Assembly (NCBI RefSeq): GCF_040760005.1 | Contig: NZ_CP099760.1 | Span: forward strand, 1,979,501-2,043,500 | Origin: Pseudomonas sp. stari2 | Lineage (GTDB): Bacteria > Pseudomonadota > Gammaproteobacteria > Pseudomonadales > Pseudomonadaceae | Length of the DNA: 64,000 nt | Direction: 5' to 3' | Shown: positions 1 to 64,000 of the stretch, piece by piece | Layout: the number at the start of each line of letters is the position of its first letter | Numbering within the stretch: the first letter of the stretch is position 1 | Notes under the pieces: generated by a model | The model's database searches: none | What the model was told of the DNA's origin: nothing | What the model saw: the letters and a program-made list of their open reading frames with translations, nothing else | Program-made: the position numbers and the translations under genes

Positions 1-50
1 CTTGCCTTGCCGTGCGACTGTGAAAACCCGATTAGTGACGGATTATTGGC

Positions 51-554
51 ATGGCGAAGAGCGAAGCAGCAGCAGTAAAAGACCCCGCAACCAAAGGCAA
101 ACTCAAGATGATCATCGCGATCGTGCTCGGGTTGCTGCTGGCCATCGGCGCGTCTGTGGGGGCGACGTGGTTCTTCATGCACAGCGCCCAGAGTAAACCT
201 GCGGCTGCCGTGGAAACCGCTCCGGTCGGCAAGCAGCCGGCGATTTTCGAGCCGATGGCGCCGGCCTTCGTGGCCAACTACAACCAGAACGGCCGTCAGC
301 GCTACATGCAGGTGAGCATCACCATGCTGGCGCGCAACCAGGCCGACCTTGAAGCGCTCAAAGTGCACATGCCGGTGATCCGCAACAACCTGGTGATGCT
401 TTTCTCCGGTCAGGACTTCGCCACGCTGGCGACGCCGGTCGGTCAGGAGATGTTGCGCCAGAAGGCCACGGCCAGCGTCCAGGAAGTGGCGCAGAAAGAG
501 CTGGGCAAAGTGGTGATCGAACAGTTGCTTTTCACTAATTTCGTACTGCAGTAG
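51..554 (+). CDS. fliL: flagellar basal body-associated protein FliL
   Basis: FliL is a single-pass inner-membrane protein that sits around the stators and supports torque and stator function. The 167-residue protein has a short basic cytoplasmic start, one hydrophobic segment at about residues 19-43, an Ala/Pro-rich link, and a periplasmic domain that ends in the typical hydrophobic FliL tail (LLFTNFVLQ). It is the first gene of a tightly spaced fliL-M-N-O-P-Q-R-flhB run; fliM starts 9 bases after its stop. The ATG at 51 gives the usual family length. The first 50 bases of the window hold no recognisable gene and are probably the gap after fliK. Confidence 0.95.
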   Translation: MAKSEAAAVKDPATKGKLKMIIAIVLGLLLAIGASVGATWFFMHSAQSKPAAAVETAPVGKQPAIFEPMAPAFVANYNQNGRQRYMQVSITMLARNQADLEALKVHMPVIRNNLVMLFSGQDFATLATPVGQEMLRQKATASVQEVAQKELGKVVIEQLLFTNFVLQ

Positions 555-563
555 GAACACGAC

Positions 564-1532
564 ATGGCCGTGCAGGATCTGCTGTCCCAGGATGAAATCG
601 ACGCGTTGTTGCATGGCGTCGACGATGGTCTGGTACAGACCGATAACGCTGCCGAACCCGGCAGTGTCAAAAGCTACGACCTGACCAGCCAGGATCGCAT
701 CGTCCGTGGACGCATGCCGACTCTGGAAATGATCAACGAGCGTTTTGCCCGCTACACCCGCATCAGTATGTTCAACATGCTGCGCCGCTCGGCGGACGTT
801 GCCGTCGGTGGCGTGCAGGTGATGAAGTTCGGCGAATACGTGCACTCGCTGTACGTACCGACCAGTCTCAACCTGGTCAAGATCAAACCCCTGCGCGGCA
901 CCGCGCTGTTCATCCTCGACGCCAAACTGGTGTTCAAGCTGGTGGACAACTTCTTCGGCGGCGACGGCCGTCACGCGAAGATCGAAGGGCGTGAATTCAC
1001 CCCGACCGAACTGCGCGTGGTGCGCATGGTGCTGGAACAGGCGTTCGTCGATCTGAAGGAAGCCTGGCAGGCGATCATGGAAGTCAATTTCGAGTACATC
1101 AACTCGGAAGTGAACCCGGCCATGGCCAACATCGTCGGCCCGAGCGAAGCGATCGTGGTCTCCACGTTCCACATCGAACTCGATGGCGGTGGCGGCGACC
1201 TGCACGTGACCATGCCGTACTCGATGATCGAGCCGGTGCGCGAAATGCTCGACGCCGGTTTCCAGTCGGACCTCGACGACCAGGACGAGCGCTGGGTCAA
1301 CGCCCTGCGCCAGGACGTGCTCGATGTCGATGTGCCGATCGGTGCCACCGTGGCTCGCCGCCAGTTGAAACTGCGCGACATCCTGCACATGCAGCCGGGT
1401 GACGTGATCCCGGTCGAGATGCCGGAAGACATGATCATGCGCGCCAACGGCGTGCCGGCCTTCAAGGTCAAGATGGGCTCGCACAAAGGCAACCTCGCGT
1501 TGCAGGTGATCGAGCCGATCGAGCGCCGCTGA
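564..1532 (+). CDS. fliM: flagellar motor switch protein FliM
   Basis: FliM is the C-ring protein that binds phosphorylated CheY and reverses the motor. The 322-residue product begins with the conserved CheY-P binding peptide (LSQDEIDALL at about residues 7-16). A CheC-like middle domain follows, and the C-terminal SpoA domain (about residues 245-315) pairs with FliN. Length and order are normal for the family. It lies between fliL and fliN in the same run. Confidence 0.97.
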   Translation: MAVQDLLSQDEIDALLHGVDDGLVQTDNAAEPGSVKSYDLTSQDRIVRGRMPTLEMINERFARYTRISMFNMLRRSADVAVGGVQVMKFGEYVHSLYVPTSLNLVKIKPLRGTALFILDAKLVFKLVDNFFGGDGRHAKIEGREFTPTELRVVRMVLEQAFVDLKEAWQAIMEVNFEYINSEVNPAMANIVGPSEAIVVSTFHIELDGGGGDLHVTMPYSMIEPVREMLDAGFQSDLDDQDERWVNALRQDVLDVDVPIGATVARRQLKLRDILHMQPGDVIPVEMPEDMIMRANGVPAFKVKMGSHKGNLALQVIEPIERR

Positions 1533-1585
1533 AGCGGCGCAACACCCCTTACGCCTTTAACTGAATTGTTGCCCGCCGAGGACAA

Positions 1586-2047
1586 ATGATGAACGACGAA
1601 ATGAACGCCCAGGACGATCAGGCACTGGCCGACGAGTGGGCTGCCGCCCTGGAAGAAACCGGTGAAGCCGGGCAGGCCGACATCGACGCGCTGTTGGCCG
1701 CCGACGCTGGCGTTTCGAGCTCCAACCGTCTGCCGATGGAAGAGTTCGGCAGCGTGCCGAAGAACAATGATCCGGTGACCCTCGACGGTCCGAACCTGGA
1801 CGTGATCCTCGACATCCCGGTGTCGATCTCGATGGAAGTGGGCAGCACTGACATCAACATCCGCAACCTGCTGCAACTCAACCAGGGTTCGGTGATCGAG
1901 CTCGATCGACTGGCCGGTGAGCCGCTGGACGTGCTGGTCAACGGCACCCTCATCGCTCACGGCGAAGTGGTTGTGGTCAACGAAAAGTTCGGCATCCGCC
2001 TGACCGACGTGATCAGCCCAAGCGAACGCATCAAGAAGCTGCGCTGA
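1586..2047 (+). CDS. fliN: flagellar motor switch protein FliN
   Basis: FliN completes the C-ring with FliM and helps dock the FliH/FliI export ATPase. The 153-residue protein has a long acidic N-terminal part and a C-terminal SpoA domain (about residues 75-150, including LDIPVSISMEVG and the end PSERIKKLR). Two adjacent ATG codons (1586 and 1589) can serve as start, with the GAGGACAA stretch just upstream as a weak ribosome site. The next gene, fliO, starts directly after the stop codon. Confidence 0.96.
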   Translation: MMNDEMNAQDDQALADEWAAALEETGEAGQADIDALLAADAGVSSSNRLPMEEFGSVPKNNDPVTLDGPNLDVILDIPVSISMEVGSTDINIRNLLQLNQGSVIELDRLAGEPLDVLVNGTLIAHGEVVVVNEKFGIRLTDVISPSERIKKLR

Positions 2048-2527
2048 GTGAAAAAGGTTCTGGGTTCCTTGCTGGCCGCGGTGCTGGCGCTGCCATTGAC
2101 TGTCATGGCCGCCGAGCCTGCGGCCGCGACTGCCGCTGCGGCGTCTCCTGCGGCGCCCGCGATTGCTCCGGCGGTCAGCAGCGGCGTCGCCGGGCAATTG
2201 ACGCAGCTGGTGTTCGGCCTGCTGCTGGTGCTGGGGTTGATCTTCTTCCTCGCCTGGCTGCTGCGCCGGGTGCAGAACGCAGGGCCGGCGGGCAAGGGGC
2301 AGGTGATCGAGCTGATCGGTTCCCGCGCGCTCGGTCCGCGTGACCGACTGATGCTGGTTCAGGTCGGCAACGAGCAGATCCTGCTGGGCCTTAGTCCCGG
2401 CACCATCACCGCGCTGCACGTACTCAAGGAACCGGTGGACGTCCCGGCCACCTCCGAAAAAGCGACTCCGGAATTTGCCCAGCATCTGTTGAAGATCCTC
2501 GGCAAGGATCAGAAGGATACGAAGTAA
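2048..2527 (+). CDS. fliO: flagellar biosynthesis protein FliO
   Basis: FliO is the assembly factor for the FliP ring of the flagellar export gate. The 159-residue product starts at a GTG immediately after the fliN stop. It has a signal-like N-terminus (residues 1-21), an Ala/Pro-rich stretch, one membrane segment at about residues 51-72, and a cytoplasmic FliO domain ([23 protein letters not shown] pattern, about residues 80-130). Its last base is the first base of the fliP start codon, which suggests translational coupling. Confidence 0.93.
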
Positions 2528-3285
2528 TGGGTGCGTTGCGCATCGTCTTGACCCTGGCCTTGATGTTGGCCACGCCACTGGCGTTCGCCGCTGATCCGTT
2601 GTCTATCCCGGCGATCACTCTGGGCACCAATGCCAACGGGGCGCAGGAGTATTCGGTCAGCCTGCAGATCCTGCTGATCATGACGGCGCTAAGCTTCATT
2701 CCGGCCGCCGTCATCCTGATGACCAGCTTCACCCGGATCATCATCGTCTTCTCGATCCTGCGTCAGGCCCTCGGCCTGCAACAGACGCCGTCGAACCAGA
2801 TCCTCACCGGCATGGCGCTGTTCCTGACCCTGTTCATCATGGCGCCGGTGTTCGACCGGGTGAACAACGATGCGCTGCAACCGTATCTGGCGGAGAAACT
2901 CACCGCCCAGCAAGCGGTGGAAAAGGCCCAGGTTCCGATCAAGGACTTCATGCTCGCGCAGACCCGCTCCAGCGATCTCGAGCTGTTCATGCGCCTGTCC
3001 AAGCGTACCGACATCGCGACGCCGGATCAGGCGCCACTGACCATTCTGGTGCCGGCGTTCGTCACGTCCGAGTTGAAAACCGCGTTCCAGATCGGCTTCA
3101 TGATCTTCATCCCGTTCCTGATCATCGATCTGGTCGTGGCCAGTGTGCTGATGGCGATGGGTATGATGATGCTCTCGCCGCTGATCATTTCCCTGCCGTT
3201 CAAGATCATGCTGTTCGTGCTGGTTGACGGATGGGCGCTGATCATCGGCACCCTGGCCAGCAGTTTCGGAGGTGTTTCGCCATGA
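2527..3285 (+). CDS. fliP: flagellar export gate protein FliP
   Basis: FliP forms the core of the flagellar type III export gate with FliQ and FliR. The 252-residue protein has a cleavable-type N-terminal signal (about residues 1-21, ending AFA). A first pair of membrane segments follows near residues 45-100, then a periplasmic loop and two C-terminal membrane segments, with the family signature around the second pair ([19 protein letters not shown]). The stop overlaps the fliQ start by four bases (ATGA). Confidence 0.97.
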
Positions 3286-3551
3286 CCCCAGAAGTAGCGG
3301 TCGACATCTTTCGCGAAGCCTTGTGGCTGACCACGATGATGGTCGCGATCCTGGTGGTCCCGAGTCTGCTGGTGGGCCTGCTGGTGTCGATGTTTCAGGC
3401 GGCGACGCAGATCAACGAACAGACCCTGAGCTTTCTGCCGCGTCTGCTGGTGATGCTGGTGACCCTGATCGTCGGCGGTCCGTGGATCATCCAGACTTTC
3501 ATGGAATACATCATCCAGCTGTACAAAAACATTCCGCTGGTCATCGGCTAG
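3282..3551 (+). CDS. fliQ: flagellar export gate protein FliQ
   Basis: FliQ is a small export-gate protein with two membrane helices (about residues 15-40 and 50-75) that packs around the FliP/FliR core. The 89-residue length is standard. The ATG at 3282 overlaps the fliP stop (ATGA). An in-frame start 51 bases upstream would lie inside fliP and would add residues that the family does not have. fliR begins three bases after the stop. Confidence 0.96.
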
Positions 3552-3554
3552 GCC

Positions 3555-4340
3555 ATGCAATCGCTGCTTCAGTTGACCGACACCCAGATCAGTACCTGGG
3601 TGGCGACGTTCATGCTGCCGTTGTTTCGCATCGGCTCGATGCTGATGGTGATGCCGGTCTTCGGCACCACGCTGGTTCCCAAACGCATTCGGCTGTACCT
3701 CGCACTGGCGATCACCGTGGTGATCTCGCCCAACCTGCCGCCCATGCCGGCGGTCAGTCCTCTCGATCTCAGCGGACTACTGATGATTGCCGAGCAGATT
3801 CTGGTCGGGGCGGTGCTCGGGTTCTCTCTACAGCTGTTCTTCCAGGCCTTCGTCATTGCGGGGCAGATCGTTGCGATTCAGATGGGCATGGGCTTTGCCT
3901 CGATGATCGACCCCACCAACGGTGTGTCGGTGGCGGTGATCGGGCAGTTCTTCACCATGCTGGTGACGTTGCTGTTCCTCGGCATGAACGGTCACCTCGT
4001 CGTCTTCGAGGTGCTGACTGAAAGCTTCACCACGCTGCCGGTCGGCGCCGGTCTGATGACCGCGCATTACTGGGAGCTGGCCGGCAAGCTCGGCTGGGTG
4101 CTGGGCGCGGCGTTGATGCTGGTGCTGCCGGCGGTCACTGCGCTGCTGGTGGTCAACATTGCGTTCGGCGTGATGACCCGGGCGGCGCCGCAATTGAACA
4201 TCTTTTCGATCGGTTTTCCGCTGACCCTCGTACTCGGCCTGTTCATTGTCTGGGTCGGGCTGGCGGACATTCTCAATCAGTATCAGCCGCTGGCCGTCGA
4301 AGCCTTGCAGCTGCTACGCGAACTGGCACAGGCGCGCTGA
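3555..4340 (+). CDS. fliR: flagellar export gate protein FliR
   Basis: FliR is a one-copy core subunit of the flagellar export gate. The 261-residue, very hydrophobic protein has about six membrane helices. It carries the conserved central stretch QIVAIQMGMGFASMIDP, about residues 105-121. It sits between fliQ and flhB, with flhB starting three bases after its stop. Confidence 0.96.
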   Translation: MQSLLQLTDTQISTWVATFMLPLFRIGSMLMVMPVFGTTLVPKRIRLYLALAITVVISPNLPPMPAVSPLDLSGLLMIAEQILVGAVLGFSLQLFFQAFVIAGQIVAIQMGMGFASMIDPTNGVSVAVIGQFFTMLVTLLFLGMNGHLVVFEVLTESFTTLPVGAGLMTAHYWELAGKLGWVLGAALMLVLPAVTALLVVNIAFGVMTRAAPQLNIFSIGFPLTLVLGLFIVWVGLADILNQYQPLAVEALQLLRELAQAR

Positions 4341-4343
4341 GTC

Positions 4344-5483
4344 ATGGCAGAGAGCGAGAGCGGTCAGGATAAAACAGAAGACCCCACGGAGAAGCGCAAG
4401 AAGGACTCCCGGGAAAAAGGCGAGGTTGCGCGCTCCAAGGAACTCAACACCCTGGCGATCATGCTCGCCGGTTCCGGCGCGCTGCTGGTGTTCGGCGGCA
4501 TGCTTGCGCAGGACTTGATGGAGCTGATGCGCATGAACTTCACGCTGTCGCGCGAAGTGATCATGGATCAGGGCTCCATGGGCAAGTTCCTGATGAGTTC
4601 CGGGCTGTCAGCGCTGCTGGCGATTCAACCGATCATGATCACCTTGCTGCTGGCTGCGTTTCTCGGGCCGATCGCCCTCGGCGGCTGGTTGTTCGCGGTG
4701 GGCTCTCTGGCACCCAAGTTCAGTCGGATGAACCCGTTGTCCGGTATCAAGCGCATGTTCTCCATGAAGTCGGTGGTCGAACTGCTCAAGGCGCTGGCCA
4801 AATTCCTGATCATTCTGGCGGTGGCGCTGGTGGTGTTGTCCGGCGATGTCGACGACCTGCTGCGCATCGCTCATGAGCCGCTGGACCGGGCGATCATTCA
4901 CAGTCTGCAACTGGTCGGTTGGAGTACTTTGTGGATGGCGTGCGGTTTGATCATTATTGCGGCCGTCGACGTCCCGGTGCAGCTCTGGGAGAGCATTAAA
5001 AAGCTCAAGATGACCAAGCAGGAAGTGCGCGACGAGCACAAGGACCAGGAAGGTCGGCCGGAGGTCAAGCAGCGCATTCGCCAGGTTCAGCGCGAGATGT
5101 CGCAGCGGCGGATGATGGCGGCGATCCCGGATGCCGACGTGGTCATCACCAACCCGACCCACTACGCCGTGGCACTCAAGTACGACTCGGAGAAGGGCGG
5201 GGCGCCGGTGCTGCTGGCCAAGGGCAGCGACTTCTTGGCGCTGAAGATTCGCGAAATCGCCGTGGCCAACAACGTCATGCTCCTCGAATCGCCGGCCCTG
5301 GCGCGTTCGATCTATTACTCCACCGAGCTTGAGGAAGAAATCCCCGGTGGCCTGTATCTGGCGGTCGCCCAGGTACTGGCTTACGTCTACCAGATTCGCC
5401 AGCACCAGGCCGGCAAGGGCAAGCGCCCGGATCCGCTCAGTGATGACTTGCCGATCCCGCCGGATCTGCGGCGCGATTCCTGA
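4344..5483 (+). CDS. flhB: flagellar export switch protein FlhB
   Basis: FlhB selects export substrates: it cleaves itself at Asn-Pro within NPTH and, with FliK, switches from rod/hook to filament proteins. The 379-residue protein has a basic N-terminus (EDPTEKRKKDSREKGEVARS), four membrane helices between about residues 35 and 215, a charged linker, and NPTH at residues 270-273 followed by the complete C-terminal domain. It is the last gene of the fliL run. No terminator follows it here. A matching terminator lies behind a second, broken copy of its 3' end at 8232-8595, so the original gene end appears to have been displaced by inserted DNA. Confidence 0.97.
   Translation: MAESESGQDKTEDPTEKRKKDSREKGEVARSKELNTLAIMLAGSGALLVFGGMLAQDLMELMRMNFTLSREVIMDQGSMGKFLMSSGLSALLAIQPIMITLLLAAFLGPIALGGWLFAVGSLAPKFSRMNPLSGIKRMFSMKSVVELLKALAKFLIILAVALVVLSGDVDDLLRIAHEPLDRAIIHSLQLVGWSTLWMACGLIIIAAVDVPVQLWESIKKLKMTKQEVRDEHKDQEGRPEVKQRIRQVQREMSQRRMMAAIPDADVVITNPTHYAVALKYDSEKGGAPVLLAKGSDFLALKIREIAVANNVMLLESPALARSIYYSTELEEEIPGGLYLAVAQVLAYVYQIRQHQAGKGKRPDPLSDDLPIPPDLRRDS
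5119..5483 (+). repeat. direct repeat copy 1: 3' end of intact flhB
   Basis: The last 365 bases of flhB are repeated in the same orientation at 8232-8595. Reading the two by eye gives about 19 substitutions and one missing base, so about 95% identity. This copy is in frame with the intact gene. The repeat flanks the A+T-rich M60 protease gene. Confidence 0.9.
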
Positions 5484-5565
5484 TTTGCTTCCATTCTCGT
5501 TGGGATGCGTGACGCTTCCTGATAGCCCCTCCTTTTTCAATTATCCGTAAGGTTTGAGGCGCTTC

Positions 5566-8040
5566 TTAAATTTGCAGTCGATTGTTTCCCAGCGCGCAAA
5601 TGCGGTGTCTTTGTTCGACGGGATATTGCTCGTTCGTCATTGGGTTTGTGATAGGCGAACGTGACGACTCCAAATGCAGAACAATTATTTCGCAGCCTTC
5701 GTAAAACTGGATTTTTGTTGATGATGGTGTATTCAATGTGTTTCCGTGCATTTTTGTACAAAAGACCACGTTCCCCTTTTCGTTGTAAGCCAAAATGGCG
5801 CTGTAGATTGAGTTGAAATAAGTATGAGGATGGGTAGGAAGTATCTGGATCTCAGCTGTTTCAAGTTCAAGATCAATATCAATTTTAGTGAAGGGACCGC
5901 TCAGGCCATATTGATCCCAGTTGATTTTTTTTTCGGTCAAGATTAATGGGTTGTGATTGAGGTGTGTGCTGTAAAGGTATTTGTATGTTTCCTCCAATTG
6001 ATTTTTTTCTGGCGTTGAATAGGAGTCGATAGCCTGAAATATTGAATCTTTCCAAGGATCATTTCTGTGCAGTAAAATTTCTGGCTGTAATTTTATTTTT
6101 TCGGATTGCCTTTCAATTTCGGTGGCAAGTATTTCTCCTGTAGGGGTGGAGAGTGCTCTGTTATAAAGACCTTGGCGGGTGATCTCAAGGGTTGTGAGTT
6201 TGTTTGATGTTTCCAGAACTTTGTCTGCGTGTGGTTGTAAAATATTTCTGGATGGCTCCTCGTGGAATATTTCCAGTGTGTAGGCATAGCCAAACGGGAT
6301 CTTATTAAGGGAAGGTTTGGAGTCGTCTCCCAGTAAAACCTTGTGGAAGACCATATTTTGATATGTGTCTCTTATCGTGATTGTTGCATATATTTTTCCG
6401 TGAAAGTATGAGTGTGGGGCGCTGCTGGAAACGCTGATCGTTATATTTTTTTGCTCAGTATCTACATTGATGGAGGCGAATTCTCCATTGAGGCCATTTA
6501 ATTTAATTATTTGGGAAGCAAGTCGCGATCCCTGTGATATCTGATATTCGAGTTCGATGGGGTTGTTGTTGGTGATGGCAATCAGGTGTGAGGTGCTGAT
6601 TTGCAAGCCGTCACTGGTGGTTGTTGGAGCGATTAGGGTGTATGGCCCAGCGGGGATGTCTGAGAATGTTATTTGGGGTGAGGTTATTTTTTCAATATAA
6701 GTGACGCTGCTGCCGTTTTGTATAAGTAAATCTCGATTTTCTATTCTTGAAAATAGAGTTTGGTCGAGTCTCAATTCAATTTTGCCTACGAGATTTAGAG
6801 GTCTTAGAGTATTGCAGTCGACGATTGAGAAGCGGTTTTTCAGCTTAAGTGTTGCTATAGCGTTCGTCAGATGTTCCGCGGGTATCAGTTTGTAAAGGGG
6901 GTAGCGAGGGCTCGGGTTCTGATAGTGGCTTGAGCTGTAGCGGAAGTCTTCCATGGGGATTTGCACGAGGCTGAGTAATGGCTGTATATCGATATTGGAA
7001 ATTCTGGTGCAAAGGTCTCGAATCAGTTCTGTGAAGGGATGGTCTGAAAAATTGAAGTCTGGAGCATTGCTGAGTACTCTGTATTCCTTGTTGAATTTAC
7101 TTAGGAGGTCAGCATTTGTATCAAATATTAATGTCAATAAAAACAGAATTTCATGTAGTTGCCAAGTGTTGACGGGGTGATTCGATTCGAAGAGCTGTTC
7201 GACCTCGTTGTAGAGGTGCTCTGGGTTTCCATTATAGAGCCATCCTGTCTTGAATATGTCCTCACCGAGATATTTTTCTTGATAGTAGTGCGCGTAGATA
7301 TTGTTCCAGACTTCTCCCAAGTGAATTTTACTGTTCTGCATGAAAAGTCCTTGGTATCCATGCCCGACTTCATGTAACGACCCCCAATTGGTTGCGCGGG
7401 TATCCAACCAGAAGGCGAAAACTGAGCCATTTGACTGGGCGGTGTGGTGATGTCCATAGTAAGCGGAGCCACCTCCTGTTTTGTTGGCTTTCATGAAATA
7501 TCTGTTAATTGAGTTTTTATTTGTCGGGGTGTCCGGAGTGAACGACAGTCCTGCCAATAGGTTGAAAAACTCAAAGAGTTGTTGGTAGTAAGTGCTAATG
7601 CTCTTTATGTTGTTTGAGTGATGAAGTTCTTTCAGCAGCGCTTTGTCTGTTGCCGGTATCAGTATGTCTGCATAAACGGTGTTGATAAGAGCAAAGGGTG
7701 CTTGTCCTTCATCCCATTGCCTGAAAAAATCCGCTGCGTCCGAATTATCCTTGTAGGTGGGTAGTGGCTGAGGAACAGAGCTGTACTCGATATCGACATC
7801 AATGTTTGTTTCGGTTTGGCTGTGAGGTGTACTGATAAAAGGCACTGAGTAGTGTTTAATTGTATGCAGAACTGTCTGGCCCGTAAAAGGTAGATACTCT
7901 TCAGTTTGCTCGTCGTCATTCAGTAGCTCAAGTTGGAGCCTTTCATCAGTCTTGCTGGAAAGATGCCTGATCTGAATGGTTGTTCCCGGAGCAAGAATGA
8001 CCCCCAGCGCCTGTTTGTCGTGGTAGATACCTTTGCTCAT
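5566..8040 (-). CDS. M60/enhancin-like metalloprotease with two mucin-binding-type modules
   Basis: The 824-residue protein carries a gluzincin zinc site, HEVGH at residues 223-227 with a third ligand candidate Glu243. This fits the M60 pattern HExxH-(8-24)-E, and the family cleaves glycosylated proteins such as mucins (viral enhancins act on the insect peritrophic matrix). Two related segments near the C-terminus, about residues 515-600 and 712-795, each contain a PH(S/T)YF core and end in E-(P/S)SR. They resemble the putative mucin/carbohydrate-binding module of enhancins. No Sec signal is seen. The gene is A+T-rich, runs against the flagellar genes and sits between two flhB 3' ends, so transfer is likely. 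The ATG at 8040 has only a weak ribosome site; a strong one belongs to a 25-codon reading frame just upstream (8037-8114). Substrate and export route are unknown. Confidence 0.75.
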   Translation of the reverse strand: MSKGIYHDKQALGVILAPGTTIQIRHLSSKTDERLQLELLNDDEQTEEYLPFTGQTVLHTIKHYSVPFISTPHSQTETNIDVDIEYSSVPQPLPTYKDNSDAADFFRQWDEGQAPFALINTVYADILIPATDKALLKELHHSNNIKSISTYYQQLFEFFNLLAGLSFTPDTPTNKNSINRYFMKANKTGGGSAYYGHHHTAQSNGSVFAFWLDTRATNWGSLHEVGHGYQGLFMQNSKIHLGEVWNNIYAHYYQEKYLGEDIFKTGWLYNGNPEHLYNEVEQLFESNHPVNTWQLHEILFLLTLIFDTNADLLSKFNKEYRVLSNAPDFNFSDHPFTELIRDLCTRISNIDIQPLLSLVQIPMEDFRYSSSHYQNPSPRYPLYKLIPAEHLTNAIATLKLKNRFSIVDCNTLRPLNLVGKIELRLDQTLFSRIENRDLLIQNGSSVTYIEKITSPQITFSDIPAGPYTLIAPTTTSDGLQISTSHLIAITNNNPIELEYQISQGSRLASQIIKLNGLNGEFASINVDTEQKNITISVSSSAPHSYFHGKIYATITIRDTYQNMVFHKVLLGDDSKPSLNKIPFGYAYTLEIFHEEPSRNILQPHADKVLETSNKLTTLEITRQGLYNRALSTPTGEILATEIERQSEKIKLQPEILLHRNDPWKDSIFQAIDSYSTPEKNQLEETYKYLYSTHLNHNPLILTEKKINWDQYGLSGPFTKIDIDLELETAEIQILPTHPHTYFNSIYSAILAYNEKGNVVFCTKMHGNTLNTPSSTKIQFYEGCEIIVLHLESSRSPITNPMTNEQYPVEQRHRICALGNNRLQI

Positions 8041-8114
8041 CCCAGCATTGAGCAGCCATGTGGGTAGGTGAGGGTATATGCCTTAAATGTTTGCTTTTGT
8101 CCGACAGTTGTCAT
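8037..8114 (-). CDS. 25-codon upstream frame overlapping the M60 gene (leader peptide or broken N-terminus)
   Basis: On the minus strand an ATG at 8114 is preceded at ideal distance by AAGGAGAG. It opens a 25-codon frame (MTTVGQKQTFKAYTLTYPHG, then CSMLG) that stops at a TGA overlapping the ATG of the 824-residue frame. Either it is a translationally coupled leader, or it is the true N-terminus of the protease, now in another frame because of one lost or gained base. The strong ribosome site here and the weak one at 8040 favour a shared origin. I did not find evidence to decide. Confidence 0.4.
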   Translation of the reverse strand: MTTVGQKQTFKAYTLTYPHGCSMLG

Positions 8115-8231
8115 GTTGCTCTCCTTGGGCGAGTTAGACGCTAAGAGGAGAGTAGGTTCATTGCGTATGTTTTTAACCTGTAAAGTTTGACAGTTTTTTA
8201 TATCATTTTGTGCTTATACCACTGCTATTGA

Positions 8232-8595
8232 CGGCGATCCCGGATGCCGACGTGGTCATCACCAACCCGACCCACTACGCCGTGGCACTCAAGTACGACG
8301 CCGAGAAGGGGGGGCGCCGATGCTGCTGGCCAAGGGCAGCGACTTCCTGGCGTTGAAGATCCGCGAAATCGCCGTGGCCAACAACGTCATGCTCCTCGAA
8401 TCGCCGGCCTTGGCGCGTTCGATCTATTACTCCACCGAGCTTGAGGAAGAAATCCCCGGTGGCCTGTGTCTGGCGGTCGCCCAGGTACTGGCTTACGTCT
8501 ACCAGATTCGCCAGCACCGCGCGGGCAAGGGCAAGTTCCCGGAACCGCTCAAGGACGATTTGCCGATTCCGCCGGATCTGCGGCGCGATTCCTGA
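8232..8595 (+). pseudogene. flhB: flhB 3' fragment (pseudogene, second copy)
   Basis: This segment repeats the flhB C-terminal coding region from just before NPTH to the stop. It has no membrane part and no start of its own. A base is missing in the run of G after AAG (near 8310), so the NPTH part and the rest of the domain are in different frames. The remaining open frame (from ATG 8320) would encode only the last 91 residues. It differs from intact flhB at about 19 positions, including the codons for the C-terminal tail, so it is not a recent exact duplication. A strong terminator follows directly, as expected for the original end of an flhB operon. Confidence 0.9.
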
Positions 8596-8601
8596 TGAAG
8601 C

Positions 8602-8641
8602 AAAAAAACCGCCTCCGGTTGAATCCGGTGGCGGTTTTTTT
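8602..8641 (+). terminator. rho-independent terminator after the flhB fragment
   Basis: A GC-rich stem (ACCGCC-CCGG paired with CCGG-GGCGGT, 8608-8635) with a three-base loop is followed by a run of T and preceded by a run of A, so it can work on both strands. It begins about ten bases after the flhB fragment and was probably the terminator of the fliL-flhB operon before the insertion. Confidence 0.9.
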
Positions 8642-8660
8642 ATTCCTGATGAACTGTGTT

Positions 8661-8760
8661 GGCTGTGGGACCGCTTTCGCGAGCCGGTCGAATCATCGTA
8701 CCGTCGCTCCCACAGGGAAATACATTCCAAATGTGGGAGCGGGCTTGCCCGCGAAGGCGT
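8661..8760. repeat. REP-type palindrome pair (REPIN-like)
   Basis: The segment contains CTGTGGGA matched by TCCCACAG about 40 bases on. It then has GTGGGAGCGGGCTTGCCCGC, the typical core of P. fluorescens REP sequences. Such intergenic palindromes are scattered in fluorescent pseudomonads and are thought to be moved by RAYT transposases. None is encoded here. Confidence 0.7.
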
Positions 8761-8788
8761 CAGTCGCCACGACGCATTTCTCAAGCCT

Positions 8789-9163
8789 TTACACAGAGGT
8801 CTGCGACGGCGTTAGTTCCAGATTATTCAGCACCCGATTCGCAGCCAGCTCCCCGAGCATGATCAGTTGCCCGATGCCCGTCAGTGTCCTGCGCTGCGAA
8901 GCGGGCATGAAGTGAGCGAAGTCATTGGCGATGGTTCTGGCGGAAGCGAGGGTTTCGCAGAGTTCGACCAGCAGCTCTTCGTTTTTGAAGTCCGCGGTGA
9001 CGGCAAACATCCGGCGGGTTCTGCGGGGCGGTGGCGTGGAGCCGGGCGGGCAGAGATAGTGATCGAGGGCGCGGTCGGCGGCTTCGTGAAGCTTTCTGGA
9101 GTCGAGGGATTCGTAGGGCGAGGCGGGGTCGGTTTCGGGTGGGTTGGGTGTTGGTTTGATCAT
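8789..9163 (-). CDS. DUF6124 family protein
   Basis: A 124-residue protein of unknown function. Its N-terminal pattern (TPNPPETDPASPYESLDSRK, then LHEAADRALDHYL) is typical of a small family found in many copies in Pseudomonas genomes and called DUF6124. It is hydrophilic at the start and helical afterwards, with no signal peptide or membrane segment. A ribosome site (ATAGGAG) precedes the ATG at 9163. A structured leader that resembles C4 antisense RNA lies upstream (9214-9289, same strand), so expression may be controlled in the leader. No neighbour suggests a function. Confidence 0.8.
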   Translation of the reverse strand: MIKPTPNPPETDPASPYESLDSRKLHEAADRALDHYLCPPGSTPPPRRTRRMFAVTADFKNEELLVELCETLASARTIANDFAHFMPASQRRTLTGIGQLIMLGELAANRVLNNLELTPSQTSV

Positions 9164-9213
9164 GGTGAAACTCCTATAAAGTGGAGCCGCCCGGAACTAT
9201 CGCTAAACAGTAA

Positions 9214-9289
9214 GGTGGCGGCTGTACGCAGGTTAGCGAACCGGTTATAGGCACCCGGCAGACCCGAGGGTCTCCCGCATACAGCCACC
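9214..9289 (-). ncRNA. structured leader RNA resembling C4 antisense RNA
   Basis: Read on the minus strand, GGTGGCTGTATGCGG pairs with CTGCGTACAGCC(GCC)ACC to close a long stem. Inside are two hairpins: AGACCC-TC-GGGTCT, and CCGG with CCGG around a short loop. This arrangement recalls the phage P1/P7-type C4 antisense RNA, which is frequent in bacterial genomes upstream of small genes. It ends about 50 bases before the DUF6124 start codon. The base pairing is visible; the family assignment is from memory and needs a covariance-model search against Rfam RF01695. Confidence 0.5.
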
Positions 9290-9685
9290 ATAGCGGAGTT
9301 GCAGACATAGAGTCTGCGACAAGGCATGGAGCGCTGGTGCACCTATTTATGATTCGAGTCGCTAAACCCGATCGCTGATTCGTCAGCGACCGACCCACAA
9401 TAGAACCCGACCCCAAGGCGCACAAGCCGGCGGATTCTGGCGTAGCTGTAGGCAATGGCGCAAGAATTCGTAGCCTTCAAGGCGTATCTGAAGGTGTCTT
9501 TTAAACACCCGAGTTTTAAAGACTCTGGGTGCCGTCGGTCTGAAAGGTCCCGCGACCTGTTAGTTCTGACAGTAGACGCGTGTTGTTCCCTGGCGCCTCA
9601 TAAACCCGGAACTCACGCCGCTGCCTCTTCGCACTCTGCGAACGCGGCGGGTGATAACTCATTCAGTGGAGATCCGGGGTAGATC
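9290..9685. other. intergenic region without a recognised gene
   Basis: This 396-base stretch separates the DUF6124 leader from the unknown gene at 9686. It should hold promoters for both, but no clear sigma-70 pair was found. A weak stem, CACCC...GGGTG near 9508-9533, is present. Short open frames here look like shadows without ribosome sites. Confidence 0.5.
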
Positions 9686-10354
9686 ATGACGAGGCGCATT
9701 TATCGAAAACTGCCGGGCATGGAGATGGAGTTCGATTCAGGGAAGCTGGAAAGGGACGCAGGAGAGCGGGCCATTTTCTATGAGGTGACGTTCAACCTGA
9801 AGCTGGACTTTCTCAACTTTCTGGTCACGGCCAATCAGTTCATTCCGAATTATCTGGATAATCCCATCAATGCGATCCGACCTGAACTGGCCGGGTTTGC
9901 GTATCACTACTCCTACAACTACTTCTTTGGCGCCGCCGGTAATATCAGCGATAACCCTTCGTTGTTCGCTCTATTCACCGACCCCGGTCATTACATGAAC
10001 CAGTGGGCGAGTGATGGCGGGCCCGTAGAGCGACGGTATGGAAAACCCTCATTCACGGTGGCCGGCAACCAATTGCGCATTACGACGCGGCAGTATTTTC
10101 GACTGGATGCGGGGGCTCCTCCAATCGAAATAACAGATCTGCCGTTCATTCGTTTCGAATGGGCCTTGAACCTGATGGAGGGTCATGTGCAGCCTGTTGG
10201 TGTCGCGCCTGTCACCGTTGTAGTGCTGATGTATACGGAGGAAGACGTTGTCGATGTCGATGGTCACAGTGTGTTCAGGGGCACACGCTATCTGGATAAT
10301 GCAGCCCTTTCCTTCGGTCCGATCACTTCAGCGCACATTTTGGTAGCCAGTTGA
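9686..10354 (+). CDS. hypothetical protein, 222 residues
   Basis: I do not recognise this protein. It starts at ATG 9686 and has no signal peptide or membrane segment. The sequence is rich in aromatic residues (for example FAYHYSYNYFFGAAG and RYGKPSFTVAGNQLR) with alternating hydrophobic residues that suggest a beta-sandwich fold. Its codon use is less G+C-rich than the flagellar genes on either side, and it lies in the variable stretch between flhB and flhA, so it may be acquired. Function is unknown; there is no motif for catalysis that I can point to. Confidence 0.6.
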   Translation: MTRRIYRKLPGMEMEFDSGKLERDAGERAIFYEVTFNLKLDFLNFLVTANQFIPNYLDNPINAIRPELAGFAYHYSYNYFFGAAGNISDNPSLFALFTDPGHYMNQWASDGGPVERRYGKPSFTVAGNQLRITTRQYFRLDAGAPPIEITDLPFIRFEWALNLMEGHVQPVGVAPVTVVVLMYTEEDVVDVDGHSVFRGTRYLDNAALSFGPITSAHILVAS

Positions 10355-10464
10355 CTGTCGAGGTTCCACCTCAGTGAAGATTGCTGCATAGGGGGCGGGC
10401 GCACGGCGTGCGAGCCGCCCATTTGTGCATTCGCTACCCCCTCTGTTTCACGCCTTGGCAAAAG

Positions 10465-10481
10465 TTGGAAGGCTTCTTGCA
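10465..10481 (+). promoter_or_regulatory. candidate sigma-54 (RpoN) promoter for flhA
   Basis: TTGGAAGGCTTCTTGCA carries GG and GC ten bases apart and the TTGCA -12 element, close to the consensus TGGCACG-N4-TTGCA. It lies about 62 bases before the flhA start. In P. aeruginosa flhA is a FleQ/RpoN-dependent class II gene, which fits. The enhancer site was not identified. Confidence 0.6.
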
Positions 10482-10542
10482 GTAGCCGCCGTGCGCCCGC
10501 TCTGGGCGTCAAAAGTTTGCTTTAAAGGAACGGGGAAAACCG

Positions 10543-12672
10543 GTGGATCGCTCTCAGTTAATCAACAGTGCTCGCTCGAACATTGCCGACCTCAGTCGGG
10601 GCAATCTGGGTGTGCCGCTGTTGCTGCTGGTCATGCTGGCGATGATGATGTTGCCGGTGCCGCCGTTCCTGCTCGACGTGTTCTTCACCTTCAACATTGC
10701 CCTGTCCATCGTCGTGCTGCTGGTCTGCGTGTACGCCTTGCGGCCGCTGGATTTTGCGGTGTTCCCGACGATCCTGCTGGTGGCGACGCTGTTGCGACTG
10801 GCGCTGAACGTGGCGTCGACGCGGGTGGTAATGCTCCACGGTCAGGACGGCCACGCCGCCGCCGGTAAGGTGATCCAGGCCTTCGGTGAGGTGGTGATCG
10901 GTGGTAACTACGTGGTCGGTATCGTGGTCTTCGCGATCTTGATGATCATCAACTTCGTCGTGGTGACCAAAGGTGCGGGGCGGATTTCCGAGGTGAGCGC
11001 GCGCTTCACCCTCGACGCGATGCCCGGCAAACAAATGGCCATCGACGCCGACCTCAACGCCGGTCTGATCGACCAGGCGCAGGCCAAGGCCCGTCGTCAG
11101 GAAGTGGCCCAGGAGGCAGAGTTCTACGGTTCGATGGACGGTGCCAGCAAGTTCGTCCGCGGTGACGCCATCGCCGGCCTGCTGATTCTGTTCATCAACC
11201 TGATCGGCGGTATGGCGGTCGGTATCTTCCAGCACAACATGTCCTTCGCTGACGCGGGCAAGGTTTACGCCTTGCTGACCATCGGTGACGGTTTAGTGGC
11301 GCAATTGCCATCACTGTTGTTATCTACAGCTGCAGCAATCATGGTGACCCGTGCTTCCGGTTCGGAAGACATGGGCAAACAGATCAATCGCCAGATGTTC
11401 GCCTCGCCAAAAGCGCTGGCGGTGGCGGCCGGTCTGATGGCGGTCATGGGGCTGGTGCCGGGCATGCCGCACTTCTCGTTCCTGAGCATGGCCGCCCTGG
11501 CTGCCGGTGGCGCTTACCTGTTCTGGAAGAAGCAGAGCGTGGCCAAGGTGCAGGCGCTGGAAGAGGTCAAGCGGCAGCAGGAACTGCTGCCGTCGCCGGC
11601 CCGCGCCATGGAAACCAAGGAGCTGGGCTGGGACGACGTGACCCCGATCGACATGATCGGCCTGGAAGTCGGCTACCGCCTGATTCCGCTGGTGGACCGC
11701 AACCAGGGCGGGCAATTGCTGGCGCGGATCAAGGGCGTGCGCAAGAAGCTCTCGCAGGATCTGGGCTTCCTGATGCCGACCGTGCACATCCGCGACAACC
11801 TCGACCTGGCGCCGAGCGCCTATCGCCTGACCCTGATGGGCGTGATCCTGGCCGAGGCCGAGATCTACCCGGATCGCGAACTGGCGATCAACCCGGGGCA
11901 GGTCTACGGCACGCTCAACGGCATTACCGCCAAAGATCCGGCTTTCGGCCTGGAGGCGGTGTGGATCGAAGTCAGCCAGCGCTCCCAGGCGCAATCGCTC
12001 GGGTACACCGTGGTGGACGCCAGTACCGTGGTCGCCACGCACTTGAACCAGATTCTGTACAAGCACTCCAGTGAGTTGATCGGTCACGAGGAAGTGCAGC
12101 AACTCATGCAATTGCTGGCCAAGAGCTCGCCGAAACTGGCTGAAGAGCTGGTGCCGGGTGTGGTCACGTTGTCGCAGCTGCTGAAAGTGTTGCAGGCGCT
12201 GCTGGCCGAACACGTGCCGGTGCGCGACATCCGCAGCATTGCCGAAGCCATCGCCAACAACGCCGCGAAGAGTCAAGATACCGCCGCGCTGGTGGCTGCC
12301 GTGCGCGTCGGCGTTTCGCGCGCCATCGTCCAAAGCATTGTAGGGACTGAGTCCGAGCTGCCAGTTATCACGCTGGAGCCAAGGTTGGAACAAATATTGC
12401 TCAATAGTCTGCAGAAGGCAGGACAAGGCTCGGAAGAGGGCGTTCTGCTGGAGCCAAGCATGGCCGAGAAGCTGCAGCGTTCGCTCATCGAAGCGGCGCA
12501 GCGTCAGGAAATGCAAGGTCAGCCGGTGATCCTGTTGGTAGCAGGCCCGGTTCGCGCGATGCTCTCGCGCTTTGGCCGCCTGGCAGTCCCAGGACTGCAC
12601 GTGCTGGCCTACCAGGAAATTCCGGACAACAAGCAAGTGACCATCGTTGCGACAGTAGGGCCCAACGGCTGA
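10543..12672 (+). CDS. flhA: flagellar export apparatus protein FlhA
   Basis: FlhA is the large export-gate protein that couples proton flow to substrate transfer and binds chaperone-substrate complexes. The 709-residue protein has about eight N-terminal membrane helices and the FHIPEP-type loop (GRISEVSARFTLDAMPGKQM, about residues 146-165). A cytoplasmic domain of about 350 residues follows, ending in VATVGPNG. It starts at GTG 10543 behind GGGGAAA. It is the first gene of flhA-flhF-fleN-fliA; flhF starts 11 bases after the stop. Confidence 0.97.
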   Translation: MDRSQLINSARSNIADLSRGNLGVPLLLLVMLAMMMLPVPPFLLDVFFTFNIALSIVVLLVCVYALRPLDFAVFPTILLVATLLRLALNVASTRVVMLHGQDGHAAAGKVIQAFGEVVIGGNYVVGIVVFAILMIINFVVVTKGAGRISEVSARFTLDAMPGKQMAIDADLNAGLIDQAQAKARRQEVAQEAEFYGSMDGASKFVRGDAIAGLLILFINLIGGMAVGIFQHNMSFADAGKVYALLTIGDGLVAQLPSLLLSTAAAIMVTRASGSEDMGKQINRQMFASPKALAVAAGLMAVMGLVPGMPHFSFLSMAALAAGGAYLFWKKQSVAKVQALEEVKRQQELLPSPARAMETKELGWDDVTPIDMIGLEVGYRLIPLVDRNQGGQLLARIKGVRKKLSQDLGFLMPTVHIRDNLDLAPSAYRLTLMGVILAEAEIYPDRELAINPGQVYGTLNGITAKDPAFGLEAVWIEVSQRSQAQSLGYTVVDASTVVATHLNQILYKHSSELIGHEEVQQLMQLLAKSSPKLAEELVPGVVTLSQLLKVLQALLAEHVPVRDIRSIAEAIANNAAKSQDTAALVAAVRVGVSRAIVQSIVGTESELPVITLEPRLEQILLNSLQKAGQGSEEGVLLEPSMAEKLQRSLIEAAQRQEMQGQPVILLVAGPVRAMLSRFGRLAVPGLHVLAYQEIPDNKQVTIVATVGPNG

Positions 12673-12683
12673 GGTAGTGGTTT

Positions 12684-14024
12684 ATGCAAGTTAAGCGTTT
12701 TTTCGCCGCCGATATGCGTCAGGCCATGAAGCTGGTTCGTGATGAGCTGGGCGCTGATGCCGCCATCATTGGCAACCGCCGCATTGCCGGCGGCGTCGAG
12801 CTGACGGCGGCGCTGGATTACAAACTGTCGGCTCTGGCGCCACGGGTTCCGAACATGGAACTCGAAGACGAGCTGCGCAAGACCCAGTCGCGCATCGTTA
12901 CCGCCCAGGCCGAGCTGAGCATGCGTGGTGAGGCCGACGGCAACACCAATCGCCAGTTGTTCTCCGGTCTGCCATTGACCGCCGGCCTGCCGCTGACGGC
13001 GGCCGAGCCTCTGACAGAACCGACGTACGCCGCACCGGCCCGTCCAGCCCCGGCACCTGCGCCGGCTGCCGCTGGCGTCGATCCGCGTGCGCTGGATTCG
13101 ATGCGTTTCGAACTCAACAGCCTGCGCGAACTGATGGAAGTGCAGCTCGGCACCCTGGCCTGGAATCAGCTGCAAGGCAGCCGTCCGGCCCAGGCCAATC
13201 TGTATCGTCGTCTGCAGCGCATCGGTCTGTCCGGTCCGTTGTCCCGCGACCTGCTGGCGCTGACCAGCGATATCGAAGAGCCTCGTCAGGCCTGGCGCAT
13301 GTTGCTCGCGCACCTGGCGCGGATGATTGCCACGCCGGAAGTCGAGCCGCTGGAAGAGGGCGGAGTGATTGCCATGGTCGGCCCGGCCGGCATGGGCAAG
13401 ACCACCACCCTGGCCAAGCTGGCTGCCCGTTATGTGCTCAAGTACGGCGCGCAGAACATTGCGCTGGTGAGCATGGACAGTTTCCGCATCGGCGCTCAGG
13501 AACAGCTGAAAACCCTGGGCCGGATCCTCAATGTGTCGGTGACCCACGTCGACCCGGGCCAGTCCCTGGTGCAGGCGCTGGATCCACTGCTGCGCAAACG
13601 CGTGGTGCTGATCGATACCGCCGGCCTGCAGGCCAGCGATCCGGCACTGCGCATGCAGCTGGAAAGTCTGGCCGGTCGTGGCATTCGGTCGAAAAATTAT
13701 CTGGTGCTGGCAACCACCAGCCAGAAACAGGTTCTAACCGCCGCTTATCACAGTTACAAGCGTTGCGGGCTCGCCGGGTGCATCCTGACTAAACTGGATG
13801 AGACGGCCAGCCTTGGCGAAGTGCTGAGTCTGGCGATCAGTCATGAACTGCCGGTCGCCTACCTGACCGATGGCCCCCGGATTCCGGATGATCTGCATCT
13901 GCCGCGCCGTCATCAATTGGTCAGCCGCGCCGTCAGCGTGCAAATGCAGGAAGAACCCAGCGAAGAAGCCATGGCTGACATGTTCGCTGATATCTACCAC
14001 AGCCCGACCAAGCAGGTTGGCTGA
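12684..14024 (+). CDS. flhF: flagellar placement GTPase FlhF
   Basis: FlhF is an SRP-type GTPase that sets the polar site of flagellum assembly. The 446-residue protein has the N-terminal B domain (MQVKRFFAADMRQAMKLVRD), a Pro/Ala-rich linker at about residues 110-132, and the NG GTPase domain with P-loop GPAGMGKTT at about residues 233-241. Later G motifs include DSFRIGAQEQ, DTAG and TKLDE. It follows flhA and precedes its antagonist fleN, the usual polar flagellate order. Confidence 0.96.
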   Translation: MQVKRFFAADMRQAMKLVRDELGADAAIIGNRRIAGGVELTAALDYKLSALAPRVPNMELEDELRKTQSRIVTAQAELSMRGEADGNTNRQLFSGLPLTAGLPLTAAEPLTEPTYAAPARPAPAPAPAAAGVDPRALDSMRFELNSLRELMEVQLGTLAWNQLQGSRPAQANLYRRLQRIGLSGPLSRDLLALTSDIEEPRQAWRMLLAHLARMIATPEVEPLEEGGVIAMVGPAGMGKTTTLAKLAARYVLKYGAQNIALVSMDSFRIGAQEQLKTLGRILNVSVTHVDPGQSLVQALDPLLRKRVVLIDTAGLQASDPALRMQLESLAGRGIRSKNYLVLATTSQKQVLTAAYHSYKRCGLAGCILTKLDETASLGEVLSLAISHELPVAYLTDGPRIPDDLHLPRRHQLVSRAVSVQMQEEPSEEAMADMFADIYHSPTKQVG

Positions 14025-14137
14025 GGTAATGAACAGTTTTTGTACCTACATCGATGGTCTGCCACGCATTGTTCCGGTTGTGAACGCGCAGCCAGTAATG
14101 TGGCCTCCGTCTATGCAAGACAAGGTAAAGAAATAAC

Positions 14138-14968
14138 ATGGGCAGCATGCATCCCGTACAGGTGATCGCGGTGACCGGCGGCAAAGGTGGCGTCGGCAAG
14201 ACTAACGTGTCAGTGAACTTGTCCCTGGCGCTGGCAGAGCTTGGCCGTCGGGTCATGCTGCTGGACGCCGACCTGGGTCTGGCGAACGTCGACGTTCTGC
14301 TGGGCCTCACGCCCAAACGTACCCTGGCCGATGTGATCGAGGGCCGCTGCGAGCTGCGCGACGTGCTGTTGCAAGGTCCCGGCGGGATCCGCATCGTGCC
14401 GGCCGCTTCTGGCACCCAGAGCATGGTTCATCTGAGTCCGGCCCAGCATGCCGGCCTGATCCAGGCGTTCAGCGATATCGGCGACAATCTCGATGTGTTG
14501 GTGATCGACACCGCTGCGGGTATCGGTGACTCGGTAGTCAGTTTTGTTCGCGCTGCGCAAGAAGTGTTGCTGGTGGTCTGCGACGAGCCGACCTCGATTA
14601 CCGACGCCTACGCGCTGATCAAACTGCTGAACCGCGATTACGGCATGAACCGCTTCCGCGTCCTGGCCAACATGGCCCAGAGCCCGCAGGAAGGTCGCAA
14701 TCTGTTCGCCAAGTTGACCAAGGTCACGGATCGCTTCCTTGACGTCGCCCTACAATACGTCGGCGCGGTGCCTTACGACGAAAGCGTGCGCAAGGCGGTG
14801 CAGAAGCAGCGTGCGGTCTATGAAGCTTTCCCGCGTTCCAAGTGCGCACTGGCGTTCAAGGCGATCGCACAGAAGGTCGACACCTGGCCGCTGCCCGCCA
14901 ACCCGCGCGGCCACCTCGAATTTTTCGTCGAGCGCCTCGTGCAGCAAACGGCAGGACCTGTGCTATGA
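14138..14968 (+). CDS. fleN: flagellar number regulator FleN (FlhG), MinD-like ATPase
   Basis: FleN is a MinD/ParA-type ATPase that limits flagellar number by restraining the activator FleQ. The 276-residue protein has a deviant Walker A motif, KGGVGKT, at residues 15-21, and then LLDADLGLANVD and VIDTAAG. It lies 113 bases after flhF; the gap has no recognised gene. Its stop overlaps the fliA start (ATGA). Confidence 0.96.
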   Translation: MGSMHPVQVIAVTGGKGGVGKTNVSVNLSLALAELGRRVMLLDADLGLANVDVLLGLTPKRTLADVIEGRCELRDVLLQGPGGIRIVPAASGTQSMVHLSPAQHAGLIQAFSDIGDNLDVLVIDTAAGIGDSVVSFVRAAQEVLLVVCDEPTSITDAYALIKLLNRDYGMNRFRVLANMAQSPQEGRNLFAKLTKVTDRFLDVALQYVGAVPYDESVRKAVQKQRAVYEAFPRSKCALAFKAIAQKVDTWPLPANPRGHLEFFVERLVQQTAGPVL

Positions 14969-15705
14969 CCGCCAGCGGTATGAATTTCTACAAGAAGTCG
15001 GCACGTGACGCGCAGTACGAACTGATCGAGCGTTACGCGCCACTGGTCAAACGCATTGCTTACCACTTGCTGGCGCGATTGCCTGCCAGTGTGCAGGTCG
15101 AAGACCTGATCCAGGCCGGGATGATCGGCCTGCTCGAAGTCTCGACCAAATACGACGCCAGCAAAGGCGCCAGTTTCGAAACGTACGCGGGCATCCGGAT
15201 CCGCGGCGCCATGCTCGATGAAGTACGCAAGGGGGACTGGGCACCACGCTCGGTTCACCGTAACACCCGTATGGTCAGCGACGCGATTCGCTCGATTGAA
15301 GCTAAAACCGGCCGTGACGCTAAAGATCACGAGGTTGCGGCCGAACTCCAATTGAGTCTCGACGATTACTACGGGATTTTGAATGACACCCTGGGCAGCC
15401 GACTGTTCAGTTTCGACGACCTGTTGCAGGACGGCGAACACGAAGGGCTGCACGAGGATGGCGCCAGTGCTCATCTTGAGCCGTCGCGCGATCTGGAAGA
15501 TGAGCGCTTCCAGGCTGCGTTGGCGGACGCGATTGCCAATTTGCCGGAGCGTGAGCGACTGGTGTTGGCGCTGTACTACGACGAAGAGCTGAACCTCAAG
15601 GAAATCGGTGAAGTCCTTGGCGTCAGTGAATCGCGGGTCAGCCAGTTACATAGCCAGTGCGCGGCCCGCTTGCGGGGGCGTTTGGGGGAGTGGCGAGCGC
15701 GCTGA
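14965..15705 (+). CDS. fliA: flagellar sigma factor FliA (sigma-28)
   Basis: FliA directs RNA polymerase to late flagellar and chemotaxis promoters. From ATG 14965, which overlaps the fleN stop, the product is 246 residues, the normal family length. Region 2 is seen in QVEDLIQAGMIGLLE and FETYAGIRIRGAMLDEVR. Region 4 is seen in LKEIGEVLGVSESRVSQLHS. A longer in-frame opening 123 bases upstream lies inside fleN and lacks family similarity. A gap of about 150 bases without a clear promoter separates it from cheY. Confidence 0.96.
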   Translation: MTASGMNFYKKSARDAQYELIERYAPLVKRIAYHLLARLPASVQVEDLIQAGMIGLLEVSTKYDASKGASFETYAGIRIRGAMLDEVRKGDWAPRSVHRNTRMVSDAIRSIEAKTGRDAKDHEVAAELQLSLDDYYGILNDTLGSRLFSFDDLLQDGEHEGLHEDGASAHLEPSRDLEDERFQAALADAIANLPERERLVLALYYDEELNLKEIGEVLGVSESRVSQLHSQCAARLRGRLGEWRAR

Positions 15706-15860
15706 AGGCAGTGTGGGGACGCTGCGAACGAGGCTGGTGCGGTGGTGAACGGCACCGGTCTTGCTCTGTTGTGCTCCAGACAGTCATCGAGTGTTTTGCC
15801 GGATTGATTGAAATGGCGCGTCCAGGTGCTGGGCGCGTTTAAGACTGCTTGGAGGTCGAA

Positions 15861-16244
15861 TTGAACAAAGACATGAAAATCCTCATCGTTGATGACTTCT
15901 CAACGATGCGGCGGATCATCAAGAACCTGTTGCGTGACCTCGGGTTCACCAACACCGTTGAAGCCGACGATGGCACCACTGCCATTCCGGTACTCAACAG
16001 CGGCAGCATCGACTTTCTGGTGACCGACTGGAACATGCCTGGCATGACCGGTATCGACTTGCTGCGTCACGTGCGCGCCGATGAAAAACTCAAGCACCTG
16101 CCAGTGCTGATGGTGACTGCTGAAGCCAAGCGCGAGCAGATCATCGAAGCGGCCCAGGCCGGTGTTAACGGCTACGTGGTCAAACCTTTCACGGCTCAGG
16201 CGCTGAAAGAAAAAATCGAGAAGATTTTCGAACGCATCGGCTGA
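15861..16244 (+). CDS. cheY: chemotaxis response regulator CheY
   Basis: CheY is the single-domain receiver that, when phosphorylated by CheA, binds FliM and changes rotation. The receiver shows the acidic pair DD ([12 protein letters not shown]), the phospho-acceptor Asp in [11 protein letters not shown], Thr in MVTAEA and Lys in VVKPFTA. A TTG at 15861 follows GGAGGT with correct spacing and gives 127 residues. The first ATG, at 15873, gives 123 residues but is 16 bases from that ribosome site. The TTG start is my choice; the ATG is the common annotation. Confidence 0.95.
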
Positions 16245-16261
16245 TGACGCGCGGGGGAGCT

Positions 16262-17050
16262 ATGGAGCATAAAGAATCTTCACAGGGCGACTTCGAGTCG
16301 ACGCTGAAAAAACACGCGGTCGAACTGGTCGAAAGCCTTGAAAAAGGCAGGTTCGGCGACGCTGTGCAACTGATCCATGAGCTCAATCAGACCCGTGACC
16401 GTGGCCTGTACCAGGAAGTCGGCAAGCTCACGCGCGAACTGCACAGTGCAATCGTCAACTTCCAGATCGACCCGCACATGCCGCAGGCCGAGGAAGTGTC
16501 GCAGATCACTGATGCGACCGAGCGCCTGAGCTATGTGGTCAAGCTGACCGAAGCGGCGGCCAACCGCACCATGGACCTGGTGGAAAGCGCCACGCCGGTG
16601 GTCAATGGTCTGGCTGACGAAGCCCAGGCATTGAGTGCCGACTGGGGACGCTTCATGCGTCGTGAAGTCGGGGCTGAGGAGTTCCGCGAGCTGGCGCGTC
16701 GGGTCGACGGTTTTCTGACACGCAGCAGCACCGACAACCGCGCAGTGTCGAGCAACCTCAACGACATTCTGCTGGCCCAGGATTACCAGGACCTCACAGG
16801 TCAAGTGATCAAGCGCGTGACCCAGTTGGTCACCGAAGTCGAAAGCAATCTGCTCAAACTCGTGCTCATGGCCAGCCAGGTGGACCGCTTTGCGGGCATC
16901 GAACATGACCGTGCTGCAATGCTCGCTGAAAAAGATCCACAAAAACATCTCTCGCAGGGTGAAGGTCCGCAGATTCATGCCGATAAACGAGAAGACGTTG
17001 TGTCCGGTCAGGACGATGTGGACGATTTGTTATCCAGCCTTGGATTTTAG
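16262..17050 (+). CDS. cheZ: CheY-P phosphatase CheZ
   Basis: CheZ removes the phosphate from CheY. The 262-residue protein is a long helical hairpin. The catalytic region DILLAQDYQDLTGQVIKR contains the conserved Asp and Gln, and the C-terminal CheY-binding tail DDVDDLLSSLGF is intact. The start at 16262 follows GGGGGAGC directly; an upstream ATG at 16244 overlaps the cheY stop region and lacks its own site. The gene is part of cheY-cheZ-cheA-cheB. Confidence 0.95.
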   Translation: MEHKESSQGDFESTLKKHAVELVESLEKGRFGDAVQLIHELNQTRDRGLYQEVGKLTRELHSAIVNFQIDPHMPQAEEVSQITDATERLSYVVKLTEAAANRTMDLVESATPVVNGLADEAQALSADWGRFMRREVGAEEFRELARRVDGFLTRSSTDNRAVSSNLNDILLAQDYQDLTGQVIKRVTQLVTEVESNLLKLVLMASQVDRFAGIEHDRAAMLAEKDPQKHLSQGEGPQIHADKREDVVSGQDDVDDLLSSLGF

Positions 17051-17087
17051 TTTTCTGGGTTTTTAGACCTGTAGGAGCACCCCATTA

Positions 17088-19361
17088 ATGAGCTTCGGCG
17101 CCGATGAAGAGATCCTTCAGGATTTCCTGGTTGAGGCCGGCGAGATTCTTGAGCAACTGTCCGAACAACTGGTCGAGCTGGAAAGCCGCCCGGATGACGC
17201 AGATCTGCTCAACGCAATTTTTCGCGGTTTCCACACTGTAAAAGGGGGCGCCGGCTTCCTTCAGCTCAATGAGCTGGTGGAGTGCTGTCACATCGCCGAA
17301 AACGTGTTCGACATCCTGCGCAAGGGTGAGCGTCGTGTAGATGCAGAACTGATGGACGTGGTGCTCGAAGCGCTGGACGCGGTGAACAGCATGTTCAGCG
17401 AAGTCCGCGATCGCAGCCCGATCACCGCTGCAACCCCGGAACTGCTGGCCGCCCTGGCGCGTCTGGCCGAACCGCAATCGGCGGATGAAGCCCCGGCTTC
17501 GCCCGTGGCCGAGATGATCGAAGAGCTGGTCGTTGAAAACGAAACCGGCGACTCCGGCGACATCACCGATAACGAATTTGAACAGTTGCTGGACTCGCTG
17601 AACGCCGTCAAGGCCGAAGCCGAAGCCCCCGCGCCTGCCTCCAGCGAAGCGGCCAGCGATGAAATCACCGATGCCGAATTCGAGTCGCTGCTCGACCAGT
17701 TGCACGGCAAGGGCCAGTTCGCGGCCGACGCCGTGGCACCGGCGGCCGCTGCGCCTGCGACTCCGGCGGCGGGCGACAGCTCGGACATTACCGACGACGA
17801 ATTCGAAGCCTTGCTCGATCAGTTGCACGGCAAGGGCAACTTTGCCGTCGATGCGCTGGAGTCGGCCATTGCTTCCGTCCCTGCGAATGCAAGTGCTGCC
17901 CCGGCAGCGGCGGCGGCCGGTAGTGATCTGATCACCGACCACGAGTTTGAATCGCTGCTCGACGATCTGCATGGCAAAGGCAAGTTCACTGACGTCAACA
18001 CCGGAGCCGTCGTGACTGCCGGCAATGCCTCGGCTGTTGCGACGCCGGCTGCGAAGACGCCAGCCACTGCGGCAAAACCTGTTGCAAAAGCGCCTGAGCC
18101 TAAAACCGAACCGGCCAAACCGGCTGCCGCTGCTGCACCGGCTCCGGCCCGTGCACCGGCGACGCCACCACCGGAAAAACCGGCGAGTGAAGCCGAGACC
18201 ACCGTGCGTGTGGACACCGCGCGTCTCGACGAAATCATGAACATGGTCGGCGAGCTGGTACTGGTGCGTAACCGTCTGGTGCGTCTGGGCCTGAACAGCG
18301 GCGACGAGTCGATGCAGAAGGCCGTGTCGAACCTCGATGTGGTCACCGCCGACTTGCAGACCGCTGTCATGAAGACCCGGATGCAGCCGATCAAGAAAGT
18401 CTTCGGCCGCTTCCCGCGACTGGTTCGCGACCTCGCGCGTCAGCTCAAGAAAGAAATCAACCTGGAACTGGTGGGTGAAGAGACCGACCTCGACAAGAAC
18501 CTCGTCGAGGCACTGGCCGACCCGCTGGTCCACTTGGTGCGCAACGCGGTCGACCACGGCATCGAGTCGCCGGAAGAACGCGAAGCCTCGGGCAAGGCCC
18601 GTGGCGGCAAGGTGATCCTGGCTGCTGAACAGGAAGGCGACCACATCCTGCTGTCGATCTCCGACGACGGCAAAGGCATGGACCCGAACGTCCTGCGCGC
18701 CATCGCCGTGAAACGCGGTGTGATGGACAAGGATGCCGCCGACCGCCTGAGCGACACCGAATGCTACAACCTGATCTTCGCCCCGGGCTTCTCGACCAAG
18801 ACCGAGATCTCCGACGTGTCCGGCCGCGGTGTCGGCATGGACGTGGTGAAGACCAAGATTTCCCAGCTCAACGGTTCGATCAACATCTATTCGACCAAGG
18901 GCGCCGGCTCGAAAATCGTCATCAAGGTGCCGCTGACGCTGGCGATCATGCCGACCCTGATGGTGATGCTCGGCAACCAGGCGTTCGCGTTCCCGCTGGT
19001 GAACGTCAACGAAATCTTCCACCTCGACCTGTCGACCACCAACGTGGTGGATGGCCAGGAAGTGGTGATCGTGCGGGACAAGGCGCTGCCATTGTTCTAC
19101 CTCAAGCGCTGGCTGGTCAGCTCCGCCGCTCACGAAGAGCAGCGCGAAGGCCATGTGGTGATCCTTTCGGTGGGCACCCAGCGGATCGGCTTCGTCGTCG
19201 ATCAACTGGTCGGCCAGGAAGAAGTGGTCATCAAGCCATTGGGCAAAATGCTGCAGGGAACCCCGGGCATGTCCGGCGCCACCATTACCGGTGACGGCCG
19301 CATTGCACTGATTCTCGATGTTCCAAGCATGCTCAAGCGTTACGCCGCGCGGCGTATTTGA
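17088..19361 (+). CDS. cheA: chemotaxis histidine kinase CheA
   Basis: CheA phosphorylates CheY and CheB in response to chemoreceptors. The 757-residue protein has the Hpt domain with [10 protein letters not shown] (His49), and a long linker. The dimerisation domain starts near residue 372 ([20 protein letters not shown]), followed by the kinase domain ([24 protein letters not shown] at 526-532, GRGVGMD at 579-585) and the CheW-like P5 domain. The linker carries four copies of ITDxEFExLLDxLH, three of which continue GKGxF, at about residues 159-171, 193-211, 234-252 and 282-300, separated by Ala/Pro-rich spacers. I see no normal P2 fold there. The copies may be docking peptides for polar array partners such as ParP (inference). 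Confidence 0.96.
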
Positions 19362-19410
19362 ATCCGGGGCAGCGGAGCGACAACGTCCCGCTGCACCTAA
19401 TGGAGTGTTT

Positions 19411-20553
19411 ATGGCAGTCAAAGTCCTGGTGGTGGACGATTCGGGTTTTTTCCGCCGCCGCGTCTCGGAAATTCTTTCAGCGGATCCGAGCATCCAGGTT
19501 GTCGGTACGGCAACCAACGGTAAAGAGGCGATCGATCAGGCCCTGGCCCTCAAGCCGGACGTGATCACCATGGACTACGAGATGCCGATGATGGACGGCA
19601 TCACGGCCGTGCGGCACATCATGCAGCGCTGCCCGACCCCTGTGTTGATGTTCTCCTCGCTGACTCATGAAGGTGCCCGGGTAACTCTGGATGCGCTGGA
19701 TGCTGGCGCGGTGGATTTCCTGCCGAAGAATTTCGAAGACATCTCCCGTAATCCGGAGAAGGTCAAGCAACTGCTGTGCGAGAAGGTTCACAGCATCTCG
19801 CGCAGTAACCGTCGTTTCAGTGCCTACAGTGCCCCGGCGCCTGCCGCTGCACCTGCACCTGCACCTGCGCCGACTCCGGCAGCAGCGCCGTCGAGTTTTG
19901 GCAGCCACGGTGCTCCGGCTCGTCCGGCACCTGCGCCTGCACCGGCTCGCGTTCCGGCTGCCAGTGCTTCGTCGCCTGCTCCGAAACGCAAGGCCTACAA
20001 GCTGGTGGCGATCGGCACCTCGACCGGTGGCCCGGTTGCGCTGCAGCGGGTTCTGACCCAGTTGCCGGCCAACTTCCCGGCGCCGATCGTGCTGATCCAG
20101 CACATGCCGGCAGCCTTCACCAAGGCCTTCGCCGAGCGTCTGGACAAGCTGTGCCGCATCAGTGTCAAGGAGGCCGAGGATGGCGACATCCTGCGTCCGG
20201 GTCTGGCGCTGCTGGCACCGGGTGGCAAGCAGATGATGATCGACGGCCGTGGCGCAGTGAAAATCCTGCCGGGCGATGAGCGTCTGAACTACAAGCCTTG
20301 CGTGGACATCACCTTCGGTTCTGCGGCGAAATCCTACAGCGACAAAGTTCTGGCGGTCGTACTGACCGGCATGGGCGCCGACGGTCGCGAAGGCGCGCGT
20401 CTGCTCAAACAGGGCGGCAGCACCGTCTGGGCCCAGGATGAAGCCAGTTGCGTGATCTACGGCATGCCGATGGCGATCGTCAAGGCTGACCTCGCGGATG
20501 CGGTGTACGGTCTGGACGATATCGGCAAGCACATCGTCGAGGCGTGTATCTGA
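19411..20553 (+). CDS. cheB: chemoreceptor methylesterase CheB
   Basis: CheB demethylates and deamidates chemoreceptors for adaptation. From ATG 19411 the product is 380 residues. It has a receiver domain ([10 protein letters not shown]; Asp in [12 protein letters not shown]), a linker with many Pro-Ala repeats (about residues 145-190), and the esterase domain with Ser in IGTSTGGP, His in IQHMPAAFT and Asp in [12 protein letters not shown]. The longer frame upstream overlaps cheA and is not needed. The stop overlaps the motC start (TGATG). Confidence 0.96.
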
Positions 20554-21293
20554 TGGATGTTCTAAGCCTTATCGGGATCATCATGGCGTTTGTCGCCATC
20601 ATCGGCGGCAATTTCCTTGAAGGCGGTCACCTCGGCGCACTGGCCAACGGCCCGGCGGCGCTGATCGTGCTCGGCGGGACCATCGGTGCCGCCTTGCTGC
20701 AATCGCCGATGAGCGCGTTCAAGCGTGCCATGCAGATTCTGGCCTGGATCTTTTTCCCGCCGCGTGTGGATCTGGCCGGCGGCATCGACCGCGTCGTTAA
20801 CTGGAGCCTCACCGCACGCAAGGAAGGCCTGCTGGGCCTGGAAGGCGTGGCGGATGCCGAACCCGACGCCTACTCGCGCAAGGGCCTGCAACTGCTGGTC
20901 GACGGCGCCGAGCCGGAAGCGATCCGCAGCATTCTCGAAGTGGATTTCTACACCCAGGAAGCCCGCGACATCGAAGCCGCGAAGGTTTTTGAAAGCATGG
21001 GCGGCTACGCGCCGACCATCGGTATCATCGGTGCGGTGATGGGCCTGATCCACGTGATGGGCAACCTGGCCGATCCGTCGCAACTGGGCAACGGCATCGC
21101 CGTGGCATTCGTCGCCACCATCTACGGTGTGGCCAGCGCCAACCTGGTGTTGCTGCCGGTCGCCGCCAAGCTCAAGTCAATTGCGTTGCGGCAGTCGCGT
21201 TATCGCGAAATGTTGTTGGAAGGTATTTTGTCGATCGCTGAAGGTGAAAACCCACGCTCCATCGAGTTGAAGCTTCAGGGCTTCATGGATTAA
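20553..21293 (+). CDS. motC: flagellar motor stator protein MotC
   Basis: MotC is the MotA-like half of the second stator of pseudomonads, which supports swarming and swimming under load. The 246-residue protein has four membrane helices, two at the start and two after residue 145, and a cytoplasmic loop with conserved charged residues. It starts at ATG 20553 in the overlap with cheB and is followed after 12 bases by its partner motD. Confidence 0.95.
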   Translation: MDVLSLIGIIMAFVAIIGGNFLEGGHLGALANGPAALIVLGGTIGAALLQSPMSAFKRAMQILAWIFFPPRVDLAGGIDRVVNWSLTARKEGLLGLEGVADAEPDAYSRKGLQLLVDGAEPEAIRSILEVDFYTQEARDIEAAKVFESMGGYAPTIGIIGAVMGLIHVMGNLADPSQLGNGIAVAFVATIYGVASANLVLLPVAAKLKSIALRQSRYREMLLEGILSIAEGENPRSIELKLQGFMD

Positions 21294-21305
21294 GGGACTA
21301 ACCTC

Positions 21306-22196
21306 ATGGCACGTCGTCGCCAGCATGAAGAGCACGTAAACCATGAACGTTGGCTGGTTTCCTACGCCGACTTCATCACCTTGCTCTTTGCCTTTTTCGT
21401 GGTGATGTACTCCATCTCGTCGATCAACGAAGGCAAGTACAAGGTCATCTCCGAAGCGTTGATCGGAGTCTTCACCGACTCCGACCGCTCGCTCAAGCCG
21501 ATCCCGATCGGTGAAGAACGCCCGAAGACCGTGACCCCGGCCAAGCCGCTGGTCAAGGACAGTGAGCAGGTCGATGCCGGCATCGCCGGGGCCAGCGATC
21601 CGCTGAAAAGCATCGCCGACGATATCAGCGCCGCGTTCGGCGACCTGATCGCGAGCAACCAGATGACCGTGCGCGGCAACGAGCTGTGGGTCGAGATCGA
21701 ACTCAACTCCAGCCTGTTGTTCGGTAGCGGCGACGCCATGCCGAGCGACATCGCGTTCAACATCATCGACAAGGTTGCGGCGATCCTCAAACCGTTCGAC
21801 AACCCGATTCACGTCGAAGGCTTCACCGACGACCAGCCGATCCGCACCGCGCAGTACCCGACCAACTGGGAGCTGTCTTCGGCGCGTTCGGCGAGCATCG
21901 TGCGCATGCTGGCGATGCAGGGCGTCAACCCTGGCCGCATGGCTTCGGTGGGTTATGGCGAATTTCAGCCGGTGGCCAACAACGCCACCGCCGAAGGCCG
22001 GGCGAAGAACCGTCGCGTCGTGCTGGTGGTGTCGCGCAATCTCGATGTTCGTCGCAGCCTGACCGGCACCGGGACCGCCAATGCAACACCGGACGCTGCG
22101 TTGAAGCGTGCTGGCACACAAACTGCACCGACCCCGGTCAAGACGCCGGGACGCGAGAGTGCCGTCAATTCTCCGTCGCCCGCATTAATACGCTGA
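21306..22196 (+). CDS. motD: flagellar motor stator protein MotD
   Basis: MotD is the MotB-like partner of MotC. The 296-residue protein has one membrane helix at about residues 17-38 with the proton-carrying Asp22 (SYADFITLLFAFF). A plug/linker region follows, then an OmpA-like peptidoglycan-binding domain (about residues 150-262; VEGFTDDQPI and NRRVVLVV) and a Thr/Pro-rich tail. The gene lies directly behind motC, as in other Pseudomonas. Confidence 0.95.
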   Translation: MARRRQHEEHVNHERWLVSYADFITLLFAFFVVMYSISSINEGKYKVISEALIGVFTDSDRSLKPIPIGEERPKTVTPAKPLVKDSEQVDAGIAGASDPLKSIADDISAAFGDLIASNQMTVRGNELWVEIELNSSLLFGSGDAMPSDIAFNIIDKVAAILKPFDNPIHVEGFTDDQPIRTAQYPTNWELSSARSASIVRMLAMQGVNPGRMASVGYGEFQPVANNATAEGRAKNRRVVLVVSRNLDVRRSLTGTGTANATPDAALKRAGTQTAPTPVKTPGRESAVNSPSPALIR

Positions 22197-22239
22197 GCCA
22201 TGTCTCGGCCGAGCATCTCGGCCGGGAGGAACAATCCGA

Positions 22240-23028
22240 ATGAGAGTCTGGGCAGTCGCCAATCAAAAGGGTGGTGTTGGTAAAACCACTTCTTCCATCG
22301 CTTTAGCCGGTTTGCTGGCAGAGGCGGGCAAACGCGTGGTCGTGGTCGATCTCGACCCGCACGGCTCGATGACCAGCTATTTCGGTTACGACCCCGACAG
22401 CCTGGAACACAGCAACTACGACCTGTTCCTGCACAAGGGCAGTGTGCCGCAGGGCCTGCCGGGCCAGTTGCTGCTGTCCACCAGCGACGAGCGCATTTCC
22501 CTGTTGCCGTCCAGCACCGCGCTGGCCACCCTCGAGCGTCAGTCGCCGGGGCAGAGTGGCCTGGGCCTGGTGATCGCCAAGAGTCTGGCGCAGCTGTGGC
22601 AGGACTTCGATTACGCGATCATCGACAGCCCGCCGTTGCTCGGTGTGCTGATGGTCAACGCCCTCGCCGCGAGCCAGCAACTGGTGATTCCGGTGCAGAC
22701 CGAACACCTGGCCGTCAAAGGCCTGGAGCGCATGGTCAACACCCTGGCGATGATCAACCGTTCGCGCAAACAGGCGCTGCCGTTCAGCATTGTGCCGACC
22801 CTGTTCGACCGCCGCACCCAGGCGTCGATGGGCACCTTGCGCGTGCTGCGCGACAAATTCCCCGACGAGATCTGGCAGGGTTACATCCCGGTCGATACCC
22901 GTCTGCGCGACGCCAGCCGTGCCGGTGTCACGCCTTCGCAGTTCGACGGCAAGAGCCGTGGTGTGTTGGCTTACCGCGCGCTGCTCAAGCATCTGCTGGC
23001 GCAACAACTCGTTCCGCAGGTGGCCTGA
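22240..23028 (+). CDS. parC: ParA-type ATPase ParC, polar placement of chemotaxis arrays
   Basis: ParC is a ParA/MinD-like ATPase that brings chemotaxis clusters to the cell pole and ensures their inheritance. The 262-residue protein has a deviant Walker A, KGGVGKTTS, at residues 10-18, DLDPHGSMTSYFG and IIDSPPLLG. It is followed two bases later by parP. Its place inside the che/mot operon, rather than next to a parB or parS, points to the array-positioning role and not to chromosome partition. Confidence 0.9.
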   Translation: MRVWAVANQKGGVGKTTSSIALAGLLAEAGKRVVVVDLDPHGSMTSYFGYDPDSLEHSNYDLFLHKGSVPQGLPGQLLLSTSDERISLLPSSTALATLERQSPGQSGLGLVIAKSLAQLWQDFDYAIIDSPPLLGVLMVNALAASQQLVIPVQTEHLAVKGLERMVNTLAMINRSRKQALPFSIVPTLFDRRTQASMGTLRVLRDKFPDEIWQGYIPVDTRLRDASRAGVTPSQFDGKSRGVLAYRALLKHLLAQQLVPQVA

Positions 23029-23030
23029 GC

Positions 23031-23984
23031 ATGAATCGGCCGATCAAGCTGACATCGAAGCCGCAACTGGCGCTGCAGTCCTATCTGGACGGCTTGCTGC
23101 AGGAGGTGACGGACGAGGTCGAGCAGGAAATCGCAACGCCGGTCGAGGTGGTCGAGAGCGCCGCGGCGCTCGATGAATTCCAGGCCGCCGTGCTTGAAGA
23201 GCAGGCCCGCGATGCGCAGCAAGCCGCCCGGCCGGTCACCCCGGTTGCAGCGCCTGCAGCTGTGATGGCGAAGGCACCTGCGACGTTGATCAAAGAGCCT
23301 GAGTCGGTGCGCGTGGTCTCGACGCTGGCACCGCTGCTGCAAACACAATTTCTGCAAACGCCTCCGGTTCCGGCGGCGCCCGAGCCCGAGCCTGAGGCGC
23401 CTGTTCCAGCCCCGGTCGAGCCGACCCTGGTTGCGCCGCTGGTGGAGGTGCATCTGCCACCGAGCAATACACCGCCACCGGTAGAAACCGACGGTCGTCC
23501 TGCCTGGGCGTCGGAAGCGTTCGAATGCTTGCTGTTCGACGTGGCCGGGTTGACCCTGGCGGTGCCACTGGTGTGCCTCGGCTCGATCTATTCGCTGGCC
23601 GGCCATGAGCTGACGCCGCTGTTCGGTCAGCCGGAATGGTTCCTCGGCATCCTGCCGAGCCAGGCCGGCAACCTGAAGGTGCTGGACACCGCACGCTGGG
23701 TCATGCCGGATCGCTATCGCGATGACTTCCGTCAGGGCCTGCAATACGTGATTTCGGTACAAGGTTACGAGTGGGGGCTGGCGGTGCATCAGGTCAGCCG
23801 CTCGTTGCGCCTGGATCCGAATGAAATCAAATGGAGAAGTCACCGGGGTCAGCGGCCATGGCTCGCGGGCACGGTGATTGAACACATGTGCGCCTTGCTC
23901 GATGTCTCCGCACTGGCCGAGCTGATCGCCAGCGGTGGGGCAAAGCACATGTCCGGCAGTAAGCCGAACCACAAACCGACATAA
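23031..23984 (+). CDS. parP: ParP, CheW-domain protein linking ParC to chemotaxis arrays
   Basis: The 317-residue protein has a long N-terminal region rich in Ala, Pro and Glu (about residues 35-150). A C-terminal CheW-like domain follows (about residues 160-295; FECLLFDVAGLTLAVPLVCL and RPWLAGTVIEHMCALLDV). In Vibrio and Pseudomonas such proteins bind ParC and the CheA linker and so anchor the array at the pole. Start 23031 lies directly behind the parC stop; a longer open frame upstream is a shadow inside parC. The CheW-like fold is clear; the partner roles are by homology and position. Confidence 0.9.
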   Translation: MNRPIKLTSKPQLALQSYLDGLLQEVTDEVEQEIATPVEVVESAAALDEFQAAVLEEQARDAQQAARPVTPVAAPAAVMAKAPATLIKEPESVRVVSTLAPLLQTQFLQTPPVPAAPEPEPEAPVPAPVEPTLVAPLVEVHLPPSNTPPPVETDGRPAWASEAFECLLFDVAGLTLAVPLVCLGSIYSLAGHELTPLFGQPEWFLGILPSQAGNLKVLDTARWVMPDRYRDDFRQGLQYVISVQGYEWGLAVHQVSRSLRLDPNEIKWRSHRGQRPWLAGTVIEHMCALLDVSALAELIASGGAKHMSGSKPNHKPT

Positions 23985-24069
23985 CACTTACATAACAGAC
24001 AGCACCGGCATACGCATGGCGGCGCACAGAACACACACCGCCAGGCGCGGTTTTTCGAGGGGCTAGGGT

Positions 24070-24555
24070 ATGAACGACAAGGCTACTGCGGCAAAGGGTT
24101 CCGAAGATCCGATCCTGCAATGGGTGACCTTCAAGCTGGACAACGAAACCTATGGCATCAACGTGATGCGCGTTCAGGAAGTCCTGCGCTACACCGAGAT
24201 CGCTCCGGTTCCGGGTGCACCAAGCTATGTGCTGGGCATCATCAACCTGCGCGGCAACGTGGTGACCGTGATCGACACCCGTCAGCGCTTCGGCCTGATG
24301 AGCGGCGAGATCAGCGACAACACCCGTATCGTCATCATCGAAGCCGACAAACAAGTAGTTGGCATCATGGTCGACAGCGTGGCTGAAGTGGTTTACCTGC
24401 GTCAGTCGGAAATCGAAACCGCACCGAACGTCGGTAACGAAGAGTCGGCCAAGTTCATCCAGGGCGTGTGCAACAAGAACAACGAGTTGCTCATCCTGGT
24501 CGAGCTGGACAAGATGATGAGCGAAGAAGAATGGTCGGAACTGGAGAATATCTGA
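24070..24555 (+). CDS. cheW: chemotaxis coupling protein CheW
   Basis: CheW joins chemoreceptors to CheA. The 161-residue protein is one CheW domain (LQWVTFKLDNETYGINVMRV; VLGIINLRGNVVTVIDTRQRF), with the usual acidic C-terminus. It starts 85 bases after parP. The next gene begins directly after its stop codon. Confidence 0.96.
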   Translation: MNDKATAAKGSEDPILQWVTFKLDNETYGINVMRVQEVLRYTEIAPVPGAPSYVLGIINLRGNVVTVIDTRQRFGLMSGEISDNTRIVIIEADKQVVGIMVDSVAEVVYLRQSEIETAPNVGNEESAKFIQGVCNKNNELLILVELDKMMSEEEWSELENI

Positions 24556-24951
24556 TTGATTCTCGAGGTAGCGGTCATTGTCCTGTTCCTGTTCTGGGCA
24601 GGCACGCTGGCGATGTTTCTGGCGTACATCAAGGCGCAGCGCGTGATCGCTGCGCAACAGGCCCAGGGCGATGCGCTGCGTGACCAGCGCATCAAGGACC
24701 TGGCCAAGCGCGTCGACGATTACCAGAACGGCAACGTGCGCATGGGCGAAGCCCTGCACGAGCTGCGCGCGGTCGTCAGTCCGATCCCTGACAAGATCAC
24801 CCAGCTCGAACAGCGCGATCCTTCCAGCCTGTCATTCGCTCAAGCGGCGAAACTGGTCGGGATGGGCGCAAGCGTTGATGAGTTGACTCAGTCCTGCGGG
24901 TTGACCCAGGCTGAGGCGGAGTTGATGCGCAAGCTGCATAGAAGCAGCTGA
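24556..24951 (+). CDS. DUF2802 domain membrane protein
   Basis: A 131-residue protein with one N-terminal membrane helix (about residues 2-25) and a helical cytoplasmic part. A C-terminal DUF2802 domain follows (LSFAQAAKLVGMGASVDELT, then GLTQAEAELM), which looks like a small helix-turn-helix. It starts at TTG directly behind the cheW stop, so it is probably translated with cheW. The same gene follows cheW in other pseudomonads. Its function is not known to me; a role in the chemotaxis array is only suggested by the position. Confidence 0.85.
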   Translation: MILEVAVIVLFLFWAGTLAMFLAYIKAQRVIAAQQAQGDALRDQRIKDLAKRVDDYQNGNVRMGEALHELRAVVSPIPDKITQLEQRDPSSLSFAQAAKLVGMGASVDELTQSCGLTQAEAELMRKLHRSS

Positions 24952-24982
24952 GCGTTTCGAGCTTCGAGCGGCAAGTGGCATC

Positions 24983-25015
24983 AAAAAATCGCAGTCGATG
25001 ATTGCGATTTTTTTT
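24983..25015. terminator. bidirectional rho-independent terminator
   Basis: AAAAAATCGCA pairs with TGCGATTTTTT around a nine-base loop, with T runs on both strands. It lies between the convergent ends of the cheW/DUF2802 operon and the flhB-like gene, so it can serve both. Confidence 0.85.
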
Positions 25016-25019
25016 GCCT

Positions 25020-25349
25020 TCAGTAATCGTCGCCGCGGTCGGTGATGTCCTTCTCGACCATCGGTGCCTCCGGGTCATGTCCTTGCGGGAACTTGCCCTT
25101 GAGGTTCCAGGCAAACGCGATGATCTCGGCAATCGTCAGGTACAGCTCCTGCGGGATGCTATCGCCCAGTTCCATGCGCGCCAGCAACTTCACCAGCTCG
25201 GCGTTTTCGTAGATCGGCACTTCACAGTCGCGGGCAATCCGCAGGATTTCCTCGGCCAGTTCATCGTCGCCCTTGGCGGTGAGGGTCGGAGCGTGGCTGC
25301 CGTCGTACTTGAGGGCGATGGCCTGGCGTGGAGCGGTGGTATCGTTCAT
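25020..25349 (-). CDS. FlhB C-terminal domain-like protein (soluble, FlhX type)
   Basis: The 109-residue protein corresponds to the part of FlhB after the NPTH cleavage site. Its RQAIALKYDGSHAPTLTAKG lines up with FlhB HYAVALKYDSEKGGAPVLLA and its SIPQELYLTIAEIIAFAWNL with EIPGGLYLAVAQVLAYVYQI. It has no membrane part and no NPTH, so it cannot cleave itself. It therefore resembles the free C-terminal product of FlhB. The start at ATG 25349 overlaps the stop of the fliK-like gene by four bases, so the two are probably co-translated. A role in export switching, or as a partial substitute for the FlhB tail, is known for FlhX-type proteins and is inferred here. Confidence 0.88.
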   Translation of the reverse strand: MNDTTAPRQAIALKYDGSHAPTLTAKGDDELAEEILRIARDCEVPIYENAELVKLLARMELGDSIPQELYLTIAEIIAFAWNLKGKFPQGHDPEAPMVEKDITDRGDDY

Positions 25350-26920
25350 GCGGTTTCGTCGACCCAGCGGTGTTCGAGACGGGTTTGGTTGCCTTGCGGC
25401 GGGGTGCCGAGGTGGCAGTCGAGATCGCCGACGTTGAGCCCGCGATCCAGCAAGCGCTGACGCAATGCGGCGAGATTGGATTCGATCAGGTCGGCAGTGT
25501 ATGGCCGTTCGGCCCATAGCTGGCTCGACAGGCTGCCGCTGATGAGTTGCGCCTGAATCTGCATCGGTCCCAGCGGTTCCATGTCGAACGCCAGATCGAC
25601 GCGCCACAGTTGCTGTTTGGTTTCGCGTTCGCTGTCACGGCGGTCGTTCTGTCTTTCTTCTTGTGGCGCTTCTTCGCGCTGGAACTTGACCTGCAACGGC
25701 ACGATGTCCTGCATGTTGCGCATCGGGATTTCCAGTTGCCAGGTGCTGAGCAGGCGCCCGTCGTCGGTCACGCCGGTCTGTTCCAGGCTCGACAGTTGAT
25801 GGCTTTGCAGGCGTGAAACAGCTGCAGCGGCGAGGCGCAGCAAGTGTTCCAGATCGCCTTCACCTTCCAGGCTTTGCAGCAGCCGGTCCGGCAGCGGAAA
25901 ACTGCCCGGCACCGGTTTGGCGCTGACCTGGCCGAGCATGCCGAGGGCGTTGCGCACGAAGCTCGGCATCGCCTGGGCCAGGGTGTTGGCGGCAATGATG
26001 GCGTTGAGATTGGTATTGCCGGGCAGGCCGGGGGTGAGTTGCGCGATCAGCTTGAGCAGATCGCCTTTCATATCCGGATTCAGCGTCGGGTTTTGCCCGG
26101 CCAGCAATTTGGCTTCGAGAAATGCGCCGCTGTTGAGCAGCGCCTGGGCCAGGCCTTTGGGGGTGGTCAGTTGCCCGACGTCCGGCAGGTTGGCCAGCAG
26201 CCGGTCCACGGCAGCGCGCAGATCACTGGAGGTCTGATCGTCGGCGGGCGGCAGGCTCTGGAGCATTTTCAGCAAGCCATCCAGCGAACCCTGGCGACTT
26301 TGCTGGCTGACCAGTTGCTGACTGACCGCCAGTTGTTCCTGACGACTGCTCAACGGCAAGAATTTCAGGGTCTGGGAATCCTGTACCAGCGCTGACAGCA
26401 GGGTGCCAATGCGTAATGGCTGCGGGCTGTCGAGGCTCAGGGTGCTGCCACTCAACACGGTGTTGAGCAGGCTGACCGTCGAGCGGAACACCGTCGGTTG
26501 CCCCGGCACCTGCGGCAACGCCTGATTCGTCAGCACCTTGCCTTGCAGCAGCGTACCGACCGGCAATTGCGCCGTGTCGATGCGGGTGAGGGTGGCGACA
26601 GCCGTGGCGATGGCCTGTTGCACGGTAACCGCCAGATTGCCCGCCGACGGCTGGGTGACGGCCAGATTGGTGCCTTGCGGCAGCGGCAGGGGACTGGTCG
26701 CCTGCACGGTGGTCTGACGGCCGCCGTCGAGGGTGACCTTGAGCAGCACCTGAAAGGCCTGGTCCGCCGGTTTCAGCGCCAACACCTCGGCCTTGGCGCT
26801 CTGGCCGGCGGCAATCAGCCCGTCCATCGGCGTCAACAGCTTGAGCAGCTCACCGACCTGCGGGCGAGCGGTCGCCGGGGTGGTGGGCGGGAGCGGGAGG
26901 ATGTTCATTTCGCCTGTCAT
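25346..26920 (-). CDS. FliK family flagellar hook-length control protein
   Basis: About 524 residues. The N-terminal two thirds are Leu/Gln/Pro-rich without fixed structure, as in FliK rulers. The C-terminal part (about residues 390-510) resembles the FliK C-terminal domain that touches the FlhB tail (WRVDLAFDMEPLGPMQIQAQ). In Pseudomonas the main fliK lies upstream of fliL, outside this window, so this is likely a second FliK-type protein. ATG codons at 26920 and 26908 and a TTG at 26932 are possible starts; I use 26920. It is coupled by ATGA to the FlhB-like gene. The function may be related to export control; it is not proven. Confidence 0.8.
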   Translation of the reverse strand: MTGEMNILPLPPTTPATARPQVGELLKLLTPMDGLIAAGQSAKAEVLALKPADQAFQVLLKVTLDGGRQTTVQATSPLPLPQGTNLAVTQPSAGNLAVTVQQAIATAVATLTRIDTAQLPVGTLLQGKVLTNQALPQVPGQPTVFRSTVSLLNTVLSGSTLSLDSPQPLRIGTLLSALVQDSQTLKFLPLSSRQEQLAVSQQLVSQQSRQGSLDGLLKMLQSLPPADDQTSSDLRAAVDRLLANLPDVGQLTTPKGLAQALLNSGAFLEAKLLAGQNPTLNPDMKGDLLKLIAQLTPGLPGNTNLNAIIAANTLAQAMPSFVRNALGMLGQVSAKPVPGSFPLPDRLLQSLEGEGDLEHLLRLAAAAVSRLQSHQLSSLEQTGVTDDGRLLSTWQLEIPMRNMQDIVPLQVKFQREEAPQEERQNDRRDSERETKQQLWRVDLAFDMEPLGPMQIQAQLISGSLSSQLWAERPYTADLIESNLAALRQRLLDRGLNVGDLDCHLGTPPQGNQTRLEHRWVDETA

Positions 26921-27117
26921 ACGCGGACACAACCTGAGGAAAATGCACTCGGGAGAGCAGGGGACGCCATGTATAATGCCGCCCGTCCTTCCGTTCGTTC
27001 AAAAAACATAGCAATTGTTTGACCCAGCTCTCTGGATTGAGCCGTCATTGCATTTATGCTGCAACTCTTTAACGGCCGCCCCAGAGCCGACTTGAACCGT
27101 ATAAGGCCCGTGAACCC

Positions 27118-27753
27118 TTGACCAGCCCTGTCCTGCAAACCGTCGGCCTCGCCTGTGAGCGCGATCTCAGACTGCTCTTCGAGAATCTCGAATTGAGACT
27201 GGCCAGTGGCGATATGGTGCAGATCAGCGGTCCCAACGGCAGCGGCAAGACCAGTCTCTTGCGCCTGCTGGCCGGCCTGATGCAACCGACCGACGGTCAG
27301 GTGCTGCTCAACGGTCAACCCCTGGCCGAGCAACGCAGCGAACTGGCGCGCAACCTGCTGTGGATCGGTCATGCCGCCGGGATCAAGGACCTGCTGACCC
27401 CGGAAGAAAACCTCGCCTGGCTCTGCGCCCTGCATCAACCCGCCGGACGCGACGCGATCTGGCAGGCGTTGGCGGCGGTTGGATTGCGCGGTTTCGAGGA
27501 TGTTCCCTGCCACAGCCTGTCCGCCGGTCAGCAGCGCCGCGTGGCGCTGGCGCGGTTGTATCTGGACAGCCCGCCACTGTGGATCCTCGATGAGCCGTTC
27601 ACCGCGCTGGACAAACAAGGCGTGGCGCAACTCGAAGAACACCTGGCCAATCACTGCGAACGCGGCGGTCTGGTGGTGTTGACTACGCACCATACGCTGA
27701 GCCGGATGCCGGCCGGTTATCGCGACATCGATCTGGGGAAGTGGGCAGTATGA
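27118..27753 (+). CDS. ccmA: heme exporter ATP-binding protein CcmA
   Basis: CcmA is the ATPase of the CcmAB(CD) complex that releases holo-CcmE during cytochrome c maturation. The 211-residue protein has Walker [10 protein letters not shown], signature [14 protein letters not shown] and Walker B LWILDEP. Its start is a TTG at 27118; no in-frame ATG or GTG upstream is better placed. The stop overlaps the ccmB start. It is first in the ccmABCDEFGHI operon, which diverges from the fliK-like gene. Confidence 0.95.
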
Positions 27754-28418
27754 GTGTGTTCGGCCTGCTGGTTGCCCGTGAATCCCGACTGCTGTTCCGC
27801 CGCCCGGCGGAGCTGGCCAATCCGCTGATTTTCTTCGCCATCGTCATCGCGCTGTTCCCGCTGGCCGTCGGACCTGAAACTCAAGTATTGCAAAACTTGT
27901 CCCCGGGGTTAGTCTGGGTGGCGGCGCTTTTGTCGGTCCTGCTCTCGCTGGACGGGCTTTTCCGCAGTGATTTCGAAGACGGATCCCTTGAACAGTGGGT
28001 CCTTTCGCCGCACCCCCTGCCACTTCTGGTGTTGGCCAAGGTGCTGGCACACTGGCTTTTTTCCGGGCTGGCACTGGTTTTGCTCTCGCCGTTACTGGCG
28101 TTGATGCTTGGGTTGCCGGCTGCGTGTCTGCCGGTATTGCTGCTTTCGTTGTTGCTGGGTACACCAGTGCTGAGCTTGCTCGGCGCGGTGGGGGCGGCGC
28201 TGACGGTCGGTCTGAAACGCGGCGGCCTGTTGCTCGCGCTGTTGATTCTACCGTTGTACATCCCGGTGTTGATCCTCGGCAGTGGCGCCTTGCAGGCAGC
28301 GTTGCAGGGCATGCCGGCGATCGGTTATCTGTTGTGGCTTGGCAGCCTGACCGCCCTGGCGATAACCCTGACACCTTTTGCAATAGCTGCTGGCCTGAAG
28401 ATCAGCGTCGGCGAATAA
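27750..28418 (+). CDS. ccmB: heme exporter membrane protein CcmB
   Basis: CcmB is the membrane partner of CcmA. The 222-residue product has six membrane helices and the conserved motif [20 protein letters not shown] at about residues 67-86. Start ATG 27750 overlaps the ccmA stop; an in-frame GTG nine bases upstream is inside ccmA. Confidence 0.95.
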
Positions 28419-28496
28419 TGAGGTCTGGTTAAAATTTAACCAGCAAAGACCCTGAGACTGCTCACACCGATGAGCGGCACCCGTGATGGAAACAGT

Positions 28497-29252
28497 ATGA
28501 ACTGGACCTGGTTTCACAAGCTCGGCTCGCCCAAGTGGTTCTACGGCATCAGCAGCAAGTTCCTGCCGTGGCTGAGCATTGCAGCGTTGCTGCTGATCGC
28601 TGTCGGCGTCGTCTGGGGCCTGGCCTTCGCGCCGCCGGACTATCAGCAAGGCAACAGCTTTCGCATCATCTACATCCACGTACCCGCCGCGATGCTCGCC
28701 CAGTCGATCTACGTGATGTTGGCGGTGTGCGGCGTGGTCGGGTTGGTGTGGAAGATGAAACTGGCCGACGTCGCCCTGCAATGCGCCGCACCGATCGGTG
28801 CCTGGATGACCGCCGTGGCGCTGGTCACCGGGGCGATCTGGGGCAAGCCGACCTGGGGTTCGTGGTGGGTCTGGGACGCGCGGCTGACCTCGATGTTGAT
28901 TCTGCTGTTCCTGTACTTCGGCGTGATCGCCCTGGGCAACGCCATCAGCAACCGCGACAGCGCCGCGAAGGCCTGCGCGGTGCTGGCCATCGTCGGCGTG
29001 ATCAACATCCCGATCATCAAATACTCGGTGGAGTGGTGGAACACCCTGCACCAGGGCGCGACCTTTACCCTGACCGAAAAACCGGCGATGCCCGCCGAAA
29101 TGTGGCTGCCGCTGCTGCTGACGGTGCTTGGTTTCTACTGTTTCTTCGGCGCCGTGCTGTTGCTGCGCATGCGTCTTGAAGTGCTCAAGCGCGAAGCCCG
29201 CGCCAGTTGGGTCAAAGAAGAAGTGCAGAACAGCCTGGAGGCCGCTCGATGA
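28497..29252 (+). CDS. ccmC: heme handling protein CcmC
   Basis: CcmC presents heme to CcmE in the periplasm. The 251-residue protein has six membrane helices and the tryptophan-rich WWD motif ([13 protein letters not shown], about residues 120-132), with His residues in the flanking loops ([18 protein letters not shown]). Two in-frame ATG codons exist, 28470 and 28497; the second fits the family start ([12 protein letters not shown]). It lies 78 bases behind ccmB and overlaps ccmD. Confidence 0.95.
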
Positions 29253-29425
29253 GTTTCGCGTCATTCGGCGACTTCCTCGCCATGGGCCATCACGGCCTGT
29301 ACGTCTGGTCGGCCTACGGCATCTGTCTGGCGGTACTGATCCTCAACGTGGCGGCGCCGATCGCGGCCCGCAAGCGTTATCTGCAACAAGAGGCGCGTCG
29401 TCTGCGCCGGGAGAACGGCAAGTGA
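29249..29425 (+). CDS. ccmD: heme exporter protein CcmD
   Basis: CcmD is a small membrane protein that helps CcmABC release holo-CcmE. The 58-residue product has one membrane helix (about residues 15-37, [20 protein letters not shown]) and a basic C-terminal tail. It overlaps the ccmC stop and the ccmE start by four bases each. Confidence 0.92.
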
Positions 29426-29877
29426 ATCCGCTGCGCAAAAAGCGTCTGATCATCATTCTGGCGATTCTGGTCGGGGTCGGCGCTGCCGTCGGCCTGGCCC
29501 TGAGCGCCCTGCAGCAGAACATCAATCTGTTTTACACCCCGACCCAGATCGCCAACGGCGAGGTGCCGCAGGACACCCGCATCCGCGCTGGCGGCATGGT
29601 CGAGAAAGGTTCGCTGCAACGCTCCCCGGATTCCCTGGACGTCAAATTCGTGGTCACCGACTTCAACAAGTCCGTGACCATCACCTATCGCGGCATCCTG
29701 CCGGACCTGTTCCGCGAAGGGCAGGGCATCGTCGCACTGGGCAAGCTCAACGCCGATGGCGTCGTGGTCGCCGATGAAGTGCTGGCCAAGCACGACGAAA
29801 AATACATGCCGCCGGAAGTGACCAAGGCCCTGAAGGACAGCGGTCAATCCGCGCCGACCCAAGCGAAGGAGGGTTGA
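29422..29877 (+). CDS. ccmE: periplasmic heme chaperone CcmE
   Basis: CcmE binds heme covalently and hands it to CcmF/H. From the GTG at 29422, which overlaps the ccmD stop, the protein is 151 residues. It has a basic N-terminus, one membrane anchor (about residues 8-30) and an OB-fold periplasmic domain. The heme-binding His is His124 in [12 protein letters not shown], with Tyr128. ccmF starts three bases after the stop. Confidence 0.95.
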
Positions 29878-29880
29878 TCG

Positions 29881-31869
29881 ATGACGTCCACCATTTTCAT
29901 TCCCGAGCTTGGCCATCTGGCCATGATCCTGGCGCTGTGTTTCGCGCTGGTGCAGGCCGTGGTGCCGTTGCTCGGTGCCTGGCGCGGCGACCGTCTGTGG
30001 ATGGGCCTCGCCCAACCGGCGGCGTGGGGGCAGTTCGCATTTTTGCTGTTTGCCTTCGGCGTTCTGACCTACGCGTTCATGACCGACGACTTCTCCGTGG
30101 CCTACGTCGCGATGAACTCCAACAGCGCGCTGCCTTGGTACTACAAATTCAGCGCCGTGTGGGGCGCCCACGAAGGTTCGCTGCTGCTGTGGGCGTTGAT
30201 CCTTGGTGGCTGGACTTTTGCGGTCTCGGTGTTCTCCCGGCAGTTGCCGCAAGTCATGCTTGCTCGCGTGCTGGCGGTGATGGGCATGATCAGCACGGGT
30301 TTCCTGTTGTTCCTGATCCTGACGTCAAACCCGTTTTCGCGGATCCTGCCGCAGATCCCGGCCGACGGTCGTGATCTCAATCCGTTGCTGCAAGACATCG
30401 GCCTGATCGTGCATCCGCCGATGCTGTACATGGGTTATGTCGGTTTCTCCGTGGCCTTCGCGTTCGCCATCGCTGCACTGCTCGGTGGTCGTCTCGATGC
30501 CGCGTGGGCGCGCTGGTCACGTCCGTGGACCATCGTTGCCTGGGCTTTCCTCGGCATCGGCATCACCCTCGGTTCGTGGTGGGCTTACTACGAACTCGGC
30601 TGGGGCGGCTGGTGGTTCTGGGACCCGGTGGAAAACGCCTCGTTCATGCCTTGGCTGGTGGGCACGGCGCTGATCCACTCGCTGGCGGTCACGGAAAAAC
30701 GTGGCGTGTTCAAGAGCTGGACGGTGTTGCTGGCAATTGCCGCATTCTCCTTGAGTCTGCTCGGGACGTTCCTCGTACGCTCCGGTGTACTGACTTCGGT
30801 GCACGCGTTTGCTTCGGATCCCGAGCGTGGTGTGTTCATTCTGATCTTCCTGCTGTTCGTGGTCGGCGGCTCGCTGACCCTGTTTGCGCTGCGTGCACCT
30901 GTGGTCAAGAGCCAGGTCGGTTTTAACCTGTGGTCGCGGGAAACGCTGCTGCTGGGCAACAACCTGGTACTGGTGGTGGCCGCGTCGATGATCCTGCTCG
31001 GCACGCTGTATCCGCTGATTCTTGATGCGATCAGCGGCGCCAAACTGTCGGTCGGCCCGCCGTACTTCAACGCGCTGTTCATTCCGTTGATGGCGCTGTT
31101 GATGGTGGTGATGGCGGTCGGTGTGATCGTGCGCTGGAAAGACACACCGGTGAAATGGCTGGCCAACATGCTGACCCCGGTGCTGCTGGGCAGTGTTGCA
31201 CTGGCAGTCGTTGCCGGTGTCGCCTACGGCGATTTCAACTGGGCTGTGATCGCAACCTTCCTGCTCGCAGCCTGGGTGTTGCTGGCCGGTTTGCGTGACA
31301 TCTTCGACAAGACCCGGCACAAAGGCCTGATCAAAGGTCTGCCGACCCTGACTCGTAGCTACTGGGGCATGCAACTGGCCCACATCGGTATCGCCGTGTG
31401 CGCCCTGGGCGTGGTGTTGTCGAGTCAGAACAGTGCCGAGCGCGACCTGCGTCTGGCGCCGGGCGAGTCGATGGAACTGGCCGGTTACCAGTTCGTGTTC
31501 GAAGGCGCCAAGCATTTTGAAGGCCCGAACTTCACCTCTGACAAAGGCACCATCCGGGTGATCCGCGATGGTCGCGAAATCAGCGTGCTACACCCGGAAA
31601 AACGCCTGTACACGGTGCAGAGCTCGATGATGACCGAAGCCGGGATCGACGCCGGTTTCACCCGCGACCTCTACGTTGCTTTGGGTGAACCACTGGGCGA
31701 CGGCGCCTGGGCAGTGCGGGTGCACGTCAAACCGTTTGTGCGCTGGATCTGGTTCGGCGGTCTGCTGACCGGTCTGGGCGGAATGCTGGCAGCGCTGGAC
31801 CGGCGTTACCGGGTCAAGGTCAAAGCCAAGGTGCGTGAAGCGCTGGGCATGGAAGGAGCCGCTGCATGA
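29881..31869 (+). CDS. ccmF: cytochrome c heme lyase subunit CcmF
   Basis: CcmF is the large membrane part of the heme ligation complex. The 662-residue protein has many membrane helices and the WWD domain (GWGGWWFWDPVENASFMPWL, about residues 240-259). WGAHEGSLLLWAL and conserved periplasmic His residues are also present. Length and position fit the family. The stop overlaps the ccmG start. Confidence 0.96.
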   Translation: MTSTIFIPELGHLAMILALCFALVQAVVPLLGAWRGDRLWMGLAQPAAWGQFAFLLFAFGVLTYAFMTDDFSVAYVAMNSNSALPWYYKFSAVWGAHEGSLLLWALILGGWTFAVSVFSRQLPQVMLARVLAVMGMISTGFLLFLILTSNPFSRILPQIPADGRDLNPLLQDIGLIVHPPMLYMGYVGFSVAFAFAIAALLGGRLDAAWARWSRPWTIVAWAFLGIGITLGSWWAYYELGWGGWWFWDPVENASFMPWLVGTALIHSLAVTEKRGVFKSWTVLLAIAAFSLSLLGTFLVRSGVLTSVHAFASDPERGVFILIFLLFVVGGSLTLFALRAPVVKSQVGFNLWSRETLLLGNNLVLVVAASMILLGTLYPLILDAISGAKLSVGPPYFNALFIPLMALLMVVMAVGVIVRWKDTPVKWLANMLTPVLLGSVALAVVAGVAYGDFNWAVIATFLLAAWVLLAGLRDIFDKTRHKGLIKGLPTLTRSYWGMQLAHIGIAVCALGVVLSSQNSAERDLRLAPGESMELAGYQFVFEGAKHFEGPNFTSDKGTIRVIRDGREISVLHPEKRLYTVQSSMMTEAGIDAGFTRDLYVALGEPLGDGAWAVRVHVKPFVRWIWFGGLLTGLGGMLAALDRRYRVKVKAKVREALGMEGAAA

Positions 31870-32402
31870 GACGTTGGTTGATGCTGGTGCCGTTGGCGAT
31901 TTTCCTGCTGGTGGCCGTATTCCTTTATCGCGGTCTGTACCTGGATCCGGCGGAGCTACCGTCGGCGATGATCAACAAACCGTTCCCGGAGTTTTCCCTG
32001 CCGGCCGTGCAGGGCGACAAGACCCTGACCAAGGCTGACATTCTCGGCAAACCGGCACTGGTCAACGTCTGGGGCACCTGGTGCATTTCCTGCCGGGTCG
32101 AGCACCCGGTGCTGAACAAACTCGCCGAGCGTGGCGTGGTGATCTACGGCATCAACTACAAGGACACCAACGCCGATGCGTTGAAGTGGCTGGCCGAGTT
32201 CCACAATCCGTATCAACTGGACATCCGCGACGACGAAGGCTCCCTGGGCCTGAACCTCGGTGTCTACGGCGCGCCGGAAACCTTCTTCATCGACGCCAAG
32301 GGCATCATCCGCGACAAGTACGTCGGCGTGATTGACGAGCAGGTCTGGCGGGAAAAACTGGCGGCCAAGTATCAGGCGCTGGTCGACGAGGCCAAGCCAT
32401 GA
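31866..32402 (+). CDS. ccmG: thiol:disulfide interchange protein CcmG (DsbE)
   Basis: CcmG is a membrane-anchored thioredoxin-like protein that reduces apocytochrome c cysteines. The 178-residue protein has an N-terminal anchor (about residues 5-22) and the active site WGTWCISCRVEHP with the CxxC pair near residue 75. It overlaps both ccmF and ccmH by four bases. Confidence 0.95.
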   Translation: MRRWLMLVPLAIFLLVAVFLYRGLYLDPAELPSAMINKPFPEFSLPAVQGDKTLTKADILGKPALVNVWGTWCISCRVEHPVLNKLAERGVVIYGINYKDTNADALKWLAEFHNPYQLDIRDDEGSLGLNLGVYGAPETFFIDAKGIIRDKYVGVIDEQVWREKLAAKYQALVDEAKP

Positions 32403-32869
32403 AGCGCTTTTTAGCCGCCATGGTGTTGGGCTTGAGTCTGGCCGGTGTAGCTCACGCCGCCATCGACACCTACGAGTTCGCCAAAGAAGGTGATCGTGAG
32501 CGTTTCCGCGAGCTGACCAAGGAACTGCGCTGCCCCAAATGCCAGAACCAGGACATAGCCGACTCCAACGCGCCGATTGCCGCCGACCTGCGCAAAGAGA
32601 TTTTCCGCATGCTCGGCGAGGGCAAGGACAATCAGCAGATCATTGACTTCATGGTCGATCGCTACGGTGATTTCGTCCGCTACAAACCGGCGTTGAATGC
32701 CAAGACTGCGCTGCTGTGGTTTGGCCCGGCGGGATTGCTGCTCGGCGGTTTTGTCGTCATCGCCGTGATCGTCCGCCGCCGTCGCGGGCAACGCGCCGAG
32801 ACTCCGCAATCGCTGTCCCCTGAAGAGCGTCAGCGCCTCGACCAACTGTTGGATAAAAACCAAGAATGA
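32399..32869 (+). CDS. ccmH: cytochrome c maturation protein CcmH
   Basis: CcmH is the thiol-redox part of the heme lyase. The 156-residue protein has a signal peptide (residues 1-18, ending AHA), the motif [19 protein letters not shown] with the CxxC pair, and one membrane helix near residues 102-122. It has the single-domain length; the TPR part found fused in E. coli CcmH is the separate next gene, ccmI. Confidence 0.95.
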
Positions 32870-34065
32870 TTGATTTCTGGCTTGCCGCAGGGCTGTTGCT
32901 TTTGGTCGCCCTGAGTTTTCTGCTGATCCCCGTTCTGCGTGAGCGTCGCGCCCAGCGTGAAGAGGATCGGACTGCCCTGAACGTCGCGCTGTATCAGGAG
33001 CGTGTCGCCGAGTTGCAATCGCAGCAGGCCGAAGGCGTTCTCGACGCTGCGCAAATGGACAGCGGCCGTGCCGAAGCGGCGCGGGAACTGCTGGCCGACA
33101 CCGAAGGTGCGGCGCCGGCGCGGGTTTCGCGTTTGGGCAAGCCACTGCCATTGCTGGCAGCCGTGCTGGTGCCGGTGTTGGGCCTCGGTCTCTATATGCA
33201 TTTCGGTGCCGCCGACAAAGTCGAACTGACCCGGGAATTCGCCCAGGCACCGCAGTCGATGGAAGAGATGACCCAACGTCTGGAACGCGCCGTAGCCGCG
33301 CAACCGGATTCCGCCGAAGGCCTGTACTTCCTCGGTCGTACTTACATGGCTCAGGATCGTCCGGCGGACGCGGCGAAGATGTTCGAACGCGCCGCCAACC
33401 TGGCCGGTCGTCAGCCGGAACTGCTCGGCCAGTGGGCGCAGGCGCAGTACTTCGCCGATGGCAAGAAGTGGTCGGACAAGATTCAGGCCCTGACTGACGA
33501 AGCACTGAAGGCTGATCCGAAAGAAGTCACCAGCCTTGGCCTGTTGGGGATCGCCGCGTTCGAAGGCGAGCGCTATCAGCAAGCCATCGATTATTGGAAC
33601 CGTCTGCTGGAGCAACTGCCAGCGAATGACAAATCCCGCGAAGCCCTGCAGGGCGGTATCGCCCGCGCTACTGAAAAACTTGAGGCCAGCGGCGGTAAGG
33701 TCGCCCAGGCTCCGGCGGCGAAAACCGCGCTGCTCAAGGTCAGCGTCGATCTGGCCAGCGAGCTCAAGGGCAAGGTGCAACCGGGTGACAGTGTGTTCAT
33801 CTTCGCCCGTGCAGTGTCTGGCCCTCCAGCACCGCTGGCGGCCAAGCGTCTGACCGTCGCCGACCTGCCGGTGACCGTCGAGCTGGGCGATGCCGATGCA
33901 ATGATGCCGCAGTTGAAACTGTCGAACTTTCCTGAAGTCCAACTGGTTGCGCGCGTCTCCCGTGCCGGTCAGCCGACCGCCGGTGAGTGGGTAGGCCGCA
34001 GCGGGCCTCTGGCCAGCAGCACCACCGCGCCACAAAAACTCACCATCGACAGCCCGGACAAATAG
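32866..34065 (+). CDS. ccmI: cytochrome c biogenesis TPR protein CcmI
   Basis: CcmI holds apocytochrome c for heme ligation. The 399-residue protein has two N-terminal membrane helices (about residues 3-22 and 95-112), and TPR repeats between about residues 120 and 260 ([20 protein letters not shown]). A C-terminal periplasmic domain follows (about residues 285-390). It overlaps ccmH by four bases and ends the ccm operon. Confidence 0.93.
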
Positions 34066-34090
34066 CCGGAACCAACAGGAAAGCACCGCC

Positions 34091-34498
34091 ATGAACGCCA
34101 TCGCCCGAATCACAGTCCTCACACTGGCCCTGGGCTTGAGCGCATGTGCGGTGCAACGACCCGAGTCGACCACAAGGCTCCCGCCGATCCCGCCGTCACA
34201 ACCCAGCCCGACACCGTCCACCAGTCCGACGCCGGGCAAACCGGGCATTCCGGCCAAACCCTCGAAATCCGCCCCCCGCACCTCGGCAAGCTTCGCCCCG
34301 CCACCGGGAGGCAACAGCCACTGGGATCAGAAACTGGGCGTGTACGTACTGGATGACCAGCCCAACACCTTCTACCGCCAGCGCACCTACTACCGCTGGA
34401 ACAACGGCTGGAGCCGCTCGATCAGCCCGAACGGACCGTGGGAGGACACCAACATCCACGGTGTGCCGGCGGGGTTGGGCAAGCAGTTCGGGGAGTAA
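34091..34498 (+). CDS. small Pro-rich lipoprotein
   Basis: The 135-residue product has a lipoprotein signal (lipobox LSAC at about residues 16-19), a Pro/Ser/Thr-rich spacer (about residues 30-72) and a short aromatic C-terminal domain (YVLDDQPNTFYRQRTYYRWN). It begins 25 bases after ccmI and is followed by a terminator, so it may be the last gene of the ccm transcript. I do not know its function. Similar small lipoproteins are common in Pseudomonas. Confidence 0.75.
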   Translation: MNAIARITVLTLALGLSACAVQRPESTTRLPPIPPSQPSPTPSTSPTPGKPGIPAKPSKSAPRTSASFAPPPGGNSHWDQKLGVYVLDDQPNTFYRQRTYYRWNNGWSRSISPNGPWEDTNIHGVPAGLGKQFGE

Positions 34499-34501
34499 TG
34501 A

Positions 34502-34529
34502 AAAACGGCGATCTTTGGATCGCCGTTTT
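34502..34529. terminator. bidirectional terminator between the lipoprotein gene and the LysR gene
   Basis: AAAACGGCGATC and GATCGCCGTTTT form a perfect 12-base stem around TTTG. It lies between the convergent ends of the lipoprotein gene and the LysR gene. Confidence 0.9.
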
Positions 34530-34542
34530 GCTGTCTGGTTTT

Positions 34543-35430
34543 TTACAGCGCTCGCACCAACAACCCCTGCACATACTCAACAAACGCCCGCGCCTTGGCG
34601 CTGGCCATCCTGCCCGTCGGAAACACCGCCCACAGCTCCTGTTTCGGCAAAACCCAATCGCTCATGACAGCCTTAACAACGCCACTGGCCAGTTCCGGTG
34701 CGAACATCCACTCCGAGCCCAGCCCCAGACCTTGATGGGCCAGCACCGCCTCACGCAACCCTTCGGCGGCGCTGACGCGCAGGCGGCCATTGACGGCCAC
34801 AGACTGTTCTTCGCCATCCTTGTTGAAATGCCAGGTCGTACCACCGCCACGGTTGTAGATAACGGCGCGGTGTCGGGTCAGATCGGCAGGGCCGGTGGGT
34901 TCACCGTGGCTGGCGAAGTAGGCCGGCGTGCCCAGCACAACGCGACGGCATTCGGCGATCTTGCGCACGGTCAGGCCGGAGTCGCTGAGCGGGCCCAGGC
35001 GCAGGGCGACGTCGATCCCTTCTTCCACGAGGTTGATGTTCTGGTCGTCGAGCAGCAGATCGACATTGAGTTGTGGGTGCTGATCGAGGAACGGCCCCAG
35101 GTGTGGAACCACATGCATCCGGCCGAAGGTGACGGCGGTGCTGATGCGCAGGTTGCCACTCAGGCCGCTGGCGGTGCCGCGAGCAGCGTTGTCGGCCTCG
35201 TCGGCTTCTTCGAGCGCACGCCTGGCCCGCTCGAAAAAGGCCAGCCCGGCCTCGGTCGGCGTCAGGCCTCGGGTCGAACGCAACAGCAAGCGTACGCCGA
35301 GGCGGGTTTCGAGTTGGGCGATGGTTTTCGACACGGCCGGCTGACCGATATTCAGCCGCCGGGCGGCGGCGGAAAACGAGCCGGTTTCCACGACGTAGAC
35401 AAAGGTTTCCATGGCGGCGAGGCGGTCCAT
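34543..35430 (-). CDS. LysR family transcriptional regulator
   Basis: The 295-residue protein has the LysR winged helix-turn-helix at residues 1-62 (FSAAARRLNIGQPAVSKTIA) and the effector-binding domain after residue 90. It lies downstream of an MFS transporter gene on the same strand with a 70-base gap, so it probably controls that transporter. A dyad that could be its operator lies upstream of the transporter at 36774-36790. The effector is not known. Confidence 0.9.
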   Translation of the reverse strand: MDRLAAMETFVYVVETGSFSAAARRLNIGQPAVSKTIAQLETRLGVRLLLRSTRGLTPTEAGLAFFERARRALEEADEADNAARGTASGLSGNLRISTAVTFGRMHVVPHLGPFLDQHPQLNVDLLLDDQNINLVEEGIDVALRLGPLSDSGLTVRKIAECRRVVLGTPAYFASHGEPTGPADLTRHRAVIYNRGGGTTWHFNKDGEEQSVAVNGRLRVSAAEGLREAVLAHQGLGLGSEWMFAPELASGVVKAVMSDWVLPKQELWAVFPTGRMASAKARAFVEYVQGLLVRAL

Positions 35431-35500
35431 CGGCGGTCCCGTGCAAGTGTTGTTGAGGGGGATTACGACTGTGATGAGTCCATCACAGTCGTTACGGATC

Positions 35501-36688
35501 TTATGCCGTCACAAGCGCCGACTTTTGCGAAACACTCAAAAACCGCACCAGCGCCAGCAGCGGAAACGCACTGCCAACAATCACGATCCACAGCCAGCCG
35601 CCATGCTCGTACACCGCACTGGCCACCGACGAACCGAAGGCGCCGCCGATGAAGATGCTGGTCATGTACAGCGCGTTGAGGCGGCCGCGGCTTTTGGCGT
35701 CGAGGGAGTAGACCGCGCGCTGGCCGAGCACCATGTTCATCTGCACGCAGAAGTCGAGCACCACGCCGGTCACCGCCAGGCCGATCACGCTGTAGGCCGG
35801 GTGAATGAAGGCCGGCAGGAAACTCAGGCTGGCGAACAGCATGGCCAGCAGAGAGGCGACGCGGGTGTGGCCGGCGTCGGCCAGGCGTCCGCTGATCGGG
35901 GCGGCAATCGCACCGATGGCGCCGACCAGGGCAAAGATCGCGATTTCACTCTGGGACAGGCCATGGTTGCGCGCCAGTTCCAGCGGCACGGCGGTCCAGA
36001 ACAGGCTGAAGGTGGCGAACATGCAGGCCTGGTAGAACGCCCGCTGACGCAGCACCGGTTGCTGGCGCAGCAGCGTCCACAGCGAGCCGATCAACTGGCC
36101 GTAGGAGGCGCTGTGATCCGGCTGGCGCTTGGGCACGGTCAGTGCCAGCACGATGCTGATTGCCGCCATCAACACCGCCGCGATCATGAACATTGCCCGC
36201 CAGCCGAAATGGTCGGCAACGACGCTCGACACCGGACGCGCCAGCAGAATGCCCAGTAACAAACCGCCCATGATTCCGCCGACTACACGGCCACGGGATT
36301 CCTCCGGCGCCAGATGCGCCGCCAGCGGAATCAGGATCTGCACCGACACTGAGCTGAAGCCCACCAGCAGCGAAATCATCAGGAACACATTGGGCTGATC
36401 GGTAAACGCCGCCCCCAGCAGACTGGCAATCGCCACCACGGTGGTGATGATCATCAGACGGCGGTTTTCCAGCAGGTCCGCCAGCGGCACCAGGAAGAAC
36501 AGCCCCAGTGCGTAACCGATCTGGGTCAGCGACACGATGAAGCTGGCCATGGTGTCGGTCAGGCCGATGTCCGGCGCGATCAGGCCGATGATCGGCTGGG
36601 CGTAGTAGATGTTGGCAACGATGGCGCCGCAGCAGAAAGCGAACAGCAGCACCATGCCTCGGGTCATTGCGTGAGTTGTGGCGGTCAT
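35501..36688 (-). CDS. MFS transporter, drug efflux type
   Basis: The 395-residue product is a 12-helix major facilitator. Conserved pieces include the loop after helix 2 (PLADLLENRRLM) and the matching loop in the second half (PISGRLADAGHTR). It resembles the ~390-residue efflux carriers often paired with a LysR regulator. The substrate cannot be read from the sequence. The LysR gene follows 70 bases downstream. Confidence 0.88.
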   Translation of the reverse strand: MTATTHAMTRGMVLLFAFCCGAIVANIYYAQPIIGLIAPDIGLTDTMASFIVSLTQIGYALGLFFLVPLADLLENRRLMIITTVVAIASLLGAAFTDQPNVFLMISLLVGFSSVSVQILIPLAAHLAPEESRGRVVGGIMGGLLLGILLARPVSSVVADHFGWRAMFMIAAVLMAAISIVLALTVPKRQPDHSASYGQLIGSLWTLLRQQPVLRQRAFYQACMFATFSLFWTAVPLELARNHGLSQSEIAIFALVGAIGAIAAPISGRLADAGHTRVASLLAMLFASLSFLPAFIHPAYSVIGLAVTGVVLDFCVQMNMVLGQRAVYSLDAKSRGRLNALYMTSIFIGGAFGSSVASAVYEHGGWLWIVIVGSAFPLLALVRFLSVSQKSALVTA

Positions 36689-36773
36689 AGGGTTTCTCGA
36701 TCCAGCGAAAAGGAATGCGGTGAGGCTAAGGGACGAACCGGGTCGGCGGTAGAAGCCTTGGATCGATATCAGT

Positions 36774-36790
36774 TATTCCGTTGCGGAATA
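36774..36790. promoter_or_regulatory. candidate LysR operator upstream of the MFS gene
   Basis: TATTCCG-TTG-CGGAATA is a perfect inverted repeat of 7-base arms with a three-base centre. It lies 86 bases before the MFS start and 142 bases before the divergent gene at 36932. ATTCCG/CGGAAT dyads are typical of LysR-type binding sites; the link to the LysR protein at 34543-35430 is inferred. Confidence 0.5.
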
Positions 36791-36931
36791 GATTCCAGCC
36801 GGTGAGGTGTCGTCCATCGGCGAACCTTGCGTCCGACCGGGGAGGGGTGATGATACATTCACTTACATCTTGTTCGATAGCGTGCTTATGTTGTCATTGG
36901 ATTTCTACCTGAAAACAACCGGAGGATTGCG

Positions 36932-37552
36932 ATGTTTCGTCAGCTGCTTCGCCACACCACGACTCTTGCATTGATCGGCGTGCTTGGCGCCGGCAGCGTC
37001 TACGCCGGTGAGGCCCCGGGGATGCGCATTGGTGTGCGCGGCGAAATCACCGGGGTCAGCCCCGACTCGCTCAAGGTTCACGTCAACAGCGGTGAAAACG
37101 TGGTGGTCCGGTTGACCCCGGACACCAAGGTCCGCGCCGTCACCCTGGCCAATATCGAAGACATCAAGCCCGGCAGCTACATCGGCTCGGCAGCCATTCC
37201 TCAGGAGGATGGCACGCTCAAAGCGCTGGAGGTGCATGTATTCCCTCCGGAGTTGGCTGGCAGCGGCGATGGCCACCGGCCGTTCGACCTGACCAAGGAC
37301 AGCAGCATGACCAATGGCAGCGTCGGTGATCTGGTGGTGAGCAACGGCCGGGTGCTGACCGTCAACTACAAGGGCGGCCAGCAGAAGATCCTGGTGCCGG
37401 AGGATGTGCCAATCGTCAACCTGACGCCGGGCGATCGCAACCTGCTCAAGGTTGGCGTGAGGATCGTCACTTTCGTGACCCAGAGTGCGGACGGAACGCT
37501 GACTGCGCAATCGATCTCGGCCGGCAAGGATGGCGTGAAACCGCCCATGTGA
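36932..37552 (+). CDS. periplasmic protein of unknown function (DUF5666-like)
   Basis: The 206-residue protein has a signal peptide (residues about 1-24, cleavage near VYA-GE). The mature part is rich in beta strands with two similar segments (VRGEITGVSPDSLKVHVNSG; NGRVLTVNYKGGQQKILVP). This recalls OB-like metal or ligand-binding domains called DUF5666; the match is weak. It stands alone, diverges from the MFS gene and is followed by a terminator. Function unknown. Confidence 0.65.
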   Translation: MFRQLLRHTTTLALIGVLGAGSVYAGEAPGMRIGVRGEITGVSPDSLKVHVNSGENVVVRLTPDTKVRAVTLANIEDIKPGSYIGSAAIPQEDGTLKALEVHVFPPELAGSGDGHRPFDLTKDSSMTNGSVGDLVVSNGRVLTVNYKGGQQKILVPEDVPIVNLTPGDRNLLKVGVRIVTFVTQSADGTLTAQSISAGKDGVKPPM

Positions 37553-37560
37553 ACGCATAC

Positions 37561-37591
37561 AAAAAAGGCGACCTCTTCAGGTCGCCTTTTT
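37561..37591. terminator. bidirectional terminator between the periplasmic protein gene and sbp
   Basis: AAAAAAGGCGACCT and AGGTCGCCTTTTT form a stem with loop CTTC, flanked by A and T runs. It separates two convergent genes. Confidence 0.92.
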
Positions 37592-37607
37592 CATTTCAGC
37601 TCACGTC

Positions 37608-38606
37608 TTACTTGTTGGTGTAGATCTGGTCGAAGATCCCGCCATCGTTGAAGTGGGTCTTCTGCACGGTGCGCCAATCGCCGAAGGTTTTCTCGACCGA
37701 CAGGAAGTCGACTTTCGGGAAGCGGTCGGTGTACTTGGCCAGTACCGCCGGGTCACGTGGGCGCAGGTAGTTGGCGGCCGCGATTTCCTGGCCCTCCGGC
37801 GACCACAGGTACTTCAGGTATTCTTCGGCCGCCGCGCGGGAGCCTTTCTTCTCGACGACTTTGTCGACCACCGATACAGGCGGCTCGGCTTCGGCGGAGA
37901 CGCTTGGGTAGATGACTTCGAACTGGTCGCGGCCGAACTCGCGGGCGATCATTTCGGCTTCGTTCTCGAAGGTCACCAGCACGTCGCCGATCTGGTTGGT
38001 CATGAACGTGGTCGTCGCGGCGCGGCCACCGGTGTCCAGCACTGGCGCTTGCTTGAACAACTTGCCGACGAAGTCTTTGGCCTTGTTCTCGTCACCGCCG
38101 TTTTTCAGCACATAGCCCCAGGCGGACAGATAGGTATAGCGGCCGTTGCCCGAGGTTTTCGGGTTCGGCACGATCACCTGCACGCCGTCCTTGAGCAGGT
38201 CCGGCCAGTCTTTCAGGGCTTTCGGGTTGCCCTTGCGCACGATAAACACGGTCGCGGAGGTGAACGGTGCGCTGTTGTTCGGCAGACGGGTGACCCAGTT
38301 TTCCGGGACCAGTTTGCCGTTGTCGGCCAGGGCGTTGATGTCGGTCGCCATGTTCATGGTGATGACGTCAGCCGGCAGGCCGTCGATCACCGAGCGCGCC
38401 TGTTTGCTGGAGCCGCCGAAAGACATCTGCACGGTGATGTCCTCTTTGTGTTCGGCTTGCCAGTGTTTCTGGAACGCAGTGTTGTAGTCCTTGTAGAAAT
38501 CGCGCATCACGTCGTAGGAAACGTTAAGCAGGGTCGGTGCGGCTTGAGCCACGCTGCCGAAGGCCAGACCTGCGGCGAGAAGTGAGGCGCCAAAGAGTTT
38601 TTTCAC
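37608..38606 (-). CDS. sbp: periplasmic sulfate-binding protein
   Basis: Sbp is the substrate-binding part of the sulfate/thiosulfate ABC transporter. The 332-residue protein has a signal peptide (residues 1-22, ending AQA). It also has the family's conserved pieces: LLNVSYDVMRDFY near the start, and SFGGSSKQARSVIDGLPADV at about residues 61-80. No permease or ATPase gene is next to it. In Pseudomonas the cysTWA genes are often right behind sbp, but here an ion channel gene lies upstream and an unrelated gene downstream, so Sbp must use a transporter encoded elsewhere. Confidence 0.94.
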   Translation of the reverse strand: MKKLFGASLLAAGLAFGSVAQAAPTLLNVSYDVMRDFYKDYNTAFQKHWQAEHKEDITVQMSFGGSSKQARSVIDGLPADVITMNMATDINALADNGKLVPENWVTRLPNNSAPFTSATVFIVRKGNPKALKDWPDLLKDGVQVIVPNPKTSGNGRYTYLSAWGYVLKNGGDENKAKDFVGKLFKQAPVLDTGGRAATTTFMTNQIGDVLVTFENEAEMIAREFGRDQFEVIYPSVSAEAEPPVSVVDKVVEKKGSRAAAEEYLKYLWSPEGQEIAAANYLRPRDPAVLAKYTDRFPKVDFLSVEKTFGDWRTVQKTHFNDGGIFDQIYTNK

Positions 38607-38710
38607 TGCGCATTCCTTGTTCTGTGGGGGTGTTTTTACAAAGGTGAGGCCATTTGCCAGCGACTATAGCGGGGCGCGCATAGTCGCTTAAAGATTAAAA
38701 AGAACTTTGC

Positions 38711-39535
38711 TTATTCCATTTTCTTGAACAGCGCATTGCCACAACGGGAGCAGAACGAGGCTTCGTGTTCATGGCTGTTTTTCTTGCACACCGGGCAGTC
38801 GTGCTGCAGCTGACCGCCACGCATGGCAGTGGCCAGTTCGGCGGTGAAAATCCCGGTGGGCACGGCGATGATCGAATAACCGGTGATCATCACCAGCGAC
38901 GAAATCACCTGGCCCAGAACGGTCCTTGGCACGATGTCGCCATAACCCACGGTGGTCAGGGTCACGATAGCCCAATAGATGCCTTTGGGAATGCTGGTGA
39001 AGCCGTGCTCCGGGCCTTCGACTACGTACATCAAGGTGCCGAACACCGTGACCAGGGTGCAGACGCTGAGGAGAAACACGAGGATTTTCTGCTTGCTGCC
39101 GCGCAAGGCATCGAGCAGGTAATGCGCCTGTTTCAAGTACGGCCCGAGCTTGAGTACCCGGAAGATCCGCAGCATCCGGATCACCCGGATGATCAGCAGG
39201 TATTGGGCATCGCTGTAATACAACGCGAGGATGCCCGGCACGATCGCCAGCAGGTCAACCAGCCCATAGAAACTGAAGGCGTAGCGCAACGGCTTGGGCG
39301 AGCAATACAGGCGCAGCAGGTACTCGCCGAGGAAGATGACCGTGAAGCCCCATTCGATGTACGCCAGCACATTGGCGTAGTTCTGGTGAACTTCATCGAT
39401 GCTGTCGAGGATCACGGTCACCAGACTGGCGAAGATGATCAGCAGCAAAGTCTTGTCGAAACGGCGGCCAGCCACCGTATCGGTCTGGAAAATGATCACG
39501 TACAGGCGATCACGCCACGTGTTGTTACCGTTCAT
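38711..39535 (-). CDS. voltage-sensor-type potassium channel with C-terminal zinc ribbon
   Basis: From ATG 39535 the product is 274 residues with six membrane helices. The S4 helix carries a row of Arg (RVIRMLRIFRVLK, about residues 117-129) and the pore filter TVGYGD at about residues 195-200, which marks K+ selectivity. The C-terminus has two CxxC pairs (Cys247, 250, 262, 265), a small zinc ribbon that is unusual for Kv-type channels. The start is close behind the urea transporter stop, with AAGG at suitable distance, so they may be one transcript. An in-frame ATG at 39541 is also possible. Confidence 0.87.
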   Translation of the reverse strand: MNGNNTWRDRLYVIIFQTDTVAGRRFDKTLLLIIFASLVTVILDSIDEVHQNYANVLAYIEWGFTVIFLGEYLLRLYCSPKPLRYAFSFYGLVDLLAIVPGILALYYSDAQYLLIIRVIRMLRIFRVLKLGPYLKQAHYLLDALRGSKQKILVFLLSVCTLVTVFGTLMYVVEGPEHGFTSIPKGIYWAIVTLTTVGYGDIVPRTVLGQVISSLVMITGYSIIAVPTGIFTAELATAMRGGQLQHDCPVCKKNSHEHEASFCSRCGNALFKKME

Positions 39536-39556
39536 GCACATCGCCTTGGCCGTCAA

Positions 39557-40471
39557 TCAGCGCAGCCTAGGTTGATTCTCCCCGTTAGTGCAAGGCGCGG
39601 CGTTGATCTCCGCTTGGCGCATCAGGCGAATGCCGGTGCGCAGCAGCCAGCAGGCGAGAATGAACGGTGCCGTGAGGGTCGCAAGACCGATGGCACTGAA
39701 CAGAGGCGTCAGCAGCAGCGCCAGACCAATGCCGAACAGCGGCAGCCACGGTTGCTGGCGCTGGGCGCTGAAGGCGAGGGCGGCGAGCACGGTGTTGTAG
39801 CCACCCAGCCCCAGCAGCGCTATCTGGCTTTCGTGGTGCAACAGGCTGGAACCGAGGCCAATCGCCGATGCCAATAGCGCCCAGGCAAACGCCCGGCGAT
39901 CAGCGATCAGCAACCCGGCGGCGATCAATCCACCGGCCAACGGATGGTCGAGGAACATCACCTGACCGAATCCTTTCAGGGCGGCAGCGAGCAGGTTCAG
40001 GGTGTTCAGCTCAAGCGCCGGCACCGGTGTCGAAGGCTCGGCGAAACACAGGAACACCCAGCTCAACAATACGAACGGCGCAGTGTAGGCGGGCAGGTAC
40101 TCGGTGAGGCGTGCGCGTTTGAGCCACTGCTGCGTGATCATCGCGCTCAGGCCACCGGCCGCCAGAATCAGCGGTGGCAGCATCGGCGACCAGGGGAAAT
40201 ACAGGCTCAACAACAGGCCGACCAGCACGCCGTTGTAGCTGAACAGTCCGGCCTGGCGGTCAGCCTTGGCGTAGTTGCGCCGTTGCGCAGTGAGCAAACC
40301 GGCGACCGCGCCGAGCAGCGCGCCGGCGAACAGCACCGGCGCGGTGAATAAAATGGCCAAAAGGCACAGCAGGCCACACAGCGGATGACGCTGGAGGAAG
40401 ATTTGACTGAAACCGTTGAGCAAAGCCTCGGCCCAGTCGGGGCAGTGGGTGTTGAAATGGTTGGCAGGCAT
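39557..40471 (-). CDS. urea transporter
   Basis: The 304-residue product is a ten-helix membrane protein of the UT (urea transporter) family. It shows the repeat-type pieces NGFSQIFLQRHPLCGLLCLL and KGFGQVMFLDHPLAGGLIAA, which begin the two halves. Such proteins let urea cross the membrane along its gradient. It lies downstream of pyk and the glyoxylate genes on the same strand, 145 bases away, and directly before the K+ channel gene. No urease genes are in the window. Confidence 0.88.
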   Translation of the reverse strand: MPANHFNTHCPDWAEALLNGFSQIFLQRHPLCGLLCLLAILFTAPVLFAGALLGAVAGLLTAQRRNYAKADRQAGLFSYNGVLVGLLLSLYFPWSPMLPPLILAAGGLSAMITQQWLKRARLTEYLPAYTAPFVLLSWVFLCFAEPSTPVPALELNTLNLLAAALKGFGQVMFLDHPLAGGLIAAGLLIADRRAFAWALLASAIGLGSSLLHHESQIALLGLGGYNTVLAALAFSAQRQQPWLPLFGIGLALLLTPLFSAIGLATLTAPFILACWLLRTGIRLMRQAEINAAPCTNGENQPRLR

Positions 40472-40518
40472 GTCTGGAGAATCTGGGCAGTTGGAAAATC
40501 AAAAGGTCTTGCTTGAAG

Positions 40519-40612
40519 CTGTGGCGAGGGAGCTCATGCCCGGCGAATGCGGTGTCTCTTGTGGAAACCGTCATGCCGGGCGACGGGAGCACGCTCCCTC
40601 GCCATACAGGTG
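40519..40612. repeat. REP-type inverted pair between pyk and the urea transporter gene
   Basis: TGTGGCGAGGGAGC and GCTCCCTCGCCATA face each other about 65 bases apart, with an inner inverted pair ATGCCCGGCG and CATGCCGGGCG nearby. This fits a REPIN of fluorescent pseudomonads. Confidence 0.6.
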
Positions 40613-40616
40613 TTGC

Positions 40617-42032
40617 TTAAATCAATGTTTCGATCCGCAGCGAATTAGTCGATCCCGGCTGGCCAAACGGCACACCCGCGGTGATCAGCAACGTATCGCC
40701 ACGCTCGGCCATTCCTTGAGCCTGAGCGATTTCCAGCGCGGTCGAGCACACTTCATCTACCTGACGCAGGCGATCATTGACCACCGAATGAATGCCCCAC
40801 GCCACGCTCAGCCGGCGGGCGGTCTGCAGGTTCGGCGTCAGGTTGAGGATCGGCGCTTTCGGCCGCTCCCGCGCCGCACGCAAACTCGATGCGCCGGACT
40901 CGCTGTAGTTGACCAGCACCGCCACCGGCAGCACGTTGCTGATGCGGCGAATCGCACAGCTGATCGCATCGGACACGGTCGCTTCGGCTTTCGGCCGGCT
41001 GACGTCGAGTTGGGTCTGGTAATCCGGACCGTTCTCCACCTGGCGGATGATCTTGCTCATCATCTGCACGGCTTCCAGCGGGTATTCGCCGGACGCGGTT
41101 TCTGCCGACAGCATCACCGCATCGGCGCCTTCGGCCACGGCGTTGGCGACGTCGGTGACTTCAGCGCGGGTCGGCGCCGGGGAGAAACGCATCGACTCGA
41201 GCATCTGCGTCGCCACCACCACCGGTTTGCCGAGCTGACGGCAGGTGGTGATGATGTTTTTCTGGATCTGCGGCACGCTTTCGGCCGGCACTTCCACGCC
41301 GAGGTCACCACGAGCCACCATGATCGCGTCGCTCAGTTCGGCGATCTCGCGCAGTTGCTCGACGGCCGACGGCTTCTCGATTTTCGCCATCAGGAACGCC
41401 TTGTCGCCGATCAGCTCGCGGGCCTCGATGATGTCTTGCGGACGCTGCACGAACGACAGCGCCACCCAGTCCACACCCAGCTCCAGGCCGAAGCTCAGGT
41501 CGCGGCGATCCTTGGTGGTCAGCGGGCTCAGATCGAGTACCGCTTGCGGCACGTTCACGCCTTTGCGATCTGACAGTTCACCGCCGTTGAGCACGGTGGT
41601 GTCGATCGCATCGCTGTACTTGGTGACGACCCGCAGCCGCAGTTTGCCGTCATCGAGCAGCAGGTCCATCCCGGCTTCCAGCGCCGCGATGATCTCCGGA
41701 TGCGGCAGGTTCACCCGGCGTTCGTCGCCCGGCGTCGCGTCCAGATCGAGGCGGAAGGCCTGACCGCGATGCAGCTGAACCTTGCCGTCAGCGAACTTGC
41801 CGACCCGCAGTTTCGGCCCTTGCAGGTCCATCAGGATCCCGAGCGGGTAGTTGAGCTGGCGCTCGACTTCGCGTATCCACTGATAGCGCTTGGCGTGGTC
41901 GGCGTGATCGCCGTGGCTGAAGTTGAGGCGGAAGATGTTGACCCCGGCCTCGACCAACTCGCGGATGTCTTCGATGCCGTCGACGGCAGGCCCGAGGGTG
42001 GCGAGGATTTTGACCTTTTTGTCAGGCGTCAT
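40617..42032 (-). CDS. pyk: pyruvate kinase
   Basis: Pyruvate kinase converts phosphoenolpyruvate and ADP to pyruvate and ATP. The 471-residue protein has KILATLGPA, the substrate-binding FRLNFSHGDH, the active-site stretch ending in MVARGDLGVE, and ATQMLESM. It ends the gcl-hyi-glxR-ttuD-pyk row and overlaps ttuD by four bases, so it serves the last step of the glyoxylate route here. Whether a second pyruvate kinase exists elsewhere cannot be seen. Confidence 0.95.
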   Translation of the reverse strand: MTPDKKVKILATLGPAVDGIEDIRELVEAGVNIFRLNFSHGDHADHAKRYQWIREVERQLNYPLGILMDLQGPKLRVGKFADGKVQLHRGQAFRLDLDATPGDERRVNLPHPEIIAALEAGMDLLLDDGKLRLRVVTKYSDAIDTTVLNGGELSDRKGVNVPQAVLDLSPLTTKDRRDLSFGLELGVDWVALSFVQRPQDIIEARELIGDKAFLMAKIEKPSAVEQLREIAELSDAIMVARGDLGVEVPAESVPQIQKNIITTCRQLGKPVVVATQMLESMRFSPAPTRAEVTDVANAVAEGADAVMLSAETASGEYPLEAVQMMSKIIRQVENGPDYQTQLDVSRPKAEATVSDAISCAIRRISNVLPVAVLVNYSESGASSLRAARERPKAPILNLTPNLQTARRLSVAWGIHSVVNDRLRQVDEVCSTALEIAQAQGMAERGDTLLITAGVPFGQPGSTNSLRIETLI

Positions 42033-43303
42033 GATTTGGAACTCTCGAGGATCAGAATGGCGCGGAAGTCGTTGACGTTGGTGCGGGTCGGCTCGGTGAC
42101 GATCAGCGCATCGAGCGCCGCGAAGTAGCCGTAGCCGTTGTTGTTATCCAGCTCGTCGCTGGCGCTCAGCCCAAGGGCGGCGGCGCGGGCGTAGCTGTCC
42201 GGGGTCATGATCGCGCCGGCGTTGTCTTCCGAGCCGTCGATGCCGTCGGTGTCACCGGCCAGCGCATAGACGCCGGGCTGGCCCTTGAGGCTGTCGGTGA
42301 GGCTGAGGAGGAATTCGGCGTTGCGTCCGCCACGGCCATTGCCGCGCACGGTCACGGTGGTTTCGCCGCCGGAGAGAATCACGCACGGTGCCGCCAGTGG
42401 CTGGCCGTGATGAATGATCTGGCGCGCGATACCGGCGTGGACTTTCGCCACTTCCCGGGATTCGCCTTCCAGGTCGCCGAGGATCAGCGTGCTGAAACCG
42501 GCCTGACGGCATTTCACTGCCGCCGCATCCAGCGATTGCTGAGGGCGGGCGATCAGCTGGAAGTGACTGCGGGCCAGGCTCGGATCGCCGGGTTTGACGG
42601 TTTCCGATTCCGGGCTTTGCAGCCAGGTACGCACGGAAGCCGGGATCTCGATACCGTAGCGCTTGATGATCGCCAGTGCTTCGGCGCTGGTGCTCGGGTC
42701 GGCCACGGTCGGGCCGGAGGCGATGACCGTGGCGAGGTCGCCCGGTACATCGGAAATCGCGTAGGTATAAACAGTCGCCGGCCAGCAAGCCTTGCCCAGG
42801 CGTCCGCCCTTGATCGCCGAGAGGTGCTTGCGCACGCAGTTCATCTCGCCGATGGTCGCGCCGGATTTGAGCAGGGCTTTGTTGATCGACTGTTTGTCGG
42901 CCAGGGTGATGCCTTCGGCCGGCAGCGCCAGCAGGGCAGAGCCACCGCCGGACAGCAGGAAGATCACGCGGTCGTCTTCGGTCAGGTTGCTGACCAGATC
43001 CAGCACGCGTTTGGCCACGGCCAGACCGGCAGCGTCCGGCACCGGGTGCGCGGCTTCGACCACTTCGATTTTTTCGCACGGGGCGCCGTGACCGTAACGG
43101 GTCACCACAAGGCCCGAGACTTCGCCTTCCCAGCAGCGCTCGACCACTTGCGCCATGGCAGCGGCAGCCTTGCCGGCGCCGATGACGATCACGCGACCTG
43201 TGCGGTCGGCTGGCAGATGGGCTTCGAGGACCTGGTTCGGATGGGCCGCGTCGATGGCTGTGGCAAACAGCTCGCGCAGCAGTTGTTGCGGATCGACCGA
43301 CAT
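42029..43303 (-). CDS. ttuD: glycerate 2-kinase / TtuD (MOFRL family)
   Basis: The 424-residue protein belongs to the type 2 glycerate kinase (MOFRL) family, often named hydroxypyruvate reductase TtuD. Conserved pieces are VIVIGAGKAAAAMAQ, FLLSGGGSALLALP and DTDGIDGSEDNAGAI. The expected reaction in this context is glycerate plus ATP to 2-phosphoglycerate, between GlxR and Pyk. It overlaps pyk by ATGA. Confidence 0.92.
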   Translation of the reverse strand: MSVDPQQLLRELFATAIDAAHPNQVLEAHLPADRTGRVIVIGAGKAAAAMAQVVERCWEGEVSGLVVTRYGHGAPCEKIEVVEAAHPVPDAAGLAVAKRVLDLVSNLTEDDRVIFLLSGGGSALLALPAEGITLADKQSINKALLKSGATIGEMNCVRKHLSAIKGGRLGKACWPATVYTYAISDVPGDLATVIASGPTVADPSTSAEALAIIKRYGIEIPASVRTWLQSPESETVKPGDPSLARSHFQLIARPQQSLDAAAVKCRQAGFSTLILGDLEGESREVAKVHAGIARQIIHHGQPLAAPCVILSGGETTVTVRGNGRGGRNAEFLLSLTDSLKGQPGVYALAGDTDGIDGSEDNAGAIMTPDSYARAAALGLSASDELDNNNGYGYFAALDALIVTEPTRTNVNDFRAILILESSKS

Positions 43304-43348
43304 GGCGGGCTCCCGGAATTCTTGTTATTGGAAGGGCAACTCGGTCCA

Positions 43349-43374
43349 GTGTGGAAGCAGGGCTGCTTCCACAC
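43349..43374. repeat. intergenic hairpin between ttuD and glxR
   Basis: GTGTGGAAGCAG and CTGCTTCCACAC are perfect inverted arms with two bases between them. There is no T run, so it is more likely an RNA-stabilising or REP-like element than a terminator. Confidence 0.5.
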
Positions 43375-43391
43375 CGGGGGCGGGGCAGGGC

Positions 43392-44285
43392 TTACTTCTT
43401 GTCGCGAATCGAGAAGTTGGCCATGTGTTCCAGGCCCTTGATCAGCGCCGAGTGGTCCCAGTTGCTGCCACCGATGGCCGCGCAGGTGCTGAACACCTGC
43501 TGGGCGTTGGCGGTGTTCGGCAGGTTGATGTTCAGCTCCTTGGCGCCTTGCAGGGCCAGGTTCAGGTCCTTCTGGTGCAGGCTGATGCGGAAGCCCGGAT
43601 CGAAGGTGCCCTTGATCATGCGCTCGCCGTGCACTTCGAGGATCTTCGAGGAGGCGAAACCGCCCATCAGTGCTTCACGCACCTTGGCCGGATCGGCACC
43701 GTTTTTCGAAGCGAACAGCAGGGCTTCGGCGACGGCCTGAATGTTCAGGGCAACGATGATCTGGTTCGCCACCTTGGCGGTCTGACCGTCGCCATTGCCG
43801 CCGACCAGGGTGATGTTCTTGCCCATGGCCTGGAACAGCGGCAGTGCGCGTTCGAAGGCATCGGCGTCGCCGCCGACCATGATGCTCAGGGTCGCAGCCT
43901 TGGCACCGACTTCACCACCGGACACTGGAGCGTCGAGGTATTGCGCGCCTTTTTCGTTGATCTTCGCGGCGAAAGCCTTGGTGGCGGTTGGCGAGATCGA
44001 GCTCATGTCGATCACGACCTTGCCTTTGCCAATGCCGGCAGCGACGCCGTCGGTGCGGAACAGCACGTCGTCGACCTGCGGGGTATCCGGCACCATGACG
44101 ATGATGAATTCAGCTTCCTGGGCCACTTCTTTCGGGTTGGCCAGGGCGACGGCGCCAGCGGCGACCAGATCGGCAGGAGCGGCGTCGTGGTGTGCCGACA
44201 GGAACAGGCTGTGACCGGCTTTCTGCAGGTTCGAAGCCATTGGGTGGCCCATGATGCCGGTGCCGATAAATCCGATTTTAGCCAT
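43392..44285 (-). CDS. glxR: 2-hydroxy-3-oxopropionate reductase (tartronate semialdehyde reductase)
   Basis: GlxR reduces tartronate semialdehyde, the product of Gcl, to glycerate. The 297-residue protein of the beta-hydroxyacid dehydrogenase family has the NAD(P) motif IGFIGTGIMGHPMASNL at the start. The substrate motif DAPVSGGEVGA lies near residues 118-128, and the catalytic Lys is in GQTAKVANQ. It lies between hyi and ttuD. Confidence 0.95.
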   Translation of the reverse strand: MAKIGFIGTGIMGHPMASNLQKAGHSLFLSAHHDAAPADLVAAGAVALANPKEVAQEAEFIIVMVPDTPQVDDVLFRTDGVAAGIGKGKVVIDMSSISPTATKAFAAKINEKGAQYLDAPVSGGEVGAKAATLSIMVGGDADAFERALPLFQAMGKNITLVGGNGDGQTAKVANQIIVALNIQAVAEALLFASKNGADPAKVREALMGGFASSKILEVHGERMIKGTFDPGFRISLHQKDLNLALQGAKELNINLPNTANAQQVFSTCAAIGGSNWDHSALIKGLEHMANFSIRDKK

Positions 44286-44328
44286 GAGAAATTCCTCTTG
44301 TTTTTGTCTTGCTCAAGCAAATAGGGGG

Positions 44329-45111
44329 TCAGATCGCGTTGTGGGTCTTCAGCCAGCCGAGGCCCGCTTCAGTGGTGGTCAGCGGTTTGTACTCGCAGCC
44401 GACCCAGCCCTGATAACCGAAGCGATCCAGGTGTTCGAACAGGAAGCGATAGTTGATCTCGCCAGTGCCCGGCTCGTTGCGGCCCGGGTTGTCGGCCAAC
44501 TGCACATGGTTGATCTCGCCCAGGTGCGATTGCAGGGTGCGGGCCAGATCGCCTTCCATGATTTGCATGTGATAGATGTCGTATTGCAGGAACAGATTGG
44601 CGCTGCCGACCTGCTCGCGAATCGACAGGGCCTGCGCCGTGTTGTTCAGGTAGAAGCCCGGAATGTCGCGGGTGTTGATCGCTTCCATCACCAGTTTGAT
44701 ACCGACGGCTTGCAGCTTGTCGGCGGCGTACTTGAGGTTGGCGACGAAGGTCTTTTCAACGGTGGCATCGTCCACGCCCTGCGGACGGATACCGGCCAGG
44801 CAGTTGACCTGGGTGTTGCCCAGCACCTGTGCGTAGGCGATGGCCAGATCGACCCCGGCGCGGAACTCTTCGACCCGGTCCGGCAGGCACGCGATACCGC
44901 GCTCGCCCTTGGCCCAGTCACCCGCTGGCAGGTTGAACAGCACTTGGGTCAGACCGTTGGCGTCGAGTTTGGCCTTGATTTCGGCAGAGCTGAAATCGTA
45001 CGGGAACAGGTACTCGACACCGCTGAAGCCCGCCTTGGCGGCGGCGTCGAAACGGGCAAGGAAATCCTGTTCGGTGAACAGCATGGACAGGTTGGCTGCG
45101 AAACGCGGCAT
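44329..45111 (-). CDS. hyi: hydroxypyruvate isomerase
   Basis: Hyi interconverts hydroxypyruvate and tartronate semialdehyde. The 260-residue protein is a TIM-barrel isomerase that begins PRFAANLSMLFTEQDFLARF and has metal-ligand regions KLVMEAINTRDIPGFYL and QYDIYHMQIMEGDL. It lies between gcl and glxR with gaps of about 60 and 43 bases. Confidence 0.94.
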   Translation of the reverse strand: MPRFAANLSMLFTEQDFLARFDAAAKAGFSGVEYLFPYDFSSAEIKAKLDANGLTQVLFNLPAGDWAKGERGIACLPDRVEEFRAGVDLAIAYAQVLGNTQVNCLAGIRPQGVDDATVEKTFVANLKYAADKLQAVGIKLVMEAINTRDIPGFYLNNTAQALSIREQVGSANLFLQYDIYHMQIMEGDLARTLQSHLGEINHVQLADNPGRNEPGTGEINYRFLFEHLDRFGYQGWVGCEYKPLTTTEAGLGWLKTHNAI

Positions 45112-45133
45112 GGTGGTCTCCCGTTAGAGTGAT

Positions 45134-45158
45134 CGTTCCCGCGCCCGGCGCGGGAACG
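45134..45158. repeat. palindromic hairpin between gcl and hyi
   Basis: CGTTCCCGCGCC and GGCGCGGGAACG form an inverted repeat in the 61-base gap. It could protect or process the operon mRNA; there is no T run as in a terminator. Confidence 0.5.
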
Positions 45159-45172
45159 AACGGCAAGCAGTT

Positions 45173-46948
45173 TTAATCGAGCAGCGAAATCGCCGTTGGC
45201 GCATCGTTGCCGACCAGCGCCAGGTCTTCGAATTCGTTGACGGCGTTGATCTCGGTACCCATGGAGATGTTGGTCACACGCTCCAGAATGATCTCGACGA
45301 TCACCGGCACCTTGAACTCTTCGATCAGCTCTTCGGCCTTGCGCAGGGCAGGGGCGATGTCAGCCGGTTCGAACACACGCAGGGCCTTGCAGCCCAGGCC
45401 TTCGGCGACTGCGACGTGGTCGACACCGTAACCGTTGAGTTCCGGCGCGTTCAGGTTATCGAAGGACAGCTGCACGCAGTAGTCCATTTCGAACCCGCGC
45501 TGTGCCTGACGGATCAGACCCAGGTACGAGTTGTTCACCACAACGTGGATGTACGGCAGATTGAACTGGGCGCCGACCGCCAGTTCTTCGATCATGAACT
45601 GGAAGTCATAGTCCCCCGACAGGGCCACGACTTTACGGTTCGGATCGGCCTTCACCACGCCCAGCGCTGCCGGAATGGTCCAGCCCAACGGACCGGCCTG
45701 GCCACAGTTGATCCAGTGACGCGGCTTGTAGACGTGCAGGAACTGCGCGCCGGCAATCTGCGACAGACCGATGGTGCTGACGTAGCAGGTGTCCTTGCCG
45801 AACACCTGGTTCATTTCTTCGTAAACGCGCTGCGGCTTGACCGGCACGTTGTCGAAGTGGGTCTTGCGTTGCAGGCTGGCCTTGCGCTGCTGGCAATCCT
45901 GCAGCCAGGCGCTGCGGTTTTTCAGCTTGCCGGCGGCTTGCCATTCACGGGCGACTTCGATGAACACGGTCAGCGCGGCAGCAGCGTCGGAAACGATGCC
46001 CAGGTCCGGGGTGAACACGCGGCCGATCTGGGTGCCTTCGATGTCGACGTGAATGAACTTGCGACCTTCGGTGTACACGTCGACCGAACCGGTATGACGG
46101 TTGGCCCAACGGTTACCGATGCCCAGTACCACGTCGGACTTCAACAGCGTGGCGTTGCCGTAGCGGTGCGAAGTCTGCAGACCGACCATGCCGACCATCA
46201 GCGGGTGATCATCAGGAATGGTGCCCCAGCCCATCAGGGTCGGGATCACTGGAATGCCGGTCAGCTCGGCGAATTCCACCAGCAGATCGCTGGCGTCGGC
46301 GTTGATGATGCCACCACCGGCCACCAGCAATGGACGTTCAGCCTGATCGAGCAGCGCCAGAGCCTTTTCAACCTGCAAGCGAGTTGCGCTCGGCTTGGCC
46401 AGCGGCAGTGGCTGGTAGGCGTCGATGTCGAATTCGATTTCGGCCATCTGCACGTCGAACGGCAGGTCGATCAGCACCGGGCCAGGACGGCCGGAGCGCA
46501 TTTCATAGAAAGCTTTCTGGAACGCGTAAGGCACCTGGCCCGGCTCCAGAACGGTGGTCGCCCACTTGGTCACTGGCTTGACGATGCTGGTGATGTCGAC
46601 GGCCTGGAAGTCTTCCTTGTGCATACGGGCGCGAGGGGCTTGCCCTGTGATGCAGAGGATCGGGATCGAGTCCGCGGAGGCGCTGTACAGACCGGTGACC
46701 ATGTCGGTACCGGCCGGGCCGGAAGTACCGATGCACACGCCGATGTTGCCGGCCTTGGTGCGGGTGTAGCCCTCGGCCATGTGCGAGGCGCCTTCAACGT
46801 GGCGAGCGAGGACGTGATCGATGCCACCGACTTTCTTCAGGGCGGAATACAGCGGGTTGATCGCAGCACCCGGAATGCCAAAAGCGGTATCGACCCCTTC
46901 ACGGCGCATCACCAGAACGGCGGCTTCGATTGCTCTCATTTTGCTCAT
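45173..46948 (-). CDS. gcl: glyoxylate carboligase (tartronate-semialdehyde synthase)
   Basis: Gcl joins two glyoxylate molecules to tartronate semialdehyde and CO2 using thiamine diphosphate. From the ATG at 46948 ([20 protein letters not shown]) the product is 591 residues, the normal length; the longer open frame upstream covers the promoter region. It shows the ThDP-enzyme N-terminal motif ([13 protein letters not shown]), and the C-terminal ThDP motif [13 protein letters not shown]. In Gcl a Val replaces the usual catalytic Glu near residue 51, which fits [12 protein letters not shown] as the following block. It leads gcl-hyi-glxR-ttuD-pyk. Confidence 0.95.
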
Positions 46949-46975
46949 GGTTTTGTGCCTCTTTACGTTTTGTAA

Positions 46976-46985
46976 TTGTATACAA
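46976..46985. promoter_or_regulatory. operator candidate TTGTATACAA, gcl-proximal
   Basis: A perfect ten-base palindrome, 28 bases before the gcl start codon. The same palindrome occurs at 47114-47123. TTGT-N2-ACAA fits sites of GntR/FCD-type regulators. The regulator is not in the window, as far as I can tell. Confidence 0.55.
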
Positions 46986-47113
46986 GTGGCTTTGCGCAGA
47001 GTGTATTCACGGCGGACGGCGCAGGTCAATCCATTTTCTCAAGCGGCTGTTTCATTCGTCGGAAGCCGTTTCTGCTGTGGCTTTTCGTCGCATGAGGCGC
47101 TTTTCGAGAATTA

Positions 47114-47123
47114 TTGTATACAA
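47114..47123. promoter_or_regulatory. operator candidate TTGTATACAA, glcG-proximal
   Basis: Second copy of the palindrome, 138 bases from the first and 107 bases before the glcG-like start. It sits in an A+T-rich stretch. Two identical sites between divergent genes suggest shared control of both. Confidence 0.55.
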
Positions 47124-47229
47124 AAAAATAATTCATTGTGTTCTATTTGTTGCATCGGGCTGCGACGCAAGCGCGCAGCAAAAAAACGCAGCCCAACGGC
47201 TTTCCCAATAACAAAATGAGGACGGCACC

Positions 47230-47670
47230 ATGAGCGCTTTAACCTTGAAAGTCGCAGTTAACCTGGTCAACGAAGCCATCAGCGCAGGGCGGGCGATCTC
47301 CGCTGCGCCGCTGACCATTGCAGTACTGGATACCGGCGGCCATCTGGTCACCTTGCAACGAGAAGACGGCGCCAGCCTGTTGCGCCCGAACATCGCCATC
47401 GGCAAAGCCTGGGGCGCCATCGCCCTGGGCAAGGGCTCACGACTGCTGGCGCTGGACGCGCAACAACGCCCGGCGTTCATCGCCGCGCTCAACAGCATGG
47501 GGCAGGGCAGCGTCGTGCCAGCACCGGGTGGTGTGCTGATTCGTGATCAGGCGGGGAACGTGCTGGGAGCGATCGGCATCAGCGGCGATCTGTCGGATGT
47601 TGATGAGCAAGTGGCGATCAAGGCTGTGGAAGCTTTGGATCTGCGGGCGGATGCGGGGGTGGCGGCCTGA
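47230..47670 (+). CDS. GlcG/HbpS family protein
   Basis: The 146-residue protein belongs to the DUF336 (GlcG/HbpS) family. The pattern PLTIAVLDTGGHLVTLQRED, then GIPV-like GGVLIRD and GAIGISGDLSDVDE, is typical. Family members occur in glycolate/glyoxylate operons, and some bind heme or cobalamin; the role is not settled. It diverges from gcl and shares the 281-base intergenic region with two TTGTATACAA sites, so joint regulation with glyoxylate use is likely. Confidence 0.88.
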   Translation: MSALTLKVAVNLVNEAISAGRAISAAPLTIAVLDTGGHLVTLQREDGASLLRPNIAIGKAWGAIALGKGSRLLALDAQQRPAFIAALNSMGQGSVVPAPGGVLIRDQAGNVLGAIGISGDLSDVDEQVAIKAVEALDLRADAGVAA

Positions 47671-47765
47671 CGGGAACTGAATCACCCCGGTTGGTATTGA
47701 GGTGATGACGAATCGGGGGGGCGTCGATAGACTGCCGCCCCGTTTTTGTATCAAGGAAGATCAGC

Positions 47766-48836
47766 GTGAAGACGCTACTTGGCTTTTCTCTGGCCACGGC
47801 CATGACCCTCATTACTCCCTTTCTGCACGCTGCCGAACCGCTGGACGCCGAAGACATTGCATTCCAGGCGCTGAGCCCGGTGGTTACCGCGTTGATCAAT
47901 GCCGACGATGTTTCTGAATTGATGGCGCGGGCCGAGAAGCTCGAAGACACCGATACCTTGCAGGCCATTGCGGTTTATCTGGCAGCCACTCGCGAAGATC
48001 CCAAGCAAATGCTCGCGCCTTATCAGGTCGCCGCGCTGTTTGCCCGCCGTGGCGATGACAAACTGGCCTTGCGCTTCCTGCAAGAGGCTGATGATCGTGG
48101 CATGTGGTTCGGCCCTTTGCTGGCCGGCGACGAGGACTTTTCCGATCTGCGCGAGACCGCCACCTACAAAACCGTATTGGCCAATGCGCAGCAGCGCTAC
48201 AAGACAATCGCTCCCGGCAAGGTCGGCGCCATTTCAGTGCTCAATCCGTCGGCGGAAATTCCCGCGCCCAAGGCGTGCCGTCCGGTGGTGGTCTGGCTGC
48301 ACGGCTACGGTATCAACGGCGAGCTCGACGAGAGCTACCAGCCACTCGCTGATACCGGGGCCATTATCCTTGGCATCAACGGTACAGAGATGATCAATGC
48401 GGTCGACAGCTTCCGCTGGATCGGCCCGGGCTTCGAGGGTACCCATAAAGCGGTGCAGAACGGCTTGAACCAATTGGCGGCGCAGCAATGCATCGATCGC
48501 AAGCACGTCTACCTGATGGGCTTCTCTCAAGGTTCACAACACGCGGGCGCCTTGCTGGCGCAACATCCGGATGACTACGCCGGTGCTCTGTTGCTCTCAC
48601 CTGGCGGCCGGCAGCCGACTCCGACAGTGAGCAAGGCGCACGGCAAAAGAGTGTTTGTGATCAACGGCAAGATGGAAGGCGCGGGCAATCAGCAGATGGC
48701 CACTGACTTGCGCAAGCTGTTCAGTGACGGCAACGAAGTCAAATCCCGTACCCATGAAGGCGGGCATTCCTTCCCGGACGACTGGAGCACCTCCTTGCCG
48801 CAAGCGCTGCGCTGGTTGATGGGTAGCGACGCCTGA
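47766..48836 (+). CDS. secreted or periplasmic alpha/beta hydrolase
   Basis: The 356-residue product starts at GTG 47766 behind a ribosome site (AAGGAAGA). It has a signal peptide (residues about 1-19, HAAEP), a helical N-terminal part, and an alpha/beta hydrolase domain from about residue 170. The oxyanion loop is VVWLHGYGING, the nucleophile Ser is in LMGFSQGSQHA, and the His is near GGHSFPDDW. It resembles phospholipase/carboxylesterase and PHB depolymerase-like enzymes; substrate unknown. It is followed by a terminator. Confidence 0.8.
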   Translation: MKTLLGFSLATAMTLITPFLHAAEPLDAEDIAFQALSPVVTALINADDVSELMARAEKLEDTDTLQAIAVYLAATREDPKQMLAPYQVAALFARRGDDKLALRFLQEADDRGMWFGPLLAGDEDFSDLRETATYKTVLANAQQRYKTIAPGKVGAISVLNPSAEIPAPKACRPVVVWLHGYGINGELDESYQPLADTGAIILGINGTEMINAVDSFRWIGPGFEGTHKAVQNGLNQLAAQQCIDRKHVYLMGFSQGSQHAGALLAQHPDDYAGALLLSPGGRQPTPTVSKAHGKRVFVINGKMEGAGNQQMATDLRKLFSDGNEVKSRTHEGGHSFPDDWSTSLPQALRWLMGSDA

Positions 48837-48840
48837 AACA

Positions 48841-48900
48841 AAAAAATCGCAGGTCTGGCCACGTCTTCAGGATGCTTTGGCCAGGCCTGCGATTTTTTTT
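48841..48900. terminator. bidirectional terminator with a long stem
   Basis: AAAAAATCGCAGG...TGGCC pairs with GGCCA...CCTGCGATTTTTT around a loop of about 20 bases. It separates the hydrolase gene from the convergent TetR-type gene. Confidence 0.88.
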
Positions 48901-48918
48901 TGCGTGAGTTTCGCGCTG

Positions 48919-49524
48919 TCAGTCCGGCTCGCAGCCCTTGAGCACCAACCGGATGATGGTTTGCGCCGCCGCTTCATAGTCGGCTTCGTCGAGCTTTTCC
49001 TTACCGGTCACGGCGGAGATCTGCCAGTCGAAGTCGGCGTAGGTCTGGGTCGCGGCCCAGATGCTGAACATCAGGTGGTTGGGGTCGATCGGGGCGATCT
49101 GGCCGCGGTCGATCCAGCTCTGGATGCAGTCGATGTTGTGCTTGGCCTGGCTGTTCAGTTGCTCGACCAGGTCGGCGCTCAGGTGCGGGGCGCCATGCAT
49201 GATTTCGCTGGCGAACACCTTCGAGGCAAACGGCAGGTCGCGGGAGATGCGAATCTTCGAGCGGATGTAGCCGCTCAGCACTTCGCTCGGTACGCCGTCT
49301 GGGTTGAACGGGGTCGAGGCGTGCAGGATCGGTACGATGATGCTTTCCAGAACCTCGCGGTAGAGGTTTTCCTTGGACTTGAAGTAGTAGTAGACGTTGG
49401 GCTTGGGCAATCCCGCCTTGGCGGCGATGTCGCTGGTTTTGGTCGCAGCGAAGCCTTTGTCGGCAAACTCTTCACTGGCGGCACGCAGGATCAGTTCTTT
49501 GTTACGCTCGCGGATTGTGCTCAT
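48919..49524 (-). CDS. TetR family regulator, RutR-like
   Basis: From ATG 49524 the product is 201 residues. The N-terminal helix-turn-helix is seen in TKTSDIAAKAGLPKPNVYYY. The C-terminal part (ISRDLPFASKVFASEIMHGA; APIDPNHLMFSIWAATQTYA) resembles RutR, the uracil/thymine-sensing regulator of pyrimidine and purine use in E. coli. No rut genes are in the window. A longer open frame upstream adds 20 residues without family similarity. The ligand is therefore only a suggestion. Confidence 0.85.
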   Translation of the reverse strand: MSTIRERNKELILRAASEEFADKGFAATKTSDIAAKAGLPKPNVYYYFKSKENLYREVLESIIVPILHASTPFNPDGVPSEVLSGYIRSKIRISRDLPFASKVFASEIMHGAPHLSADLVEQLNSQAKHNIDCIQSWIDRGQIAPIDPNHLMFSIWAATQTYADFDWQISAVTGKEKLDEADYEAAAQTIIRLVLKGCEPD

Positions 49525-49658
49525 AAACCCGGTGGTTCCTTGCCTGTTCTGGCGGTTGCGCATGGTAGCACCGGCCTCGCGCACCGCTCAACAATGCCCC
49601 GTGTGGCCTGCAGTCGCGGTATGCTGCGCGGCATTATTCACATAAGGAAACAAGATTC

Positions 49659-50573
<915 letters not shown>

Positions 50574-50587
50574 TTTACGGCTCAATG

Positions 50588-50625
50588 AAAAAGGCCATTC
50601 GATTCCCATCGAATGGCCTTTTTTG
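50588..50625. terminator. bidirectional terminator after the DUF808 gene and mlaA
   Basis: AAAAAGGCCATTCGAT and ATCGAATGGCCTTTTTT form a long perfect stem around TCCC. It lies between the convergent ends of the DUF808 gene and mlaA. Confidence 0.93.
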
Positions 50626-50637
50626 TGGCTGCCGTTT

Positions 50638-51426
50638 TTATTCGGCGATCTGCAGTTTGCGCGATTCGGTGTATACGTAGCGCACCTTCTCGTACTCGAA
50701 CGGCGAGTTCATCTGGCCGTAGCGGAAGCGGGTCTGATAACGCTTGTCGACTGCCCGCAGCGCCCAGATTTCCGGGTGGTTTTCGCTGACTTTCGACACG
50801 TTCAGGTAGTTGATCGCCGATTCGGCGGTGTAGTCCACGGCCAGGCCGGCGGTGTCGCGGATGTTCGAGGGGCCGAGGATCGGCAGCACGAAGTAGGCGC
50901 CGCCCGGCACACCATAGAAGCCCAGGGTCTGGCCGAAGTCTTCGCTCTGGCGTGGCAGGCCCATGGCAGTGGCCGGGTCCCACAGGCCGGCGATGCCGAT
51001 GGTGGTGTTGAGCAGCAGGCGCGCAGTGGTTTCCATCGAGCGCTTGCCCTTGAACTGCAGCAGGCTGTTGACCAGATTCGGCACGTCGCCGAGGTTGTTG
51101 AAGAAGTTGCTCACACCGGAGCGCACGAAGCCGGGCGTGACATAGCGATAGCCATCGACCACCGGCAGGAACACCCATTGGTCGAAGCGGTAGTTGAAGT
51201 GGTAGACCCGGCGGTTCCACGACTCCAACGGGTCATACACGTTCAGTGCGTTGAGGGTCGAACGCTCGAATTCGCGCTGGTCCAGCCCCGGGTTGAATTT
51301 GAGTTTGGACAGTGGCTCCTTGAAGCCGTCACTGTCGACCACCACCGGTGCGTTGGCTTTGCTGTTGTCGGCCTGGGCCACGCCTGCACAGAGTAACGCT
51401 GCAAACAGCAGGAGATATTTAGCCAC
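50638..51426 (-). CDS. mlaA: MlaA (VacJ) family protein, outer-membrane lipid asymmetry
   Basis: MlaA takes misplaced phospholipids from the outer leaflet and passes them to MlaC. The 262-residue protein has the family core (YDPLESWNRRVYHFNYRFDQ; LGFYGVPGGAYFVLPILGPS). Its N-terminus has a signal with cleavage near VAQA-D. The only early Cys (ALLCAG) is preceded by Leu and does not fit a normal lipobox, whereas E. coli MlaA is a lipoprotein. The gene overlaps the upstream hydrolase gene by eight bases, so the two are translated together. Confidence 0.93.
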   Translation of the reverse strand: MAKYLLLFAALLCAGVAQADNSKANAPVVVDSDGFKEPLSKLKFNPGLDQREFERSTLNALNVYDPLESWNRRVYHFNYRFDQWVFLPVVDGYRYVTPGFVRSGVSNFFNNLGDVPNLVNSLLQFKGKRSMETTARLLLNTTIGIAGLWDPATAMGLPRQSEDFGQTLGFYGVPGGAYFVLPILGPSNIRDTAGLAVDYTAESAINYLNVSKVSENHPEIWALRAVDKRYQTRFRYGQMNSPFEYEKVRYVYTESRKLQIAE

Positions 51427-52717
51427 GGAAGAACTCCAGCATGGCGTCGCTGTTGACGCGGTAGTTAAGGTTGCCGCAATGGCCGCCCAGTGGATAAACC
51501 GTCAGGCGATCGCCGAAGGTTTTGCGCAGGAAGCCGAGGTCGCCCGGGCCGAGGATCACGTCGTCGGCGTTGTGCATCACGGCGATTTTCGGGCTGTCGT
51601 GCAGGTAGTCCTTGAGGGCGTACAGGCTGACCTGATCGATCAGTTGCAACAGGCTGCCGCCGTCGGTGCGGGCGCGCCACATCGGAATCACCTGTTCGGT
51701 CAGGTAGCAGTCGAAGTCGCATTGCAGCGCACGCTTGAGGAACGGCGTGAGGCTGGTGCCTTCGGTGATCGGGAATTTCGGCGGGGTGATCAGGCCGCGA
51801 CGGTTGATCAGGTCCGAGGTGAAGGCGATGTCCGCCGCCGAGAAACGGAACGAGGTGCCGATCAGCATCGCCATCTGCTCGTTGCTCAGGTGCTGTTTGG
51901 ACTGCTGGAAGTCATAGAGCAGTGCATCGTTGAGGTCGATGTAGCCTTTCTGCTGGAAGTAGCGGGTCAGCTTGGCCAGCACCAGTTCATAGAACGTGGT
52001 GCTGTTGTTGATGCCCTTGACCTCGGTCTGCACCAGCTTGTCGAGGTTGGTGATCGAGGTGTAGAGGTTGACCGGCGGGTTCAGCAGCAGGACTTTCTTG
52101 AAGTTGAAACTGCGGCGGGTTTCGTCCAGGTGGGCGACGAACGCTGCGTCCAGCGCACCGAGGCTGTAGCCGCTCAGGTAATAGTCGGTGACCGGCACTT
52201 TCGGGTTCTGCGCACGCACGGCCTGCATTACCCGGTACATGTCTTCGGCGTCTTCCTTGGTCACGCCGGGGGTGGCGAAACGCGAGGCGGCACTCATGAA
52301 GTCGAAACTGGTCGGGGAGGACAGCTGCACTACGTGGTAGCCGGCTTTGTAGTAGAGCTTTTTCAGGTATTCGTTGAGGCTGCTGTCATAACGCGCGCCG
52401 GTGCCGGCGATCAGGAAGATCAGCGGGGCTGCCTTGTCCTGGGTGGCGATGCGATAGGTAAGTTTTTTCACTGCCCAGAAGTTGTCCGGCAGGATGAACT
52501 CGCGTTCCGGGCGCAGGGTGACGCTGCGGTCGGTCTGATTGATGTCGTCGTCCGACGGCAACTCCGGACGCAGGTCCGGTGGCGTGGTGGCGATGGTCGC
52601 TTCGAACGGGTTGGTCAGGGGGTAGCCATAACTGGCGGCGTCGATATCCACCGCCAGCGCGGACGCACTCAGAATAAGGCCGCCAAACAGGGCGGCGAAG
52701 CGCAAGGATCGGAGCAT
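51419..52717 (-). CDS. alpha/beta-hydrolase-like periplasmic protein linked to mlaA
   Basis: The 432-residue protein has a signal peptide (residues about 1-22, LILSASALA). Hydrolase-type elements include LIFLIAGTGARYDSS (oxyanion side), the nucleophile elbow in YYLSGYSLGALDAAF, and a C-terminal Asp/His region (VMHNADDVILG; YPLGGHCGNLNYR). Genes like it are often labelled serine/threonine kinase, which the sequence does not support. The overlap with mlaA suggests a role in envelope lipid handling, for instance a phospholipase; this is inferred. Confidence 0.75.
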   Translation of the reverse strand: MLRSLRFAALFGGLILSASALAVDIDAASYGYPLTNPFEATIATTPPDLRPELPSDDDINQTDRSVTLRPEREFILPDNFWAVKKLTYRIATQDKAAPLIFLIAGTGARYDSSLNEYLKKLYYKAGYHVVQLSSPTSFDFMSAASRFATPGVTKEDAEDMYRVMQAVRAQNPKVPVTDYYLSGYSLGALDAAFVAHLDETRRSFNFKKVLLLNPPVNLYTSITNLDKLVQTEVKGINNSTTFYELVLAKLTRYFQQKGYIDLNDALLYDFQQSKQHLSNEQMAMLIGTSFRFSAADIAFTSDLINRRGLITPPKFPITEGTSLTPFLKRALQCDFDCYLTEQVIPMWRARTDGGSLLQLIDQVSLYALKDYLHDSPKIAVMHNADDVILGPGDLGFLRKTFGDRLTVYPLGGHCGNLNYRVNSDAMLEFFRG

Positions 52718-52940
52718 GAGTGAATCCCTTAAAGGAAGGTGCCGAATGAGGTTCGCAGGCTATGACCACTGGGTTTGCGCCAAAGTGCCATGCATCGGCA
52801 CCAATCAGACGGAATTCGGGGTAATAGTAGCCGGACGATACACTTTGCGCGGATCGAATGACCAGTTAAGAGTTGTTAGTTCTTGCACACGGCTGGCAGG
52901 CGATTAAGCTGGCCGCCGATTTCATCGTTTGGAGTGTTCC

Positions 52941-53312
52941 ATGTCCCGCCGCTTGCCCGTGATTTTGCTGCTCGTTCTTTTGCCGTTATGGCTGGCCGCC
53001 AGTTATGGCGCGCGTTATGGCTTCATGGAGGACGCGCAGTGGGTGGGCATCTGCGTTGACGAGGCGAGCCGTTGGGAATGCTCGGTGCGCTCGAACCTGG
53101 GCCTGATGATTCATTTCCAGATGCTCGGCTGGGCGGCGGTCGCAGCTGCGGTGATCGGTTTTGTCGTGCCGGGACGGGCAGGGTGGTGGCTGGCGGTGCT
53201 GGCGCTGGTGTTCGGGTTTCCGGCACTGGCGTTGTACAACACCACGCTGGCGGTGTTTGCGGTGGTGATTGCAGGGCTGCGATTGGTTCGGGAGTCCCGC
53301 GTCGTCAACTGA
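52941..53312 (+). CDS. small membrane protein of unknown function
   Basis: From ATG 52941 behind TTGGAG the product is 123 residues. It has an N-terminal signal or membrane helix (about residues 4-22) and two or three further hydrophobic helices (about residues 60-78, 84-102). A short loop contains two Cys (GICVDEASRWECSVR). I do not recognise the family. It ends before a palindrome that may act as its terminator and converges with the GH17 gene. Confidence 0.65.
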   Translation: MSRRLPVILLLVLLPLWLAASYGARYGFMEDAQWVGICVDEASRWECSVRSNLGLMIHFQMLGWAAVAAAVIGFVVPGRAGWWLAVLALVFGFPALALYNTTLAVFAVVIAGLRLVRESRVVN

Positions 53313-53323
53313 CTGGTCGTGCT

Positions 53324-53347
53324 GCATCGCGGGCTCGCCCGCGATGC
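53324..53347. repeat. perfect REP-like palindrome
   Basis: GCATCGCGGGC-TC-GCCCGCGATGC is a perfect hairpin in the gap between two convergent genes. The core resembles Pseudomonas REP sequences. Without a T run it is at best a weak terminator. Confidence 0.7.
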
Positions 53348-53363
53348 TTTCAGAGACTGAAGG

Positions 53364-54917
53364 TCAGACTTTGAGAACCCGCAGGCAGCGCCACAATGCG
53401 GCCACCATCAACCCGCTGACCAGCGCCCAGCCCCAGGCCTGCTGGTTCTGCAAGCCTTCACGGAACAACTGCGGCGCGATGCATGCCCCGATGATGAAGG
53501 TCAGCAGGGCAATCTCCCGGTGGGCCACCGGCACCGGGCGGCACAGGTAAACCAGCGCCGGCAGAATGAACGCCGCACTCGCGAAGCTGCGATAGCGCGG
53601 ATCGAACACCATCTCCAGCACCATTACCGCAGCTGCAAAACCGGCCGCCGCAACCAGCCAGCCGGCGTGTCGTTCGAAGGCATTGAAGGCGCGCGCACGC
53701 CAACCGCTGCGGGCGCTCAAGGCGAGTGCGGCATGGGCCAGCACCAGCAGATTCAGCACCGTCAGCAGACCGACCCACACCCATTCGCTGGCGAAGCGCG
53801 TGGTCAGCCATGCGAGGTTGGCCCAGGCACCGATCGAGCAAGCGGCGAGGGCGCCGAGCAATGGCAGTGCCAGTGCTGAGTCCGTGGTGCGAACCCGGCC
53901 GCCAAGCACCAACGTGCCGACAAAGATCAGACCGCCGAGTGCCAGCCAGCGCGACCAGTCAGGCACGTTCGACACCGGTCCGGCCAGCACGCCTTTGTCC
54001 TGGCGATCCGCATCGAACAGCCCCCAGTAACCGCCGACCGCACCTTCGCTGCCGCGCTTCCACGGCTGGTCGAAAGCTTCGATCAGGTTGTAATGCCAGC
54101 CCTGCTGTTCGGCGAGGGTGACAAAACCACGAATGAACCTGGCTTCGTTGACCCGGCTCGGCAATGCGGTCTCCCGCTGACGGCCTTCGCTCGGCCAGCC
54201 GGTTTCGCCAATCATCACGTCTTTGGGGGCAAACTTGTTGCCGAACACCTGACGCACATCGGCCACGTGTTGCAGGGCGGCGTCGATGTTCGAAGGATCA
54301 TCTTCCCAGTACGGCAGCAAGTGAATGGTCAGGAAATCCACCGCCGGTGCGACTTCCGGGTGCTTGAGCCAGAACTCCCAGACATCGGCGTAGGTCACGG
54401 GTTGCTTGATGTGGTTCTTGACCTTGTTGATCAGCTTCGCCAGTTGCGCGCCGGTGACTTCCTTGCGCAGCAAGGCTTCGTTGCCGACGATCACCGCGCT
54501 GACCACATCCGGGTTGGCGTTGGCCGAGGCGATCAGCAGATCGACTTCTTTCTCGGTGTCGACCGGGTTGCTGTTGACCCAGGCGCCGATCATCAGCTTC
54601 AAACCATGCTTGCGCGCCAGATCCGGCAGGGCTTCGAGGCCGGTCATGGAATAGGTGCGGATGCATTCGAAGCGGGTGGCGAGCAGGGCGAGGTCGGCGT
54701 CCATGCGCTCCGGGCGCAGTTTGAACGGTACGTCGAACGGCGACTGATCCTTGTCGAACGGGGTGTAGGAGGCGCACTGCAACTTGTGGGTCGGAGTGGC
54801 GACGTCCGGCAGGATCACCGGTTTGCCGAGGCCGTACCAGAAGCCACAAAGCGCAAACAGGCCGAGCAGGCAGGCGAACAGATAAGGAAGAAAAGGGAAG
54901 CGGGAGGATGCGGACAT
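53364..54917 (-). CDS. GH17-type beta-glucan glucosyltransferase/hydrolase, membrane protein
   Basis: From ATG 54917 the product is 517 residues. It has an N-terminal membrane helix (about residues 8-28) and a periplasmic glycoside hydrolase family 17-like domain (about residues 45-310). Glu is in VIVGNEALLR (acid/base) and in MIGETGWPSEG (nucleophile). Several membrane helices fill residues about 330-515. Similar proteins shape periplasmic or cyclic beta-1,3/1,6-glucans and are annotated as beta-(1-6) glucan synthase. No ndvB-type glucan synthase gene is adjacent. Confidence 0.85.
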   Translation of the reverse strand: MSASSRFPFLPYLFACLLGLFALCGFWYGLGKPVILPDVATPTHKLQCASYTPFDKDQSPFDVPFKLRPERMDADLALLATRFECIRTYSMTGLEALPDLARKHGLKLMIGAWVNSNPVDTEKEVDLLIASANANPDVVSAVIVGNEALLRKEVTGAQLAKLINKVKNHIKQPVTYADVWEFWLKHPEVAPAVDFLTIHLLPYWEDDPSNIDAALQHVADVRQVFGNKFAPKDVMIGETGWPSEGRQRETALPSRVNEARFIRGFVTLAEQQGWHYNLIEAFDQPWKRGSEGAVGGYWGLFDADRQDKGVLAGPVSNVPDWSRWLALGGLIFVGTLVLGGRVRTTDSALALPLLGALAACSIGAWANLAWLTTRFASEWVWVGLLTVLNLLVLAHAALALSARSGWRARAFNAFERHAGWLVAAAGFAAAVMVLEMVFDPRYRSFASAAFILPALVYLCRPVPVAHREIALLTFIIGACIAPQLFREGLQNQQAWGWALVSGLMVAALWRCLRVLKV

Positions 54918-55246
54918 GGTCAGGCCGAGTGGCTGCAAAGCGACGCATGTTACCTGCATTTATAGAGGGGTTGGTGGCCCGCATGCGTTTGACATGCAAA
55001 GTTCGGGCGGATTGTCTGGCGCCAATTATCCGGTTGCAGTTAATGGCTTTCTGATGTCGTTTCTCGTTGTATCAAGGTCGCTGACAGAGCAGGTCGCTGT
55101 GTGCGTCAGGTTGATGATCGGACTCGTCAGTACTCCGCTGATGTTCGAACGAGTTTGCGGTCAGGCGTGATGGGGGCGCTGTGCACCATAACAATACGTT
55201 GACGATGCCCGGCATCCGTCGGGCGCAGCATTTCGGGGAAGTAACG
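54918..55246. other. divergent intergenic region, no gene recognised
   Basis: This 329-base region separates the GH17 gene from the betaine-type binding protein gene. It must hold both promoters; I could not fix -35/-10 pairs with confidence. A small stem GCCCG...CGGGC lies near 55208-55225. Short open frames here have no ribosome sites. Confidence 0.5.
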
Positions 55247-56098
55247 ATGAAGATGCGACGACTTTTAGGCGCAGGTGCCGCTCTGGTGCTTGCGATGAGC
55301 TCCACTTTCGCCAGCGCTGAAAAACAGACCCTGAACATCGGTTACGTTGACGGCTGGTCCGACAGCGTCGCGACCACCCATGTGGCGGCCGAGGTGATTA
55401 AACAAAAACTTGGCTACGACGTGAAACTCCAGGCTGTCGCCACCGGGATCATGTGGCAGGGCGTTGCCACCGGCAAACTCGACGCCATGCTGTCGGCCTG
55501 GCTGCCGGTGACTCACGGCGAATACTGGGCGAAGAACAAGGATCTGGTCGTCGATTACGGCCCGAACTTCAAGGACGCGAAAATCGGCCTGATCGTGCCC
55601 GAGTACGTCAAAGCCAAATCCATCGAAGACCTGAAAACCGACGACAGCTTCAAGAATCGCATCGTCGGCATCGACGCCGGCTCAGGCGTGATGCTCAAGA
55701 CCGACCAGGCGATCAAGGATTACGGCTTGACCGGTTACACCCTCAAGGCCAGTTCCGGCGCCGGCATGATCGCCGAGCTGACCCGCGCCGAGAAAAAGAA
55801 CGAATCCATTGCCGTGACCGGTTGGGTGCCGCACTGGATGTTCGCCAAGTGGAAACTGCGCTTCCTCGACGACCCGAAAGGCGTGTATGGCGCGGCTGAA
55901 ACCGTGAACAGCATCGGCAGCAAGGAGCTGGAGGCCAAGGCGCCGGAAGTGGCGAAGTTCCTGAAGAACTTCCAGTGGGCCTCCAAAGACGAAATCGGTC
56001 AGGTCATGCTGGCGATTCAGGACGGTGCCAAACCTGAAGCCGCCGCAAAGGACTGGGTCGCCAAACACCCGGACCGCGTGGCTGAATGGACCAAGTAA
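55247..56098 (+). CDS. ABC transporter substrate-binding protein (glycine betaine/choline type)
   Basis: From ATG 55247 behind GGGGAAG the product is 283 residues. It has a signal peptide (about residues 1-24, FASA-EK) and an OpuAC-type binding domain (NIGYVDGWSDSVATTHVAAE; GVATGKLDAMLSAWLPVTHG). Trp and Tyr residues in these pieces are typical for caging quaternary amines such as betaine. No permease or ATPase gene is adjacent, so it is an orphan binding protein that likely feeds a transporter elsewhere. Ligand is inferred. Confidence 0.85.
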   Translation: MKMRRLLGAGAALVLAMSSTFASAEKQTLNIGYVDGWSDSVATTHVAAEVIKQKLGYDVKLQAVATGIMWQGVATGKLDAMLSAWLPVTHGEYWAKNKDLVVDYGPNFKDAKIGLIVPEYVKAKSIEDLKTDDSFKNRIVGIDAGSGVMLKTDQAIKDYGLTGYTLKASSGAGMIAELTRAEKKNESIAVTGWVPHWMFAKWKLRFLDDPKGVYGAAETVNSIGSKELEAKAPEVAKFLKNFQWASKDEIGQVMLAIQDGAKPEAAAKDWVAKHPDRVAEWTK

Positions 56099-56131
56099 TA
56101 TAAGTCGAAGCGTCTAGTCTGCGCTTCCCAG

Positions 56132-56166
56132 GGCCGCCCGGCATCACCGCCGGGCGGCCTTTTTTA
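56132..56166 (+). terminator. rho-independent terminator after the binding-protein gene
   Basis: GGCCGCCCGGC and GCCGGGCGGCC form a perfect 11-base stem around ATCACC, followed by a run of T. Confidence 0.95.
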
Positions 56167-56328
56167 TGTCGCTTCTTTTTATAAGGGATGTTGGTCGTTT
56201 TCGAGCGGTCTGGAAATTGGCAAAAACGCCATGGCGTTCTACTACTAAGGTCGTCTGGAAGCCGGCTCGCAGCCGCATACAGTGGATACGTTCCAAAAAT
56301 AAAAATCTGTGCTGCGAGGATAAAAACA

Positions 56329-56640
56329 ATGAACGACAGCATTTACCTCTCTATTCAGAACAGCCCGCGCTTCAAGGAGCTGGTGAAAAAAAGGGAAAGG
56401 TTCGCCTGGATACTCTCGGCGATCATGCTAGGGCTCTACTCCGGTTTCATTCTGCTGATCGCGTACGGGCCGCAACTGCTCGGGACCAAGATCAGTGCCG
56501 GTTCATCGATCACCTGGGGCATCCCCATCGGTGTCGGGCTGATTGTCTCGGCCTTCATCCTGACCGGTATCTACGTGCGCCGCGCCAATGGCGAGTTCGA
56601 CGACCTGAACAATGCGATTCTCAAGGAGGCTCAGCAATGA
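56329..56640 (+). CDS. yjcH: DUF485 inner-membrane protein (YjcH)
   Basis: The 103-residue protein has two membrane helices (about residues 25-45 and 58-80) and the DUF485 pattern [19 protein letters not shown]. It is co-transcribed with acetate permease genes in many bacteria; its exact role is unknown. The stop overlaps the actP start by four bases. Confidence 0.92.
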
Positions 56641-58295
56641 TCCGGCGTCTACTGGCTCTTTTGAGCATCGCAGCGTTCGCTCCAGCCGCCTGGGCTGCTG
56701 ACGCCCTGACTGGCGAAGTCCACAAACAACCGCTCAACGTTTCCGCGATCGTCATGTTCGTGGTGTTCGTCGGCGCGACTCTGTGCATCACTTACTGGGC
56801 GTCCAAACGCAACAAGTCGGCTGCCGACTACTATGCGGCGGGCGGCAAGATCACCGGTTTCCAGAACGGTCTGGCAATCGCCGGTGACTACATGTCGGCG
56901 GCATCCTTCCTGGGGATTTCCGCGCTGGTGTTCACCTCCGGCTACGACGGCCTGATCTACTCGATCGGCTTCCTGGTGGGCTGGCCGATCATTCTGTTCC
57001 TGATCGCCGAGCGTCTGCGTAACCTGGGTAAATACACCTTTGCCGACGTGGCGTCCTACCGCCTCGGGCAGACCCAGATCCGCACACTGTCTGCCTGCGG
57101 TTCGCTGGTGGTGGTGGCGTTCTACCTGATCGCGCAAATGGTCGGTGCCGGCAAGCTGATCCAGCTGCTGTTCGGTCTCGACTACCACGTTGCGGTGATT
57201 CTGGTCGGTATCCTGATGTGCCTGTACGTGCTGTTCGGCGGCATGCTGGCGACCACCTGGGTGCAGATCATCAAGGCGGTGCTGTTGCTGTCCGGTGCCT
57301 CGTTCATGGCGCTGATGGTGATGAAGCATGTCAACTTCGACTTCAACACCCTGTTCTCCGAGGCCATCAAGGTTCACGCCAAGGGTGAAGCGATCATGAG
57401 CCCGGGCGGTCTGGTAAAAGACCCGATCTCGGCATTCTCCCTGGGGCTGGCACTGATGTTCGGTACCGCCGGCCTGCCGCACATCCTGATGCGCTTCTTC
57501 ACCGTGAGCGACGCGAAAGAAGCCCGTAAGAGCGTGCTGTATGCGACCGGTTTCATCGGCTACTTCTACATCCTGACCTTCATCATCGGCTTCGGCGCGA
57601 TCCTGCTGGTCAGCACCAACCCGGCCTTTAAAGATGCGGCGGGCGCACTGCTCGGCGGCAACAACATGGCGGCGGTACACCTGGCGAACGCCGTGGGCGG
57701 CAGCGTGTTCCTCGGCTTCATCTCGGCGGTGGCGTTCGCGACCATCCTGGCGGTAGTGGCCGGCCTGACCCTGGCGGGTGCTTCGGCGGTGTCTCACGAC
57801 CTGTACGCCAGCGTGATCAAGAAGGGCAAGGCCAACGAGAAGGATGAAATCCGCGTTTCGAAGATCACCACCGTCGCGCTGGGCGTCTTGGCTATCGGCC
57901 TGGGCATCCTGTTCGAAAGCCAGAACATTGCGTTCATGGTTGGCCTGGCGTTCTCCATTGCGGCGAGCTGCAACTTCCCGGTGCTGCTGCTTTCGATGTA
58001 CTGGAAGAAGCTGACCACTCGCGGTGCGATGGTTGGTGGCTGGCTGGGGCTGGTGAGTGCGGTGGGGCTGATGATTCTTGGTCCGACCATCTGGGTCCAG
58101 ATCCTGCACAACGAGAAGGCGATCTTCCCTTACGAGTATCCTGCGCTGTTTTCGATGATCATTGCGTTCATCGGCATCTGGTTCTTCTCGGTCACCGACA
58201 AGTCGGCGGCGGCTGAGAACGAGCGTGCGCTGTTCTTTCCGCAGTTTGTGCGTTCGCAGACTGGGTTGGGGGCTAGTGGGGCGGTTTCGCACTGA
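56637..58295 (+). CDS. actP: cation/acetate symporter ActP
   Basis: ActP takes up acetate (and similar short acids) with Na+ or H+. From ATG 56637 the product is 552 residues. It has a signal-like start (AAFAPAAWA), about 13 membrane helices and sodium-solute-symporter motifs ([35 protein letters not shown]). The longer open frame upstream runs through yjcH and is not used. No acs gene is next to it. A terminator follows. Confidence 0.95.
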
Positions 58296-58331
58296 GGCTT
58301 CTAGGTTGAATATGTAGGTTGAGTTGGATGG

Positions 58332-58366
58332 AAATGCCCTGGTCGAGAGATTGGGGCATTTTTTTG
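58332..58366 (+). terminator. rho-independent terminator after actP
   Basis: AAATGCCC pairs with GGGCATTT around a loop of about 15 bases and runs into seven T. Confidence 0.85.
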
Positions 58367-58406
58367 TGGGCGGTTATCGGACTTTCTTTGGGTGGTTTTG
58401 GTTTGT

Positions 58407-58687
58407 GTGTATATCCGTTGCTGCGGTAACGGCTTCTTAGGGTTTCGCCCTTACGGCGAGTCACCTTTTCCAAACGCCGAAAAGGTAACCCAAAAGGCTT
58501 TACCCTGACGTACGGCCCTCGCTGTGGCTCGGGTTCCTTCGCTCCGGGATCGATCCGGGGGCATCGCCTACGGTTTGCTTCGCTGCACCTCCTCTCGATG
58601 CATGCGGCTGCGCCGCACGGTCGCTGCGCTCCCACCCCCGGATCAATCCCTCCACTCAGCCTGCCGACGGGCCCTGCGATCAAAAGC
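58407..58687 (+). repeat. long inverted repeat, left arm
   Basis: This arm matches the reverse complement of 58811-59094 along its whole length. It begins GTGTATATCCGTTGC, contains the block GGGGGCATCGCCTACGGTTT, and ends GATCAAAAGC. Inside the arm is a further palindromic part around ATGCATGCGGCTGCGCCGCA. It codes for nothing I recognise. Confidence 0.85.
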
Positions 58688-58810
58688 GGTACTCGAGCTA
58701 ACGCTCATCGTTTTGAGTGGGGGGGGGCGGGGCGTGTTTGGCTTTTGCGGCGGGGTTGGCTGAGAGGGCTAGGGAGAGGGGCTCTTGATCTGGCTTTTGC
58801 TCTGGCTCTG
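58688..58810. other. spacer between the arms of the long inverted repeat
   Basis: This 123-base spacer has a run of about ten G near 58718 and several repeats of CTCTGG/TTTTG. It contains no gene. The G run is a likely place for length variation. Confidence 0.6.
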
Positions 58811-59094
58811 GATCTGCTTTTGATCTCCAGCCCCTTCGGCAGGCCGAGCGGAGGTGTCCATCAGGGGGTAGGCGCGCAGCGCCGTGCGGCGAAGCCGCAT
58901 ACATCGAGAGGAGGTGCAGCGAAGCAAACCGTAGGCGATGCCCCCTGATGGACACCGTAGCGAGGGAACACTGAGCCTAAGCGAAGTGCCGTACGCCGGG
59001 GCAAAAGCCTTTTGGTTCCTTTTTGGCGTTTGAAAAAGGGACTCGCTGTAAGAGCGAAACCGCCAGCGGCAGCACCCGAAGCAACGGATATACA
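58811..59094 (-). repeat. long inverted repeat, right arm
   Basis: Reverse-complement partner of 58407-58687. Identity by eye is high in blocks (for example 45 to 50 bases around GCATCGCCTACGG) and weaker between them. As RNA the two arms would form a very long hairpin. Similar elements occur between genes in other fluorescent pseudomonads. Confidence 0.85.
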
Positions 59095-59132
59095 CCCAAT
59101 CCAAAGACCGCGAAAACCCGCAAAAACGAAAA

Positions 59133-59160
59133 AACGGCCCCCATTCTCATGGAGGCCGTT
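59133..59160 (-). terminator. rho-independent terminator of gltA
   Basis: On the minus strand AACGGCC and GGCCGTT pair around an inner CATGAGAATG loop and are followed by six T. It lies about 40 bases behind the gltA stop. Confidence 0.85.
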
Positions 59161-59197
59161 CCCGGTACAACGCTAAGAGGCTATCGCAAGACAGCCC

Positions 59198-60487
59198 TTA
59201 TTTGCGGTCTTCCAGCTTGGTGATATCCCGCGACTCGTAACCAGTGTACAACTGGCGCGGACGGCCAATCTTGTACGGGCTGGAAAGCATTTCCTTCCAG
59301 TGCGAAATCCAGCCGACAGTACGTGCCAGGGCGAAAATCACGGTGAACATGCTGGTCGGAATGCCGATCGCCTTGAGGATGATCCCCGAGTAGAAGTCGA
59401 CGTTCGGGTACAGCGAGCGCTCGATGAAGTACGGGTCGGTCAGGGCGATCTCTTCCAGGCGCATGGCCAGTTCGAGTTGCGGATCGTTCTGGATGCCCAG
59501 TTCTTTCAATACTTCGTCGCAGGTCTGCTTCATGACAGTCGCGCGAGGGTCGCGGTTCTTGTAGACGCGGTGACCGAAGCCCATCAGCTTGAACGGGTCG
59601 TTCTTGTCCTTGGCCTTGGCGATGAACTTGTCGATGTTCGAGACATCGCCGATTTCATCGAGCATGGTCAGCACGGCTTCGTTCGCACCGCCGTGGGCAG
59701 GGCCCCAGAGTGCGGCGATACCGGCGGCGATACAGGCGAACGGGTTCGCACCCGAGGAGCCCGCCAGACGCACGGTGGAGGTCGAAGCGTTCTGCTCGTG
59801 GTCGGCGTGGAGGATGAAGATCCGGTCCATGGCCTTGGCGAGTACCGGGCTGATCGGTTTGATCTCGCACGGGGTGTTGAACATCATGTGCAGGAAGTTT
59901 TCCGCGTACGACAGATCGTTGCGCGGGTACATCATGGGTTGGCCCATGGAGTACTTGTAAACCATCGCGGCCAGGGTCGGCATCTTGGCAACCAGGCGGA
60001 TCGCGGAGATTTCGCGATGCTGCGGGTTATTGATGTCGAGGGAGTCGTGGTAGAAGGCCGAGAGGGCGCCGACTACACCACACATGACGGCCATCGGGTG
60101 GGCGTCACGGCGGAAGCCGTTGAAGAAGGTTTTCAGCTGCTCGTGAACCATGGTGTGGTTCTTCACGGTGCCGACGAACTGGGCCTTCTGTTCTGCGGTT
60201 GGCAGTTCGCCGTTCAGCAACAGGTAGCAGGTTTCCAGGTAGTCCGACTTTTCAGCCAGCTGTTCGATCGGGTAGCCGCGGTGCAGCAGGATGCCGTTGT
60301 CGCCATCGATATAGGTGATCTTCGATTCGCAGGAAGCGGTCGACATGAAACCGGGGTCGAAAGTGAAGCGGCCCGTGGCCGTGAGGCCCCGAACATCGAT
60401 TACATCGGGACCAACGGTGCCGGTTAAAATGGGCAGCTCGACGGGGGCTGCGCCCTCGATGATCAACTGCGCTTTTTTGTCAGCCAT
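59198..60487 (-). CDS. gltA: citrate synthase
   Basis: Citrate synthase joins acetyl-CoA and oxaloacetate at the entry to the TCA cycle. The 429-residue protein is the type II (NADH-sensitive) length. It has ISHW-like and catalytic pieces: His in [20 protein letters not shown], His in [15 protein letters not shown], and Asp in [11 protein letters not shown]. The ribosome site AGGAGG precedes the ATG. It diverges from sdhCDAB, the standard Pseudomonas arrangement. Confidence 0.97.
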
Positions 60488-60545
60488 GTGGCCTCCTATT
60501 TATGCTTGAAATCATCAGACAGACCCCCCACGCAGGGCCCGCACC

Positions 60546-60573
60546 ACTATAGTGAGATAAATTCGAATGTCAA
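60546..60573 (-). promoter_or_regulatory. sigma-70 promoter of gltA
   Basis: On the minus strand TTGACA and TATAGT are 16 bases apart. They lie about 60-85 bases before the gltA start codon. Confidence 0.8.
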
Positions 60574-60687
60574 TTTGCCTAAAGTCTTGCTCCAGAAGGC
60601 TTTAACCGCACTTTTTCCTCGAAATTGCCTGCCATTTACGCCTTTTATACAACTTGTGCAATCAGCTATTGGAGGTAGGCGATTGCG

Positions 60688-60716
60688 TTGTCATTAGTAG
60701 CCTAACTGTCTATACT
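60688..60716 (+). promoter_or_regulatory. sigma-70 promoter of sdhCDAB
   Basis: TTGTCA and TATACT are 17 bases apart, about 135 bases before the sdhC start. This implies an untranslated leader of about 130 bases, long enough for post-transcriptional control by a small RNA; no such site was proven. Confidence 0.75.
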
Positions 60717-60851
60717 CGGCGACCGACCGCCAAGGGCTTTTGGGCTTGCTTTCATTGGGGGTCGCATCCCTGGGTGGTGGTTACCTGACCAGTGCACTCC
60801 CCAACAACTTTGCCCTGATTGTTAGGGGCTCTTCAGTGTGAAAAAAAAGCC

Positions 60852-61226
60852 GTGAAAAGCCAACGACCTGTAAACCTAGACCTAAGGACCATCAAACTCC
60901 CCATCACCGGCGTTACGTCGTTTCTTCACCGTGTTTCCGGCATCATCCTCTTCCTGGGCCTCGGCATCATGCTTTATGCATTGGGCAAATCCCTGGGTTC
61001 CGAGGAAGGTTATGTCGAGGTGAAGGCATGCTTGACCAGCCCGCTGGCCAAGTTCGTAGCATGGGGCCTCCTGTCCGCTCTGCTGTATCACCTGGTTGCC
61101 GGTGTGCGCCACTTGATCATGGACATGGGCATCGGTGAGACGCTGGAAGGCGGCCGCCTGGGCTCGAAACTGATCATCGCCGTTTCCGTGGTGCTGATCG
61201 TTCTGGCAGGAGTTTGGATATGGTAA
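60852..61226 (+). CDS. sdhC: succinate dehydrogenase cytochrome b556 subunit SdhC
   Basis: SdhC anchors the enzyme in the inner membrane and holds heme b with SdhD. From the GTG at 60852 the product is 124 residues. It begins VKSQRPVNLDLRTIKLPITG, has three membrane helices, and has the conserved HRVSGIILFLG near residue 28 and HLVAGVRHLIMD near residue 83. Starts further upstream would add residues unlike the family. The stop overlaps the sdhD start. Confidence 0.94.
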   Translation: MKSQRPVNLDLRTIKLPITGVTSFLHRVSGIILFLGLGIMLYALGKSLGSEEGYVEVKACLTSPLAKFVAWGLLSALLYHLVAGVRHLIMDMGIGETLEGGRLGSKLIIAVSVVLIVLAGVWIW

Positions 61227-61588
61227 CCAGCGTTACAAACCTTTCGCGTTCGGGCCTCTATGACTGGATGGCACAGCGTGTGTCTGCGGTCGTTCTCGCG
61301 GCTTATTTCATTTTCCTGATCGGCTACCTCGCCGCTCACCCGGGCATCGGCTATGAACAATGGCATGGCCTGTTCGCCCACAACGGAATGCGTATCTTCA
61401 GTCTGCTGGCACTGGTTGCCCTGGGCGCTCACGCCTGGGTCGGCATGTGGACCATCGCGACCGACTACCTGACGCCGATGGCGCTGGGCAAGTCCGCGAC
61501 TGCAGTACGTTTCCTTTTCCAGGCAGTATGCGGCGTCGCGATGTTCGCTTACTTCGTCTGGGGTGTGCAGATTCTCTGGGGTATCTGA
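61220..61588 (+). CDS. sdhD: succinate dehydrogenase membrane subunit SdhD
   Basis: The 122-residue protein has three membrane helices and the family pieces GLYDWMAQRVSAVVLAAYF and the heme-ligand region ALGAHAWVGMWTIATDYL. Start ATG 61220 lies seven bases inside the sdhC end. sdhA follows after three bases. Confidence 0.94.
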   Translation: MVTSVTNLSRSGLYDWMAQRVSAVVLAAYFIFLIGYLAAHPGIGYEQWHGLFAHNGMRIFSLLALVALGAHAWVGMWTIATDYLTPMALGKSATAVRFLFQAVCGVAMFAYFVWGVQILWGI

Positions 61589-61591
61589 TTC

Positions 61592-63364
61592 ATGGCTAAC
61601 ATTCCAACGATTTCTTTCGACGCCATCATCATTGGTGGCGGCGGTGCCGGCATGCGCGCTGCGCTGCAGCTGGCACAGGGCGGTCACAAGACTGCCGTGA
61701 TCACCAAGGTCTTCCCGACCCGTTCGCACACTGTATCCGCCCAGGGCGGCATCACCTGCGCCATCGCGTCGGCCGACCCGAACGATGACTGGCGCTGGCA
61801 CATGTACGATACCGTCAAGGGCTCCGACTACATCGGTGACCAGGACGCTATCGAATACATGTGTCAGGAAGGCCCGGCTGCCGTTTTCGAGCTGGATCAC
61901 ATGGGTCTGCCGTTTTCGCGTACCGAAACCGGTCGTATCTATCAGCGTCCGTTCGGCGGTCAGTCGAAGGATTACGGTAAAGGCGGGCAGGCTGCCCGTA
62001 CCTGCGCCGCTTCCGACCGTACCGGTCACGCGCTGCTGCACACCCTTTATCAGGGCAACCTGAAAGCCGGTACTACGTTCCTGAACGAGTACTACGCTGT
62101 CGATCTGGTCAAGAACGACGCAGGCGACTTCGTCGGTGTGATCGCAATCTGTATCGAAACCGGTGAAACCACCTACATCCGCGCCAAGGCCACCGTGCTG
62201 GCGACCGGCGGTGCAGGCCGTATCTACGCATCCACCACCAACGCCCTGATCAACACTGGTGACGGCGTCGGCATGGCTCTGCGTGCTGGCGTGCCGGTAC
62301 AAGACATTGAAATGTGGCAGTTCCACCCGACCGGCATCGCCGGCGCCGGTGTACTGGTTACCGAAGGTTGCCGTGGTGAAGGTGGTTACCTGATCAACAA
62401 GCACGGCGAGCGTTTCATGGAGCGTTATGCTCCGAACGCAAAAGACCTTGCCGGTCGTGACGTGGTTGCCCGCTCGATGGTTAAAGAAATCATCGCCGGC
62501 AACGGTTGCGGTCCGAATGGCGACCACGTAATGCTCAAACTCGACCACCTGGGCGAGGAAGTGCTGCACAGCCGTCTGCCAGGCATCTGCGAACTGTCGA
62601 AGACTTTCGCGCACGTTGACCCGGTGGTTGCTCCGGTTCCGGTTGTTCCGACCTGCCACTACATGATGGGCGGCGTTGCCACCAACATTCACGGCCAGGC
62701 AATCACCCAGAACGCCGAAGGCGTGGACCAGATCATTCCTGGTCTGTTCGCCGTAGGTGAAGTGGCTTGCGTATCGGTTCACGGCGCCAACCGTCTGGGC
62801 GGCAACTCGCTGCTCGACCTGGTGGTCTTCGGTCGCGCTGCCGGCCTGCACCTCGAGAAAGCTCTGACTGACGGCATCGAATACGATGACGCCACCGAAG
62901 CCAACATCGAAGCTGCCCTGGCACGCCTGAGCGCGCTGAACAACCGTACCGATGGCGAAGACGTCGCTACCCTGCGTCGCGAGCTGCAAAGCTGCATGCA
63001 GAACTACTTCGGTGTATTCCGTACCGGCGAATACATGCAGAAGGGTATTGCCCAACTGGCCGATCTGCGCAAGCGCATCGCCAACGTGAAGATCAACGAT
63101 AAGTCGCAGGCGTTCAACACTGCACGTATCGAAGCGCTGGAACTGCAAAACCTGCTGGAAGTGGCTGAAGCTACCGCCATTGCTGCCGAAGTACGTAAAG
63201 AGTCCCGCGGCGCTCACGCCCGTGAAGACTTCGAAGACCGTGACGACGAAAACTGGCTGTGCCACACCCTGTACTTCCCGGGTGAGAAACGTGTCGCCAA
63301 GCGTGCCGTGAACTTCTCGCCGAAGACTGTTCCGACTTTCGAACCAAAAGTCCGGACTTATTAA
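61592..63364 (+). CDS. sdhA: succinate dehydrogenase flavoprotein SdhA
   Basis: SdhA oxidises succinate to fumarate with covalent FAD. The 590-residue protein has the FAD motif [17 protein letters not shown], and the FAD-linking His in [12 protein letters not shown]. The substrate regions are [20 protein letters not shown] and [11 protein letters not shown]. It is in the middle of sdhCDAB, and sdhB follows 11 bases on. Confidence 0.97.
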
Positions 63365-63375
63365 GGGTGACCGCC

Positions 63376-64000
63376 ATGTTGAAAGTCAGTGTTTATCGTT
63401 ACAACCCTGATCAGGACGCTGCGCCGTTCATGCAGGAATTCCAGGTCGATACCGGTGGTAAGGACCTGATGGTGCTGGACGTGCTGGCCCTGATCAAAGA
63501 GCAGGACGAAGGTTTCTCCTATCGTCGCTCCTGCCGTGAAGGTGTCTGCGGCTCCGACGGCATGAACATCAACGGCAAGAACGGCCTGGCGTGCATCACG
63601 CCGCTGTCCGCTGTCGTCAAAGGTAACAAGCTGGTCATCCGTCCTCTGCCAGGTTTGCCGGTTATCCGTGACCTGGTCGTCGATATGAGCATCTTCTACA
63701 AGCAATACGAGAAGGTTAAGCCATTCCTGCAGAACGACACGCCGGCTCCAGCCATCGAGCGTCTGCAGTCCCCTGAAGAGCGTGAAAAACTCGATGGTCT
63801 GTACGAGTGCATCCTGTGCGCCTGCTGCTCGACCTCTTGCCCGTCCTTCTGGTGGAACCCGGACAAATTCCTGGGTCCAGCTGCACTGCTGCAAGCGTAC
63901 CGCTTCCTGGCAGACAGCCGTGACACCAAGACATCCGAGCGTCTGGCGTCCCTCGATGACCCGTTCAGCGTCTTCCGCTGCCGGGGCATCATGAACTGCG
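63376..64000 (+). CDS. sdhB: succinate dehydrogenase iron-sulfur subunit SdhB (partial, cut by the window end)
   Basis: SdhB passes electrons from SdhA to quinone. The visible 208 residues include the 2Fe-2S motif (SCREGVCGSDGMNINGKNG) and the start of the 4Fe-4S region (CILCACCSTSCPSFWW), and break off at CRGIMNC. About 25 residues are missing, judged from the usual length of about 235. Confidence 0.97.
   Translation, partial: MLKVSVYRYNPDQDAAPFMQEFQVDTGGKDLMVLDVLALIKEQDEGFSYRRSCREGVCGSDGMNINGKNGLACITPLSAVVKGNKLVIRPLPGLPVIRDLVVDMSIFYKQYEKVKPFLQNDTPAPAIERLQSPEEREKLDGLYECILCACCSTSCPSFWWNPDKFLGPAALLQAYRFLADSRDTKTSERLASLDDPFSVFRCRGIMNC

What the first reader, a model, noticed from the sequence alone, without database searches (positions are those of the whole stretch)
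5119..8641. M60/enhancin-like protease gene inserted at flhB, bounded by a diverged second copy of the flhB 3' end
The last 365 bases of flhB recur in direct orientation at 8232-8595, about 95% identical and frameshifted, and are followed by what looks like the original operon terminator. Between the copies is an A+T-rich gene for an 824-residue protein with HEVGH plus a downstream Glu and two enhancin-type C-terminal modules. The level of divergence argues against a recent tandem duplication. It suggests that DNA from a related strain, carrying its own flhB end, recombined in. flhB-flhA may thus be a landing spot for host-interaction genes. The location beside the flagellar export gate also raises the question of whether the leaderless protease leaves the cell by that route, which is speculative.
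Basis: partly seen in the sequence, partly recalled or inferred. Interest (0 to 1): 0.75.

Follow-up and report, generated by a model that had tools for sequence, protein, structure and literature searches.

The report
Mucin-cutting protease docked at flhB
A gene for a mucin-digesting type of protease sits beside a flagellar gene whose old tail end was pushed aside when new DNA arrived, and the same spot in related bacteria often holds other swapped-in genes.

Summary
The last ~365 nt of flhB recur at 8232-8595 (94% identical, frame broken), followed by a strong terminator hairpin. Between the copies lies an A+T-rich convergent ORF (5566-8040, minus), an enhancin-type M60 protease by HMM, motif and predicted fold.

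At nine of nine differing sites in 5407-5444 the second copy carries the near relatives' allele and the intact flhB does not: the displaced copy is the resident end, and intact flhB wears a foreign 3' end. But a middle tract (5261-5400) is nearly identical in both copies, and a topology test does not reject sister copies.

flhB-flhA is a recurrent docking site. Gaps run from 132 bp to 7.4 kb; cargo includes Ig-like and (by eye) Rhs-like proteins. Displaced flhB tails reaching to within 4 nt of the gene's end occur in 8 of 96 intervals at E<=1e-4. P. atagonensis has a different M60 (43%) at the same spot, also before a displaced tail.

Flagellar export is not supported: M60 relatives away from flhB are equally leaderless. 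Both flhB-linked M60 genes look damaged. It is a new variant of known displacement by homology-anchored recombination.

The parts
4344..5483 (+). flhB, intact; 5' part resident-like (closest G203, 92%)
   Evidence: Pfam PF01312 E=9.9e-130; quick tree (SH-aLRT 96 with G203)
5401..5483 (+). foreign 3' end of the intact flhB
   Evidence: at least 8 differences of 83 to each other genome compared, 11 to the second copy; 9 of 9 differing sites in 5407-5444 against the near relatives
5484..5565 (.). left foreign flank of the insert, 48.8% GC
   Evidence: no DNA match in 56 relatives' flhB-flhA regions; GC
5566..8040 (-). M60/enhancin-type metalloprotease ORF, 824 aa, convergent with flhB
   Evidence: single copy in own genome
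8037..8114 (-). short leader frame with the start of the conserved N-terminal extension (KAYTLTYP); its TGA overlaps the ATG of the 824-aa ORF (ATGA)
   Evidence: start codon and ribosome-binding-like site read by eye
8041..8230 (.). right foreign flank / junction, 42% GC
   Evidence: no good match elsewhere in own genome (best E 0.05), none in 56 relative regions, none in the genus search (which scored at most two candidates a genome)
8229..8595 (+). displaced resident flhB 3' end (second copy), frame broken
8602..8641 (+). original flhB terminator hairpin
   Evidence: DNA here matches flhB-downstream DNA of relatives
8789..9163 (-). DUF6124 gene, resident downstream module
   Evidence: PF19619 E=1e-16; 94.7% DNA identity to G203
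9211..9403 (-). C4 antisense RNA (9211-9295) and its a1b1 target motif (9351-9403), upstream of DUF6124 on the same strand
   Evidence: Rfam RF01695 77.4 bits, RF03163 51.9 bits
9686..10354 (+). uncharacterised 222-aa ORF, family in 26 of 57 flhB-flhA intervals
10543..12672 (+). flhA, right border of the docking interval
   Evidence: relatives

Best explanation
Incoming DNA from another Pseudomonas lineage, carrying an flhB 3' end plus an M60 gene, recombined by homology within flhB. Its far end joined, without detectable homology, to a point inside the resident flhB. The cell kept a whole flhB with the donor's 3' end and gained the M60 cargo; the resident flhB tail, with its terminator, DUF6124 gene and C4 RNA, was pushed 3.1 kb downstream, where it decays. 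This is homology-anchored one-sided (illegitimate) recombination, and the flhB end is a recurrent anchor in this group. The cargo most likely encodes a zinc-dependent O-glycoprotease acting on mucin-like glycoproteins (for example of arthropod gut), made without a Sec signal, as in its Serratia relatives. Shown here: two flhB ends and their allele pattern, family and predicted fold, recurrence of displaced tails, a second M60 at the same site. Inferred: donor, recombination pathway, order of events, activity, substrate and release route.
For: Alleles: of 19 substitutions between the copies, the second copy has the near-relative allele (at least 6 of 7 genomes) at 12, the intact gene at 3, and 4 are split; 9 of 9 in 5407-5444. 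The tree places the second copy with the near relatives (83/91) and the intact tail outside them. DNA after the second copy is flhB-downstream DNA of relatives; DNA after the intact gene is foreign. Recurrence: extra flhB ends at E<=1e-4 in 8 of 57 intervals, 7 of them reaching the stop codon or 1 nt short of it; controls: middle of flhB 0 of 57, flhB start 1 of 57, flhA start 1 of 47, next flhA stretch 0 of 45; one more in 39 further intervals. DNA after 10 of 10 remnants (7 strict, 3 weaker) is colinear with other genomes' flhB-downstream DNA, against 270 of 2000 random windows. Left ends of the remnants vary from 368 to 15 nt, which suits a non-homologous junction. G162 has a different M60 (43%; not sister) in the same place and orientation with its own displaced tail. 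Protease. Precedent: PMC5361080 (passages).
Against: The AU test does not reject that the two window tails are sisters (p 0.317), and the intact tail, though outside the near-relative group, is its weakly supported neighbour (72/63) (my odds were lowered from 0.62 on adding this). Tract 5261-5400 is near identical in both copies (2 of 140) and at least 10 different from every other genome compared, so conversion or a shared origin must be added there. In 5119-5260 the second copy is closer to G353, G084, G016, G253 and G375 (2-4 differences) than to G203 (10). G162's tails are sisters, and in G203 the DNA after the remnant is 98.8% identical to that after its own flhB, as duplication would give. 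The L199 remnant is not followed by known flhB-downstream DNA (0 matches). No donor with flhB-M60 and no second tail was found. The window's M60 N-terminal extension is split between frames and G162's gene has an in-frame stop, so neither may be functional.
Confidence: 0.6

Rival explanations
1. Local tandem duplication of the flhB end (with downstream DNA) came first; the M60 segment was inserted between the copies later, and the copies then diverged, helped by conversion with other strains' flhB.
For: AU p 0.317; 2 of 140 differences in 5261-5400; sister tails in G162; 98.8% identical downstream DNA in G203; L199 array with a 98.9% identical tail between two similar genes.
Against: 9 of 9 sites in 5407-5444 give the resident allele to the second copy only; in the window the DNA after the second copy has no match in the DNA after the intact flhB.
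Confidence: 0.22
2. Campbell-type integration: a circularised or tandemly joined donor piece flhB'-M60-(flhA') entered by one crossover in flhB, leaving direct repeats.
For: In G162 a 49-nt piece of flhA (nt 233-281, E 5e-13) lies 35 nt left of the displaced flhB tail, the flhA-to-flhB order such a joint would give; L197 has a 254-nt copy of the flhA start inside its interval.
Against: No flhA fragment at the window's own right junction; the pattern in 5119-5400 is not the clean reciprocal exchange expected.
Confidence: 0.12
3. A site-specific element used the flhB 3' end as attachment site and restored the gene with its own end (as e14 does at icd; recalled, from no call).
For: Repair of the target gene's 3' end and displacement of the old end look alike.
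Against: The ORF list shows no second sizeable gene in 5484-8228 that could be an integrase; left ends of displaced tails vary from 368 to 15 nt instead of marking one core. Cargo of other intervals was only sampled.
Confidence: 0.03
4. Functional rival: the protease lies here because it is exported by the flagellar type III gate.
For: Adjacency; no hydrophobic leader.
Against: M60 relatives without a leader lie away from flhB in four other genomes of the genus; other cargo of the interval is unrelated; the gene runs against flhB.
Confidence: 0.03

Closest known systems
SmE, Serratia marcescens enhancin (M60 mucinase; PMC10550946, passages read)
   Same: M60 domain; a Serratia marcescens M60 protein (P0037) aligns over the whole query at 33% and also lacks a hydrophobic N-terminus; SmE is reported as secreted and mucin-cutting.
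   Different: 33% identity only; the window's N-terminal extension is split between frames. That P0037 is SmE itself was not checked.
EfmM60 (PDB 35ym)
   Same: Best sequence match among solved structures, E=4.4e-51 over residues 4-470.
   Different: A 518-residue chain that covers only the first 470 residues of the query; it was not among the rows of the fold searches.
T6SS effector-immunity displacement arrays in Vibrio cholerae and Rhs C-terminal displacement (PMC5361080, passages read)
   Same: New DNA anchored in a conserved stretch pushes an old 3' end and downstream genes back; remnants accumulate; homology-facilitated illegitimate recombination is the proposed route.
   Different: The anchor here is flhB, a flagellar gene that must stay whole and is not itself being diversified; most cargo seen is not known to be effector-immunity pairs.
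Homology-facilitated illegitimate recombination (PMC3240628, abstract and outline seen; the P. stutzeri work seen only as a reference in PMC5361080)
   Same: One homologous end, one non-homologous end.
   Different: Those are experiments; here it is inferred from sequence.
IMPa/ImpA of P. aeruginosa
   Different: NCBIfam ImpA model scores 16.8 against a cut-off of 250.

Membership tests
Peptidase M60 / enhancin (PF13402) | match to the M60 profile above gathering score | tested here: met
   47.9 bits against 25.8
Peptidase M60 / enhancin (PF13402) | HEXXHX(8,28)E motif (as given in PMC3267712) | tested here: met
   HEVGH 223-227, 15 residues, E243; H223, E224, H227 and E243 invariant in the 17 aligned sequences
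Peptidase M60 / enhancin (PF13402) | M60 catalytic fold | tested here: met
Peptidase M60 / enhancin (PF13402) | mucin/carbohydrate-binding module PF03272 (named with M60 as defining enhancins in PMC11499241) | tested here: met
   130.1 bits against 27, two stretches
Peptidase M60 / enhancin (PF13402) | zinc-dependent cleavage of O-glycoprotein | not testable with these tools
   needs purified protein
Peptidase M60 / enhancin (PF13402) | not a family criterion, but bears on function: one open frame over the N-terminal extension seen in 15 of 16 aligned relatives | tested here: not met
   extension split between two frames upstream of 8040
ImpA family metalloprotease (NF038322) | NCBIfam cut-off | tested here: not met
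   16.8 bits against 250
Displacement by homology-facilitated illegitimate recombination | conserved anchor gene kept whole with an imported 3' end | tested here: met
   but the AU test leaves the relation of the two copies open
Displacement by homology-facilitated illegitimate recombination | displaced old end followed by the ancestral downstream DNA | tested here: met
   window included: 10 of 10 remnants against 270 of 2000 random windows; L199, tested apart, is an exception
Displacement by homology-facilitated illegitimate recombination | non-homologous junction at the other end | tested here: inconclusive
   right flank has no match elsewhere in the genome or relatives, but there is no donor sequence to compare
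Displacement by homology-facilitated illegitimate recombination | identified donor | tested here: not met
   no insert DNA in 398 genus genomes beyond short coding pieces in G162 and G275
Integrase-type element at a gene end | integrase and fixed core | tested here: not met
   no candidate ORF in the insert; left ends vary

The most novel reading that the evidence does not exclude
The 3' end of flhB is a general docking site for gene exchange in the P. fluorescens group: flhB acts as a self-repairing homology anchor, cargo (M60 proteases, Ig-repeat proteins, Rhs-like tips) is stacked between it and successive displaced flhB ends with their DUF6124/C4-RNA module, and one M60 subclade (window, P. 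atagonensis, P0002-P0012) is a cargo lineage that spreads through this dock by recombination, without a mobile element of its own.
Probability: 0.4. Interest if true: 0.65.

Novelty: new variant of a known kind. Interest (0 to 1): 0.5.

Why it matters
If true, accessory genes can be swapped into a conserved operon boundary with no integrase: the anchor gene is rebuilt each time and leaves a scar (the displaced tail) from which order and direction of past exchanges can be read. flhB-flhA could then serve to measure homology-anchored gene uptake in wild Pseudomonas. It also places enhancin-type proteases, whose relatives degrade arthropod gut linings (PMC11499241, passages), in a few pseudomonads, while warning that the two flhB-linked copies look damaged.

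Tried and rejected
Mobile-element carriage: in plasmid records only 27-30% relatives from Enterococcus and Melissococcus (11 records); one record of the phage collection, labelled Salmonella enterica (28%); no tRNA in the window. Donor search: the single-protein scan of genome contigs found none; the alignment scan gave 38 loci, of which only the P. atagonensis one shows flhB or flhA within the held flanks, up to 10 kb and shorter for some. Insert DNA in the genus gave only short coding matches in G162 and G275, with at most two candidates scored a genome. A second genus draw around G203 gave five M60 matches, all in genomes already found. PADLOC and PHROGs gave no match for M60, DUF6124, the 222-aa ORF and one large cargo protein. 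The simple terminator scan listed only a minus-strand site at 8607-8620 and promoter-like sites were at chance, 5 against 4.0; the terminator rests on folding. A two-piece reciprocal crossover was tested on site patterns and is not clean. Literature: four searches (listings only, one hit opened for passages) showed no title or abstract on flhB-flhA as a hotspot; DUF6124 is in 0 papers held. Only open-licence papers are held, so this is weak.

Rows dropped: 4 of 60 fetched loci (L107-L110) hold M60 but no flhB and were left out, giving 57 intervals with the window. 10 of 57 and 2 of 39 intervals have no flhA within the held stretch. L098's E<=1e-4 hit (query 284-323) does not reach the stop codon; its 331-370 hit is weaker (3e-4). 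L083 (17 nt, 6e-4) and L105 (15 nt, 1e-3) are weak remnants, used only in the 10-remnant control. The 96 intervals are the closest flhB matches plus a hand-picked spread from the list, not a random draw. The protein clusters use all ORFs of 70 aa or more and include spurious frames. Of 22 differing rows, 3 are gaps and were left out of the 19 substitutions. The number of flhA-start tests was not printed. Labels Rhs-like and IS-like for cargo ORFs are by eye from recalled motifs; Pfam found nothing for the one Rhs-like ORF tested (L103).


Full report
What is there. flhB (4344-5483) ends normally. About 365 nt of its end recur at 8229/8232-8595 in direct orientation, 94.3% identical, with a 1-nt register shift that breaks the frame. 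The second copy is followed by a hairpin with a T run (8602-8641, -25.6 kcal/mol, z -6.3), then a DUF6124 gene, a C4 antisense RNA with its target motif, a 222-aa ORF of unknown family, and flhA. Between the copies is a 43% GC, convergent ORF of 824 aa in a 60% GC window, present once in the genome.

A damaged gene? 15 of the 16 aligned relatives have about 25-30 more N-terminal residues (YTL..P.WL..G) before MSKGI; the window's protein and P0003 do not. In the window this stretch lies upstream but in two frames: a short frame reads ...KAYTLTYP... and ends in a TGA that overlaps the ATG of the 824-aa ORF (ATGA), while PTWLLNAG is in the ORF's own frame (a ribosome-binding-like site before the short frame was read by eye). 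Coupled translation might still make the 824-aa product; this is inference. The only other flhB-linked M60 found, in P. atagonensis PS14 (G162; name inferred from the matching contig length and range; taxonomy), has an in-frame TGA.

Which flhB end is foreign? I compared both tails with flhB of 56 other genomes. Of 19 substitutions between the copies, the second copy has the allele of at least 6 of 7 near relatives at 12, the intact gene at 3, and 4 are split; in 5407-5444 it is 9 of 9 for the second copy, including two adjacent sites where the relatives' base is found in only 7 of 56 genomes. In 5401-5483 the intact end differs at 8 or more of 83 sites from every genome compared, the second copy at 2-3 from the near relatives. 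The tree agrees (second copy with the near relatives, 83/91), but the intact tail is the weakly supported neighbour of that group (72/63) and an AU test does not reject sister copies (p 0.317). Tract 5261-5400 is nearly the same in both copies (2 of 140) and unlike all others (10 or more), which needs conversion or a shared origin there; in 5119-5260 the second copy is nearest to G353, G084, G016, G253 and G375 (2-4 differences), not to G203 (10). The 5' part of flhB groups with G203 (SH-aLRT 96), as fliR does by identity (94% over 535 nt).

Is flhB-flhA a dock? In 57 intervals (window plus 56 relatives chosen by flhB similarity) the gap runs from 195 to 6505 bp in the 47 that are complete; in 39 more, 132 to 7390 bp in 37. 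tblastn found DUF6124 in 35 of 57 (counted); the 222-aa family is in 26 of 57 and a 449-1303-aa family in 17 of 57. Of five members of the latter tested, three show Ig-like domains at E<=0.01, one above the curated cut-off. Rhs-like C-terminal genes (by eye; no Pfam match for the one tested) and a Y1 transposase also occur. Extra copies of the flhB end (E<=1e-4) occur in 8 of 57 intervals, 7 of them reaching the stop codon or 1 nt short of it, with lengths of 368, 341, 114, 75, 55, 38 and 27 nt; control stretches give 0 of 57 (mid-flhB), 1 of 57 (flhB start, next to the tail remnant of L118), 1 of 47 (flhA start) and 0 of 45 (next flhA stretch). One more copy occurs in the 39 added intervals (L199: flhB, Rhs-like gene, 88-nt flhB tail at 98.9% that stops 4 nt before the flhB end, Rhs-like gene), with mid-flhB 0 of 39 and one flhA-start copy, L197. 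DNA after 10 of 10 remnants (7 strict plus 3 weak) is colinear with flhB-downstream DNA of other genomes, against 270 of 2000 random windows; with the stricter demand of nine or more genomes it is 3 of 10 against 22 of 2000. In 8 of 10 it does not match the DNA after the genome's own flhB. This is what displacement predicts. G203 and G253 do match their own, and L199's remnant is followed by no known flhB-downstream DNA, so duplication probably also happens.

The second M60 at the same place. In G162 the order is flhB, M60 (convergent, 43% identical), a 49-nt piece of flhA, a 341-nt flhB tail, DUF6124, C4 RNA, flhA. Its M60 piece groups with P0012 and P0009 (SH-aLRT 100 and 99), the window's with P0002, P0006 and P0007 (81) (quick tree), so the two genes are not sisters: they came in separately or one replaced the other. 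Of 38 M60 loci in named genomes, only this one shows flhB or flhA in the held flanks.

Mechanism. The simplest account is one homologous end within flhB and one end joined without homology, as proposed for T6SS effector displacement in Vibrio (PMC5361080, passages) and described in three naturally competent species (PMC3240628, abstract). The flhA piece in G162 and a 254-nt copy of the flhA start in L197 leave room for joints from circularised or tandem donor DNA. A site-specific element is disfavoured because the left ends vary and the insert has no candidate integrase ORF.

Verdict. The site is a general cargo dock rather than a protease locus, the secretion idea has no support, and the protease gene may be failing. 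New, as far as the searches named above go: the use of a flagellar housekeeping gene as a repeatedly rebuilt anchor. Known in kind: displacement by homology-anchored recombination, and M60 mucinases.

Noticed in passing
window 8789-9403: A DUF6124 gene preceded on the same strand by a C4 antisense RNA and its a1b1 target motif; C4 matches occur in 15 of 16 related loci searched, up to three per locus. It looks like a P1-type antisense control (recalled) on a chromosomal gene of unknown function.
   Followed up: partly
window 9686-10354: 222-aa ORF with no Pfam, NCBIfam, PADLOC or PHROGs match; its family is in 26 of 57 flhB-flhA intervals, in flhB orientation in all 26.
   Followed up: partly
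L199 (G363), flhB-flhA interval: Two Rhs-like (by eye) genes of 362 and 364 aa with an 88-nt flhB tail, 98.9% identical to the intact one, between them.
   Followed up: no
L067 (P. atagonensis), interval positions 2751-2799 and 2834-3174: A 49-nt flhA fragment 35 nt before the displaced flhB tail; the tail keeps an open 104-aa frame but its NPTH motif is altered.
   Followed up: partly
L197 (G297), flhB-flhA interval: 254 nt of the flhA start duplicated upstream of flhA at 99.6% identity.
   Followed up: no
L068, L072, L082, L092, L097 and others: Family of 449-1303-aa proteins, some with weak Ig-like domain matches, in the same interval in 17 of 57 genomes; 16 of 18 ORFs run against flhB like the M60 gene.
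   Followed up: partly
L118 (G233), interval 864-924: 24 nt of internal flhB joined to the last 38 nt of flhB: a shrunken second flhB copy, suggesting that remnants also erode by internal deletion.
   Followed up: no
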